Of a stretch of 50,129 nucleotides of DNA, positions 1 to 50,129 are shown piece by piece. The position numbers and the translations under genes are program-made. The notes under the pieces are model-generated. The model ran no database searches, was not told the DNA's origin, and worked only from the letters and a program-made list of their open reading frames with translations. The DNA comes from Methanoculleus methanifontis (GTDB lineage Archaea; Halobacteriota; Methanomicrobia; Methanomicrobiales; Methanoculleaceae), in assembly GCF_030464365.1 (NCBI RefSeq), contig NZ_VCYI01000018.1, positions 1 to 50,129 on the forward strand. The letters run 5' to 3'. Numbering within the stretch: the first letter of the stretch is position 1; the number at the start of each line of letters is the position of its first letter.

Positions 1-209
1 CGCCCGACATGAGGTTTCTGGGGAGGGAGATGCGGCTCAATGATTGCCCAGAGTTCGTCATCGATTTCCCGGAATGCCATACATCCCGGGTTTTATTCAA
101 GGTCTCTTATAATTGTGGGATGACCTCCATGATAACTCCCGGACAAATCTTTTCCCGTCTCCGTAATAGGTGTTTCCCCGGGGGAAGGGGGATCCCGGAA
201 CCCACCGGT
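1..209. other. No gene recognised at window edge
   Basis: This stretch lies downstream of the recQ-like gene on the minus strand. A long open frame crosses it on the plus strand, but that frame is mostly antisense to recQ, has no recognisable domain and is of the kind expected in high-GC DNA. I see no RNA gene or clear repeat here. It may be 3' flanking DNA of a gene outside the window. Confidence 0.5.
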
Positions 210-1463
<1,254 letters not shown>

Positions 1464-1536
1464 CACTATATAAGTGGGCGCTCTACCGGCATAGTATCTT
1501 CGGCCCCGGAAATACGGCCCAATTAGGGGCGGTTTC

Positions 1537-2328
1537 TCACTCCGAGACCTCGTCCCAGAACCCGGCGATGGCCGAGAAGATCCTCCCCCGGAGTTCGGTG
1601 AGCCGTTCCTCACCGACCTCGCGGTCTCCGGTCTCGTAGAAGCCGCGGTTGATCTCGACCTGGACCCAGGGGACCCGCCGCCGCCGGTAATGCGCCACTG
1701 AGATGAACCCGCCCCGGAAGGGATCGTTCATCGCAACCCGCCCCTCGTCCTCGAACTCCGCCTGGAACGACCGGGCGAGCGCCTGGAGCCACTCCGGGGA
1801 GCAGGTCACAAGGCCGCCCGCCGTTTTGGGCTTCCCGTTCCGGTCGCCCCGGTTGCTCAGGCAGAAGAGCGGGCGGGGGCGTCCGGCGTCCATCCGGACC
1901 GGCGGTGACCTGGGCAGCATGCTGTGGCAGTCGAAGGCGATCTCGATCGGCCGGGTATCAAGCGCCCCGACCAGTTGTTTGTGGAAGGGGTGGTAGTAGT
2001 TCTGCAGGAGCGTTCCTATCAGTTCCCTGCCGGGCGTCTGCCCTCTCTTAAACACCGGGGTTCCGTCCTGCGTGATGACCTTGACCACGCCGTCCTGCGT
2101 CCGCGGCGGGTAGTCGTAGGGCGCCCGGTTGGTATCGACGAAGATCCTCGATATGTCGAAATCGATCACCGCCTCCACCGTATCGTCGAACCCGTAGAGG
2201 CGGCGGGTGTAGGGGTCGCTATTGAAGACGATCTCCTTTCGCGTGAGGTTGACGAGACCGCGGAGTTCGGGCGGAACAGAGGTGCCGCTGTGGGGGATCG
2301 AGATTAAGAACGGATACCTACCGTTCAC
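1537..2328 (-). CDS. N-formylglutamate amidohydrolase family protein
   Basis: Member of the N-formylglutamate amidohydrolase (HutG/FGase) family of zinc-dependent amidases. In bacteria this family hydrolyses N-formylglutamate in histidine degradation. No other hut gene is visible, so the substrate here is unknown. Family signatures are PHSG near the N terminus (ISIPHSGTSVPPEL) and FDCHSM in the middle, which supply likely metal ligands. The start is set at a GTG (2328) because a strong GGAGGG lies about 7 nt upstream. This gives 263 residues, near the family norm. The in-frame ATG at 2352 has no ribosome site. It lies upstream of recQ on the same strand. Confidence 0.8.
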   Translation of the reverse strand: MNGRYPFLISIPHSGTSVPPELRGLVNLTRKEIVFNSDPYTRRLYGFDDTVEAVIDFDISRIFVDTNRAPYDYPPRTQDGVVKVITQDGTPVFKRGQTPGRELIGTLLQNYYHPFHKQLVGALDTRPIEIAFDCHSMLPRSPPVRMDAGRPRPLFCLSNRGDRNGKPKTAGGLVTCSPEWLQALARSFQAEFEDEGRVAMNDPFRGGFISVAHYRRRRVPWVQVEINRGFYETGDREVGEERLTELRGRIFSAIAGFWDEVSE

Positions 2329-2505
2329 GCTCTTTCCCTCCTGCCGGGACATTTCCGGGAACTGACGCTCATGCTGCTTCTGACCGCACCCGTATGGGAG
2401 CACCCGCTACAAAAGTGCAGTGGTCGGGATACCCCTCGGCGGGCATGAATATAAAGGCGGAACTCCTCCTTACCCAAAGGGAACCGTTCTCATGCGGTGA
2501 GGGAT

Positions 2506-3801
2506 ATGGAACGAGAAGAGTGGTCGTCAACGCTGGGCTTCATCCTTGCAAGCATCGGCTCAGCCGTGGGCATCGGGAACATCTGGCGGTTCCCCTACGT
2601 CGTGGGCGCCAACGGGGGCGGTGCGTTTCTGATCCCGTTCCTGATCGCCGTCCTCCTCTTCGGCCTCCCCCTGATGGTGCTGGAACTCGCTATCGGCCGC
2701 TCGACGGGGACGTCGGTCATATCCGCCTTCCGCTCGATACGGCAGCGATTCGCCGCCGCCGGTCTCGTCATCGTCGCCGTCGTCAGCCTGATCCTCGGCT
2801 ACTATCTTGTGATCACGAGTTGGGTGCTCGCATACGCGCTCTTCTTCGTCTTCAACCAGCCGATGGAGTTCGATGCGTTTACGGGTTCCTACCTCCCGCT
2901 CGTCTTCTTCCTCCTCTCGGGACTCGCGGTCTATGTGACGGTGCGGTCGGGGGTCCGGGGAGGGATCGAGCGGGCTTCCCGGTATCTCATCCCGTTTCTC
3001 CTTGTGATCCTCATCTTTCTCGTGGTCATCTCGCTCACGGAGCCCGGAGCGGTCGAGGGAATCGAGTTCTATCTCTCCCCTGATTTTTCGAGGCTGGCTG
3101 ACCCCGGCGTCTGGATCGCGGCCTTCGGGCAGGCGTTCTTCTCGCTCTCCGTGGGCATGGGCATCCTACTCACCTTCGGAAGTTACCTCAAAAGAGAACC
3201 CCTCTTCCGGAACGCCGCCATCATTGCCGCCGCAGATATGCTGATTGCAGTCCTTACCGGGCTCGTGATCTTCCCCCTGGTCTTCACCGCGGGTCTTGAC
3301 CCAGCAGCCGGGGTGAACCTCGCGTTCATCACCCTACCCACGGCCTTCACAGAGATCCAGTACGGCATGGTGCTCGGAGCGCTCTTCTTCCTGATGCTCT
3401 TTGCAGCAGCGCTCACCTCGGCGGTCTCCATGCTCGAAGTCCCGGTGGCGGCGCTGATGGACACCTACGGCTACCCCCGGAAGCGCGCCACCCTCCTCGT
3501 CTTCGCCGCGATCATGCTCGTCGGGCTTCCGTCCGCTCTCAGTTACACCGCCCTGAACCTCGAAGCGCTTGGAATGCCGTTCCTCGACCTTGCCGACTAC
3601 GCATTCGGGACGATCGGCCTCATCGTCGCCGGGCTGATCGTGAGCGTCGTCGGAGGGTGGTTCATGAGCCGCATCCGGATCTGCGAGGAGATCGGCGGCT
3701 GCGGGTGGCAGCAGAAAATCTATATGGCGCTCATCCGCTACGGCGTTCCGTCCATTCTCCTGATCACGCTTGTCGGCAGTTTCTTCCTGGGCACGGGGTG
3801 A
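2506..3801 (+). CDS. Sodium-dependent NSS-family symporter
   Basis: Integral membrane symporter of the neurotransmitter:sodium symporter (LeuT) family, which uses the Na+ gradient to import amino acids or similar solutes. The diagnostic first-helix signature GIGNIWRFP is at residues 22-30, with the glycine-rich stretch GANGGGAF after it. About eleven or twelve hydrophobic segments fill the 431 residues. Prokaryotic members are 430-510 residues. ATG at 2506 is preferred over GTG at 2497 because GGTGAGGG directly precedes it. The transported solute cannot be read from the sequence. The gene is convergent with the peroxiredoxin gene, 11 nt away. Confidence 0.9.
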   Translation: MEREEWSSTLGFILASIGSAVGIGNIWRFPYVVGANGGGAFLIPFLIAVLLFGLPLMVLELAIGRSTGTSVISAFRSIRQRFAAAGLVIVAVVSLILGYYLVITSWVLAYALFFVFNQPMEFDAFTGSYLPLVFFLLSGLAVYVTVRSGVRGGIERASRYLIPFLLVILIFLVVISLTEPGAVEGIEFYLSPDFSRLADPGVWIAAFGQAFFSLSVGMGILLTFGSYLKREPLFRNAAIIAAADMLIAVLTGLVIFPLVFTAGLDPAAGVNLAFITLPTAFTEIQYGMVLGALFFLMLFAAALTSAVSMLEVPVAALMDTYGYPRKRATLLVFAAIMLVGLPSALSYTALNLEALGMPFLDLADYAFGTIGLIVAGLIVSVVGGWFMSRIRICEEIGGCGWQQKIYMALIRYGVPSILLITLVGSFFLGTG

Positions 3802-3812
3802 GCGGGGCCGGG

Positions 3813-4298
3813 TTACGCCTTCGGCACCAGCTCCACATGCCTCTCCTGCGCCCGGAGAGCGTCGAGGACGTCCTGCATGCCGGGCACCGTCGTCGCCGGG
3901 TATTCCGCGACGAAGATGACGCGCCCGAACTCGTCGACGACGATGTTCGCCCGCCGGGAGTAGCCCTTTTGACTATCGAAAACACCGTACATCTCCGCCA
4001 CGGCACCGTGCGGCCAGAAATCCGCAAGGAGCCGGGTTCTCCTGATCCCGAGGTTCTCGGCCCACGCATGCTTGCACGGGACGGAATCCACGCTGATGCC
4101 GAGGGCAACGGCACCGAGGGCGTCGAACGCCTCCCTGTTCGCCTCGAGCGCCTTCATCTGTCCAGCACAGACACGGGTCCATGCCAGCGGGTGGAACGAA
4201 AGGACAACCCGCTTCCCCGGGAACGCCGATAACCGGACAGTGTTCCCGTTATGGTCCGGTATTGAGAAATCTCCGGCCTGATCGCCGACCTCGACCAT
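3813..4298 (-). CDS. Peroxiredoxin (AhpC/TSA family)
   Basis: Thiol peroxidase expected to reduce H2O2 or organic peroxides, a cytosolic antioxidant in an anaerobe. It is 161 residues with the thioredoxin-like fold. The peroxidatic cysteine is C44 in HPLAWTRVCAGQM, which matches the P-x3-T-x2-C active site. A second cysteine, C75 (SVDSVPCKHAW), could be a resolving residue, but the pairing is not certain. ATG at 4298 begins MVEVGDQAGDFSIPD, the usual N terminus of the family. The gene stands alone between the NSS transporter (convergent) and the CorC-like gene (divergent). Confidence 0.9.
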   Translation of the reverse strand: MVEVGDQAGDFSIPDHNGNTVRLSAFPGKRVVLSFHPLAWTRVCAGQMKALEANREAFDALGAVALGISVDSVPCKHAWAENLGIRRTRLLADFWPHGAVAEMYGVFDSQKGYSRRANIVVDEFGRVIFVAEYPATTVPGMQDVLDALRAQERHVELVPKA

Positions 4299-4430
4299 CG
4301 TGTATCACCTGATGGGACTCTCTCCCGGCGACGATAAATATTTCTCACGGACGCTCCTCTCCCGCCCGGATGCCATGCCCCTTCCCGGGAGCCCCGCAGG
4401 TTTAAGGCTCCTGCCGGCAAGAATACCACA

Positions 4431-5750
4431 ATGGCAACTGCCACCGATATCGCGATCATCCTCCTTCTGATACTCGCAAACGGCTTCTTTTCGATGGTGG
4501 AGTTCGCGCTCGTCTCTGCAAGAACAGCACGCCTGCAGAAGAGAGCAGCGAACGGCGACGGCGGGGCGGCGACTGCTCTCGAACTTGCACAGGACCCAAC
4601 ACTCTTCCTTTCTACCATCCAGATCGGCATCACCCTCGTCGGGATCCTGGCCGGAGCCTTTGGCGGGGCGACGCTCGCGGGCCCTCTTGCAGAAGAGTTT
4701 GCCCAATTCCCCTTGATCGCGCCTTACAGCGGCCCGCTCGCGGTCGTAACCGTCGTCGCCGCCATCACGTACCTGACGCTCGTTGTCGGGGAACTGGTGC
4801 CGAAGCGGGTGGCCATGACCCACGCCGACCGGATTGCATCGCAGGTCTCGCGCCCGATACGGTTCCTCTCGCTGATCGCCGCACCGCTCGTCCGCCTGCT
4901 GAGCGCTTCGACCGAGGGGGTTCTCATGCTGCTCAGGATTCGGAAGCCTTCGGGGCCCGAGGTTACAGAGGAGGACGTCAGGGTTCTCATCGGGCAGGCC
5001 ACCCGGGCGGGCGTCTTTGAGGAGGCGGAACAGGATATGGTGGAGAGCGTCTTCCGCCTCGCCGACCGGCGAGTCAGCATGCTGATGACGCCGCGGCCCG
5101 ACATCGTGGCCGTGGATCTCGAAGACCCCGTCGAAGAGAACTGGCAAAAAATGGTGGATTCCGGGCATGTCTACTTCCCGGTCTACCGTGATCACCTCGA
5201 CAACCTGCTCGGCACCGTCTCGGTCCGCAGCCTCTGGGCGCGGATGATCGCGGGTGAAACGCCCAACCTGTCGAATGCCATCGACCCCGCCTTCTTCGTG
5301 CCCGAGAGCGTCCCGGCACTCTCGGTTCTCGATGAGTTCAAGACCTCCGGGGCGCGGATCGCCCTCGTCACCGATGAGTACGGGAGTATCCAGGGTCTGG
5401 TCACCATCCACGACATCATGGAGTCGATTGTCGGCGGCATCCCATCGCCGGAGCACCCGCCTGAGGGGCCGGCGTTCCGTCGTCCGGACGGATCGTGGCT
5501 CCTCGACGGGATGCTCCCGGTCGACGAGTTCCACGACCTCCTCGGTGTGCCGGCTACCCTGCCCGGAGAGGGGCGCGGTTACTACCAGACGCTCGGCGGG
5601 TTCGTGATGATGTACCTCGAACGGACCCCGGAGGCCGGCGACCGGTTCGCCTGGAACGGATTCCGGTTCGAGGTGCTCGATATGGACGGCCACCGGGTTG
5701 ACAAGGTGCTCGTCACGCCGGTGGGGGGCGGGAAGGAGAAGAAAGAGTGA
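4431..5750 (+). CDS. CNNM/CorC-type (HlyC/CorC) membrane protein with CBS pair
   Basis: Membrane protein of the DUF21-CBS-CorC_HlyC architecture. Relatives transport or sense Mg2+ or Co2+, or are annotated hemolysin-like. In 439 residues there is an N-terminal DUF21 region of about four helices (residues 1-190; ILLLILANGFFSMVEFALVS opens it). A CBS pair follows at about 200-325 (VSMLMTPRPDIVAVD, then ALVTDEYGSIQGLVTIHD), and a C-terminal CorC_HlyC domain at about 345-430. ATG at 4431 precedes a textbook first helix. A modular repeat lies downstream. Confidence 0.88.
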   Translation: MATATDIAIILLLILANGFFSMVEFALVSARTARLQKRAANGDGGAATALELAQDPTLFLSTIQIGITLVGILAGAFGGATLAGPLAEEFAQFPLIAPYSGPLAVVTVVAAITYLTLVVGELVPKRVAMTHADRIASQVSRPIRFLSLIAAPLVRLLSASTEGVLMLLRIRKPSGPEVTEEDVRVLIGQATRAGVFEEAEQDMVESVFRLADRRVSMLMTPRPDIVAVDLEDPVEENWQKMVDSGHVYFPVYRDHLDNLLGTVSVRSLWARMIAGETPNLSNAIDPAFFVPESVPALSVLDEFKTSGARIALVTDEYGSIQGLVTIHDIMESIVGGIPSPEHPPEGPAFRRPDGSWLLDGMLPVDEFHDLLGVPATLPGEGRGYYQTLGGFVMMYLERTPEAGDRFAWNGFRFEVLDMDGHRVDKVLVTPVGGGKEKKE

Positions 5751-5789
5751 CTTTAGGCCTCGTTAACTTTTCTCTCTGGGGAAAGTCGT

Positions 5790-6100
5790 CGATTGCGTCG
5801 CGGGCATGGGTTCAGGGGGATTGTACGACTCGAAGCCTGATGGCTTCTCGTGCTCCGGTTCTTCGCACCTTTGGCCAGTCGTACTCACATATCATTCCTG
5901 GGACATCGCTTACCCCGATGCACGGATTTCATGGAGATATCGCCATGCACTGCCCCCGCCCCCTTGGGGGCGGGGGAGGAGGCCGGGCGGGGTGGGGGTA
6001 GTAGGTGTCAGATAGTGATCTGGAGACAGGGGAGGGGGGATGCTCCCCCCTCCCCGTCAGCCCCTCCCCTATGGCGATACTCCCACAGAAGCCGTGCCAG
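5790..6100. repeat. Modular intergenic repeat, copy 1 (inverted)
   Basis: The core at about 5919-6100 is bounded by inverted ends: GGAGATATCGCCATG at 5933-5947 and ATGGCGATACTCCCAC near 6071-6086. Inside are GC-rich blocks shared with copies 2-5, such as the CCCGCCCC/GGGGCGGG hairpin and GGGGCTGACGGGG (here as its complement). The stretch 5820-5880 has the small hairpin modules GAAGCCTGATGGCTTC and GGCCAGTCGTACTC also seen in the other copies. The remainder of 5751-6221 contains no gene. Confidence 0.75.
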
Positions 6101-6197
6101 TGTGACCGCAGAAAAGTAGTTTATGGGTTCTTTGCAACCGTGATCGAGACCGATCTGCATGGTCGAGCTTGTTCCAGGAATGACACTCCAGAGGGAA

Positions 6198-6214
6198 CTC
6201 CAAAAAAAAAGTTG
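6198..6214 (-). terminator. U-tract terminator after FKBP gene
   Basis: A run of nine A on the plus strand (6202-6210) gives nine U in the minus-strand transcript about 10 nt past the FKBP stop codon. Archaeal RNA polymerase terminates at oligo-U without needing a hairpin, so this is a plausible end for the TPR-FKBP transcript. Confidence 0.7.
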
Positions 6215-6221
6215 AGTAATC

Positions 6222-6737
6222 CTACACAATCTCGACGAGACTGACGGTGAACGTAAGATCTTCGCCCGCGAGACGGTGGTTCGCATCGATGGTGACGGCA
6301 TCGGCCGATACCGCGATAACCCTTGCGGGCAGCACCTGTCCGTTCTCCAGGGGTATCCCTACCTGATCGCCGACCGTCAGGTTCTCTCCGCCGGTGATCG
6401 CGGCAGGGTCGAGGACAATGACGAGATCCTCGCGGTATGGCCCGTATGCCTGGTCGGCCGGGATGTGAAGGGTCTTTTCCTCTCCAACCTGCATCCCGAC
6501 GACACCGTCATCGAACCCCGGGATCACTTTGCCGGTGCCGACGGTAAACCGGAGCGGTTCGCGCCCGGTGGAACTGTCGAAGACCGTCCCATTATCAAGT
6601 GTGCCGGTATAGTGAACCAGCACCGTATCTCCGGACTTCACCCGCTCCCCATCGCTGTCGCTTGCGACACAGCCCGAGCAGAGAGCCAGGACGCACGCCA
6701 TCAGCAGCAGGGCGCTAGATATCCGCCATTTCTTCAT
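6222..6737 (-). CDS. FKBP-type peptidyl-prolyl isomerase lipoprotein
   Basis: Membrane-anchored prolyl isomerase/chaperone expected on the outer face of the cell membrane. ATG at 6737 (MKKWRISSALLLMACVLALC) opens a lipoprotein signal peptide ending in LCSGC with Cys23. The FKBP fold follows: DTVLVHYTGTLDNGTVFDSS, then PGFDDGVVGMQVGEEKTLHIP. An inserted SlyD-like flap domain (about residues 95-150, GDQVGIPLENGQVLPARVIAV) ends with the last FKBP strand. It is 171 residues. The start codon overlaps the stop of the TPR gene (ATGA at 6734-6737), so the two are probably translationally coupled and work in one process. Confidence 0.9.
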   Translation of the reverse strand: MKKWRISSALLLMACVLALCSGCVASDSDGERVKSGDTVLVHYTGTLDNGTVFDSSTGREPLRFTVGTGKVIPGFDDGVVGMQVGEEKTLHIPADQAYGPYREDLVIVLDPAAITGGENLTVGDQVGIPLENGQVLPARVIAVSADAVTIDANHRLAGEDLTFTVSLVEIV

Positions 6738-9700
6738 TCTTCTTCGCCTCCGGCCCCGTTCTCGAGGGCCTTTCCGAAGCACTCCACCGCGTCGGCAAAC
6801 CTGCCCTGCTTATCGAACGCTCTTCCTTTCAGGTACCATGCCCGGGCATGGCGGGGTTCGGCCTCGATAACGCGGTCAAAGCAGGTGGCCGCCCGGTCAG
6901 GTTTGCCCAGGCGGGCAAGAGCGAGGCCCTTCGCGAGCCAGGCATGAACATCTCCGCCGCCCAGTTCGATGGCTTTGTCGAACGCTTTGACGGCGTCTTC
7001 ATGCCGTCCCAGCGCATCCTTGAGCCTCCCGACGGCGTTCCAGACGGCCGCATTCTTCGGGTCGATCGAGAGCGCTTTCTCGTAACTCGCGAGAGCGTCG
7101 TCGTGCCTGCCCGCCTTCTCGAGCACCGTTCCCCGCATGAAGAGCGTGGCGGGGTTCTCGTCCTGGAGGACGATGATCTTGTCGATCGACTTGACCGCCT
7201 CTTTGTATCGCCCGAGGTGGATGAGGGCCGACGAGCGGGCATGGAGGGTCTCGATGCTGGTCGGTTCCCGGTCGAGCACCTGCGTGTAGGCGGCGAGGGC
7301 ATCCTCGTACCTGCCGGCCTTCTCGTGGGCCTCGCCGAGTCTTCGCAGGGTGAGAACGTCGGCCGGATCGGCCTTGATCACCTTCTCGAAGCACTCCACC
7401 GCGTCGGCGTAGCGGCCAAGCCACATGAAGATCTCGCCGCGCCGCTGCCAGGCAGCCCAGTTCTCCGGGCTCGCCTCGACGATGCTGTCGGAACACTCGA
7501 GCGCCTCTTCATAGCGCCCCATGTGCACGAGGGCGCTCTCGAGGGTGTACCATGCTTCGGTGTCGCGCTCGTCACCCTCGAGCACCAGCGCGTACTGTTT
7601 GATCGCGTCGCCGAACTTCCCGTCCCGCTCGAGCGCCATACCGAACGCCATCCTGGCGTCGCGGTCGTCGGGGGAGTTCTTCAGGTAACGTTCGTATGCT
7701 TCCGCCGCCTCTTCGTGCTTGCCGACGGCTTCCAGCATATCCGCCCGGATCCTTGCAACCGCGGCGTTCGAGGCGTCGGCGGTGAGCACCCGGTCGCAGC
7801 ACTCGATCGCCTTCTGGTGCTTGCCGAGCCGTGCGAGAGTGACGGCGAGCGCAAAGCAGGCGCCGGTATCTTTCGGCCGGCCTTCAGCCACTTTTGCGTA
7901 GCACCCGGCTGCATCCGCGTACTGCCCCATCCGCTCCAGGGCCCGGCCCCGGTTGAACCACGCAAAGAAGTTGTCCGGATCGGCAAGCGTGATCTCTTTG
8001 AACCGATCGGCGGCCTCCTCGTACCGCCCGAGCATGGCGAGAACAAACCCGAGACTTGCCGGGTATCCTCCGGCTTTCGGATCGGCGGCAAGGAGGGCTT
8101 CGTAACACTCGATGGCTGCATCGTAGCGGCCGAGGGCCTCGAAAATCCATGCCTTCCGAAGAAGCGTTCCGGTGTCCCCGGAACTGCCCTGCGTCAACCG
8201 GGCGATGGATTCGAGCGCCTCCTCGTACCGTCCAAGGCGTTCGAGCGCCGTGCTCCGGCCGAGCAGAGCGGTACGGTCGTCCGGATCGGCCGAGAGCGCC
8301 CCGTCATAGCAGGCGAGCGCCTCCTCGTACCGTCCGAGGTGCATGAGCGCTTCTCCTCTGTTAATCTCCGCCGCAGCGTCGGTAGGATTGACGTTGAGGA
8401 GGGCTTTGAAGGTTTCTGCTGCCTCTGCATACCGTCCGAGGTGCAGAAGGGCGTCTCCCTTCCTGTACAGGAGATGGGGCTCGTTGCCGCCGGCCCCCTG
8501 CACCGAATTGAAGCACGCCAGCGCATCGTCGTGCCTGCCGAGGTTCATGAGCGCGTCCGCTTTCATCGACACAGCGACGGCGTTCTGCGGTTCTTTTTCA
8601 AGGATCGCATCCAGGCAGAGCACGGCCTCCTCATACCTGCCAAGATGGAGGAGCGCGGTGCCGCTCCGCTGCAGGATGGAGATGTTCCCGGGATCGATCT
8701 GGAGGACACGTTCGAAGTCGTTCTGCGCCTCAGCATACCGCCCGAGGTGCAGCAGCGCAGTCCCCCGACAGTTGTGGACGATCTCGTTTAACGCATCGAA
8801 CTTCAGCGGCTTCTGTTGCCGGGGTGCTCCCGTCTCGTCCCGCTCGAAGAGCGCGAGGTCGGTGTTGTCTCCTATCCACTTCATCCCGGTTGTCGCCCGG
8901 CTCTCGAGCACGCGGTCGAACGACTGGATCGCCTCGGCGTACTGGCCGAGACGAAAGAGCGCCATGCCGCGGGCGTACCACACCTGAACCTGACCCTGGT
9001 CGTGTTTCAGGATATGGTCGAAACTCTTGACCGCCCGATCGTAGCGGCCGAGAGCGTCGTAGACCATCCCCATGGCGTAGCGCACCGGGACGTGATCCGG
9101 GTCGGCGAGAGCGACCTTCTCAAAGCACTCCAGCGCCTCTACGTGCTTTCCTGCGCGGAGAAGCATTGAACCGCGGTGATACCAGGCAGGAGTGTTTTCG
9201 GGCTCGACGGCAACAATCTCGCCGCAGCAGTCGGCAGCCTCCTGGAACCGGCCGAGATACTCGAACGCCCGGGCCTTGCCGTAGAGCGCGTCGATATTCT
9301 CCGGTTCTGTATCGAGCACCCGGTCGAACAGACTGATGGCTTTCGAATAATCGCCCTGGTAGAGGTATATCGCCCCGATTCGAGCGAGCATATCGGTGCT
9401 GCCGGGATTCTTCCTGAGGATCTTCTCGAAACATGCCGCTGCTTCCCGGTAGTCGCCGGTTCGCTCGAGCATCCTCCCGTATCTCTCCCGCAGGACGGTG
9501 TTCTCCGGGTCGCCTGTCAGCGCTCGCGCATAGGCTGGTGCTGCCTCGGCATACCGTCCGAGCCGTTCAAGCATCTCCCCGCGCCAGTAGGAGGCGTTTG
9601 TGTCCGTGGGCTGTTCTTCGACGATCCGTGCGAAACACCCCGCCGCCTCCTCGTATTCACCGGTTCTGGCGAGGACATGCCCCAACACCCGCAACGTTCC

Positions 9701-9946
9701 GGTATCGCCGGGAGCCGACTCAAGGGCCTTCTTTAGCCACTCAGCAGCTTCGCTGTCCCTGCCGAGACAGGCGAGCGTCCGTCCCATATACAGCCGGGCG
9801 AAGCCGTTTTCGGGCTCTATCTTGAGCGCCTTCTCGAAACTCTTCACTGCCTCGCTGTAGTTCCCGGCCTCGAACTGAGAGGTCCCCTGCTGTATCGAGG
9901 GGTTCGCGTTCTTCCCCTGACCCAGAATATTACTGAAGAAATCCAT
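6734..9946 (-). CDS. Giant tetratricopeptide-repeat protein
   Basis: The 1070-residue protein consists almost wholly of about thirty 34-residue TPR units, with the recurrent pattern LGRYEEALECFDRVL..DP....AW...G. It has no enzymatic domain, signal peptide or membrane segment that I can see. TPR superhelices are protein-binding scaffolds; the partner is unknown. Only the first 20 residues (MDFFSNILGQGKNANPSIQQ) fall outside the repeats. One unit near residues 345-375 is interrupted by a non-repeat insert (GMKWIGDNTDLALFERDETG). The start at 9946 has only a weak ribosome site. It overlaps the downstream FKBP lipoprotein gene by 4 nt. The recent look of many units suggests internal duplication. 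Confidence 0.9.
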   Translation of the reverse strand: MDFFSNILGQGKNANPSIQQGTSQFEAGNYSEAVKSFEKALKIEPENGFARLYMGRTLACLGRDSEAAEWLKKALESAPGDTGTLRVLGHVLARTGEYEEAAGCFARIVEEQPTDTNASYWRGEMLERLGRYAEAAPAYARALTGDPENTVLRERYGRMLERTGDYREAAACFEKILRKNPGSTDMLARIGAIYLYQGDYSKAISLFDRVLDTEPENIDALYGKARAFEYLGRFQEAADCCGEIVAVEPENTPAWYHRGSMLLRAGKHVEALECFEKVALADPDHVPVRYAMGMVYDALGRYDRAVKSFDHILKHDQGQVQVWYARGMALFRLGQYAEAIQSFDRVLESRATTGMKWIGDNTDLALFERDETGAPRQQKPLKFDALNEIVHNCRGTALLHLGRYAEAQNDFERVLQIDPGNISILQRSGTALLHLGRYEEAVLCLDAILEKEPQNAVAVSMKADALMNLGRHDDALACFNSVQGAGGNEPHLLYRKGDALLHLGRYAEAAETFKALLNVNPTDAAAEINRGEALMHLGRYEEALACYDGALSADPDDRTALLGRSTALERLGRYEEALESIARLTQGSSGDTGTLLRKAWIFEALGRYDAAIECYEALLAADPKAGGYPASLGFVLAMLGRYEEAADRFKEITLADPDNFFAWFNRGRALERMGQYADAAGCYAKVAEGRPKDTGACFALAVTLARLGKHQKAIECCDRVLTADASNAAVARIRADMLEAVGKHEEAAEAYERYLKNSPDDRDARMAFGMALERDGKFGDAIKQYALVLEGDERDTEAWYTLESALVHMGRYEEALECSDSIVEASPENWAAWQRRGEIFMWLGRYADAVECFEKVIKADPADVLTLRRLGEAHEKAGRYEDALAAYTQVLDREPTSIETLHARSSALIHLGRYKEAVKSIDKIIVLQDENPATLFMRGTVLEKAGRHDDALASYEKALSIDPKNAAVWNAVGRLKDALGRHEDAVKAFDKAIELGGGDVHAWLAKGLALARLGKPDRAATCFDRVIEAEPRHARAWYLKGRAFDKQGRFADAVECFGKALENGAGGEEE

Positions 9947-10251
9947 CCGACATCATCTGCCGCTGCTCGTTTAATGCGCGATTGTTCAACGCCGCATTTT
10001 CTGTGGGCGGCTGCCCGCAACGGAGGCAGCCGGTGCTTTCTAACATTGATGCGTCAGCCGGTATTTGAAAGGACCGATTTTGAGTAGACAACCTAACGTA
10101 GATTATAATGGGTGTTCGGGATTCTTAAAAGAGTGCGGCCGGAAAAATCCGGCACCGTGCCGGAGCACCGGATTCCCCTGCAGACTGCGGGGATTGTGGC
10201 CGGCACGGCACGGTTCCAGGAGAGGGACGGTCAGGGACGCTCAATATCGTT
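9947..10251. other. Intergenic: promoter side of TPR gene, 3' end of rubredoxin gene
   Basis: No gene is seen. Near 10139-10170 there is an inverted repeat CCGGCAC/GTGCCGG (10149-10163) beside AAAAAT at 10143-10148, which in the minus-strand transcript reads hairpin then U-rich and could end the rubredoxin message. An AT-rich patch (GATTATAATGGG) near 10101-10112 could serve as the TATA region for the TPR gene on the minus strand. Confidence 0.4.
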
Positions 10252-10644
10252 TCAGATATCGAGGATGGGTTCAAACTGAGATTTGCCGACCGGGCCGTGG
10301 AACTTCGATATCTGCGGGTCCATCCCGCAGACCGGGCATACGTAATCCTCCGGCAGGTCTTCGAATGCGGTGCCCTTTGGATAGCCGCGGAGGGGTTCGC
10401 CGCGTTTTTTATCGTAGACATAGCCGCATATCTTGCAGACGTACTTGGTCGGCTCCCAGAGTTCGAATCCCCACTTCCCGATCTGCCCTTTTCCGGTCGC
10501 ACCGCAGACCGGGCACACGTAGTCCTCCGGCAGATCTTCAAACTCGGTACCCGCCGGAATGCCACGATGGGGTTCGCCCCGCATCGGGGAGTAGATGTAG
10601 TTACAGTACTTGCACCGGTATCGTTTCACTTTCTCCATGGGCAT
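10252..10644 (-). CDS. Tandem (two-domain) rubredoxin
   Basis: Small iron-sulfur electron carrier with two complete rubredoxin domains in 130 residues. Domain 1 has CKYC at residues 11-14 and CPVC at 44-47. Domain 2 has CKIC at 70-73 and CPVC at 103-106. Each pair of CxxC knuckles binds one Fe. The two domains keep the same [13 protein letters not shown] core, which suggests duplication. ATG at 10644 is chosen for GAGGTGA 5 nt upstream; longer in-frame extensions are not protein-like. Likely roles are electron supply to oxygen or superoxide reductases, but no partner gene is adjacent. Single-domain rubredoxin is about 53 residues, so the doubled form is less usual. Confidence 0.9.
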
Positions 10645-10796
10645 CACGTTCACCTCGCGATAATCATCCGGCACGAAGGCGGTTTCACCAGATAAGGCTT
10701 CCCGTGATCCAACCAGAGCAGTGCAGATCTTCCTCTCTTCTCCGTATCGCGGTGCCGATTGTTTCCGAGAAGAACTGTCCGATAAAAAAGAGATTC

Positions 10797-11228
10797 TCAG
10801 GATTCGTGCCGGCGTCTGTTGCCCGGGAGAGCACGAGAGAGGAGCGACAGGACAAGCATGAAGACGAGCAGAACCCCTCCGAGGAAGAGGAGGAGGATAA
10901 CGCCAAGCCTGCTGGTCCAGGAAGCCGGTGCCTGTCCGCTCCATGAGTACCCTCGCGTCCAGACCGTCTGCCCGTTGGGACGGTACTGCTGGAACGGGCC
11001 GTGCGGTCCTGCTGTGCCGCCGCCACGAAGAGCGAGGTCGTAACGCGCCCGGGCGTCGGGGTCGATCAGCGTCTCATACGCCTGCTGGATCGCGATGAAC
11101 CGCTCACCCGCATCCGGGTCGTGGTTCACGTCCGGGTGATACTGTTTCGCGAGCCTCCGGTAGGCCGTCCGGATCTCGTCGGGCGCGGCATCGGGGGAGA
11201 CGCCCAGGATCTCGTAATGAGTCTCCAC
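10797..11228 (-). CDS. Membrane-anchored J-domain (DnaJ-like) protein
   Basis: Co-chaperone candidate that would recruit DnaK (Hsp70) to the membrane. The J domain fills residues 1-70, starting with the helix [18 protein letters not shown] and carrying the essential HPD ([14 protein letters not shown]). A Gly/Pro-rich linker follows, then one hydrophobic helix (about 110-132, [20 protein letters not shown]) and a basic tail. It lacks the zinc-finger and substrate domains of full DnaJ. The start is GTG at 11228 with GAGG four nt upstream. It follows the AcnX small-subunit gene by 6 nt on the same strand, so the two are probably one operon although their functions look unrelated. Confidence 0.85.
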
Positions 11229-11234
11229 GGCGCC

Positions 11235-11633
11235 TCACGAAGTCCCGTCGCAGGAGACCTCGCCCGTATCGCCGTTCACCGTCACGGTGGTGCCGGGCGG
11301 GAGATCGGAGAACTCCGGCGGGAGGCGGTCGATCATGGGGATCTCCGCGATGATCGCGCCGACCGCGATGATCGGTTCGGTCTCCGTATTGATTATCGCG
11401 GCGGGGGCGAGCCCGTTCTGTTTCAACGCGTAGATCACGTAGGATCCGACCGTCGAGCCCTTCCCGTACGGGAAGGCCAGCACCCGTCCGGCGATGGATT
11501 GCCCCTCAAGGGGGTGCCCGTGCTCGACGACGATGCCGGTCTCGGGGTCGACACCCGAGAGGAACGATATGGGTTCGGACGAGACGAGGAGTTCTCCGCT
11601 TCCGGTACCTTTGGATATGCTTCTGCCTTGCAT
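11235..11633 (-). CDS. Phosphomevalonate dehydratase small subunit (AcnX swivel domain, DUF126)
   Basis: Small subunit of the aconitase-X type enzyme that dehydrates (R)-5-phosphomevalonate to trans-anhydromevalonate 5-phosphate in the archaeal mevalonate pathway to isoprenoid lipids. The 132 residues match the swivel domain: GRSISKGTGSGELLVSSEPI, SFLSGVDPETG, VVEHGHPLEGQSIAGRVLAF, and PYGKGSTVGSYVIY. ATG at 11633 is preferred, with GGAG just upstream inside the 28-bp palindrome. The large subunit is not in the window. The gene is divergent from pan-1 with only 43 nt between start codons. Confidence 0.85.
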   Translation of the reverse strand: MQGRSISKGTGSGELLVSSEPISFLSGVDPETGIVVEHGHPLEGQSIAGRVLAFPYGKGSTVGSYVIYALKQNGLAPAAIINTETEPIIAVGAIIAEIPMIDRLPPEFSDLPPGTTVTVNGDTGEVSCDGTS

Positions 11634-11638
11634 GATCA

Positions 11639-11666
11639 CTCCAACCACATTATAATGTGGTTGGAG
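11639..11666. promoter_or_regulatory. Perfect 28-bp palindrome between divergent genes
   Basis: Every base from 11639 to 11666 pairs with its mirror. The left arm is CTCCAACCACATTA and the right arm is its exact complement. It sits between the AcnX small-subunit start (11633, minus) and the first PAN start (11677, plus). The arms end in GGAG on each outgoing strand, so both ribosome sites lie inside the palindrome, and the centre (ATTATAAT) is TATA-like. It could be a dimeric repressor operator over both genes. Confidence 0.7.
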
Positions 11667-11676
11667 AACCAACTAT

Positions 11677-12849
11677 ATGAGTGACATGGACGAAACCATT
11701 GGCAACACTCCCGGCAGCGAGCACGATATGCTCACTCTCCAGATCCAGGACCTGAAAGCACAGATCCTGGACTACAAACTCAAGAACGAGTTGCTGGAAA
11801 AGGAGTTACTGCAGCTTCGAAAAGAGAACGCCCAGTTAAAGCGGGTGCCGCTGTTTGTTGCCGCTGTGGTCGATGTACTTGAGAACGGCGAAGTGTATCT
11901 CCGGCAGCAGGGCAACAACCAGGAATACGTCACCGCGGTCAGCGAGAAACTCCACCGCACCCTCAAACCCGGAATGAAGGTGGCGGTGAACAACACCCTC
12001 TCCATCGTCAAGACGATCGGCAATATCTACGACGCGAGAGTCAGGGTCATGGAACTCGACGAGCAGCCGAGCGTGACGTTCGAGCAGGTCGGCGGCCTGA
12101 AGGAAGAGATCGAGGAGGTCCGTGAAGCGGTCGAGTACCCGCTCACGAAACCCGAGATCTACGAGCGCGTGGGCGTCGAGCCCCCGAAAGGCATCCTCCT
12201 CTACGGCCCACCCGGCACGGGTAAGACCCTGATCGCAAAGGCGGTTGCCCGCCAGTCCCAGGCACGGTTCATCAGGATGTCCGGGAGCGAACTCGTCCAC
12301 AAGTACATCGGGGAGGGCGCGCAGCTCGTGCGCGAGCTCTTTATCCTCGCCCGGGAGCGCGCTCCGGCGATCGTCTTCATCGACGAGATCGACGCGATAG
12401 GGAGCATGCGCACGAACGACGGAACCTCCGGCAGCGCTGAGGTCCAGCGGACGCTGATGCAGCTCCTGGCCGAGATGGATGGGTTCGGGAACCGCGGCAA
12501 CATTCGGATCATGGCGGCGACGAACCGGATCGATATGCTTGACCCGGCCCTCCTCCGCCCCGGCCGGTTCGACCGGATCATCGAGGTTCCGCTCCCTGAT
12601 GCCGGAGCGCGTCTGGAGATCCTGAAGATTCACACCGCGAAGATGTCGCTTTCCGGGAACGTTGACCTGTCCTCGCTTGCGGAGCTCGCCGGAGACACCA
12701 CCGGCGCCGAACTGCAGGCGATCTGCCGTGAGGCCGGGATGATGGCGATCCGGCGGGACGCAGATGCCGTCGAGCCCGAAGACTTCCTTGCGGCGATAAA
12801 GAAGGTGAAGCGTGAGACAGCGGCGCCGGACAGCCGCATGTATCTCTGA
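11677..12849 (+). CDS. pan: Proteasome-activating nucleotidase, first paralogue
   Basis: Hexameric AAA+ ATPase that unfolds proteins and feeds them to the 20S proteasome. In 390 residues there is an N-terminal coiled coil (about 15-56, rich in L/E/K heptads), an OB domain (about 57-120) and an AAA domain. Walker A GPPGTGKT is at 177-184, Walker B FIDEIDA at 234-240, with the arginine-finger region [12 protein letters not shown] after that. The C terminus SRMYL is a proper HbYX motif (Met-Tyr-Leu) for docking into the 20S ring. The start at 11677 has GGAG inside the palindrome 10 nt upstream; ATG at 11686 is an alternative. A second paralogue is encoded at 15345-16583. Confidence 0.93.
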   Translation: MSDMDETIGNTPGSEHDMLTLQIQDLKAQILDYKLKNELLEKELLQLRKENAQLKRVPLFVAAVVDVLENGEVYLRQQGNNQEYVTAVSEKLHRTLKPGMKVAVNNTLSIVKTIGNIYDARVRVMELDEQPSVTFEQVGGLKEEIEEVREAVEYPLTKPEIYERVGVEPPKGILLYGPPGTGKTLIAKAVARQSQARFIRMSGSELVHKYIGEGAQLVRELFILARERAPAIVFIDEIDAIGSMRTNDGTSGSAEVQRTLMQLLAEMDGFGNRGNIRIMAATNRIDMLDPALLRPGRFDRIIEVPLPDAGARLEILKIHTAKMSLSGNVDLSSLAELAGDTTGAELQAICREAGMMAIRRDADAVEPEDFLAAIKKVKRETAAPDSRMYL

Positions 12850-13160
12850 CGGGGTTTTTCTTCCTACCAATCTTTTTTGTTCACATTTGCCGCCGGCGTA
12901 TGAAAGGGAGTATCCCGATGTTCTGTTGTCGAGAGGGTATTCGAGAGCCTTCTGCCTTCTCACATTTGCACTGCACAGCCGTGTGGTGGTACTCGAATTC
13001 CACGTCGGATCCCTCACCTGACGTGCTTGTGTCCCGCTTTTGCTCACACTTCCTAAGACGCAATGTTCGTTGGATAGCCATGCACAGGTGAACCCCAAGC
13101 ACGCTTGAACCTCTTCTGATTTTTCCACGAACTAAATGGCTGAAACTATGGAATAGCCTG
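12850..13160. other. Intergenic region after pan-1
   Basis: T-runs at 12854-12858 and 12870-12876 just past the pan-1 stop can end its transcript. Beyond these I find no gene, RNA or repeat up to the modular element beginning at about 13161. Confidence 0.4.
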
Positions 13161-13410
13161 GTACACTGGACCGTGGTGGCTATCGCCTCGGGGGGTGGGG
13201 ACAAAGGGGAGTGCGAGCGCAGCGAGCATGAGAAACTCGAAGAGTTTTGAGGGGGGAGACCCCCCTCCCCACCTGACGGTGATCGAGCTCCGTTCCTGTC
13301 GGAACATCGCACTCCCCGTCAGCCCCTCAAAGAACTTCGTTCTTCTCGTGCTCCTGCCCTTCGGCCAGTCGCACTCCCCAATGGCGATACCCACCGGAAA
13401 TCCGTGCATC
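13161..13410. repeat. Modular intergenic repeat, copy 2
   Basis: The left end is TGGACCGTGGTGGCTATCGCC (13167-13187, variable base at 13180), and the right end is CCCCAATGGCGATACCCAC (13376-13394) followed by GGAAATCCGTG. The ends are inverted copies of each other. Inside are GGGGGGAGACCCCCCTCCCC, CCCCGTCAGCCCC, and small hairpin modules such as AAGAACTTCGTTCTT. There is no coding potential. The interval 13411-13558 shows nothing else clear before the next gene. Confidence 0.75.
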
Positions 13411-13558
13411 ATACTTCACATGTGCGAATGTTCGGAAACTTGACGGCACTGTAGTGAGATTGTCCCGGGATGCGGCGTCTCATCCGCATTCCCACCGACA
13501 AAGCCCCGGTGCAACCTTGAAGGAAACCTTATCGACCTCACACGCCCACAACTATGCA

Positions 13559-14002
13559 ATGAACGTCCTCCTCATTCAGTCGGAGGGGGTTGACCTCTAC
13601 GACACCCTGCTCAAGTCCGAGACCAGCAGAGGCGTTCTCCGTTTTTATCAGCCGGATCGATTGGAATACGGCATACGTATCAGGACGGCGTCGCTCGGGA
13701 GTGCACTTGCTCTCGTCTCCGAACTCCGGTGGTACATCCAGCGCTACGTCGAGGAGGTTCTCTTCGAGCCCGGGGAGGGTATATTCTGCTCATCGGGGCT
13801 TGCCAGGCAGATCTACGAGCGGGACGTGATGCCTGCATCCCCGTGGAGGTACCGCTGTCTCTACCGGATCGTGGGCGATCACATGATCGACACGATCTGG
13901 ATGGACGAGGGGACGGCGCCGGAGACGTATGCCGACCGGACGGAGCCCGAGGATACGCTGCTCGAGGTCTGGTGCGCCGAAGAGGAGTACCCGGCAGGGT
14001 AG
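13559..14002 (+). CDS. Conserved hypothetical protein (DUF5804-like?)
   Basis: The 147-residue soluble protein begins MNVLLIQSEGVDLYDTLLKS. It has no signal peptide, membrane helix or catalytic motif that I can identify. The pattern of a short first strand, a stretch ending TSRGVLRFYQP, then SLGSALALVSELRWYIQRYV resembles what I recall of the archaeal DUF5804 family; that is memory, not a search result. The start at 13559 is chosen over upstream frame extension because upstream residues are low complexity. A GNAT gene follows 87 nt downstream on the same strand. Function unknown. Confidence 0.7.
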   Translation: MNVLLIQSEGVDLYDTLLKSETSRGVLRFYQPDRLEYGIRIRTASLGSALALVSELRWYIQRYVEEVLFEPGEGIFCSSGLARQIYERDVMPASPWRYRCLYRIVGDHMIDTIWMDEGTAPETYADRTEPEDTLLEVWCAEEEYPAG

Positions 14003-14089
14003 GCGGGTGTACGCGCACATCTGCCGGGGCAGTTTTTTCCTTATCTCAGGACTCTCTTTCTTATATGCGGGAAGGTCGAATCCAGGTAT

Positions 14090-14686
14090 ATGCAACACGC
14101 CTGGACCGGCGGCGGTCTGAGGTTCTCCTACTGCACCGAGCACGACCTTCCCGATATATCCCGGATGCTCTCGAAGGAGTCGGTCTGCAGGTGGCTGTTT
14201 TTCGGGCCGAATACAGATGAGGGCACGCGATCCTATTTCCTCCCCCTGATCGGGGAGATGCGGGCGGCGTTCCGGGCAGGAAGAATGCCGGATCACCACG
14301 TCTTCACGGTAAGACTGGAGGATACCGGGGACTTCGTCGGGCAGTGTGCACTGTTTCCGGTTGACTTCAGCCCCGGATCGTTTCTGATCGGCTACCAGCT
14401 CGATGACGTATACTGGAAAAGAGGCTACGGCACTCTGGCCTGCACCTTTCTGGTCTACTTCGCGTTCACCCTGCTCGAGGGCTACCGGCTGAACGGCGAC
14501 ACCGTTGCCGGCAATACAGCGTCACGGCGGGTGATGGAGAGGTGCGGTTTTGTCCTGGAGGGTATCCAGAGGAAGTACTGGCATGCCGGGGGCGAATATC
14601 ACGATCGTCTGATCTTCGGCCTTCTAAAGAGCGATCTTGCCCCGGAGCGTCTTTCGAGACTGGGGGAGACGTTCACGGCGGCATGA
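14090..14686 (+). CDS. GNAT-family N-acetyltransferase (RimJ/RimL-like)
   Basis: Acetyl-CoA-dependent N-acetyltransferase of 198 residues; the substrate may be a protein N terminus or a small amine. The family landmarks are LRFSYCTEHDLPDISRML at the N terminus, the acetyl-CoA loop YWKRGYGT (about 103-110) and the C-terminal VAGNTASRRVMERCGFVLEG (asparagine and phenylalanine of the RimJ-type motif B). The start is ATG at 14090. The 14687-14830 stretch after it holds no gene and leads into repeat copy 3. Confidence 0.85.
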   Translation: MQHAWTGGGLRFSYCTEHDLPDISRMLSKESVCRWLFFGPNTDEGTRSYFLPLIGEMRAAFRAGRMPDHHVFTVRLEDTGDFVGQCALFPVDFSPGSFLIGYQLDDVYWKRGYGTLACTFLVYFAFTLLEGYRLNGDTVAGNTASRRVMERCGFVLEGIQRKYWHAGGEYHDRLIFGLLKSDLAPERLSRLGETFTAA

Positions 14687-14830
14687 TGGCTAACCATGCA
14701 CTGATGCTGGATATACCCGCCCCTGTCGAATCCCTGTTTGGTTCTGAAGGTTGTAACTGGGGGACAGGCTGTCCGGAGTTCGAGCACACGACGAGTGCGA
14801 GTAACGCCGGTTGGAACGTGCGACGGTTTG

Positions 14831-15190
14831 TTAAAACTGGAGGGATATCGCCATTGGGGAGTGCGACTGGCCGGAGGGCAGGAGCATGAGCACCGTTAGG
14901 TGCGAGGGGCTGACGGGGAGTGCGACGTTCCGAAGCGCGACGGTTCGTTAGAACCGGAGCGGGAGCACCGAAGGTGCGAAGGAACGGAGCTCGAGCACCC
15001 GGAGGGTGCGGAGTGCGAGCGAAGCGAGCTTGAGCACCGTTAGGTGCGAGGTGCGATGTTCCGAAGGAACGGAGCACGAGAAGGCTGAAGGCCTTTGAGG
15101 GGGGAGAATCCCCCCCTCCCCTGTCTCTACCCCAGAAGGCTCTACCTGTACCCCCCACCCTGCCTCCTCCCCCGGAATCCGTGTTTGGGA
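14831..15190. repeat. Modular intergenic repeat, copy 3, with four hairpin modules
   Basis: The left end is GGATATCGCCATTGGGGA at 14843-14860; the right end near 15165-15190 keeps GGAATCCGTG but has lost the GGCGATA part. Inside, the stem GCACC/GGTGC occurs four times with different loops: near 14888 (GTTA), 14966 (GAA), 14993 (CGGA) and 15033 (GTTA). Blocks GGGGCTGACGGGGAGTGCGA and GGGGGGAGAATCCCCCC are shared with other copies. Nothing coding is seen between 14687 and 15344. Confidence 0.75.
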
Positions 15191-15344
15191 TGCAATCAAT
15201 GACTCTCCAGAGGGCTTGAATCTGGATTCACGCCCAATTCAATGAGGCCGGTGTATCCTTTTTCGGGATTACTTGCTCTTCTTGCCGCAACGATAACCCG
15301 ATGAAAGGATCGCGGCAAAACTGTTATTCAAAAAAAGATATCCT

Positions 15345-16583
15345 TCAGGCGAACATCTCGCCGAAGGTGGTGTGGAAGTGGTGGCGGTCGAAGTCCACCG
15401 AGAGTTTGTCAATCGCCTTCATGAAATCGTCGGTGTTGACCGCATCGCGCTCCATCCTGATGGCGAACATCCCCGCCTCCATGCATATCGCCCGGAGGTC
15501 GGCGCCGTTCTTGCCCTCGGTGAGCCGGGAGACCTCCGAGAGGTTGACGTCCTCGCTGATGTTCATGTGCTGGGTGTGGATCTTCAGGATCGCCAGTCTC
15601 CCCTGGTGGTCGGGGAGCGGGATCTCAATCATCCGATCGAACCGGCCCGGCCGGAGGAGGGCGCGGTCGAGGATATCGATCCGGTTCGTCGCCGCGACGA
15701 TCTTGACGTCGCCCCGGTTTTCGAACCCGTCCATCTCGGCGAGGAGCTGCATCAGCGTCCGCTGGACTTCCCGGTCGCCGGAGGTGGTCGAGTCGTTCCG
15801 GTGCGCGCCGATTGCGTCGATCTCGTCGATGAAGATGATCGACGGCGCCTTCTGCTTCGCGAGGTCGAAGAGCTCGCGGACCAGGCGGGCGCCTTCGCCG
15901 ATGTACTTCTGCACCAACTCCGAACCGACCACGCGGAGGAAGTGTGCGTTTGTCTGGTGGGCTACCGCCCGCGCGAGGAGGGTCTTCCCCGTGCCGGGCG
16001 GGCCGTAGAGGAGAACGCCCTTCGGTGGGGAGATGCCGACCTTCTCGAAGAGCTGCGGTTTCGTCAGGGGGAGCTCGACGGCTTCCCGGATCTCCTCGAT
16101 CTGCGGTTCGAGGCCGCCGATGTTCTCGTAGTTCTCATCCGGGGACTCCACCAGTTCCATGCCGTAGATCTGCGCGTCGTAGCTCGTGGGGAGCACGTCC
16201 ACGATCGCGAGGGACTGCTGGTTGAGCGTACAGCGCACACCCGGTTTGAGGAGATCGGGGTCGATAAGCTGGGACGTACGGACCAGGAATCGCGGCCCTG
16301 CACTGCTTCGCACGATCACCCGGCTGTTGTCGATAACGTCGGTAACTGTCCCGATCACGAGAGGGGGGCTTCTAAGCTGCTCGATTTCGCTTTTGAGTTT
16401 TCGGAGTTCACGTTCGTAGCGGATCTTCTGGGTCTCAACGTATCGTTTCTCGGACTCCATCTGGCGGAACTGCTCGCGTAGCTCCAGGTTTCGGTTTTCG
16501 AGGTTCGTAATCCGTTCCAGGAGATACTGGTAGATGTCTTCACCGGTATCCTTCTCAGGTGCCTGCCGAGCGATATCTCCCAT
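15345..16583 (-). CDS. Proteasome-activating nucleotidase, second paralogue
   Basis: AAA+ proteasomal ATPase of 412 residues with the same architecture as the gene at 11677. There is an N-terminal coiled coil (about 20-72, [19 protein letters not shown]), an OB domain (about 74-130) and an AAA domain with Walker A GPPGTGKT at 194-201 and a FIDEIDAIG Walker B. The C terminus is GEMFA: Phe replaces the Tyr of the HbYX motif, so 20S docking may be weaker or different. ATG at 16583 has GAGGAGA six nt upstream. It is divergent from aMBF1. The two PANs could form distinct or mixed hexamers. Confidence 0.9.
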
Positions 16584-16595
16584 GGGTCTCCTCGA

Positions 16596-16626
16596 TTAAT
16601 TATATAGGTTAAAATTAATATAAAGT
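16596..16626. promoter_or_regulatory. Divergent TATA promoters of pan-2 and aMBF1
   Basis: The 57-bp gap between the two genes is AT-rich. CCTATATAATT on the minus strand (about 16598-16608) is a TATA box for pan-2. AATATAAAG on the plus strand (16616-16624) lies only about 20 nt before the aMBF1 ATG with no ribosome site, so aMBF1 mRNA is probably leaderless. Confidence 0.65.
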
Positions 16627-16640
16627 TGTTTGCGAGACTT

Positions 16641-17132
16641 ATGCAGTGCGAACTATGCGGCGCTCCCATACAAGGACCGCCGAAAATCATCCATATCGAG
16701 GGTGCAGAACTCCGCGTCTGCATGCGATGTGCGAAACACGGTACAGAAGTCCAGCAACCGCGGCGAAAAGGCGCCCCGCAGAAGAAGCCGGGATTCGCCG
16801 CCCAACAGCCCCCCAGGAGGAGGGGGCGAGACGTCTTTGACCTGATGGAAGGAGAACTCGTCGACGATTACGCCGACCGTATCCGGGCGGCACGGGAAGA
16901 GAGGGAGTGGTCCACGCTCGACCTTGCACAGGCAATCAAGGAGCGTGAGATCCTGGTCAAAAAGATCGAGAAGGGTGACCTCATCCCCGAAGACGATGTC
17001 CGGAAGAAACTCGAGAGGACACTCAATATCAGGCTGATCGACTCGGCCGAAGACAACACCTCCACGGGCGGACCCGGTCGGGTGACCATGACCGTTGGCG
17101 ATGTCATATCGTTCAAGAAGAGCCGGAAATAA
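16641..17132 (+). CDS. Multiprotein bridging factor aMBF1
   Basis: Archaeal homologue of eukaryotic MBF1, reported to associate with ribosomes and possibly transcription factors. It is 163 residues. An N-terminal zinc ribbon with CELC at residues 3-6 and CMRC about 25 residues later is followed by a basic Pro/Arg/Lys-rich linker. A Cro/XRE-type helix-turn-helix comes next (about 80-140, RIRAAREEREWSTLDLAQAI then VKKIEKGDLIPEDDV). ATG at 16641 is chosen because the zinc ribbon begins at once (MQCELCGAP); the upstream MFARL is not needed. Its promoter predicts a leaderless mRNA. Confidence 0.92.
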   Translation: MQCELCGAPIQGPPKIIHIEGAELRVCMRCAKHGTEVQQPRRKGAPQKKPGFAAQQPPRRRGRDVFDLMEGELVDDYADRIRAAREEREWSTLDLAQAIKEREILVKKIEKGDLIPEDDVRKKLERTLNIRLIDSAEDNTSTGGPGRVTMTVGDVISFKKSRK

Positions 17133-17335
17133 GGGCCCTGTTGAAATGCTTTCCACAACCCCTGGATAACATTCGGTTGCCGATAGAGGCGGGTGATGTG
17201 GGTCTCACGCGAAGTCGCGAAGGGAGACAGTCAATACCCATCCAGACTTCGCGTTCTTCGCGCCTTCGCGTGCGTCGGTGAGACATGGATTATCCGGAGA
17301 TAATTCATCCTCCGGGAGAGGGTTTCAACAAAGCC
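17133..17335. mobile_element. MITE-like element with IS-type ends
   Basis: The element starts at the base after the aMBF1 stop with GGGCCCTGTTGAAA (17133-17146) and ends with the inverted copy GAGGGTTTCAACAAAGCC (17318-17335). Read on the minus strand, the right end TTTCGGCTTTGTTGAAACCC is nearly identical to the left end of the insertion sequence at 50004 (TTTCGGCTCTGTTGAAACCC). Inside is a second inverted repeat, GTCTCACGCGAAG and CTTCGCGTGCGTCGGTGAGAC. It has no coding capacity and is about 203 bp. It looks like a non-autonomous derivative. Confidence 0.6.
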
Positions 17336-17649
17336 GAAATAAGACAAACCGCATACTTTTTTCCGCAGGGCCTTGTCCTGCTCCGGATTCTCCTCCTGCG
17401 TGTAAATCCGGCATATTTTTATACAAGAACACGTAACGGTATAGGCAATGCGTGGTGGATGTTTTTTCGCCGGTGACCGCTTTTACCTCGGTTAACGGAG
17501 TAACCGCCACGTGCGCAGAAGTGATTTGCCAGTTTTTAACCGCCGATACCCGTAACATGGTAGCGGCAGCGTTTTATCGCTATTTTACCCGGTTTATCCG
17601 GTTTTAATCACTCCCGGAACGACTGTATCATCAAAATCCGGGGAGGACT
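17336..17649 (+). promoter_or_regulatory. Leader/promoter region of the aro operon
   Basis: About 310 nt without a gene. CATATTTTTATAC near 17410-17422 is a TATA candidate about 230 nt before the first start codon; GGTTTTAAT near 17600 is a nearer one. A hairpin CGGTTA/TAACCG with a short loop lies near 17494-17511, and a direct repeat CCGGTTT occurs twice at about 17588-17604. The GGGGAGG ribosome site is at 17640-17646. A long structured leader would suit regulation by aromatic amino acids, but I see no TGTACA TRP-box. Confidence 0.4.
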
Positions 17650-18447
17650 ATGATTATGAGAGGAAAAGAGATTCGTCTGGAACGTATTATGGATCGGAAC
17701 ACCGGCAGGAGCATCATCGTGCCGCTCGATCACGGGGTGACGCTCGGCCCCATCCCCGGGCTGGTCGACGTAGGGAGAACCATCGACCTCGTCGCCGAGG
17801 GCGGAGCGAACGCGGTCATCGGCCACGTGGGGCTTGCGCTGCACGGGCACCGGGGGCACGGGCGGGACGTCGGGCTGATCATGCACCTCTCGGCGAGCAC
17901 CAGCATCGGACCCGACCCGAACGACAAGGTGCTCGTCAACACCGTCACAAACGCCCTGAAAATGGGTGCCGACGGCGTCTCGGTGCACATCAATGTCGGC
18001 GCAGACTCTGAGGCACGGATGCTCGAAGACCTGGGCAGGGTCGCGGTTACGTGCATGGAGTGGGGGATGCCGCTCCTCGCGATGATGTACCCGCGCGGCA
18101 GGAAGGTCAGCGACGAGCACGACCTCGAGAGCGTCAAACTCTCCGCACGGGTGGCGGCGGAGCTCGGCGCCGATATCGTCAAGACCGTCTACACTGGGGA
18201 TGCGGACTCGTTCCGGGAAGTAACGAGAGGATGCCCGGTGCCGGTCGTGGTCGCAGGCGGTTCGAAGACCGATGAACGGGCGATCCTCGACCTGGTCGAG
18301 GGCTCGATGGAAGGAGGTGCCGCCGGGATATCGATCGGGAGGAACGCCTTCCAGCACCCGGCGCCCGATCGCCTTATCCGTGCCGCCGCACTGATCATTC
18401 ATGAAGGGCGATCGGCAGAAGAAGCGGTTGAGATTCTCCGGACGTGA
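17650..18447 (+). CDS. 2-amino-3,7-dideoxy-D-threo-hept-6-ulosonate (ADH) synthase
   Basis: DhnA-type class I aldolase that joins DKFP with aspartate semialdehyde to make ADH, the first dedicated step of the archaeal (DAHP-independent) shikimate route. The 265 residues show [20 protein letters not shown] at the start, [18 protein letters not shown] in the middle, and the Schiff-base lysine in [11 protein letters not shown], then [11 protein letters not shown]. It looks closest to my memory of Methanocaldococcus MJ0400 ([27 protein letters not shown]). ATG at 17650 or 17656 can serve; GGGGAGG lies upstream of both. First gene of an operon in which each gene overlaps the next or nearly so. Confidence 0.88.
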
Positions 18448-19238
18448 TGGATATGATTGGAAAAGAGATCCGTCTTGAGCGGATAATGGACAGGAACACC
18501 GGCCGTGCCGTGATCATCCCCATGGATCACGGGTTCACGATGGGCCAGATCGAAGGGCTCTGCAACATGACCGAGACGGTCAACGCGGTGAGTGAGGGCG
18601 GGGCAAACGCTATCGTCCTCCACAAGGGCATGGTGAAGGGCGGGCACCGGAAGCACGGAAAGGATATCGGGCTCATTGTCCACCTCTCCGCGAGCACCTC
18701 GATGAACCCGGACCCGAACGACAAGGTGCTCGTCTGCACCGTGGAGGAGGCGGTCGCGCTCGGCGCCGACGCGGTCTCGATCCACATCAACCTCGGCGCG
18801 CCGAACGAGTCGAGGATGCTCGAATCGGCGGGCGAGGTGGTGCGGGACTGCAACCGCTGGGGGATACCGCTCCTGATCATGATCTACCCCCGCGGCAAGG
18901 GGATCGATCCCGTGTCGCCTCAGTCGGTCGGGCACTGCGTCCGGGTGGCGGAAGAACTCGGGGCCGACCTGATCAAGACGAACTACACCGGGGATCCGGA
19001 GACATTCCGCCGGATCACTGCAGCCTGCTCGGTGCCGGTGATGATTGCCGGCGGCGAGAAGGGTGGAGACCTTGAGACGCTCACGACCATCCGGGGCGCC
19101 ATCGATGCGGACGCGGCAGGCGTCTGCATGGGCAGGAACGCCTTCCAGCGCGACGACCCCGCCCGGTTCATCGCCGCGATATCCCGGGTGGTGCACGAGG
19201 GCAAAAGCGCGGCAGAAGCCCTGGAGACTGAGCGATGA
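18447..19238 (+). CDS. Second DhnA-type aldolase: DKFP synthase or ADH synthase paralogue
   Basis: Tandem paralogue of the preceding gene (263 residues), with the same N terminus ([20 protein letters not shown]) and the lysine motif ADLIKTNYTGD. In Methanocaldococcus two homologous aldolases share the work: one makes 6-deoxy-5-ketofructose 1-phosphate (DKFP), the other ADH. The simplest reading is the same division here, with this copy the DKFP synthase, but sequence alone does not settle which is which. ATG at 18447 shares one base with the stop of the first copy (TGATG). The stop overlaps the AroB' start by 4 nt. Confidence 0.8.
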   Translation: MDMIGKEIRLERIMDRNTGRAVIIPMDHGFTMGQIEGLCNMTETVNAVSEGGANAIVLHKGMVKGGHRKHGKDIGLIVHLSASTSMNPDPNDKVLVCTVEEAVALGADAVSIHINLGAPNESRMLESAGEVVRDCNRWGIPLLIMIYPRGKGIDPVSPQSVGHCVRVAEELGADLIKTNYTGDPETFRRITAACSVPVMIAGGEKGGDLETLTTIRGAIDADAAGVCMGRNAFQRDDPARFIAAISRVVHEGKSAAEALETER

Positions 19239-20221
19239 AACTCTTCTGGGTCGATCTCCGGCCGTGGAGGAAGGATCTCGCGACGACCGCAATCGAGAGC
19301 GGTGCCGACGCCCTGGTGACGGACGACGCAGAGCGCGTGCGGGAACTCGGCCGGGTGACGACGATCGCGGAGAACGGCGACCTTATAACGGGGAAGGACG
19401 TCTTCGAGATCGAGATCGTCGACAAAGAGTCCGAAGAACAGGCGATCCGGCTCTCCCGCGAGGGCTTCGTCATCGTCAGGACACAGGACTGGACGGTCAT
19501 CCCGCTCGAGAACCTCGTCGCGCAGTCCGACCGGATTGTTGCAGCGGTCAGGAACGCCGACGAGGCGAAGGTCGCCCTGACCGTCCTCGAACGCGGGACG
19601 GCGGGCATCCTCCTTTCGACCGACGATCCGGCGGAGATCCGGCGGGTCGCGAAGACGATCGCCGGCGCCGGCGAAGAGGTTCCTCTCGTCCCGTTCGAGG
19701 TGACCCGGATCGTCCCCGTCGGGATGGGGGATAGGGTCTGCGTCGACACCTGCTCGATCCTCGCCGACGGGGAAGGGATGCTCGTCGGCAACACCTCATC
19801 GGCGTTCCTGATGGTGCACCCCGAGACCCTGGAGAACCCCTACGTGGCGCCGCGCCCGTTCCGGGTGAACGCCGGTGCGGTGCACGCCTATACCCTCCTC
19901 CCCGGCGGGAAGACGGCGTACCTTGCCGACCTCGCGGTTGGCGATAAGGTGCTCGTCGCAGAGCATACCGGCACTACCCACGACGCGGTCGTCGGCAGGG
20001 TGAAGATCGAGCGCCGCCCGCTCCTCCTCGTCGAGGCGGAGGCCGGCGACGCGACGGTGAGCCTGGTTCTCCAGAACGCCGAGACGATCCGGCTCGTCCG
20101 GGAGGACGGGACGGCCGTATCGGTCGCCGCCCTCGCGGTCGGCGATAGGGTGCTCGGCAGCGTCGCGGAGGGCGGGCGGCACTTCGGCGTCGCCGTCAAA
20201 GAGACGATCCTGGAGAAGTGA
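19235..20221 (+). CDS. 3-dehydroquinate synthase type II (AroB')
   Basis: NAD-dependent enzyme that oxidatively deaminates ADH and cyclises it to 3-dehydroquinate; archaeal replacement of AroB, homologous to MJ1249. It is 328 residues, starting MKLFWVDLRPW. The conserved block near residues 170-230 includes GMGDRVCVDTCSI, GEGMLVGNTSSAFLMVHPE and PRPFRVNAGAVHAYTLLPGG. The C-terminal third is a beta-rich domain. ATG at 19235 overlaps the upstream stop (ATGA), and its own stop overlaps the region of the tyrA start, consistent with coupled translation. Confidence 0.93.
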   Translation: MKLFWVDLRPWRKDLATTAIESGADALVTDDAERVRELGRVTTIAENGDLITGKDVFEIEIVDKESEEQAIRLSREGFVIVRTQDWTVIPLENLVAQSDRIVAAVRNADEAKVALTVLERGTAGILLSTDDPAEIRRVAKTIAGAGEEVPLVPFEVTRIVPVGMGDRVCVDTCSILADGEGMLVGNTSSAFLMVHPETLENPYVAPRPFRVNAGAVHAYTLLPGGKTAYLADLAVGDKVLVAEHTGTTHDAVVGRVKIERRPLLLVEAEAGDATVSLVLQNAETIRLVREDGTAVSVAALAVGDRVLGSVAEGGRHFGVAVKETILEK

Positions 20222-20226
20222 CGGGA

Positions 20227-21051
20227 ATGCTTGCAGGCATCATCGGCGGCACGGGACAGATGGGGCGGTTCTTTGCGGAGGTCTTCGAGGCCGCCGGGTG
20301 GGAGACGATCGTCTCGGGGACGAAGACCTCCCTCACCGCCCGCGCCGTTGCGGAGACGGCGGACCTCGTCATGGTATCGGTCCCCATCCGCGCCACCGTC
20401 GACGTGATCCGCGAGGTCGCGCCGCTCCTCTCGGACGAGCAGGTCTTCTGCGACCTCACCTCCCTCAAGGTCGAACCGGTCAGGGCGATGCTCGCCTCCC
20501 GTGCGGAGGTGATCGGGCTCCACCCGATGTTCGGGCCCGGTGCCGCGTCGCTCCGGGGCCAGACGATCGTCGCCACCCCGGCCAGGTGCAGCCCGGAGAC
20601 CCTTGAAGGACTCTTATCCGTCTTCCGCGACCAGGGGGCGGCGATCACCCTCTCGACACCGGAAGACCACGACCGGATGATGGCGGTGATCCAGGGGCTC
20701 ACCCACTTCGGGACGCTCGCAAAGGCGGAGGCCATCCGCCGGACCGGCGCCGACGTCGCGGAGACCCTCCGGTTCACGAGCCCCGTCTACCGGATCGAGA
20801 TGGGGCTCGTCGGACGGCTTCTCGCCCAGGATGCGGGGCTCTACGGCGACATGTTGCAGATGAACCCGGCCGTCCCGGAAGTGCTTGCACAGTTCGAGGA
20901 GGCTGTCCGGACGCTCCGCGAGATCATCGAGTCCGGGGACGCCGAACGGTTCCGGGAGTTCTTTGCCGCCAATGCCGGTCATTACGCCTCCTACCTCCGG
21001 GCCGCGACGGAAGAGACCGACGACCTCATCAGCCACGTGGTGAGCCGATGA
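20227..21051 (+). CDS. tyrA: Prephenate dehydrogenase
   Basis: NAD(P)-dependent oxidative decarboxylation of prephenate (or arogenate) towards tyrosine. The dinucleotide-binding loop GIIGGTGQMG starts four residues from the N terminus. GLHPMFGPG carries the conserved histidine region, and an alpha-helical dimer domain fills the C-terminal half. With ATG at 20227 it is 274 residues; GTG at 20218 is an in-frame alternative that would overlap the aroB' stop. No chorismate mutase domain is fused, and no mutase gene is in the window, so prephenate must come from an enzyme encoded elsewhere. Confidence 0.88.
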   Translation: MLAGIIGGTGQMGRFFAEVFEAAGWETIVSGTKTSLTARAVAETADLVMVSVPIRATVDVIREVAPLLSDEQVFCDLTSLKVEPVRAMLASRAEVIGLHPMFGPGAASLRGQTIVATPARCSPETLEGLLSVFRDQGAAITLSTPEDHDRMMAVIQGLTHFGTLAKAEAIRRTGADVAETLRFTSPVYRIEMGLVGRLLAQDAGLYGDMLQMNPAVPEVLAQFEEAVRTLREIIESGDAERFREFFAANAGHYASYLRAATEETDDLISHVVSR

Positions 21052-21842
21052 CCGTCGCAACGCTGGGGCCGGCCGGGACGGTCAGCCACGAACTTGCCGC
21101 CGCACTCTTTGGCAACGACATCGAACTCCTGCCGACGATCCGCTCGATCATCAAACGCGTGGCGGCCGGCGGAGCGAAAGGGCTTGTCCCGATCGAGAAC
21201 TCGGAGGCCGGCGGTGTCGGGGAGACCCTCCAGGGACTGATGGAGTTCGATGTCTCGATCACCGGAGAGGCTTACATGCCTGTCCGGCACCACCTCGCGG
21301 CCCGGGGAGACCCCGCACGCCTCCCGGTCATCTACGCCCACCCGCAGACGCACGAGCAGTGCTCCGTCCTCCTTGACAGCCTCGGGGTGGAGGTCGTACA
21401 CACGAGCAGCAATGCGGCGAGCGCGATGGCGATGCAGAGGGACGAGCACGCCGGCGCCGTCGTCTCGGAGACGGCGGCACGGATCTACGGTCTCCCGATT
21501 GCCGTCCGGGACGTCCAGAACAGCAGGGACAACACCACCCGGTTCGTCGAGATATCAGCCGTCCCCCGTGAGATCGCAGGGTGCACAAAGTGCAGCCTCC
21601 TCGTCGATCCCGAACTCGACCGGGTCGGGCTCCTTGCCGATATCCTCGGGGTCTTCGCCCGGCGCGGGATCAACCTGACCCGGATCGAGTCGCGGCCGTC
21701 CCGCCGGGGCATGGGGAAGTACCTGTTCTTCATCGACATGGAGATTGCCGAAGGATGGCGGGAAGCAAAGGAGGAACTCAAAACTATGACTGCTGTCAGG
21801 GAACTCGGGTGCTACACCCGCATGGAGGTGCCGGGCATATGA
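21048..21842 (+). CDS. pheA: Prephenate dehydratase with ACT domain
   Basis: Converts prephenate to phenylpyruvate for phenylalanine synthesis. It is 264 residues: a periplasmic-binding-like catalytic region (about 1-175) with GPAGTVSHELAA, IENSEAGGVGETL and the signature NTTRFVEI, then a C-terminal ACT domain (about 185-264). The ACT domain holds GVFARRGINLTRIESRPS, the ESRP motif that binds phenylalanine for feedback inhibition. There is no fused chorismate mutase. ATG at 21048 overlaps the tyrA stop by 4 nt, and its stop overlaps the aroA start by 4 nt. Confidence 0.93.
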   Translation: MTVATLGPAGTVSHELAAALFGNDIELLPTIRSIIKRVAAGGAKGLVPIENSEAGGVGETLQGLMEFDVSITGEAYMPVRHHLAARGDPARLPVIYAHPQTHEQCSVLLDSLGVEVVHTSSNAASAMAMQRDEHAGAVVSETAARIYGLPIAVRDVQNSRDNTTRFVEISAVPREIAGCTKCSLLVDPELDRVGLLADILGVFARRGINLTRIESRPSRRGMGKYLFFIDMEIAEGWREAKEELKTMTAVRELGCYTRMEVPGI

Positions 21843-23107
21843 TCGTCCGGGTGTCGCAGACCGGCCCGGTCGACGCGGCGTTTCAGGCACCGCCCTCCAA
21901 GAGTTATACCCACCGTGCGCTGATCGCGGGAGCGCTCGCCTCGGGGAGAACGCGGATCGCAAGGCCGCTTCGGGCGGCCGATACGGAACTGACCGCCCGG
22001 GGGCTTGAAGCCCTCGGGGTGCCGCTCGAGTGGCTGCCGGGAGAGATCGCCGTCGCCGGGTGCAACGGCACCTTCCCGGCGGCGGGAGAAGTGACCATCG
22101 ACTGCGGGAACTCCGGGACGACGCTGCGGCTCCTCACCTCGACGGCGCTCCTCTCGCAGCACCCGGTGGTGCTGACGGGGAGTTCTCGGATGCTCGAGCG
22201 GCCGGTGGGGCCGCTCGCCGGAGCGCTCCGCATGCTCGGCGGGGAGGTCGCGTTTGTCGGCGAGCCGGGGTTCCCCCCCATCCGCATCTCCGGCAGGCTC
22301 CGGGGCGGGAAGACGGCGATCGACGGGAGCATCAGCAGCCAGTTCGTCTCGTCCATCCTGATGGCGGCGCCCTACGCAGAGGAGGACGTGGAACTCACGC
22401 TCCCGGCGGCCCCGGCCTCCCGGTCGTACCTCGACGTGACCGTGGATGTGATGCTCCGGTTCGGCGCACGTATCGAGCGGCAGGGCTACGACAGGTTCCG
22501 GGTGGAGAGCGGTAGAGCATACCGGGGGAGGGATTACCGGGTCGAGGGCGACTACTCCTCGGCCTCCTACCTCTTCGCGGTCGCGGCCGTCTGCGGCGGG
22601 AGGGTCACGGTCACGGGCCTGAACCCGGCATCAGTCCAGGGCGACCGTCGGTTCCTCGAAGCCCTCGAGGCGATGGGGTGCAGCGTCGCCGCCGGCACCG
22701 ACGCGATGACGGTCGAGCGGACGGGCGATCTCGAAGGCATCGAGATCGATATGTCCTCGTCCCCCGACACCGTCCAGACGCTCGCGGCGGTGGCGGCGAC
22801 GGCAGGGTCGCCGACGACAATCACAGGGACAGGGCACCTGCAGTACAAGGAGAGCGACCGCATCGGGGTGACGGCGGAGACCCTCCGGCGGATGGGTGCG
22901 GGGGTCGAGGTCACGGAGGACTCCCTCACGATCACGCCCGCGCCCCTCCACGGCGTGGCCGTCGATCCGCACGACGACCACCGCACGGCGATGGCGTTTG
23001 CGGTGCTCGGGCTTGCGGTCGGGGGGATGGCGATCCGTGATCCCGAATGCGTGGAGAAGTCCTTCCCCGGGTTCTGGGAGGCGCTTTACGGGGAGGGGCT
23101 GCTGTGA
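21839..23107 (+). CDS. aroA: 3-phosphoshikimate 1-carboxyvinyltransferase (EPSP synthase)
   Basis: Transfers enolpyruvyl from PEP to shikimate 3-phosphate. The 422 residues show APPSKSYTHRAL near the N terminus, IDCGNSGTTLRLL (PEP site), SRMLERPVGPLAGAL, and KESDRIGVTAETLRRMG in the second domain. ATG at 21839 is chosen because it begins MIVRVSQTGPVD and overlaps the pheA stop (ATGA); an open extension upstream runs antisense-like through pheA. The stop overlaps the GTG start of the aroK-aroE fusion. Confidence 0.93.
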   Translation: MIVRVSQTGPVDAAFQAPPSKSYTHRALIAGALASGRTRIARPLRAADTELTARGLEALGVPLEWLPGEIAVAGCNGTFPAAGEVTIDCGNSGTTLRLLTSTALLSQHPVVLTGSSRMLERPVGPLAGALRMLGGEVAFVGEPGFPPIRISGRLRGGKTAIDGSISSQFVSSILMAAPYAEEDVELTLPAAPASRSYLDVTVDVMLRFGARIERQGYDRFRVESGRAYRGRDYRVEGDYSSASYLFAVAAVCGGRVTVTGLNPASVQGDRRFLEALEAMGCSVAAGTDAMTVERTGDLEGIEIDMSSSPDTVQTLAAVAATAGSPTTITGTGHLQYKESDRIGVTAETLRRMGAGVEVTEDSLTITPAPLHGVAVDPHDDHRTAMAFAVLGLAVGGMAIRDPECVEKSFPGFWEALYGEGLL

Positions 23108-24480
23108 AGGTTGTCCTTACCGGCTTCCGGGGGACCGGGAAGACCTCGGTCGGGCGGATCCTCGCGGATCGCCTCGGTCTGCCGTTCTACGACATCGATG
23201 CGCTGGTGGAACAACGGGCCGGGATGCCGATTCCGGAGATATTCCGGCAGCATGGGGAAGCGCACTTCCGTGCCCTTGAGCGGGAGGTTGTCGCGTCGCT
23301 CAGGGATGAGGAGGGCGTGATCGGCACCGGCGGCGGGGCGGTATGCGACCCGGCAAACGTCGCCGCCCTCCGGTGGCACGGCAGGGTCTTCCTCCTCACC
23401 GCCCCGCCCGGGGTCATCGTTGAGCGAATCACCGGAAGCGACCGGCCGGGGCTGACCGGTCTCCCGCCGGAAGAGGAGGTGCGCACGCTTCTTCTCCGGA
23501 GAAAAGAGGGCTACCTCGGCGCGGCCGATGCCTGCATCGATACCGGGAGGCGCACGCCCGGGGAGGTCGCGAATATGATCGTCCGGGAGCAAGGATATGG
23601 AAATGTGACCGCACGCGAAGACGCGAAGACGCGAAGGCCTGAGCGCGACGCCCTCCTTGAGCGGTTCAGCCTTCCGGGCCTCGGAGTTATGATCGACCAG
23701 AACCCGGGTCTCATGGTATGCGGCATCGCCGGGAACCCCTGCGCCCACAGCAGGAGCCCGCTCCTCTACAACCGGCTCTTTGAGCACTTCGGGATGAACT
23801 ACCACTACACCCGCTTCGAGTGGCCGGATGCGGGAGCCATCATCCGCCTCGCGGCCCTCCTCCCCTTGAAAGGCCTCTCCGTAACCATCCCGTTCAAGAC
23901 CGACGTAATGCGCCATCTCGATGAGATCGACGAGCACGCGACGGCGATCGGGGCGGTGAACACCGTCGTCCGGTGCGGCGGGAGGATGTACGGCCACAAC
24001 ACCGACTGGCTCGGGGTCCGGATCCCGCTCGCCCACCGGCGGGGCGGCCGGGCGGTGGTGCTCGGCGCCGGGGGCGCGGCGGCCGCGGCGGTCTACGCGC
24101 TCAGAACGCTTGATATGGAGGTGACGGTGCTTTCCCGGCGGCCGGAGGCGGCGAGGACGCTCGCGGAACGGTTCAGGTGCCGGTGGGGGGCACTGGAAGA
24201 GTTCAAGGGGAGCGACGCCGATGTTGTGGTGCACACGACCCCGGTCGGGATGGAGCCCGACACCCGGAGCCTGCTTGCCGCGGGCGACCTAGAGCAGGGG
24301 ACGACCGTATTCGACCTCGTCTACACCCCGCCGGAGACGCCCCTTATTCGGGCGGCAAGGGAGGCCGGGTGCGAGACGATACCCGGCACGGAGATGTTCG
24401 TCCACCAGGCGGTGGAGCAGTTCCGGCTAATAACCGGAATAGCGGTCACACCTGAACTGGTGCGGGAGATGCTTGCATGA
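23104..24480 (+). CDS. Bifunctional shikimate kinase (bacterial P-loop type) / shikimate dehydrogenase
   Basis: The 458-residue fusion covers two shikimate steps. Residues 1-160 are an AroK-type NMP-like kinase: Walker A GFRGTGKT at 7-14, [24 protein letters not shown], and an RPGL lid. Most archaea use an unrelated GHMP-type shikimate kinase, so this is a displacement. Residues about 198-458 are Aro[25 protein letters not shown] (catalytic Lys), GAVNTVV, GHNTDW, NADP loop [11 protein letters not shown], and [12 protein letters not shown]. The linker (about 170-195) is encoded by a repeat-like tract GCACGCGAAGACGCGAAGAC at 23612-23631. GTG at 23104 overlaps the aroA stop. Confidence 0.9.
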
Positions 24481-25496
24481 ACACGTTCGGAAGAAACTTC
24501 AGGTGCACGACGTTCGGCGAGAGCCACGGGTTGGCAGTGGGAGCGGTCGTCGACGGCTGCCCGCCCGGGATCCCCCTCACGGAGGCGGATATCCAGCCCT
24601 ACCTCGACCGCAGGCGGCCGGGGAAGAGCCCCCTCGAGTCCGGGAGGCAGGAGGCCGACCGGGTGGAGATCCTCTCGGGGGTTTTTGAGGGGCGAACGAC
24701 CGGCGCCCCGATCGCGCTCGTCGTCCGGAACCGGGATGTCCGGTCGGAGGACTACGACGCGCTCCGGGACGTATTTCGGCCGGGCCACGCGGACTACACC
24801 TGGCAGGAGAAGTACGGACTGCGCGATCACCGCGGCGGTGGGAGGAGTTCGGGCCGGGAGACCCTTGCACGGGTCGCGGCGGGAGCGGTGGCGGTTCGCT
24901 GCCTCGAGCCCTGCGGCATCGTGATCAGGGGACGGGTTATCGAGGTGCACGGGGCGGCGGAGCCGGAAGCAATGGAAGCGGAGATCCGTGCCGCCCGGGA
25001 CGCGGGCGACTCCGTAGGGGGGATCGTCGAGGTGACGGCGACCGGGTGCCCGGCGGGCCTCGGCGACCCGGTATTCGGGAAGTTCGACGCCGCCATTGCC
25101 GGGGCGATGATGGGCATCGGTGCGGTGAAAGGCGTCGAGATCGGGGAGGGGTTCGGCGCCGCCCGGCTCTTCGGGAGCGAGATGAACGACCCGATCACCG
25201 AAACCGGGTTTGCAAGCAACCACGCGGGAGGCATCCTCGGCGGGATCAGCACCGGGCAGGAGATCGTCGTCCGGATCGCCGTCAAGCCGACGCCCTCGAT
25301 CCGCAAGGCACAGCGGACCGTCGATCTCGCCGGGGAGGAGCGGGAGATATCAGTCGAAGGGCGGCACGACCCCTGCATCGCACCGCGGGTTGTTCCGGTC
25401 GCTGAGTGCATGCTCGCGATTGTTATTCTGGATGCACTGCTCGAGCAGGCGAAGTACCGGGGGTTTGGTGCGACGGGCCATGGGGTCGGAGCTTGA
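24477..25496 (+). CDS. aroC: Chorismate synthase
   Basis: FMN-dependent 1,4-elimination of phosphate from EPSP to give chorismate, the branch point to aromatic amino acids. It is 339 residues, a little short for the family (about 360). Motifs: [18 protein letters not shown] near the N terminus, [32 protein letters not shown] in the middle, and [18 protein letters not shown] at 24477 overlaps the aroE stop (ATGA). It is the last gene of the operon. Confidence 0.95.
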
Positions 25497-25497
25497 G

Positions 25498-25514
25498 AAG
25501 ACCGGAGGTCTTTG
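25498..25514 (+). terminator. Hairpin after the aro operon
   Basis: AAGACC-GGA-GGTCTT followed by TT lies directly after the aroC stop. The U-tract is short, and hairpins of this kind also occur as modules of the local repeats, so a terminator role is possible rather than shown. Confidence 0.35.
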
Positions 25515-25643
25515 AGTGGGGGGGTAAGGCAGGAGCAGGGCAGTCCCTTTAGGGAAGGGTTTTAAGGCTCCTGCCTTGCGAGGTATCGCTATCCCTGTGG
25601 AACCGAGATTGCTAGACCAACGGATATCAAGTAAGGCCCGATG

Positions 25644-25868
25644 CGGTGGACCGTGGGGGTATCGCCATTGGGGGAGGGGCTGACGGGGAGGGGGGCGACC
25701 CCCCTCCCCTGTCTCCAACTTGCATAAACCGTGCTCGAACTCTTGTCTTTAGGCAGTTGCCGCCCACAAGTTGACAGTTGCAAACCCCCACCCCACCCGG
25801 CCTCCGGCCTCCTCCCCCGCCCCAGGGGGCGGGGGCAGTGCGTGGCGATACTCAATGGAAAGCCGTGG
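25644..25868. repeat. Modular intergenic repeat, copy 4
   Basis: The left end is TGGACCGTGGGGGTATCGCC (25647-25666), continuing ATTGGGG. The right end is GTGGCGATACTCAATGGAAAGCCGTGG (25842-25868, with GGCGATA as the conserved core). Inside: GGGGCTGACGGGGAGG, GGCGACCCCCCTCCCCTGTC, GGCCTCCGGCCTCCTCCCCC and the GCCCC/GGGGGCGGGGGCAGTGCG hairpin. Adjacent stretches 25515-25643 and 25869-26015 contain no gene that I can support. Confidence 0.75.
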
Positions 25869-26015
25869 TCGGCGATGTGGTAAACAGTCCTTCGTTTTCA
25901 CAGCGCGAGCTGGAACCTAGCGGCACTCGAACCTTCGTGTTCATAAATCCACTGTTTTGCCGGATGCAGTCTCTGGCTCCAAAAATCCCACCCCGGATCA
26001 TGTCGAACCCCCCCC

Positions 26016-26645
26016 TCACTTCAACAGATCCGCAAGTTGCCGCATCTCCCGTATGTGGTACTGCCCTTCGGCCGTCGGGGCGCCGGCATGGCTGAACGTG
26101 AACTCCGACCCGAAGAGGGGCAGGATTGCGCGGGCGTAGCGGAACTCGGCACCCATGATGCTCGTGCAGATGGGTTTCTGGGCCTGGTGGGTGAAGAGGA
26201 CGAGTTCGAAGAGGTCTTCCCGGGTTTTAGGCCGCACGACGATCTTCGGGATATCGCCGTATGACCGAAGCATCTCGTCGATCCTCCCGAGCTCGGGCAC
26301 GGTGGGCATCTCGTTTGTGTGCAGCGACGCAAGGATCTGGACCCCCTGGCTCTTGATGAACGGCGCGTGATCCCGGTAACGTGCTTCCACGTCCACGATA
26401 TCGACGTATCGCGCTATCGGCCCGACGATGCGGGCCCAGAGATCCGCGTCGCCGACAAAACGCCCTCCCTCGTCCCTGCTCCTGAGCGTGGCGATCAGCG
26501 GGATACCGGTCTTCTCCCGGATCATACGAACCTGGTCCAGCAGATCACCCTCCATCCTATCAAGCCGTATCTCGATGAACGTCGGGTTGTACTCCGCCAC
26601 CTCATCGATAACGGCGGCATTCTCCACAGAGACGACGATCTTCAT
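26016..26645 (-). CDS. aroD: 3-dehydroquinate dehydratase, type I
   Basis: Schiff-base dehydratase that makes 3-dehydroshikimate, the one core step missing from the aro operon next door. It is 209 residues, short as in other archaea. [12 protein letters not shown] carries the substrate-binding [13 protein letters not shown] the catalytic histidine region, [15 protein letters not shown] the Schiff-base lysine, and [13 protein letters not shown] the C-terminal substrate loop. ATG at 26645 lacks a ribosome site. A TTTTAAGT box about 33 nt upstream suggests its own promoter, although proC lies 81 nt upstream on the same strand. Confidence 0.92.
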
Positions 26646-26726
26646 ACTTACCGGATGTATTCCTGCTCTACCACTTAAAAGTCTGCCTGCAGTCTTTGGA
26701 GGATCGGGAGCGGTTCCGGTCCGCCG

Positions 26727-27527
26727 TCACTTCCCCACCGCGCCGTAGCGCACCAGCATAGCGGCGACTGTCTCATCGAAGACTTGCGGCAGCCGTTCCC
26801 GGAGCCCCTTCACCCCGGCCTCCGTGACGCCGCCGCCGGTCGCGACCCGCCCGACCAGGTCACCCGGGGTCTCGCCGGTCTCCCGGAGGTAGGCAGCCGT
26901 AGCCGCGGCCGTCTCTGTTGCGAGACAAAGTGCCCGATCCGGCGCAAGACCGCTCGCACGGGCCGTCGCGCCCGCAAGTTCCTCGATGACGGCGGCGAGC
27001 AGCCCCGGCCCGCAGCTCGAGAGTATGGTGGCCGCCGGGAGTTCATCCTCCTCGACGAGCATCACGTTTCCTATGGATGAAAAAAGCCCCTCAACCCGGA
27101 GGGCGTCGTGCATGCCCACCTGCCGCCCATGACAGACGAGCGTCGTCCCCTGCCCGATCGTTGAGGTGATCGTGGGAATGGCCCGGGTGACCGAACCTGA
27201 AAACAGCCCCTCAAGCTCCGTGAGGCCGACGCCTGCGGCAAGCGAGACGACATGCTCGTCGCCGTCCATCCCGGGGACGATCTCGCGAAGGACTTCTGTT
27301 GTCTCCTGCGGCCTGACGGCGAGGATGACCGTGCGGCACCGCCGGGCGATTTCCCTGTTCGCTCTGGCGATGCCGATCCCCGGCCATGCTGCGGCGCATG
27401 CATCCCGGCTCTCCTGGCTCCTGGACGTGACCACGACCTCATCGACGCCGAGCACGCCGGACGAGAGGAATCCGTTCACCAGCATGCTGCCCATGTGCCC
27501 GTAGCCGATAACCCCTATGCAATTCAT
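26727..27527 (-). CDS. proC: Pyrroline-5-carboxylate reductase
   Basis: Final step of proline synthesis, NAD(P)H-dependent. The 266-residue protein starts MNCIGVIGYGHMGSML, the Rossmann loop of the ProC family. The middle has AVRPQETTEVL, and the C-terminal domain has the family signature SSCGPGLLAAVIEELAGA with LATETAAATAAYL. ATG at 27527 is preferred over TTG at 27533 because GGAGAGGGG lies 7 nt upstream of it. No proA or proB is near. Confidence 0.9.
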   Translation of the reverse strand: MNCIGVIGYGHMGSMLVNGFLSSGVLGVDEVVVTSRSQESRDACAAAWPGIGIARANREIARRCRTVILAVRPQETTEVLREIVPGMDGDEHVVSLAAGVGLTELEGLFSGSVTRAIPTITSTIGQGTTLVCHGRQVGMHDALRVEGLFSSIGNVMLVEEDELPAATILSSCGPGLLAAVIEELAGATARASGLAPDRALCLATETAAATAAYLRETGETPGDLVGRVATGGGVTEAGVKGLRERLPQVFDETVAAMLVRYGAVGK

Positions 27528-27624
27528 ACACAAACCCCTCTCCAGATAGTTCTCCTGCCCAAAAAGGATACCCGCTTCACCCGGGGTGGGTATATAGGCC
27601 GCCAGAGCGAACGGTACGAAGCAG

Positions 27625-30156
27625 ATGCCGCACGATCATCATAAGACGTCCGGGCCGCCGGAACTGCTTGCACCGGCCGGGTCACCGCAGGCCCTGGCCG
27701 CGGCGATTACCGCCGGTGCCGATGCCGTCTACCTTGCCGGGCGACGGTTCGGGGCCCGGCACTACGCGGCGAACTTCTCCGACGAGGAACTCGAATACGC
27801 CGTCGGTTACGCGCACCTCCGGGGTGTCAGGGTTTACGTCACCGTAAACGTCCTCGTCCGGGACGCCGAACTCCCTGACGTCGCCCGCTACCTTCTTCAC
27901 CTCTACGAGATCGGGGTCGACGCCGTCCTTGTGCAGGACGCCGGGGTGGCGGCGATTGCCCGGGAGACCGTCCCGGACCTCCCCCTCCACGCCTCGACCC
28001 AGATGGCGATCCACAACCGGGAAGGTGTGGCGCGGGCGGCACGGGAAGGGTTCTCCCGCGTGGTGCTCGCCCGGGAACTCACGCTGTCCGAGATCGAGGA
28101 TATTGCGGCCGATGCCGGGACACAGGGGATCGGCATCGAGGTCTTCGCCCATGGGGCGCTCTGCTACTGCTACTCGGGCCAGTGCCTCCTCTCCTCGGTC
28201 ATCGGGGGGCGGAGCGGGAACCGCGGGATGTGCGCCCAGCCCTGCCGGAAGCCCTACCGGCTCGTGACCGCCGAAACGGACGAGTACGGGCGCCCGAAAG
28301 ACCTGCGGGCGAGGTCCGGATCGGACCGTTACCTGCTCTCGACCCGGGATCTCTCGGTATACCCGCGCCTTGACCGGATCGTGCGTGCACCGGTGGCGGC
28401 GCTCAAGATCGAGGGGAGGATGCGTTCGCCGGAGTACGTCGCGACGACGGTGAGCATCTACCGGCGCGCCCTCGACGCGCTCGCTGCAGGAGAGGCATGG
28501 TCCCCCTCGCGGGAGGAGATGCGGAACCTTGCGCTTGCATTCAACCGGGAGTTCACGGAGGGTTACATCCTCGGCGCCCGCGATATCATGGCCCGCGACC
28601 GGCCCGGGAACCGGGGCGTCCCGCTCGGCACGGTCGCCGGCTACAACCCGCAGCGGCACGAAGCGACCGTGCGCCTCGCCGGCGATCTCGCGCCCCGTTC
28701 CGGCGACGGACTGGCCTTCTGCACGGACGACCCGGAGGAGGATACGGGCGCGGTCGTCCGCGGCCCGCCCACCGTCCGCGACGGCACGGTGCGGCTCTCC
28801 GTCCCTGCGCCCGTCGTGCCGGGGGCCCGGGTCTTCCTGACGAAGAGCGCGGACCTTGAGGAGCGGGCAAAACAGGTCATGGAACAGCCTCTCCGGCCGT
28901 TGCCGCTCGATCTTTCGGTTACCTGGGAGGACGGCACCCCCTGCCTGGAGGCGGTCGTCGACCGGAACGACGGTGAGCCGCTCCGGGTGCGCTACCGCCC
29001 GGACCTCCGGATGGAGCCTGCACGGAACCGGCCGCTCTCCCGGGACCGGATCGCGGAGCAACTCCGAAAGACCGGAGGAACGCCGTTTACGGTCCGGAAG
29101 ATGGACCTCCGGTACCCGGGCGGGCTCTTTCTCCCGCTCGGGGAGTTGAACGGGGTCCGGCGAACGTTCCTGGAGAAGGTTGAGGAGGCCGTCCTCGCCG
29201 CACGGCGTCCGGGGCCCGATGCGGTGGATGCGGCCGGAAAACGTGCCCGGGCGGCGATTGCCGGGATGACGCATCCTGCAGGGCCGCATCCCGGTCCCCG
29301 GCTCCCGTCGGTATCGGTCTACGTCGATACCCCTGAGGGTGCAAAGGCCGCCGTCCGGGGCGGCGCCCGGACCGTCTATATCGAGTCCGCCGACCCGGAG
29401 GTCCTTGAAGAGGCCGCCGCCGTCTGCGCCGGAGGAGGCGCCGACCCTGTCTGGAAATGGCCGTCGATCACCCGGCGCGCGTTCCTTGATACGGCGGCTC
29501 CTCTCCTCCCGTCGCTCTATGAGGCGGGGGTCCGCGGCGTCATGGTGAGCGGTCCCGGCGCTGCGGACGCGGTGCGGCGGGCCGCTCCGGGGATGAACCT
29601 CTACGGCGCAGCCGGGCTGAACGTCTGGAACCACCGCACCGCCCGGGAACTGGCGGCGCTCTTCCTGCGGTGTACGGCATCCCCCGAACTTCCGGCGGCC
29701 GACCTTGCCCGTCTGGCGGCGACGACCGAGAGCGTTCCCGAACTTGAGGTGCTGGTGCAGGGGAACGTCGAGGCGATGGTGACCGAGGACCGGCTGGCGG
29801 CGATGGCCGCCGGTGAGAGCCCCGGCGGCCGTTTTCTGGGGCTCAAGGACGGGCGGGGCCGTGTCTTTCCGGTCCGGCGCGACAGTGAGGGGCGGACCTC
29901 TATCGCGAACGCCGTCGAGACCTGCCTCATCGACCGCCTGCCCCGGATCGCCGGGACGGGCATCGCGGCCGTCGCCATCGATGCACGGGGGCGGGGGCCC
30001 CGCTACGCCGGGGAGATGGCCGGGCTTTACCGGGCGGGGCTCGACGCCGTCGGCCGGGGAGCCCCCGGCACGCTCTCCGCGCTCAAGGAGGAGGCGAGAC
30101 GGCGGGCGCTCGGGGGCATCACCGGCGGGCATTTCGTCCGGGGAATCGAGGAGTAA
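27625..30156 (+). CDS. Peptidase U32 family protein (RlhA/collagenase-like)
   Basis: Large U32-family protein of 843 residues. Relatives such as RlhA and TrhP take part in RNA hydroxylation rather than proteolysis, and that is the more likely role, though the substrate is unknown here. The N-terminal domain (about 10-290) has ELLAPAGSPQALAAAITAGA, then FAHGALCYCYSGQCLLSS and NRGMCAQPCRKPY with the four conserved cysteines that may hold an Fe-S cluster. A DUF3656-like middle domain (about 380-500) and a second barrel-like region follow. It starts at ATG 27625, divergent from proC by 97 nt. Confidence 0.88.
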   Translation: MPHDHHKTSGPPELLAPAGSPQALAAAITAGADAVYLAGRRFGARHYAANFSDEELEYAVGYAHLRGVRVYVTVNVLVRDAELPDVARYLLHLYEIGVDAVLVQDAGVAAIARETVPDLPLHASTQMAIHNREGVARAAREGFSRVVLARELTLSEIEDIAADAGTQGIGIEVFAHGALCYCYSGQCLLSSVIGGRSGNRGMCAQPCRKPYRLVTAETDEYGRPKDLRARSGSDRYLLSTRDLSVYPRLDRIVRAPVAALKIEGRMRSPEYVATTVSIYRRALDALAAGEAWSPSREEMRNLALAFNREFTEGYILGARDIMARDRPGNRGVPLGTVAGYNPQRHEATVRLAGDLAPRSGDGLAFCTDDPEEDTGAVVRGPPTVRDGTVRLSVPAPVVPGARVFLTKSADLEERAKQVMEQPLRPLPLDLSVTWEDGTPCLEAVVDRNDGEPLRVRYRPDLRMEPARNRPLSRDRIAEQLRKTGGTPFTVRKMDLRYPGGLFLPLGELNGVRRTFLEKVEEAVLAARRPGPDAVDAAGKRARAAIAGMTHPAGPHPGPRLPSVSVYVDTPEGAKAAVRGGARTVYIESADPEVLEEAAAVCAGGGADPVWKWPSITRRAFLDTAAPLLPSLYEAGVRGVMVSGPGAADAVRRAAPGMNLYGAAGLNVWNHRTARELAALFLRCTASPELPAADLARLAATTESVPELEVLVQGNVEAMVTEDRLAAMAAGESPGGRFLGLKDGRGRVFPVRRDSEGRTSIANAVETCLIDRLPRIAGTGIAAVAIDARGRGPRYAGEMAGLYRAGLDAVGRGAPGTLSALKEEARRRALGGITGGHFVRGIEE

Positions 30157-30241
30157 GGGGTATCTTGGCACCGTTGCCATGAGACCCCACTACCCGGACG
30201 ATCCGTTCCGGGCGGGTACCTCCGTCTCCGGCATTCTCCAT
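30157..30241. other. Short convergent gap
   Basis: Lies between the U32 gene and the 3' end of the thioredoxin-CcdA gene on the other strand. No hairpin or T-tract strong enough to call is visible. Confidence 0.3.
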
Positions 30242-30298
30242 TTATCCCCAGAAGAGCATCCAGATCCCGAATCCTATCAAAAAAATCCCGCTTCCCGC
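30242..30298 (-). pseudogene. Severed C-terminal helix of thioredoxin-CcdA copy A
   Basis: In-frame continuation past the TGA at 30299-30301: it reads AGSGIFLIGFGIWMLFWG and stops at a TAA (30242-30244). The intact paralogue at 47867 has RAGSGILLIGFGVWLIFWG at the same place, so the stop arose by CGA to TGA. The reading frame beyond it has stayed open, which points to a recent change or to occasional readthrough. Confidence 0.75.
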
Positions 30299-31246
30299 TC
30301 AAATTATATCCCTGTATTCTCGTATCCTGCTTGACGAGGCGTATCCCCCGAGGACCCCGACGCCGAGAAACGGCGTGAGCACCCCTGCCCCGAAGACCAG
30401 CAGGAGTGATAGATCCTGCACGGTGCCGTCGATCAGGATTCTGCTGAGCAGGATGAGAAGCATCGGTGCGGCGCACGGGACCTTGACGATCGAGAACATC
30501 ATGCCCAGCACGAACAACCCGGCAAGGGTGGTCGCGTGCTTCCGTAACGATGACCGGACATAGTCGTCGGTGGAGACCGGGAGGCGTATCAACCCGAGCA
30601 GGTTCACCCCGGCGAGTATCGTGATCAGTCCCGCCGCGACGGCGAGATACGGGCCGAAACCGCCGAGCGACATCCCCGCCAGCAGGAAGCAGCATCCCAT
30701 GACGATATACGCGGCGACCAGCCCCAGGCCGAATATCAACGAATTCAGGAGACTGCTTTTCAATTCTTTGCCCGACCCGGTGACGTACACCAGTATGAAT
30801 CCGAGTATCGCCATCAGGCAGGGCGAAAACCCGGAGAGGAGGCCCAGAGAGTATGCAAACGGGATGTCCCAGTTTATCGGCGGCGAGTTCTCCTGCGGCT
30901 GCTCGCCGGCAAGGGACTGCTCGATCGCCGCCCTGAGGCTCTCCTCAGTTATCTCTTCCTTGGGGATTTTGACGGTGCCGTCCACAACCACGGCCGGGAC
31001 TTCGAGAAATGCGTATGCGTTCCATCGCTCCCATCCTTCCACGGTCTCGACGTCGATCCATTCGATTGTGAGGGCGCCGTCGTAGGCGCCTTCCAGGTCC
31101 GCGATCAGCGGATCGATGAACCTGCAGTCCGAGCACCGGTCCATGTGGTAGTATTCGAGGGAGACTGTTGAAGCCGCGGCTGCAGGAATGCACAACGTGC
31201 ACGCGATGAGCAGAACGGCAAGTGCCTGCACTGTTTTTACAACCAT
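30299..31246 (-). CDS. Thioredoxin-CcdA fusion, copy A (truncated by nonsense codon)
   Basis: Predicted membrane thiol-disulfide carrier of the CcdA/DsbD type that moves reducing equivalents across the membrane. The 315 residues have a signal peptide (1-25) and an extracytoplasmic thioredoxin-like domain (about 26-115) with the redox pair C38-x-x-C41 in MDRCSDCRFIDP. About six helices follow, carrying the CcdA cysteines in SGFSPCLMAILGF and VKVPCAAPMLL. ATG at 31246 has GGAGG 4 nt upstream. The protein ends at ...REYRDII; the paralogue at 47867 continues with one more helix. Last gene of the halocin-like module. Confidence 0.85.
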   Translation of the reverse strand: MVVKTVQALAVLLIACTLCIPAAAASTVSLEYYHMDRCSDCRFIDPLIADLEGAYDGALTIEWIDVETVEGWERWNAYAFLEVPAVVVDGTVKIPKEEITEESLRAAIEQSLAGEQPQENSPPINWDIPFAYSLGLLSGFSPCLMAILGFILVYVTGSGKELKSSLLNSLIFGLGLVAAYIVMGCCFLLAGMSLGGFGPYLAVAAGLITILAGVNLLGLIRLPVSTDDYVRSSLRKHATTLAGLFVLGMMFSIVKVPCAAPMLLILLSRILIDGTVQDLSLLLVFGAGVLTPFLGVGVLGGYASSSRIREYRDII

Positions 31247-31311
31247 GAGTCCTCCGCCCTTCGCAGAGGTGTGTGTAGAGCACATCGATCACTCCACAGG
31301 CCATCCATCGA

Positions 31312-31935
31312 TCATCGGTCCGTTCCCCTCGGAACCGATCGCCGTTCCCAGATATAGAGGATGGGAAAAGCAACGATACCAACAAGCACAATTCCCCGGA
31401 GAAGGGGGACAACGGGATACCCCAGTGCCAGATAGCGCAGAAGAACGATCATGGCTACTATGAGGTAGAAGACAACCGATCGCGCGAAGGTGATGCGGCG
31501 CTCCCCACCATCGATGAAGACGATGCGCGTCAGTAGCAGGCCGAGGAGGACGATGATGAGAAGCCAGAAGACCTGGTTGATGGAATACGCAAGGGACGCG
31601 TAGATATAGATCAGGAAGATCACGACGGCAAGGATGGCGTCGGTCACCTTCTCGACAACGACTCGCCTCTGCATCTTTCCTCCTTCCCTGTATCCGCTAA
31701 CCGGAGGGAACGATGGAGGATAGGTATGGGGTTTTGATCGTCCGGCTGCCTTTCGTCCATACCACACCATAATAGAGAAATATACTGCAGTGATCGTCAA
31801 TGCCAAGGGAAACAACAAGAACGCAGGTATTGGGAGGGGAGCTGTCGCGATGATGATAGCGACGATGATAATCGACACGAAAAAGACTACAACTGAGCGC
31901 CAGAGTGCCTCCTTGACGATAGGGTCGAGTTTCAT
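31312..31935 (-). CDS. Unknown 207-residue multi-pass membrane protein, copy A
   Basis: I do not recognise the family. It has about six hydrophobic segments: two near residues 13-57 (VVVFFVSIIIVAIIIAT and FLLFPLALTITAVYFSIMV), a charged loop 58-95, then four more to the C terminus. The tail WERRSVPRGTDR is basic. A close homologue lies at 48938 in the second island, also between the lipoprotein and the CcdA fusion. The start overlaps the lipoprotein stop by 4 nt (ATGA), so they are coupled. In a bacteriocin-like cassette it could be an immunity or export protein; that is inference. Confidence 0.75.
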   Translation of the reverse strand: MKLDPIVKEALWRSVVVFFVSIIIVAIIIATAPLPIPAFLLFPLALTITAVYFSIMVWYGRKAAGRSKPHTYPPSFPPVSGYREGGKMQRRVVVEKVTDAILAVVIFLIYIYASLAYSINQVFWLLIIVLLGLLLTRIVFIDGGERRITFARSVVFYLIVAMIVLLRYLALGYPVVPLLRGIVLVGIVAFPILYIWERRSVPRGTDR

Positions 31936-32603
31936 ATATACATCACCGACGCATCATCAGGAATCGTAAAGGTGAAATCACTATCATCTGCTGTGTAATT
32001 TATCGAATAATCTCGATATTCCAGGGTTAGCACTGGATTGCCCTTGTCCCAACTCTCCAGTTTCAACGGGATAAGACCATCGGGGTCGATCCACAGCAGA
32101 TATTCTCTCGTATCTTCGTTATCCGACTCGCGAGAAGCCAGTTCTATCTTATAAGCAGAGGTTGAGTAGTGCGACTCCATTTCTTGACCTATTACCATGT
32201 ATTTTTCAGAGATATTATCATTCAACAGCACATAGATCGCAGGTTCTGGTAGTTTCTCTGATGATGTCAGATTTCTAATGAACACTATATTTTTCTCAGG
32301 ATCATAGATCCAGACTATATCTCCATTAGAAGTAACCTCTGAGCGTATAAATGAGCCGCTCTTTTCGATTCTTCGAAATTTGTCCGGTTTCTTTAAAAGT
32401 ACATCATACTCGATAGTCTCCGTTTCATTTCCTATATATAAAGTAAGCTTCTCGATGTATGCCAGGCTCTCTACATTTGCCTGCTTTTCTGCGGCTTTTT
32501 GCAGAAGCGTATCCACATCTACGTCTGTTTCCAAACAACCGGAACAAACGAGTCCGAGTAATACGATAACCACTACAAATTGATAGCGCTGTTGTGTTGT
32601 CAT
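31932..32603 (-). CDS. LolA-like outer-leaflet lipoprotein, copy A
   Basis: Predicted lipoprotein of 223 residues. The signal peptide ends in LVCSGC; the mature part begins with a helix DTLLQKAAEKQANVESLAY. Beta-rich segments follow (DVLLKKPDKFRRIEKSG, WIYDPEKNIVFIRN, LEYRDYSINYT), the pattern of LolA/DUF2092-type lipoprotein-carrier folds that bind acyl or hydrophobic ligands. ATG at 32603 is preferred over GTG at 32615 since GGAG lies 6 nt upstream. The codons and bases are distinctly more AT-rich than in the neighbouring housekeeping genes. Copy B at 49558 is interrupted by an insertion sequence. Confidence 0.75.
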   Translation of the reverse strand: MTTQQRYQFVVVIVLLGLVCSGCLETDVDVDTLLQKAAEKQANVESLAYIEKLTLYIGNETETIEYDVLLKKPDKFRRIEKSGSFIRSEVTSNGDIVWIYDPEKNIVFIRNLTSSEKLPEPAIYVLLNDNISEKYMVIGQEMESHYSTSAYKIELASRESDNEDTREYLLWIDPDGLIPLKLESWDKGNPVLTLEYRDYSINYTADDSDFTFTIPDDASVMYI

Positions 32604-32636
32604 AGCACACTCCACAAAAAGAGGTGTTTACCTGAT

Positions 32637-33398
32637 TTACAGGCTGTCGTACATACATGCGGCTATTTCCACTCCTAAGCAAGCTACGGCAGGGGCGCAG
32701 GTATATGGAGTCATAAGAGCAACACATGGTTGTAACAACACTATACAAATTTCACAGACCGACACTCCAGGACAGGGGATTCCAGCAAGCGCACAGGCAC
32801 AATTCAGGGTGATACAGTAAACAACTCTTTGCCAGTAATCCGGGTCCTCATCTGTTACAAAGAGATGTTCCGACGTTTTCTGGATGAATGAGCCCTCGTC
32901 GATAATGGTTTCCGTGACCATATTTCCATTGGCGTCAATTATGCTGAACTCGAGTGTGTACAGAGACTTTTCCTGGAAAATACACGTGTACTTGAGTACC
33001 CGGGCATTGTCATCGTCCCAGACCGCAACGATGTTTGATGTCTGGACCAAACCGTCTTTTTCAATAACAGATTCGATGGGCAGTACTACAGCCGTTGCAT
33101 GCTTGATTGATCCGTCTTCAAGTTCCTTCTCGAAGGAGAATGCTTTCGCGTTGTCGACGATCATACTCAGATCTTCGGAACGTGGGATCTCTGAGAGTTT
33201 TTGCACCTCATTCAGGTTCAAAGCAGAAGCAACAACTTCGTACTTCTCCAGACCCGACAGATTGGTTTTTTGCAGGTCCAGTTCGGCATCGCCGCAAGGT
33301 GTTCCCGGTTCGCACGCCATCGCCGGCACCATCGCGACACTCACCAGCAGCACGGCGAAGAGCGTGGAGAGCGCCCGCATTCCAATGTTTCCGTTCAT
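32637..33398 (-). CDS. Secreted protein with ten-cysteine C-terminal domain (halocin C8-like precursor candidate)
   Basis: 253 residues with a Sec-type signal peptide (MNGNIGMRALSTLFAVLLVS, cleavage near 28). A charged mid-domain (50-190) includes a LNLNEVQKLSEIPRSEDL segment. The last 54 residues hold ten cysteines (195, 200, 202, 209, 215, 218, 225, 234, 240, 248) in a hydrophobic Gly/Ala-rich tract (CACALAGIPCPGVSVCEIC). Mature halocin C8 has ten cysteines in 76 residues and is released from the C terminus of a larger secreted precursor, so this is a plausible relative. A non-antimicrobial secreted protein is the alternative. ATG at 33398 has AGGAGG 7 nt upstream. It heads the module with the lipoprotein, membrane protein and CcdA fusion. 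Confidence 0.6.
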   Translation of the reverse strand: MNGNIGMRALSTLFAVLLVSVAMVPAMACEPGTPCGDAELDLQKTNLSGLEKYEVVASALNLNEVQKLSEIPRSEDLSMIVDNAKAFSFEKELEDGSIKHATAVVLPIESVIEKDGLVQTSNIVAVWDDDNARVLKYTCIFQEKSLYTLEFSIIDANGNMVTETIIDEGSFIQKTSEHLFVTDEDPDYWQRVVYCITLNCACALAGIPCPGVSVCEICIVLLQPCVALMTPYTCAPAVACLGVEIAACMYDSL

Positions 33399-33660
33399 TT
33401 ACTTTTCCTCCTATAACATCCCCGGAGGCAAAAGAGGCGCATCTTTAAGTACATTGAATGCAGACTACTCTTCTGCCTTCTGGGCTGTTTGGGGGTTCAT
33501 CCGGTCTTGGACGGATGGGATGAACCTCCCTCATTTTTCAAACGCCATTTCCGGCATCCGCATAGGGACGTAGATGTCAATCTATTTATCTTTTCTGTCC
33601 AATCTCTCTACACGTCCGTCGGTTGTTCGCAAAACCGGGGTTTTCGATCCCATCCCGGGG
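33399..33660 (-). promoter_or_regulatory. Conserved promoter and hairpin leader of halocin-like gene (U1)
   Basis: The TATA candidate GATAAATAG (minus strand, about 33582-33590) predicts a leader of about 160 nt. Just upstream of it sits the motif TCTNTACAYGTCC...GCAAAA...CGATCC (plus-strand reading, 33604-33650), also found at 46.7, 47.7 and 44.35 kb. The leader contains a hairpin with arms GGTTCATCC (33494-33502) and GGATGAACC (33518-33526); an alternative stem CATCCG/CGGATG uses overlapping bases. The U2 leader has the same hairpin with one compensatory pair change. Confidence 0.55.
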
Positions 33661-34188
33661 GTCGGGGGCGCGGGAGAATGGCCGGTCTTGCGGCGGGATC
33701 GGATATCGTACCAACTCGCTCCCTCCGGTGCGCGCCGCGATTTCCGGGTGCGGAGGACAGAAAAAACCGTTATAATCTACGCCCCGCAAGAACGGCCGCG
33801 TCGGGCACAGGGGACCGCCGCGCGCCCTGCCGCAGGCGTCGGAGCAGGGAGGTTTCAGGCCGCCCGGCGCCATCGACCACCGCTTTCTCCGGTAGAACTT
33901 TACACCTGAAACTTCACGTGTAGCATTGCCTCATGCGACGTGCGGCATTCCACAGGAACGGAACATGAGAAGACCGAATATCTTCAGATGACCGGGGGGA
34001 GGACAACCTCAAAAGCATTCTTCAAGCCCTGAGCCAAAGGCAAAAAACGGCACCAAAAATACCACAGCAAAGAAGAAGAGATGGCATGCAATATATCACA
34101 GCAATATTAATAACCGCAGTGATAAACAAACACACCACTCAAGGCGGGCAGCAGCGATGCGTGGTAAGTACCCGCCTATTGGGGAGTA
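33661..34188. other. Intergenic region upstream of tpiA
   Basis: No gene is supported. GC-rich to about 33920, then an A-rich stretch. A stem AGGCGGG (34142-34148) / CCCGCCT (34171-34177) with a 22-nt loop ends 3 nt before the GGGGAG ribosome site of tpiA and could form a structured leader. TATTAATAAC near 34105 is a TATA candidate for tpiA. The 21-nt tract at 33718-33738 (CGCTCCCTCCGGTGCGCGCC core) also occurs at about 48947. Confidence 0.4.
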
Positions 34189-34194
34189 ATGGAT

Positions 34195-34863
34195 ATGGTT
34201 TCACCGTTGATTCTGGTCAATCTCAAGACCTATCAGGAAGGTATGGGCAGCAACGCTCACCGGATCGCCGCTGCGGCCGAGACCGTGGCGAGAGAGAGCG
34301 GCGTCGTCATCGGCATCGCGCCGGTCTTCACCGAGATCCACCCGATGAGCCACCACTATGCGATACCCGTCTATGCCCAGCATATCGATGCGATCGCCCC
34401 CGGCGCTCATACCGGCCATATTCTCCCCGAGGCCGTCAGGGCAGCGGGTGCACGCGGCACGCTGATCAACCATTCCGAACACCGCCTCACCCTGGCCGAT
34501 ATCGACGCCTGCGTCCGGGCCGCGCAACGGCTTCACCTGGAGTCGGTCGTCTGCACGAACAACGACGCCACAAGCGCCGCCGCCGCCGCCCTCCACCCCG
34601 ACTACGTGGCGATAGAGCCCCCGGAACTGATCGGGAGCGGGGTCTCCGTCTCGAAAGCCGACCCGGGGATCATCGAGCGGTCCGTCAACGCCGTCAGGGC
34701 GGTGAACCCGGAGACGAAAGTCCTGACCGGAGCGGGCATCCAGTCGGGCGAGTGTGTGAAGATCGCCGTCGACCTCGGGACATGCGGTGTCCTCCTCGCC
34801 TCAAGCGTGGTCAAGGCCGACGACCCCGAAGCGGTTCTCCGGGACCTGGTCTCGCTTCTCTGA
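34195..34863 (+). CDS. tpiA: Triosephosphate isomerase, archaeal type
   Basis: Interconverts dihydroxyacetone phosphate and glyceraldehyde 3-phosphate in gluconeogenesis/glycolysis. It is 222 residues, the short archaeal form (bacterial forms are about 250). Active-site residues are Lys in [10 protein letters not shown] near the N terminus, His in INHSEHRL, and Glu in [13 protein letters not shown]; the phosphate loop is [16 protein letters not shown] at 34195 gives an 8-nt spacing to GGGGAG; ATG at 34189 is an alternative. It is convergent with the CBS-HTH gene, with only 2 nt between stop codons. Confidence 0.93.
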
Positions 34864-34865
34864 AA

Positions 34866-35420
34866 TCAGGTGATCAACGATATCAGGTCGTGCTTGGTGA
34901 TCACACCTTGCACCTTCCCCTTCTCGATAACGACGACCGCATGGCTGTGGTGCAGGAGGTAGACGACCGTATCGATCGGCGCCGTCGGGGGAACCGTCGG
35001 GAACCCGGGCTCCAGGTAGTCCCGCACCAGTTTCCGGTGCGTCTGGTGGAACCCTCCTTCCTCCATGGCGTTCATGATCGCCGATTCGGATATGCACCCG
35101 ACAGGCACGTCCTTCTCGAGCACCGGAAGCTGGGAGATACCGTTTGTGCCCATGATCTCGACGGCACGGCCGACGGGATCGTCCGGGGCGACGGAGAGCA
35201 CGGGGGTGTGCATCACGTCGGCCGCCGTGATTGCCGAGTGCTCCGCTGCCCGCAGGACATCCACGATCTTGGCGAGCGTGCTCACCCTCGGGTCCACGCT
35301 GCCTGCCTCGATCCGCGCGACCATGGACTGGCTTATTCCTGCCATACGGGCTACATCTGCCTGCTTTAAGCCCATCCGGAGCCGTTTTTCCCGCAGTTCC
35401 GCCGGGGTGGGGATCTCCAT
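34866..35420 (-). CDS. HTH-CBS transcriptional regulator
   Basis: Predicted ligand-sensing transcription factor of 184 residues. An XRE-type helix-turn-helix occupies residues about 5-58 (ELREKRLRMGLKQADVARMA then GISQSMVARIEAG). Two CBS domains follow: ITAADVMHTPVLSVAPDDPV and VRDYLEPGFPTVPPTAPIDT, each with the closing VV...GVI/IS pattern. CBS pairs bind adenosyl nucleotides, so energy or SAM sensing is likely. ATG at 35420 lacks a ribosome site and lies about 30 nt from a TATATATA box, so the mRNA is short-leadered or leaderless. Confidence 0.88.
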   Translation of the reverse strand: MEIPTPAELREKRLRMGLKQADVARMAGISQSMVARIEAGSVDPRVSTLAKIVDVLRAAEHSAITAADVMHTPVLSVAPDDPVGRAVEIMGTNGISQLPVLEKDVPVGCISESAIMNAMEEGGFHQTHRKLVRDYLEPGFPTVPPTAPIDTVVYLLHHSHAVVVIEKGKVQGVITKHDLISLIT

Positions 35421-35505
35421 CTTATTACTAATGGTAATTTTTTTACATATATATTTGCCTATAGGCACTGGAGAGGTTAATATACCCCCGGGCGCATGAG
35501 GGAGT
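35421..35505. promoter_or_regulatory. Divergent promoter with TTAC-N5-GTAA operator candidate
   Basis: Holds TTACTAATGGTAA (about 35424-35436) directly in front of the regulator start, then TACATATATATTTG (TATA for the minus gene) and GTTAATATACC (35475-35485, TATA for the plus gene at 35506). The near-palindrome between TATA and start could be an autoregulatory site of the HTH-CBS protein. Confidence 0.45.
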
Positions 35506-35766
35506 ATGGCCGTAACGGAGGAAGAACAGCAGACCGTCCTTGCGAAGATCAGGGATATCCTCTCGACCTACTACACCCGGGACGCCGTCCGGAGCGAACT
35601 GGAGGCCCTTGGGTTCGAAGTCCGGGCGGAGCACGGCGACGTCGTATCCATGGAGAACACACCTGCTGAGATCTTTGTCCAGATCTTCATAAACGAGCAG
35701 GGCGACGTCTTCGATTCGCACGTCGTGACGTTTGAGGAGATTGACCTGAGGCCGCGGGGCGGCTAA
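35506..35766 (+). CDS. Small conserved hypothetical protein
   Basis: The 86-residue soluble acidic protein reads as a genuine gene: its codon use matches the neighbours and it has a TATA box about 24 nt before ATG. The N-terminal helix TEEEQQTVLAKIRDIL is followed by alternating strands (FVQIFINEQGDVFDSHVVTF). I do not recognise a family or motif. It is divergent from the HTH-CBS regulator and could be its target. RNase P RNA follows on the opposite strand. Confidence 0.65.
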   Translation: MAVTEEEQQTVLAKIRDILSTYYTRDAVRSELEALGFEVRAEHGDVVSMENTPAEIFVQIFINEQGDVFDSHVVTFEEIDLRPRGG

Positions 35767-35810
35767 GGGTTAATAAAATCCTGTTGAAAAGAACTTGCGA
35801 TTGTGAAGAG

Positions 35811-36150
35811 TGGGAGGAGTAAGCCTCCTTCTGTTCGGTGCGGCATTCAGCTACGCGCCATACCTGGGCGGATACCAGACGATCCATAAGCCCGATTCTG
35901 GCTTGCACCCGCAGGGATTCACCGTTTCATCGTTTCCCGCCGCTACGTTCAACGAGTTGCGTGGAAACCCGCGCCGCTCGCCCCCGGATGGAGGCTCGAT
36001 CGTTTCATCACTGACGGCGGGCCGTGTCGTTTCTGTGTCATTGCCGTGACTCTCGCCACCCGCACTTGCATGCGGCTGCGTGTCTGGCCGGTGGGAGGAC
36101 TTTCCTCAGCGGCACATGATGTGCCACCGTCGGCCGCACTCTCCCTCTCC
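35811..36150 (-). ncRNA. rnpB: RNase P RNA, archaeal type A
   Basis: Catalytic RNA of RNase P, which matures tRNA 5' ends. On the minus strand the universally conserved CR-I block GAGGAAAGTCC is near 36103-36113. ACAGAAACGAC follows mid-molecule, and the 3' block GCACCGAACAGAAGGAGGCTTA (CR-V) ends near 35821. The first bases (GGAGAGGGAGAG) can pair with the CTCCTCCC at the 3' end as helix P1. The length of about 340 nt is normal. A TATA box 25 nt upstream fixes the 5' end; the 3' end is accurate to a few bases. Confidence 0.93.
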
Positions 36151-36170
36151 CATATAATATCTACCACGGG

Positions 36171-36178
36171 AATATATA
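36171..36178 (-). promoter_or_regulatory. TATA box of rnpB
   Basis: TATATATT on the minus strand is centred about 25 nt upstream of the inferred RNase P RNA 5' end, the standard archaeal spacing. Confidence 0.7.
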
Positions 36179-36318
36179 CCCGTGCGGGTGCTCCGCCCGG
36201 GTTCTCCCCCAGCCGCCGAAAATAGAACCGTTCTACGGGCGTTTCCGGATCGGCCGCGCATACCATAACCAGCGATAATTTTTTATACCTGCTCCCGGGT
36301 CTTACCATTGGCGTTACC

Positions 36319-36879
36319 ATGGGGGGAAGCGAAGTTCATACACACCTAGAGTTTGCGGCAATCTTTGCGGCGTTCGTCGCGGTCACCACACTCTTCTCGC
36401 TCGTCTCGTCCGGGGCGGGCGGCATGAACGGCGGCTCAACACCTGACTTGGACATGTATCCTGCCTTCGCCGCAGGCGAACCGTATCTAGAACAGGTCGG
36501 GGAAGTCACCGGCTTCTCGTCGATTCAGGGGCTCTCCGGCACCTTCGTGGATACCGTCGCCGTCCGCGTCGCCCATACCGGGGAAGGCAATCCAGTCGAC
36601 CTTGCCCGGGCCACCGTGACGGTCATGGCAGGGACGTATCTTGAGATCCTCGCCCCGTCCAAAGACACCTTCCCGGAACCGGGGACGTGGTCGGCGGCAA
36701 CACCCCGGGGCGACAACCTCCTTGGTGCCGGGGAGGAGTGCACGATCCGGCTCCGCCTCGACCGGCCCATCCCCGCAGGCGAGTCCCTGACCGTTCTGGT
36801 GCGCCCCGAAGGCAACGCGCCCTGCTCCATCACCTCTCCGGCCTGTGCTCCCGCTCCCTCTTCTCCCGAGAAAGACTAA
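36319..36879 (+). CDS. Type IV pilin/archaellin-like surface protein
   Basis: 186 residues with one N-terminal hydrophobic helix (HLEFAAIFAAFVAVTTLFSL, residues 8-27) close to the start and no conventional signal peptide, as in archaellins and type IV pilins. The remainder is a beta-rich domain (FVDTVAVRVAHTGEGNPVDL then ARATVTVMAG) resembling the archaellin phrase of strand, then PxDLSxxTV. The C terminus is Pro/Ser-rich. No archaellum or pilus operon is nearby, so it is an orphan. The start ATG at 36319 lies about 40 nt after a TTTTTTATAC promoter element. Assignment is moderate; a general membrane-anchored protein is possible. Confidence 0.5.
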   Translation: MGGSEVHTHLEFAAIFAAFVAVTTLFSLVSSGAGGMNGGSTPDLDMYPAFAAGEPYLEQVGEVTGFSSIQGLSGTFVDTVAVRVAHTGEGNPVDLARATVTVMAGTYLEILAPSKDTFPEPGTWSAATPRGDNLLGAGEECTIRLRLDRPIPAGESLTVLVRPEGNAPCSITSPACAPAPSSPEKD

Positions 36880-36908
36880 AAGTATTCAATATCATACAAC
36901 CCATTTTG

Positions 36909-37475
36909 ATGGAAATGCTGACCCCGGAAGAAGGCAGAACGGCAGTTCGTCTGGCACGCAAAACCATCGAGACAGCCGTCGACGGCGAACGGACGGTGCT
37001 GCCCGATCTCCCAGAGGTTTTTGGGGAGAAACGCGGCGTCTTCGTCACGATCAAACGGCAGGGGCACCTCCGAGGATGCATCGGCCTCCCGTACCCGGTA
37101 AAACCGCTCGGCGACGCGATCCTTGAAGCGGCCGCATCGGCGGCTCTCGAGGATCCCCGTTTCCCCCCGGTATCGCGGCGGGAACTCGACGGCCTCGAGT
37201 TCGAGGTGACGGTGCTCACGCTTCCCCGGACGCTCGACTGCCCGCCACAGGAACGCCCCGACCACGTCGAGGTCGGGAAGCACGGCTTGATCGTCAGCGG
37301 CCTCGGGACCGGAGGTCTCCTCCTCCCGCAGGTCCCGACCGAGTACGGCTGGACCAGCAGAGAGTTCCTCGACCAGACCTGCGTCAAGGCCGGGCTTCCG
37401 CCCGGGTGCTGGAAGCGCACTGACGTCGCCGTGCAGACGTTCGAGGGGCAGATATTCGAAGAAAAGGCGGTTTAA
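36909..37475 (+). CDS. AMMECR1-domain protein
   Basis: Member of the AMMECR1 family (TIGR00296), widespread in archaea and eukaryotes; the molecular function is unsettled, though links to nucleotide or RNA biology have been proposed. The 189 residues carry the invariant block [19 protein letters not shown] (LRGCIG), then [15 protein letters not shown] and [15 protein letters not shown] at 36909 has no ribosome site, and 36915 is an in-frame alternative. The tgtA start lies 5 nt after the stop, so the pair is probably co-transcribed with the archaeosine genes. Confidence 0.9.
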
Positions 37476-37480
37476 ACCGA

Positions 37481-38932
37481 ATGGCAATTACTTTTGAAGT
37501 TATACACAAAGATATCGCAGGAAGGGTCGGCAAACTCAGGGTGAACGATAAAACGGTCCGGACGCCCGCGCTCCTCCCCGTCGTCAACCCCCACCTCCCC
37601 CTGGTCACCCCCCGCGAGATGCAGGAGATGGGCGTCGAAGCGCTGATCACGAACGCTTACATCTTCAGGCGGAGCACCGAATTCCACGACCGGGCACTCG
37701 CGGAAGGGCTTCACGGCGTCCTCGATTTCGACGGCGTCATCATGACCGACTCGGGCTCGTTCCAGCTCTCCGTCTACGGGGAGGTCGAGGTGAGCAACCC
37801 CGACACGCTCGAGTTCCAGCAGGCAATAAAAAGCGACATCGTCGTCCCCCTGGACATCCCCACCCCGCCGGACGCAGGGCCCGGGAGGGCGGCACGGGAA
37901 CTCGCGGTCACGATGGAGCGGATCCGGGAAGCACAGGCCCTCTTCCCCGACGCGAACCTGGCAGCGCCGGTGCAGGGCGGCATCTTCACCGACCTCCGCG
38001 AGAAGGCGGGCCGCGCCGTCCGGGACCTCGACTTCACCTTTGCTCCCATCGGCGCTGTGGTGCCCCTGATGGAGAGTTACCGCTACAAAGAACTCGTGCA
38101 GGTCGTCCTTGCGGCGAAACGCGGCCTCTCCCCGGGTACCGCCGTCCACCTCTTCGGCGCAGGCCACCCGTCGATGTTCGCCCTCGCCGTCGCGATGGGC
38201 TGCGACCTCTTCGACTCGGCCGCATACGCCCTCTTCGCGCGGGAGGGGCGCTACATCACCCCGCACGGGAGCCTTAAGATCGACGAACTCGCGGAACTCC
38301 CCTGCCCCTGCCGGGTCTGCCGCTCGATGACCGCCGACGAACTCCGGAAGTCCGATGACCGGGAGCGGCTGCTCGCCCTCCACAACCTGCACGTCACTCT
38401 TGCGGAGATCGCCCGCATCCGGCAGGCGATCCAGGACGGGACGCTCTGGGAGCTCGTCGACGAGCGGTGCCGGAGCCACCCGCGCCTGCTCGACGGCTAC
38501 CGGGAACTCCTCGCCCACGTTGCGGAACTCGAACGCGACGATCCCGTCTCCAAACGCCGGTTCTTCTACCGGGGCTCGGAGACCTGCCGGAGAACCGAGG
38601 TGCTCCGGTTCCACGAGGTCATCCCCCGCATCCCCGTCGGCGAGCGGGTGCTCATCTCGTTCGACGGGCAGGAAGCGTCCGGGTTCGACACCGTCCTGAA
38701 CTTCAAACCACCTTTCGGCCCCTACCCCGTGGAACTCGCGGAGACCTTCCCGGTAGGCCAGAGCGAGGTTCCGGAGTGGGACGATGATATGGTCAGGTCG
38801 GGGTGTGCAGGCATCCGGGCGCTGATGGGAGCGCACCCGGAGAGCCGGTTTGCCGTCCGGTGCGGCAAGAAGTGGGCGAGCCTCGTCCTCGAAGAGGTGC
38901 CCGGTGCGGAGGTGCTCCATGAGCAGGTATGA
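37481..38932 (+). CDS. tgtA: tRNA-guanine(15) transglycosylase
   Basis: Exchanges guanine-15 of archaeal tRNAs for preQ0, the first step of archaeosine formation. The 483 residues contain the TIM-barrel catalytic part with nucleophile region [33 protein letters not shown], and the zinc site LPCPCRVC with a downstream His. C-terminal extension domains follow, though the PUA domain typical of some TgtA appears to be carried instead by the next gene. ATG at 37481. It overlaps arcS by 14 nt. Confidence 0.95.
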
Positions 38933-40553
38933 GGCGCAGAAGCGCGACGGCCTCGCCCGGGTAGGAACCTACGAGCACGAAGAGGCAAGCGTATCCCTCC
39001 CCGCCGCCCTCGATACGGGCGCCCTCTTCCCCGCGCTCCGCGACCGGGGTCTCTCGAACGTCCCGCTCGCCATCGACCCGGCGTTCGTGGAGAACTACTT
39101 TTCCCCCGGCGAGGGGCAGCCGGTGGCCGTCCACCCGCTCGCCGCCTCGGCGGAGTCCGGTGACTGCATCATGGTCGCGAACTGGCACACGGCGGAGAAA
39201 AACCCCCGGAGTTACGCGGGATGGCTTGCCGGCTTGAAAGAGAAGATCCCGCCGGATACCGCGTGGTACGCCCCGGCTGCGGCGCTCCCCTCGACCGCCT
39301 GCCTCCTCGTCTACTCGGGCTTCGACCTCTTCGACTACCGGGGTGTCGACCTCGCTTCCGCGCAGAAGAAGTTCTGCCTGCCGGAAGGCGAGTTCCCCGC
39401 ATCGATGATGGAGACCGGGGTCTGCGGGTGCGAGGGGTGCCGGGAGGGTGACCTTCTCCGGCACAACCGTCTCGCGCTCGACCGCGAGGTTGCCCTTGTG
39501 CGGCACTACATCGAGGTGGGCAGGCTCCGGGAACTGATGGAAGCCCGGTGCCGCACGGATGCCGCACAGGTCGGTATCCTCCGGTTCCTCGACCGCAACT
39601 ATGCGTTCATGGAGCGCTCCCTTCCGGTGGCGCGGGCGGTGCCGATGCGGGCCAGCACCGCCGAGTCGCAGAACCGGGCGGAAGTCCGGCGGTTCGCCGA
39701 CCGGGTGATCGAGCGGTTCGTCCCGACCCGGACGGATGTCGCGGTCCTCCTCCCCTGCTCGGCGAGGAAGCCCTACTCGCTCTCCCGGAGTCACCGGCTC
39801 TTCGTGAACACGGTGAACCGGCGGGCGCACGAACTGATCGTCACCTCGCCCCTCGGCCTCGTGCCGAGAGAACTCGAGCGGATCTACCCGGCGGCGCACT
39901 ACGACGTGCCGGTGACCGGCTACTGGGACCGCGAGGAGTGCGCCTTCATCGCCGATATCCTCACCCGCTACTTCGCCGCACACCCCTACCGCCGGGTGAT
40001 CGCGCACCTCGAGGGCGGGGCGCTCACGGTTGCGGAGATGGCGGCGGAAGCCTGCGGCATCGACCTCGAGGTGACCTGCGAGGGCCACCCGACGTCCCCG
40101 GATTCCCTGCGGGCATTAAACGCCGCCCTCGAAGGCGAGCGGAGGATGCAGACCGACACCATCCGGGGCACGGTCTCCTGGCAGTTCGGGACGGAGATCA
40201 GCACGAAGGGTCTCCAGCTCCGGGGGAGGAGCATGCAGATGGCGGTGCTCCGCGGGAAGCAGCAACTCTTCAGCGTCGACGCGGGGACCGGGCTCTTCCG
40301 CCCGACGTTTGCGGGATGGGAACTGATCCCGGAGGGGTACCGGGTCAGGATCGACGAATTCGTGCCGCAGGGCGACGTCCTTGCCCCGGGCATCACGATG
40401 TGTGATCCCCGGATACGGGAGGGAGACGAGGTGCTGGTCGAAGGCCCGCTCGCGATCGCCACCGGCCGGGCGATGATGGGCGCGGACGAGATGCTCCGGT
40501 CGAAGCGCGGTGTCTCGGTCAGGGTAAGGAAGGTGAAGAAGCTCGGGGAGTGA
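38919..40553 (+). CDS. arcS: Archaeosine synthase (ArcS)
   Basis: Acts after TgtA: it adds lysine or otherwise transforms the preQ0 nitrile on tRNA on the way to archaeosine; a radical-SAM partner often completes the reaction but is not in this window. It is 544 residues. The N-terminal half is TGT-like without the full catalytic set. The ArcS core has [18 protein letters not shown], and the C terminus is a PUA RNA-binding domain (about 430-540, [17 protein letters not shown] then [19 protein letters not shown]). ATG at 38919 has GGAGGTG upstream within tgtA. Confidence 0.9.
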
Positions 40554-40680
40554 GTGGGTTCGGGGGGTCGGTTCCCCCTGGGCTCATGTTTTGTGGCGCT
40601 CAAATTTAGAATCATCGAGATCCATTGTCTTTTGCGCCTGCGACGTTCAAGGGTTGAAACTGGCGAGCGAGGAAAAATCC

Positions 40681-41052
40681 CGGTACAGTGGACCGTGGTG
40701 GATATCGCCATTGGGGGTGGGGCTGACGGGGAGTGCGATGGTTCATAGAACCGGAGCTCGACCACCGTCAGGTGGGAAGGGGGGAGCATCCCCCCTCCCC
40801 TGTCTCTACCCCAGAAGGCTATACCTGTGCCCCCACTCGAAGACCTTCGGTCTTCTCAAGCTCCGGACGTCCCGTCCGTCGCACCCCGCCCGGCCTTCGG
40901 CCTCCTCCCCCGCACCTTCGGTGCCCATGCTCCGGCCCTATGGCCCATCGCACCCCGCCCCGGGGGGCGGGGGCAGTGCGTGGCGAGAAGCGATGGTTCG
41001 GAGAACCGGAGCTAGAGCACCGAAGGTGCGAAGCCGATGGAAATCCGTGTTA
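40681..41052. repeat. Modular intergenic repeat, copy 5
   Basis: The left end is GTGGACCGTGGTGGATATCG (40689-40708), continuing CCATTGGGGGTGGGGCTGAC. The right end is marked by GGGCAGTGCGTGGCGA (40970-40985) and GATGGAAATCCGTG (41036-41049). Inside are hairpin modules AAGACCTTCGGTCTT, GAGCACCGAAGGTGCGA and GCCTTCGGCC, plus the GCCCC/GGGGCGGGGG stem. It is the longest and most complete copy. The rest of 40554-41202 has no gene. Confidence 0.75.
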
Positions 41053-41202
41053 CGGAAATGTGTGAGTAGCAAGAGTTTTAACCCCCAGCAAGAGGTCAAA
41101 CACGTTCCCGATACCCACGGCCTCAAATCCGTGCTGCAAATCCTAAACAAAAAAGAACGACAGGATCCCCTGCCCCGAAAACCCCAAAAACCCGAAAAAC
41201 CC

Positions 41203-41526
41203 TTACTTCTTCGGGACGAGTTTCACCGCCGTCCCGTAGGCCAGGAGTTCCGCCGCACCCCCCATTGTCTGCGACGTCGCAAACCGGATATTCACCACCG
41301 CATCGGCCCCGAGGTCGTGCGCGGCATTGGCCATCCGGTTGTAGGCCTCGGTCCGGGCGTCGGCGAGCATGGACGTGTATTCCTCGAGTTCGCCGCCGAC
41401 AAGGCTCTTGAGCCCTGCAGTGATATCCCTTCCTACGTTCTTCGCCCGTACGGTGTTGCCGGAGACCACGCCGAGAACCTCCCCTGCGGCGTAGCCCGGC
41501 ACTTCTTCAGTCGTCGTCAGTATCAT
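41203..41526 (-). CDS. YbjQ/UPF0145 family protein
   Basis: A 107-residue member of the YbjQ (heavy-metal-binding-domain-like) family, which forms small oligomers of unknown function. The full length fits the family: TTEEVPGYAAGEVLGVVSGN near the N terminus, a mid helix LADARTEAYNRMANAAHDLG, then ADAVVNIRFATSQTMGGAAE. ATG at 41526. A 51-residue membrane protein gene ends 3 nt upstream, and its final codons supply the GGAG ribosome site, so the two are coupled. Confidence 0.88.
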   Translation of the reverse strand: MILTTTEEVPGYAAGEVLGVVSGNTVRAKNVGRDITAGLKSLVGGELEEYTSMLADARTEAYNRMANAAHDLGADAVVNIRFATSQTMGGAAELLAYGTAVKLVPKK

Positions 41527-41529
41527 TGT

Positions 41530-41685
41530 TCACTCCTTGATTGCTTCGATGGTATCCTCGCGCCCCCGCCAGATGATCAGCGCGAGGCCGATCACGATGA
41601 GCGGGATGCCGAAGATAGGAATTAGCAGTGCGAGCACCACGCCGATGAAGGTCAGTGCAATTCCCCAACGTGCCGGATTCCGCAT
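41530..41685 (-). CDS. Small two-helix membrane protein (51 residues)
   Basis: A short open frame reading MRNPARWGIALTFIGVVLAL at its start. A second hydrophobic stretch, GIPLIVIGLALIIW, and a charged tail RGREDTIEAIKE follow. The positive-inside pattern and the tight 3-nt spacing to ybjQ support translation. No family recognised. It could tether YbjQ oligomers to the membrane. The weak ribosome site (GGGAATAGGT) is the main doubt. Confidence 0.6.
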   Translation of the reverse strand: MRNPARWGIALTFIGVVLALLIPIFGIPLIVIGLALIIWRGREDTIEAIKE

Positions 41686-41874
41686 ACCTATTCCCTGTGA
41701 CGGATCAACGGATAATCGTTCGCGTTTTTACCCGGCACCCATACCCAACGCGGTCTGTCCCGGTGTCGCTTTCAGGGTTGAGCAGCTGCAGTAAAGAGGC
41801 TGAAGCCACAATATGTACGAAGCGTTAGATGCATTTCGACGTCAAGAAGACCAACATCATCAGGAGTGAAGCGG

Positions 41875-42726
41875 TTGTATACGATAGAATTAGCGACCAA
41901 ACTCGCCGACCGGGTTTACGAATACTGGATACGTGCGCCGCAGGTGGCGCAGCACGCACGGGCAGGCCAGTTTATCATCCTGCGCCTGCATGAGAAGGGC
42001 GAGCGGATACCGCTCACCATCTCCGCGGTCAGGGGAGACACCGTCCGGGTGATCTTCATGACCGTCGGCAAGACGACCGAGGAGCTTGCGACCCTCGGCG
42101 CGGGCGACAGCATCAGCGACGTCGTGGGACCGCTCGGCAAACCGAGCGAGATCGCCGACTACGGCACCTGTTGCGTCATCGGCGGCGGTGTCGGGATCGC
42201 GAGCACACCCCTCATCGCAAAGGAACTCAAAGATGCCGGCAACCACGTCATCGGGATCATCGGGGCGCGGAGCGCCGATCTCCTCATCCTGGAGGACGAG
42301 ATGGAGGAGATCTGTGACGAGCTCTACGTCACGACCGATGACGGGAGCAAGGGCGTGCATGGGTTTGCAGCCGACGTCCTGAAGAAACTGCTCGAGGAGA
42401 GGAAGATTGACCGGGTCTGGATCATCGGCCCCGCCATCATGATGAAGGTCACCTCCGGCGTGACGGTGCCCTACGGTGTGAAGACCTACGTCAGCCTCAA
42501 CCCGATCATGGTCGACGGGACGGGGATGTGCGGCTCCTGCCGGGTGACCGTTGCAGGAGAGACGAAGTTCGCCTGCGTCGACGGCCCCGAGTTCGACGCC
42601 CACCAGGTCGATTTCGCCGAACTGATGCAGCGGCAGCGGATCTACACCACGCAGGAGAAGGAGTCGCTCGAGCGGTTCGCGGAGCGCCGGTGCCGGTGCG
42701 GCGAAGGGGGCCACCACCATGAGTGA
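41875..42726 (+). CDS. Ferredoxin-NADP+ reductase-like subunit (NfnA/SudB; FAD and 2Fe-2S)
   Basis: Flavoprotein subunit related to DHODH electron-transfer subunit PyrK and to the small subunit of NADH-dependent ferredoxin:NADP+ reductase/sulfide dehydrogenase. 283 residues: FAD-binding barrel with LHEKGERIPLTISA, NAD domain with VIGGGVGIASTPLIAKEL and GIIGARSADLLI, and a C-terminal 2Fe-2S knot GTGMCGSCRVTV ... KFACVDGPEFDAHQVD. TTG at 41875 is the likely start, as AGGAG sits 8 nt upstream; GTG at 41866 overlaps that site. It overlaps the next gene by 8 nt. Confidence 0.85.
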   Translation: MYTIELATKLADRVYEYWIRAPQVAQHARAGQFIILRLHEKGERIPLTISAVRGDTVRVIFMTVGKTTEELATLGAGDSISDVVGPLGKPSEIADYGTCCVIGGGVGIASTPLIAKELKDAGNHVIGIIGARSADLLILEDEMEEICDELYVTTDDGSKGVHGFAADVLKKLLEERKIDRVWIIGPAIMMKVTSGVTVPYGVKTYVSLNPIMVDGTGMCGSCRVTVAGETKFACVDGPEFDAHQVDFAELMQRQRIYTTQEKESLERFAERRCRCGEGGHHHE

Positions 42727-44062
42727 CCGGCCGGCCGACGTCCGGATCAAGGACTTTGGGGAGGTCGACTGCGGCCTCTCCGCCGACGAGGCCGTCGCCG
42801 AGGCGGAGCGGTGCCTGCAGTGCAAGAAACCCCTCTGCGTCAGCGGCTGCCCGGTCTGCATCGACATCCCTGCGTTCATCGGGCACGTTGCGGAGGGGGA
42901 CTTCTCCGCGGCCGCACGGGCGCTCAAGGAGCAGAACATGCTCCCGGCCATCTGCGGGCGTGTCTGCCCGCAGGAGACCCAGTGCGAGGGCGTCTGCATC
43001 CTCGGCAACAAAGAGACCCCGATCCGGATCGGCGCGCTCGAGCGGTTCGTGGCCGACTGGGAACGGGAGAACGACCCCGCCCTCCCCGATGTGGCAAAGC
43101 CGACCGGGAAGCGGGTGGCGGTCGTGGGCTCCGGCCCGGCGGGGTTGACGGCTGCGGCCGAACTCGCCCGCGCCGGCCATGCCGTCACGATCTTCGAGTC
43201 GCTCCACGAGGCCGGCGGTGTCCTGACCTACGGCATCCCCGCGTTCCGGCTCCCCAAGGATGTCGTCAAAGCGGAGGTCGAGCAGGTGCTCGCCCTCGGC
43301 GCTCGCTTAAAGAAGAACTACCTTGTCGGAAGAAGCGTCGGCGTGGACGAACTCCTCGGCTACGATGCGGTCTTCCTCGCGACCGGGGCGGGGCTTCCCG
43401 CGTTCATGTGCATCCCCGGGGAGAACTTAAACGGCGTCTACTCGGCAAACGAGTTCCTGACAAGGGTGAACCTGATGCACGCCGAGGCGTTTCCCGAGTC
43501 CGATACGCCGGTCCTGCACGGGGCCCGCGTAGCGGTGATCGGCGGCGGCAACGTCGCGATGGACTCCGCAAGGGTGGCTCGCCGCCTGGGCGCAAAGGTC
43601 TCGTTGATCTACCGGCGGGGCGAGGAGGAGATGCCGGCACGGCGGGCCGAGGTCCTGCACGCGAAGGAGGAAGGGATCGAGTTCCTCACCTGCACGAACC
43701 CGACCCGGATCCTCGGCGAGCAGTGCGTCACGGGGATCGAGTGCGTGAAGATGTCGCTCTGCGGCATCGACGCAAGCGGCCGCGCATCCCCAAAGCCCAT
43801 CGAGGGGAGCGAGTTCACTCTCGATGTGGACATGGTTATCCAGGCGATCGGCACGAGCCCGAACCCGCTCCTCGTCTCGCTGATCCCGGGGCTTGAGCGC
43901 GGCCGGAGAGGCAACGTCGCCGTCGACGAGAACGGCCGGACGTCCATCCCCCACGTCTACGCCGGCGGGGACATCGCCACCGGCGCAGCGACGGTGATCG
44001 AGGCGATGGGCTCGGCGAAGAAGGCGGCCGCGGCGATCGACGCGATGCTGAAGGGAGAGTAA
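42719..44062 (+). CDS. GltD/GltA-like flavoprotein subunit (NfnB/SudA type)
   Basis: Partner of the preceding gene; together they probably move electrons between NADPH and ferredoxin, or act as a small glutamate-synthase-like enzyme. 447 residues: N-terminal cysteine-rich segment with CLQCKKPLCVSGCPVCIDI and ICGRVCPQETQCEGVC for two 4Fe-4S clusters. Two Rossmann domains follow, with VVGSGPAGLTAAAEL (FAD) and VIGGGNVAMDSARVA (NADPH). The close, GGDIATGAATVIEAMGSAKK, is typical of the family. ATG at 42719. A U-tract follows the stop. Confidence 0.9.
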   Translation: MSDRPADVRIKDFGEVDCGLSADEAVAEAERCLQCKKPLCVSGCPVCIDIPAFIGHVAEGDFSAAARALKEQNMLPAICGRVCPQETQCEGVCILGNKETPIRIGALERFVADWERENDPALPDVAKPTGKRVAVVGSGPAGLTAAAELARAGHAVTIFESLHEAGGVLTYGIPAFRLPKDVVKAEVEQVLALGARLKKNYLVGRSVGVDELLGYDAVFLATGAGLPAFMCIPGENLNGVYSANEFLTRVNLMHAEAFPESDTPVLHGARVAVIGGGNVAMDSARVARRLGAKVSLIYRRGEEEMPARRAEVLHAKEEGIEFLTCTNPTRILGEQCVTGIECVKMSLCGIDASGRASPKPIEGSEFTLDVDMVIQAIGTSPNPLLVSLIPGLERGRRGNVAVDENGRTSIPHVYAGGDIATGAATVIEAMGSAKKAAAAIDAMLKGE

Positions 44063-44075
44063 CTTTTTTTTTTGG
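44063..44075 (+). terminator. U-tract terminator after flavoprotein operon
   Basis: Ten T (44064-44073) directly after the stop codon; standard archaeal oligo-U termination signal. Confidence 0.75.
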
Positions 44076-44588
44076 ATCGGCCGAGGGTTTCTGCCGGAGT
44101 AGTATCGGTTCAACCGATTTTTCGGATGTGCCGTCCGGAGCGCGAGCACCATCAGGTGCGATTGCGCGTTCCCCTCCCGGTTAAGGAGTTTTGGGGCGAA
44201 CTTTCCGATACACCGGGCAACGTCTGGGTAAATGGGGTTTGAGGATAGAAGTACCTCGCTGGATTCCTTACTCCTGTCCTGCGTTTGCATGAGACTTTCT
44301 CCGCGTTGCGTTCCAGTCCCATGCCAGGTACATACCGAGAATCCGATCTCTTTACACGTTTGCCGGTCATTCACAAAAGCACAGCGCTCGATCCTGCTCT
44401 GGAGGACGGAGCAGAGAAGAAGGGGTGCTCTATCGGCGAAGTCGGCCGACGAGCCGGTGGGAGAGGGCGCCGAGTTCGATCCCGGCTCCGAACGCTGTTT
44501 TCTTGCCGCCGGTGATCGGACTTGTGGTATACGGCAATAAGGAGTTTTCGTCCGGCTCCCCTCCCCGTAAAAGGACCGGTAGTGTTTT
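44076..44588. other. Intergenic region with fourth, orphan copy of island promoter motif (U4)
   Basis: At 44346-44395 the sequence TCTCTTTACACGTTTGCCGG, then TCATTCACAAAA and CTCGATCC, matches the upstream motif of U1-U3. However, no TATA box or gene follows on its minus side; the next gene there is the convergent flavoprotein gene. It looks like a remnant of a lost cassette. GAGCACCATCAGGTGCGA near 44141-44158 is a single hairpin module of the intergenic repeats. TTTTTT at 44585-44590 lies at the stop of the lipoprotein gene on the minus strand. Confidence 0.45.
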
Positions 44589-45176
44589 TTAGGGAATAGA
44601 CTGCGTCACCCGGATCAATTCTTCACGGTCAAGCGACCCGCGCACATGGTACGTAGCGTTCCCGGCCGCCGTCCAGACGATCAGCCGTTCCGATTCGGTT
44701 TCGTAGATCAGCCCTGTATACCCGTTTATGTCAACGGGTTCCGGCTCATTGTGAACAATCTGATCTTTTGCATGGATATTATACCCGTATTTGCTCCAAG
44801 TGACGTCGAGCAGCGTCATATCGGTAGTCCACGATGCGTTCTGTATCGTATCATTACGCGCGTAGCGCAGGGTTTCGCCGATCGTCGTGTAGTGGCCGTA
44901 AGTCTCGTTCCAGACGGTGGATATCAGGAGGCCGTAGAGAGTATACTCCTTGGGGATGTACGACGGTGGGGGAAAACTCGTGTATTCGGCGGGGTCCTCC
45001 CATTCCTCGATCCTGATGAAGGCTGAATCCCGGAGTGATGGTGCATTATCGGGGGGGAGTTCGGTTATGGCGTCCATTGTGGGTGTAACCCCTGCGGGAT
45101 CGGTGGCCACGGGCTCGATGCACCCCGCGGTGAGGAGAATAAACGAGAGTATTACCATGACATGGTGAGGTTTCAC
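44589..45176 (-). CDS. DUF4367-like lipoprotein
   Basis: 195-residue predicted lipoprotein. The signal peptide ends in LLTAGC (MVILSFILLTAGCIEPVATD), then an acidic, Pro/Thr-rich spacer. The C-terminal 110 residues have the strand pattern of DUF4367: YIPKEYTLYGLLISTVW, DINGYTGLIYETESERLIVW and a closing SLDREELIRVTQSI. DUF4367 domains sit on the outer face of membrane sensors in Firmicutes and on lipoproteins in methanogens; the function is unknown. The start is GTG at 45176 with GGAGGG 9 nt upstream. It is 39 nt downstream of the 426-residue secreted protein, probably one operon. Confidence 0.7.
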   Translation of the reverse strand: MKPHHVMVILSFILLTAGCIEPVATDPAGVTPTMDAITELPPDNAPSLRDSAFIRIEEWEDPAEYTSFPPPSYIPKEYTLYGLLISTVWNETYGHYTTIGETLRYARNDTIQNASWTTDMTLLDVTWSKYGYNIHAKDQIVHNEPEPVDINGYTGLIYETESERLIVWTAAGNATYHVRGSLDREELIRVTQSIP

Positions 45177-45215
45177 GTGATTGTTCCCTCCATAAATTAA
45201 AAAAATAGATATAGT

Positions 45216-46496
45216 CTAAGATGAACCACTTCCACTACAGTAGGTGTGTGTATAGATTATACCCGACCCGGTTGAATACGACGTGCTCACATAAGAATCG
45301 TGTTGCCGGTCGTAGTACGAGAATACATCTGCCGGTCTGTCCCAGGTACTTCCCTGCCTGCACCATTCATCCATTATCGGCGATGTGCGTGCATCAAAGG
45401 AAAAGGTCGAGTCGTCCCAGAGCAATAACTCCGAGGACCCTACACTTCGCTTGATGAATTGACTCGGATCGCTATCATCATCGTAATAATAGTACCCCAG
45501 CCATTCTTCGGTTGTCGTATCCTGGAGCCAGATCTCATATTTCCCCAACGTGGAACCACTACCGATCAGTACGTAGTAATTATACTCGTGAGGGAGGGAT
45601 GATCTGGATACGTCGATATACGGGTCGGGACCCGGATAAATCAGAGAACCTTCGTCATATACTACCGGATATAACTTGATGTTCCCCACTCCGGGAAGGG
45701 CATCTTCGTACTCGACAACAATTTCAATTGTGTCAAGGGGTTCCCCTGATGCATCGAAACGGTTTAAATTTATCTCTCTTTCCTGGAAAATCGTGTATCT
45801 AGCTCCGGAATTTGAATAGTAGTATGGCCTAATTTTCCCTGTAAGATATGTAACTTCATTTCCTGAATCGGCCCTAAACCTTACTCTGGAGAGGTATTGC
45901 TGCCCATCACGTTCCATGTTAACTTCAAGTGAATTAATCACCGCTAGATCGCTATCTGATAATTTGGATCGAGAGCTGCTTGCGGTGTTCTCCGGGTGCT
46001 GTCGGTAATAAGTACTGATATCTGTATAATGTGAAAAATATTCCAGCGGGAAACTCAGGTCGATGCAACCAGGGTCTCCATTCAATGCCCTTAACATTGT
46101 ATCAGGTATTGTTAATACTGCTACAGGGTCATCTTCAGCAATTCCTACCTGTATTAGGTAATCCGGAGATTTTTCTACAGAACAATCCGATTCTCCAAAT
46201 GCGGAGAAGGGAAGAGATAATTCAACGATTCCGGGGGATTGCAGTCCTACCTGTTTTGTAACATATGCTTCGGATAGGATGATCGTCGTTAGGTCGGATC
46301 CTGTCATTGCCGACGCTGGCTCGACACCGCTCCAGTCAAAGAGGGGAGGTTGGACACTATCAACCAATCGAAACGTTGTATTATGGGGTTCTGCCTGGGG
46401 GTTGTTCGTTGCACTCACCACTGACACAACACCCGCGCTCACCAGCAACACAGCAAAGAGCGCGGAGAGTGCCCGCATTCCAATCTTTCCATTCAT
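45216..46496 (-). CDS. Large secreted protein sharing signal peptide with halocin-like precursor
   Basis: 426 residues with signal peptide MNGKIGMRALSALFAVLLVS, which differs from that of the gene at 32637 by only two residues over the same twenty. After it the two proteins diverge. The mature part is acidic and rich in Tyr, Ser and Asp, with beta-type segments (DTIEIVVEYEDALPGVGNIK, YYVLIGSGSTLGKYEIWLQD) and five cysteines, three of them in the last 60 residues or so. No family recognised. It is markedly AT-richer than the housekeeping genes. ATG at 46496 has AGGAGG 7 nt upstream. Promoter and leader (46497-46760) are homologous to U1. Confidence 0.7.
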   Translation of the reverse strand: MNGKIGMRALSALFAVLLVSAGVVSVVSATNNPQAEPHNTTFRLVDSVQPPLFDWSGVEPASAMTGSDLTTIILSEAYVTKQVGLQSPGIVELSLPFSAFGESDCSVEKSPDYLIQVGIAEDDPVAVLTIPDTMLRALNGDPGCIDLSFPLEYFSHYTDISTYYRQHPENTASSSRSKLSDSDLAVINSLEVNMERDGQQYLSRVRFRADSGNEVTYLTGKIRPYYYSNSGARYTIFQEREINLNRFDASGEPLDTIEIVVEYEDALPGVGNIKLYPVVYDEGSLIYPGPDPYIDVSRSSLPHEYNYYVLIGSGSTLGKYEIWLQDTTTEEWLGYYYYDDDSDPSQFIKRSVGSSELLLWDDSTFSFDARTSPIMDEWCRQGSTWDRPADVFSYYDRQHDSYVSTSYSTGSGIIYTHTYCSGSGSS

Positions 46497-46760
46497 TTGC
46501 TTTCCTCCTGTAACGTTCCCGGAGGCAGAAGAGGCACAACCTTAATGTACATGGAATGCGAACTATTCCTTCGCCTTCGGGCAGTGGGGGGGCTCATCCG
46601 GTCTTGGACGGATGGGGTGAGCCTCCGCGGTTTTGCGAACGCTGTTTTGAGCATCTGCATATGGGGATAGACCCGGGCCTATATAGCATTTCTCTCACAA
46701 TCATCTACATGTCCATTGGCCGTTTGTGAAAGTGAGACGATCGATCCGGCGGCAGGGAGC
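46497..46760 (-). promoter_or_regulatory. Conserved promoter and hairpin leader of secreted-protein gene (U2)
   Basis: The TATA candidate GCTATATAGGC (minus strand, about 46678-46688) gives a leader near 160 nt. The upstream motif CATCTACATGTCC...CGATCC spans 46702-46745. The leader repeats the U1 hairpin: arms GGCTCATCC (46592-46600) and GGGTGAGCC (46616-46624) replace GGTTCATCC and GGATGAACC, with a T-A to C-G compensatory change in the third pair. The remaining 46761-46938 has no gene that I can support. Confidence 0.55.
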
Positions 46761-46938
46761 ACGGACACAGGAGAGAGGCTATTCTCACGGCAAGGTAGGT
46801 AGTGCGGGTATGATGGTTTCCAGCAACTTACTGCCATAGACACCTTGACACCGAAACAGAGGTTGTATAGCACCACTCCGGCCTCACCTTTGGGGGCGGT
46901 GAACTAACCCTGCCTTTACAGATGAGGTTTCTCGGCTG

Positions 46939-47064
46939 TCATCCCCTACTCCAGGCTATCCAGAGGATCGCGCCCAGGATCGGCATGACGACGTAGCCCC
47001 CGGCGCCGCAATGGGGATACGCCACGACAACCCCCAGGACAGCCAGGATGTGTTCTGAATTCAT
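46939..47064 (-). CDS. 41-residue hydrophobic peptide
   Basis: Short gene reading MNSEHILAVLGVVVAYPHCG, then AGGYVVMPILGAILWIAWSR plus a last Gly. Its ATG overlaps the TGA of the preceding 191-residue membrane protein gene (ATGA at 47061-47064), a strong sign of translation. It has two hydrophobic stretches around a GAGG turn and one cysteine. It could be a small subunit of the membrane protein, a toxin-like peptide, or an immunity peptide. No family recognised. Confidence 0.6.
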   Translation of the reverse strand: MNSEHILAVLGVVVAYPHCGAGGYVVMPILGAILWIAWSRG

Positions 47065-47636
47065 TTCGTATTACTCCCATCTTCGGAGTTCGGGCGGCGA
47101 AACGAGATGACCGCGCGGAGGAGGATGTAGAAGACGGCGGCGACCAGCACGCACTCGAGGTAGAACCCGAGGAACGTAAACGCGGAAAACACCAGACCAT
47201 GTGCTAACGAGTCTTCGGCGAGCGGCAGTGCGCTCATGGCGTCGTCAAGAAGCCACCCGAAGATCGGCAGCCTGTCCGCGAGCAGCGGGGGCTCGCCTCT
47301 CCAGCGGTGCGGGGTTATGAACAGGGGGAATACCAACGGTGTCATTGCTGCGGCGGTAACGAGCATCGTCTGGATTCGCCCGTGAAACGAGAGGACGCCT
47401 GCAACGAGCGGGAACGGTGTCGCAGCCCCCGCAACTGCAAGGATCATGAGCACCAGGAAGAGGGTGAGGAGGGCGTAGAGCGGCATGGGCCCCGGGTGGC
47501 CCGAGGCGACGCTGGCGACACATACCCAGACGGCCCACGCGATGACCGCAACGAGCGGCGGGATTGCAAACCGCAGCCGGCTCCGGGAGATAGACTCGTA
47601 AAGGCAGGGGAAAGCCGATGTATTCGTATGAGGCAT
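47061..47636 (-). CDS. Unknown 191-residue membrane protein in second island
   Basis: About four or five hydrophobic helices (IPPLVAVIAWAVWVCVASVA, LYALLTLFLVLMILAVAGAA, MLVTAAAMTPLVFPLFI, then two near the C terminus) separated by an exposed loop around residues 108-140, and a basic tail. No family recognised. ATG at 47636 has GGAG 6 nt upstream. The promoter (U3) is homologous to those of the secreted genes, so it belongs to the same regulon. It is coupled to the 41-residue peptide downstream. Confidence 0.65.
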   Translation of the reverse strand: MPHTNTSAFPCLYESISRSRLRFAIPPLVAVIAWAVWVCVASVASGHPGPMPLYALLTLFLVLMILAVAGAATPFPLVAGVLSFHGRIQTMLVTAAAMTPLVFPLFITPHRWRGEPPLLADRLPIFGWLLDDAMSALPLAEDSLAHGLVFSAFTFLGFYLECVLVAAVFYILLRAVISFRRPNSEDGSNTK

Positions 47637-47830
47637 TTATTACTCCATGTCGTTAAACCAGGCATCCGCACAGGGACGTGGGCGTCAAGCCATTTACGTT
47701 TTCTGTCCTTTTTCTTTACACGTCCATCGACTGCTTGCAAAAATGAGGCATTCGGTCTCATCCTGAAGGATGCAGGTGCAGGGTAACGGATATTCTCGCG
47801 GCAAGGAAGATCGTGCAAGGTACGCCAGTC
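47637..47830 (-). promoter_or_regulatory. Conserved promoter (U3) of the 191-residue membrane protein
   Basis: Shares with U1 the core GGCATCCGCA-AGGGACGT (near 47661-47680), the TATA region CGTAAATGG (minus, 47690-47698) and the upstream motif TCTTTACACGTCC...GCAAAA (47713-47742). It shares with U2 the far-upstream TATTCTCGCGGCAAGG (47791-47806). The leader is short (about 30 nt) and lacks the hairpin of U1 and U2. Confidence 0.5.
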
Positions 47831-47866
47831 GATCCGGAGGATGGGTATCTGCTGATCCAGCAGTGT

Positions 47867-48871
47867 TTACCCCCAGAAGATGAGCCAGACCCCGAATCCT
47901 ATCAACAGGATCCCGCTTCCCGCTCGAATAACGTCCCTGTACTCCCGTATCCTGCTTGATGAGGCGTATCCACCGAGGACTCCGACGCCGAGAAACGGCG
48001 TGAGCACCCCGGCTCCGAAGACCAGCAGGAGCGATAAATCCTGTACGGTGCCGTCGATCAGGATTCTGCTCAGCAGGACGAGGAGCATCGGTGCGGCGCA
48101 CGGGGCCTTGACGATTGAAAATATCATGCCCAGAATGAACAACCCGGCAAGCGTGGTTGCATGCTTCCGTATGGATGACTTAACGTAGTCGTCCGCGGAG
48201 ATCGGGAGTTTTATCAACCCAAGCAGGTTCACCCCGGTGAGTATCGTGATCAGTCCTGCCGCGACGGCGAGGTACGGACCGAAACCACCAAGGGACATCC
48301 CTGCCAGCAGGAAGCAGCACCCCAGGACGATATACGCGGCTACCAGCCCCAGACCGAATATTACAGAGTTCAGGAGACTGCTTCTCAGCCCTTTGCCCGA
48401 CCCGGTGACGTACACCAGTATGAATCCGAGTATTGCCATCAGGCAGGGTGAGAACCCGGAGAAAAGGCCCAGGGAGAATGCAAACGGGATATTCCAGTTA
48501 ATCGGCGGCGAGTTCTCCTGCGGCTCAGCACCGGCAAGGGACTGCTCGATCGCCGCCCTGAGGTTCTCGTCGGTGATCTCCTCTTTGGGAATTGTGACGG
48601 TGCCGTTCACGACTACGGCCGGGACTTCGAGAAATGCGTACGCGTTCCATCGCTCCCAACTGTCCACAGTCTCGACGTCGATCCATTCGATCGTGAGGGC
48701 GCCGTCGTAGGTGCTTTCCAGGTCCGCAATCAGCGGATCAGTCAGTTTGCAGTCCGGGCACCGGTCCATGTGGTAGTATTCGAGGGGGATCGTTGAGGCC
48801 GCGACTGCAGGAATGCACAGAGTGCATGCGATGAGCAGAGCGGCAAGCACCTGCACTGCCTTTACGGTCAT
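47867..48871 (-). CDS. Thioredoxin-CcdA fusion, copy B (intact)
   Basis: Full-length paralogue of the gene at 30299: 334 residues, signal peptide 1-25, redox pair C38-x-x-C41 in MDRCPDCKLTDP, then a CcdA domain with SGFSPCLMAILGF and VKAPCAAPMLL. An extra C-terminal helix GSGILLIGFGVWLIFWG is lost in copy A. Role as for copy A: it passes electrons from cytoplasmic thioredoxin to extracytoplasmic disulfides. ATG at 48871, 66 nt downstream of the membrane protein copy B. Identity to copy A is very high, so duplication is recent. Confidence 0.88.
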   Translation of the reverse strand: MTVKAVQVLAALLIACTLCIPAVAASTIPLEYYHMDRCPDCKLTDPLIADLESTYDGALTIEWIDVETVDSWERWNAYAFLEVPAVVVNGTVTIPKEEITDENLRAAIEQSLAGAEPQENSPPINWNIPFAFSLGLFSGFSPCLMAILGFILVYVTGSGKGLRSSLLNSVIFGLGLVAAYIVLGCCFLLAGMSLGGFGPYLAVAAGLITILTGVNLLGLIKLPISADDYVKSSIRKHATTLAGLFILGMIFSIVKAPCAAPMLLVLLSRILIDGTVQDLSLLLVFGAGVLTPFLGVGVLGGYASSSRIREYRDVIRAGSGILLIGFGVWLIFWG

Positions 48872-48937
48872 GAGCCCTCTACCTCTCACAGGGGTGCGCA
48901 GAACACATCGATCACTCTGCTGGTCATCCATCAGCCA

Positions 48938-49561
48938 TCAATCCGCTCCCTCCGGTGCGCGCCGTCGTTCCCAGATATAGAGGATGGGAAAAGCAACGAT
49001 ACCAACAAGCGCGATTGCCTGGAGGAGGGGGAGAACGGGGTACCCCAGTACCAGGTAGCGCAGAAGGACGATCCCAGTTGCTCCGAGGTAGAAGATGGCC
49101 GATCGTGCGAAGGTGATGTGGCGCTCCCCACCATCAATGAAGACGATGCGCGTCAGAAGCAGGCCGAGGATGACAAGGACAGGGAGCCAGAATATCTGGT
49201 TGATGGAGTATGCAAGGGACGCATAGCTATAGATCAGGAAGATCGTGACAAGAAGGGCGGCGTCGGTCATCTTCTCAACGATGCCTCTTCTCCGTGCTGT
49301 CTTCTTTTCTCCGCGCTTCCCCAGTCGAAACGCATGACGAAGGATATTCGCGGGATTGGGGTCGGTCAGGCCTTCTTTTCGTCTATACCACACCATAACG
49401 CAGGCGACTATTGCAGCGATCATCAATGGCAGGGGTAAGAGCAAAAAAGCTGGCAATGGGAGGTAGTCTGTTGTGATGATGTAAGCGATGACGATAAGCG
49501 AGATTCCAAAGGTTGCAACTGAACGCCACAACTCTTCTTTGGCAATAGTATCAATCTTCAT
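48938..49561 (-). CDS. Unknown 207-residue membrane protein, copy B
   Basis: Paralogue of the gene at 31312, the same length to the residue, with the same six hydrophobic segments and conserved blocks FLIYSYASLAYSINQIFWLP, LLLTRIVFIDGGERHITFAR and AFPILYIWERR. The middle loop (58-95) differs most between copies. Its start overlaps the broken lipoprotein gene by 4 nt (ATGA). The function is unknown; its strict place between lipoprotein and CcdA fusion in both copies argues for a joint role. Confidence 0.75.
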   Translation of the reverse strand: MKIDTIAKEELWRSVATFGISLIVIAYIITTDYLPLPAFLLLPLPLMIAAIVACVMVWYRRKEGLTDPNPANILRHAFRLGKRGEKKTARRRGIVEKMTDAALLVTIFLIYSYASLAYSINQIFWLPVLVILGLLLTRIVFIDGGERHITFARSAIFYLGATGIVLLRYLVLGYPVLPLLQAIALVGIVAFPILYIWERRRAPEGAD

Positions 49562-50003
49562 GCGTACACCACCGATGCGCCATCGGGAATCGTGAACGTG
49601 AACTCATCATCATTTATCACGCAATTCATTGAGTAATTTCGATATTCCAGGGTTAGCACCAGATTGCCCTTATCGTAACTCTGCAGTTTTAACGGGGTCA
49701 TATTTTTGGAGTCGATCCACAATACGTACTCTTTTGTGTTGTCCTCGCGGTCCAACTCGTGAGGAGTCAGTTTTACTTTATAGACCGGAATTGAGTTGAT
49801 TGATTCTATCCCTTGTTCCTCTACCGTGTAATTTTTAGTAATGTTGTCGGTCAGTAATGTGTAGATCGCAGGCGCTGGTCTCTTTTCAGATGGTGTCAAG
49901 TGTCTTACGAGCACATTATTTTTCTCCGGATCATAGATCCAGACGACATCTCCATTTGAAACGATCTTCAAGCGTGTAAAAGAGTCACTTTTTTCAATCT
50001 TTC
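49558..50003 (-). pseudogene. LolA-like lipoprotein, copy B, cut by insertion sequence
   Basis: The C-terminal 148 residues match copy A: RKIEKSDSFTRLKIVSNGD aligns with RRIEKSGSFIRSEVTSNGD, then WIYDPEKN, LEYRNYSMN and FTFTIPDGASVVYA. Upstream of RKIEKS the homology stops exactly where the insertion-sequence end begins (about 50004), so the signal peptide and first third are missing from this side. A short frame starting at TTG 49971 is open but is not a natural start. The rest may lie beyond the element. Confidence 0.75.
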
Positions 50004-50129
50004 GGCTCTGTTGAAACCCTCTAGTCGAGGGTCGGCTCCATCTGAGGGGAAAGATCTATAAAACCGTTGCTCCTTGTGTTAATGACGAAACCAACAACAA
50101 GGAGCAGAGTTAGTGTCGACGAATGGCTA
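50004..50129 (+). mobile_element. Left end of an insertion sequence
   Basis: Begins GGCTCTGTTGAAACCC at the point where the lipoprotein homology ends. A CCCTC/GAGGG hairpin lies at about 50017-50031, then a TATA-like TCTATAAAA (50055-50063) and the start of an open frame at 50082. The terminal sequence recurs, inverted, at 17318-17335. IS family not identified. Confidence 0.6.
50082..50129 (+). CDS. Transposase N terminus (partial, runs off the window)
   Basis: ATG at 50082 opens MTKPTTRSRVSVDEWL and remains open to the last base. It sits about 80 nt inside the inferred IS end and about 20 nt after a TATA-like box, with no ribosome site, so a leaderless transposase mRNA is likely. Only 16 residues are visible and no transposase motif can be seen; the call rests on position. 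Confidence 0.45.
   Translation, partial: MTKPTTRSRVSVDEWL

Follow-up and report, generated by a model that had tools for sequence, protein, structure and literature searches.

A putative halocin-C8-like secreted peptide operon with redox and lipoprotein partners in Methanoculleus methanifontis

The operon, its leader and its second copy

Our analyses of a 50,129-nucleotide stretch of DNA from Methanoculleus methanifontis (the whole of which is referred to here as the window) have identified four genes encoding, in order, a secreted precursor with a cysteine-rich tail, a LolA-like lipoprotein, a multi-pass membrane protein (P3) and a fusion of a secreted thioredoxin with CcdA (Trx-CcdA). As the preliminary description had stated, these genes share one direction, all lying on the minus strand, and are separated by short gaps or overlaps (21 nt between precursor and lipoprotein, a 4-nt overlap of lipoprotein and P3, and 26 nt between P3 and Trx-CcdA). 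Comparison with other genomes supports their assignment to one conserved operon, which has the following features.

33397–33574, minus strand: conserved structured leader before the precursor gene (model R1)
32637–33398, minus strand: P0001, pre-pro-peptide gene of 253 aa (signal peptide, pro-domain and ten-cysteine tail), with orthologs in G011, G030, G024, G035 and G173
33315–33398, minus strand: signal peptide, residues 1–28 (ending ...VPAMA, followed by C), which many further secreted proteins in the genus also have
32844–33293, minus strand: pro-domain, residues 36–185, with a helix-loop-helix at residues 49–69; homologous to the halocin-C8-type pro-region
32640–32816, minus strand: cysteine-rich C-terminal peptide, residues 195–253, with ten cysteines; tail family distinct from TIGR04449
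31932–32615, minus strand: P0002, LolA/DUF2092-like lipoprotein (lipobox ...GLVCSGC), found alongside the precursor in 5/5 family genomes
31312–31935, minus strand: P3 (P0003), multi-pass membrane protein, candidate immunity protein
30299–31285, minus strand: P0004, secreted thioredoxin fused to CcdA, likely start at 31246
46494–46671, minus strand: the structured leader again (second copy), preceding an unrelated secreted protein of 426 aa (45216–46496)

The leader is present in 31 of the 35 genomes of the genus, in up to 20 copies. Its structure was modeled with a covariance model, since RNAalifold on all 30 leaders, aligned by sequence, gave a poor result owing to the misalignment of two leader types. 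The precursors of Methanosarcina are accompanied by a known antisense RNA, sRNA162 (RF02792), which is antisense to the leader in 7/7 cases, and the M. mazei MM2440-MM2441/sRNA162/MM2442 locus is among the closest known systems; from its gene order, MM2442 may be such a precursor. The leader in the window gave no match to RF02792 (positions 33300–33800, E up to 5), yet it is structured and of similar architecture. A PPC-domain/HTH-regulator pair is also found near the Methanosarcina precursors; the Methanoculleus operon, too, is accompanied by a similar pair.

A second copy of the operon leaves the window at its right end (47867–50003) and resumes on another contig (C6), the break being due to an IS element inserted at this point.

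47867–48931, minus strand: intact Trx-CcdA, 86% identical
48938–49561, minus strand: P3, 63% identical
49558–50003, minus strand: 3' part of the IS-interrupted lipoprotein gene, the 5' part and the precursor lying at C6:86226–87267
50004–50129, no strand assigned: end of the inserted IS element, with terminal repeat GGCTCTGTTGAA and a 9-bp target duplication GAAAGATTG

The precursor: a halocin-type pro-region with a different tail

The tail of the precursor carries ten cysteines (residues 195, 200, 202, 209, 215, 218, 225, 234, 240, and 248) in exactly 54 residues, in agreement with the original description of a secreted protein with such a C-terminal stretch; three further cysteines (C29, C35, and C139) lie upstream. 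Assuming 1.2% cysteine, the chance of this density is about 9e-10 per 54-aa stretch, and no other gene among the 46 called in the window exceeds seven cysteines per 54 aa. An accidental cluster was rejected because the pattern is conserved in the orthologs.

The earlier likening of this region to the halocin C8-type peptides was not borne out by the HMM comparison. Membership of TIGR04449 was defined by its 24-bit cut-off, which the C-terminal region does not reach: the model gave no match to the tail in an NCBIfam scan (E up to 10) or in a search of its own genome (E up to 1), and a profile of the tail showed no signal against 19 halocin C8 domains (hhalign probability 0.5; hmmsearch --max E = 6). 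The tail does have ten cysteines within a C-terminal segment of about 60–76 residues, yet their spacing is unlike that of TIGR04449. Hence, it lies outside the halocin C8 domain family as presently defined. The structure of the tail is not predictable by AlphaFold (pLDDT below 50).

The pro-region is the part of the precursor for which the proposed likeness to halocin C8 did hold. With the signal peptide removed, it is homologous to a profile of methanogen halocin-C8-type precursors (P = 2e-6, hhalign), five of the seven members of which have TIGR04449 tails, and its link to haloarchaeal HalI is only weak (P = 0.008 when compared directly, 2e-4 via the methanogen precursors). In tblastn searches the precursor matched precursors with non-TIGR tails at L138 (4.5e-11) and L139 (3.9e-6) and, weakly, one with a TIGR-type tail at L137 (0.016). 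Matches to the pro-domain model occur in 25 of 393 genomes of the phylum, mostly in proteins with cysteine-rich C-terminal tails of several kinds. On this homology the precursor appears to belong to the halocin-C8-type precursors in a wider sense. In the AlphaFold model the pro-domain has moderate confidence overall and its helix-loop-helix a pLDDT of about 80–86; Foldseek comparison of this model with the PDB gave no match at E < 0.001. A helix-loop-helix is reported to be essential in HalI, the immunity part of halocin C8 (Mei 2008, as cited in PMC11509114). Matches of the precursor to VirC2, BriC, and Clenterotox in the TIGR04449, Pfam and NCBIfam scans (E 0.002–0.05) were set aside as chance only.

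The system thus compared, halocin C8 (ProC8 = HalI + HalC8; TIGR04449), likewise has a secreted precursor, whose N-terminal pro/immunity region opens with a similar helix-loop-helix and whose C-terminal part is a hydrophobic ten-cysteine peptide. It differs in the spacing of these cysteines and in its Tat signal, in place of which the window precursor has a Sec-type signal followed by a cysteine.

Partner genes and their recurrence in other genomes

The identification of P0004 as an extracytoplasmic thioredoxin joined to a CcdA carrier was confirmed. The protein matches DsbD_2 (PF13386, 4.9e-10) and DsbD_TM (PF02683, 5.9e-7), and it has the CcdA/DsbD core with both membrane cysteines (C156 and C271), which are invariant across 12 aligned sequences, as are the CxxC (C51, C54) and the cis-proline (P97) that mark a thioredoxin fold in its secreted N-terminal domain; profile matches of this domain by itself are weak and under cut-off. 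The window copy stops early (...REYRDII-TGA, one T then missing) and has lost its C-terminal helix, whereas the CcdA of relatives runs on past this stop as IRAGSGILLIGFGVWLIFWG. P0004 differs from other CcdA/DsbD carriers in its fusion to a secreted thioredoxin and in having a peptide precursor gene, not cytochrome c genes, beside it; a role in cytochrome c maturation was rejected, no such genes being recognized nearby. P0002 matches both DUF2092 (3.4e-7) and LolA (7.6e-6) above the Pfam cut-offs and has a lipobox cysteine (...LVCSGC) at the end of its signal, but differs from other lipoproteins of this class in having no outer membrane to serve. P3 is found in 26/40 genomes of the family compared with 5/40 for the precursor, and P3 and CcdA outlast decaying precursor and lipoprotein genes (in part in G008, and at L193). 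This retention and wider spread is the pattern expected of immunity, making P3 the likeliest candidate for the immunity protein. Orphan copies of P3 elsewhere in Methanoculleus lie in a cluster of DUF1673-like genes, and P3 may thus have another role.

A survey of related genomes bore out the expected co-occurrence of the four genes. The complete operon, tail included, is present in four other Methanoculleus-group genomes, and a Methanosarcina genome (G173, locus L208) has the same gene order, the same tail and the same 4-nt overlap at P3 at overall identities of 33–45% (precursor 41%, lipoprotein 33.5%, P3 34%, CcdA 45%). Genuine TIGR04449 precursors of methanogens likewise share their operons with this lipoprotein, P3 and/or Trx-CcdA, all three of which adjoin such precursors in Methanosarcina and Methanolobus. 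In another family of Methanomicrobiales (G325), a TIGR04449 precursor that scores over the cut-off carries the leader and signal peptide of the window operon, and after it come genes for a LolA-like lipoprotein and P3 (56%) and then a remnant of ccdA. Among public named genomes, a halocin-type precursor lies within 3 kb of Trx-CcdA at 13 of 23 loci. The lipoprotein of one genome (G123) bears a thioredoxin; in another (G042), which also encodes a VKOR-like protein, a LolA-like lipoprotein with a C-terminally fused thioredoxin adjoins precursors. The occurrence of the same gene set in distant methanogens suggests a real family of archaeal peptide weapons, most of which is yet to be described. 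In the haloarchaeal HalC8 loci examined, in contrast, the lipoprotein, P3 and Trx-CcdA are all absent; halocin C8 works there without these partners, which are therefore not required for general activity.

We found no paper linking halocin C8 with CcdA or thioredoxin, but Makarova et al. 2019 (mBio), the likeliest place for an earlier description, lay outside the search, and the novelty of the association is uncertain.

A proposed peptide system and its alternatives

In our judgment the window operon probably encodes a secreted methanogen peptide system resembling halocin C8, in which the peptide belongs to a new tail family and has redox and lipoprotein partners of its own outside the cytoplasm. 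We infer the following scheme for the topology of export, for cleavage and disulfides, and for the activity and target of the peptide and immunity to it. The pre-pro-protein, which has a signal peptide, would be exported, and its pro-domain (with a helix-loop-helix like that of HalI) would silence the C-terminal peptide and possibly provide self-protection. Proteolysis would then free a hydrophobic ten-cysteine peptide of about 6 kDa, which may be antimicrobial, with competing archaea as its target and the membrane as the most likely site of action. CcdA would pass reducing power from the cytoplasm and so keep the secreted thioredoxin domain reduced, and this domain may carry out thiol-disulfide exchange (isomerization or proofreading) on the peptide. 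At the cell surface the lipoprotein could hold or pass on the hydrophobic precursor, and P3 in the membrane would be the likeliest immunity protein. Several points weigh against this reading: the tail gives no match to the TIGR04449 profile, the pro-region is weakly linked to HalI, the CcdA of the window operon is truncated, and CcdA, as a reducing pathway, makes no disulfides alone. A bacterial analogy drawn from general knowledge, with no sequence relation, is the sublancin operon of Bacillus, in which a disulfide-containing secreted antimicrobial peptide is encoded beside its own BdbA/BdbB thiol-disulfide oxidoreductases; sublancin is a glycopeptide with ABC export and oxidizing enzymes.

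It is unlikely that Trx-CcdA instead reduces thiols outside the cytoplasm in general, for a large regulon of secreted proteins defined by the shared leader and signal peptide, with the precursor as one of several cysteine-containing clients in a partnership that is not toxin-specific. The many leader copies across the genus are consistent with this, and at six loci in Methanoculleus this CcdA is preceded by other secreted proteins or by none; in G018, G027, G029 (two loci), and G019 these proteins are different, contain cysteines and often have the shared signal peptide. CcdA may, therefore, serve the whole shared-leader regulon, and to call it a dedicated redox partner, as was done previously, is too strong. 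However, the association is nearly exclusive outside Methanoculleus, where 11 of 12 Methanosarcinaceae-type Trx-CcdA loci lie within 3 kb of a cysteine-rich halocin-type precursor and the remaining one bears the scar of a deleted precursor, and a general reductase hardly explains the thioredoxin-lipoprotein fusion adjoining precursors.

We likewise give little credence to the precursor being a surface-exposed cysteine-rich adhesin, metal-binding peptide or redox sensor that is controlled by sRNA162-like RNAs and has no role in competition. This reading accords with the lack of a halocin-model match for the tail and of any methanogen member with shown activity. It is opposed by the different kinds of tail on a conserved pro-region, by the fast decay of precursor genes while P3 and CcdA stay, and by several adjacent units with different tails at one site (L139, L208), features typical of conflict systems and not of structural or metal-binding proteins.

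The peptide-system reading can be extended, tentatively and at slightly under even chances, to a widespread polymorphic peptide-toxin system of methanogens, in which a conserved HalI-like pro-domain would carry exchangeable cysteine-rich tails (TIGR04449 being one of several), folding or silencing would depend on a dedicated secreted thioredoxin-CcdA (or on a Trx-lipoprotein and its VKOR-like partner), and a structured leader and an sRNA162-type antisense RNA would control expression. If this is true, the classic sRNA162 of M. mazei has a bacteriocin as its cis target. To our knowledge, next to nothing is known of peptide antibiotics from methanogens. The operon, its new tail family, its redox and lipoprotein partners and its connection with the antisense RNA that is best studied in archaea allow antagonism among archaea of anaerobic communities, such as those of digesters and sediments, to be tested, with Methanosarcina as a genetically tractable genus for this purpose, and they raise the question of why the disulfide peptide of an anaerobe needs an extracellular reducing pathway.

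The operon and its conservation

Four minus-strand genes of the window (30299-33398), separated in turn by a 21 nt gap, a 4-nt overlap and a 26 nt gap, form the co-directional set claimed in the preliminary description. The first encodes a secreted 253 aa precursor whose C-terminal peptide (the tail) holds ten Cys in exactly 54 residues (195-248), in agreement with the earlier count; further Cys lie at 29, 35 and 139, and none of the window's other called genes exceeds 7 Cys per 54-residue stretch. The second product is a LolA/DUF2092-like lipoprotein, the third (P3) a membrane protein with no family assigned, and the fourth, as had been claimed, a secreted thioredoxin fused to CcdA (Trx-CcdA), though cut short in the window, where a TGA directly follows REYRDII, one T is then deleted, and eleven aligned relatives extend about 20 residues further.

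The survey of co-occurrence suggested earlier found the operon in the same order in four more genomes of the genus (Methanoculleus) and complete, with the same tail, at locus L208 of genome G173 (Methanosarcina; identities to the window of 41% for the precursor, 33.5% for the lipoprotein, 34% for P3 and 45% for Trx-CcdA), where genes two and three also overlap by 4 nt. Among 40 family genomes, the precursor and lipoprotein occur essentially full length in 5, each time as a pair, P3 in 26 and Trx-CcdA in 14. L204 (JAGLZA010000417.1), a contig placed with candidate division WOR-3, carries a precursor-lipoprotein-CcdA cluster of the kind typical for methanogens and is probably mis-binned.

The window is one entire contig of a 2.6-Mb genome that holds a second, split operon, with its 5' portion (a precursor with twelve tail Cys and the lipoprotein gene start) at the end of contig C6 and the remainder at the window's right end. 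An IS inside its lipoprotein gene accounts for the contig break. Single lesions differ between operon copies, indicating rapid decay or turnover.

Lesions in operon copies
Window 50004-50129 and end of contig C6 (L040): IS end, terminal repeats GGCTCTGTTGAA, 9-bp duplication GAAAGATTG
Window 30299-30340: ccdA truncated
L037 9053-9147 (genome G011): frameshift in precursor just past signal
L041 11382-12465 (genome G035): frameshift in ccdA
L093 (genome G008): large deletion

Relationship to halocin C8

The NCBIfam model of the halocin C8 domain (TIGR04449) has matches above its cut-off in 25 of 393 phylum genomes, including one (L110) that is probably HalC8 itself. It has none in the window genome, and the window tail gives no match to it or to a profile built from 19 of these domains. 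The pro-region between signal peptide and tail, however, is homologous to that of methanogen halocin-type precursors (hhalign P = 2e-6, signal peptide removed). With a pro-region that matches and a tail that does not, the precursor is of halocin C8 type in a wider sense and lies outside the halocin C8 domain family; the earlier halocin-like assignment is not supported for the tail. Proteins matched by a pro-domain model (25/393 genomes) have mostly Cys-rich C-termini of several kinds, TIGR04449 being one and the window tail another. The clearest link is a precursor from another Methanomicrobiales family (genome G325), in which a genuine TIGR04449 domain is combined with the same leader and signal peptide as in the window operon. 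Downstream of it come genes for a LolA-like lipoprotein and a P3 relative (56%), then a ccdA remnant.

Redox and lipoprotein partners and a candidate immunity protein

In Methanosarcina and Methanolobus, Trx-CcdA, the lipoprotein and at times P3 adjoin TIGR04449 precursors. Trx-CcdA was located 23 times in named genomes, and at 13 of these loci a halocin-type or Cys-rich precursor is encoded on the same strand no more than 3 kb away. Six of the remainder are Methanoculleus-group loci lacking such a precursor, the majority having a different secreted protein ahead of CcdA; another shows a deletion scar, another has P3 alone, and contig ends truncate the last two. In Methanoculleus sp. NL_3.1, Trx-CcdA is preceded by an Ig-like membrane protein and by a secreted protein of ~450 aa whose HE..H motif (HEIYHLYGALDEY) resembles that of peptidases (L097 7835-9175, L098 7434-8786); the L098 protein has no Pfam match. 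In genome G042 the lipoprotein has a thioredoxin fused at its C-terminus (PF17131 3.9e-14, PF00085 9.5e-10) and a VKOR-like protein (2.2e-6, under its cut-off) is also encoded, and a lipoprotein adjoining the G123 precursor ends in a glutaredoxin/thioredoxin-like domain (4.8e-5). The lipoprotein, P3, Trx-CcdA and fusion partners were not seen at the haloarchaeal loci examined.

Thioredoxin-fused lipoproteins by Cys-rich precursors, with a small VKOR-like protein in one genome
L214 8932-10251, 10241-10555
L141 5996-6997

P3 is the best candidate for the immunity protein, since it persists after the precursor has gone. In G008, a deletion that begins at the precursor start spares some of P3 and a ccdA carrying one stop; Methanosarcina sp. 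DH2 retains P3 and CcdA but has lost the precursor and no longer has the lipoprotein gene intact. Precursor-less P3 relatives (L102 2587-3348, L103 5120-5881) belong to gene clusters for DUF1673-like proteins, which have an LGWCP motif at the N-terminus, and P3 may derive from that family.

Candidate regulatory RNAs and proposed mechanism

A leader of about 180 nt upstream of the precursor recurs before many unrelated secreted-protein genes with the same signal peptide, and its covariance model detects 1-20 copies in each of 31 genomes of the genus, out of 35. It folds better than shuffles (z = -3.9). Standard pairs fill 84% of pair cells in 22 distinct copies vs 41-49% in slid controls, and seven of nine helix 1 pairs show compensatory both-sided changes, statistics that are biased towards the structure, as the alignment was fitted to it and part also served to build the model. 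The leader has no Rfam match and is a candidate regulon-wide RNA element. At three Methanosarcina loci, all precursors (7/7) have Rfam sRNA162 (RF02792) encoded opposite their leader, suggesting a halocin-type precursor as the cis target of this published RNA. In Methanoculleus and Methanosarcina alike, the operon is accompanied by a PPC-domain protein and HTH regulator, presumably of MM2440-MM2441 type, and MM2442 would be one of these precursors.

Leader and antisense RNA positions
Window 33397-33574 and 46494-46671, minus: structured leader and signal-peptide-coding DNA (covariance model)
L138 8366-8557, 2042-2242: sRNA162 antisense to precursor leader
L139 7051-7239, 11939-12127, 16588-16775: same
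L208 6833-7022, 11178-11366: same

We propose that the precursor would be exported in a silent form, with its pro-domain in the role that HalI has in halocin C8. That the N-terminal helix-loop-helix of HalI is required for halocin C8 immunity is stated in the title of Mei 2008 (cited in PMC11509114). AlphaFold places a helix-loop-helix at precursor residues 49-69. The secreted thioredoxin, reduced via CcdA, would exchange thiols and disulfides on the tail; since a reducing pathway by itself makes no disulfides, candidate roles are isomerisation and holding the tail in reduced form up to its release. The lipoprotein may hold or transfer the precursor, whose peptide would then be released and act at the membrane. 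Overall, the operon is real and conserved, and its reading as a halocin-C8-like peptide system that has its own redox partner and lipoprotein is largely supported, with activity, disulfides and immunity being putative; the tail family and gene arrangement are putatively new within this known kind.
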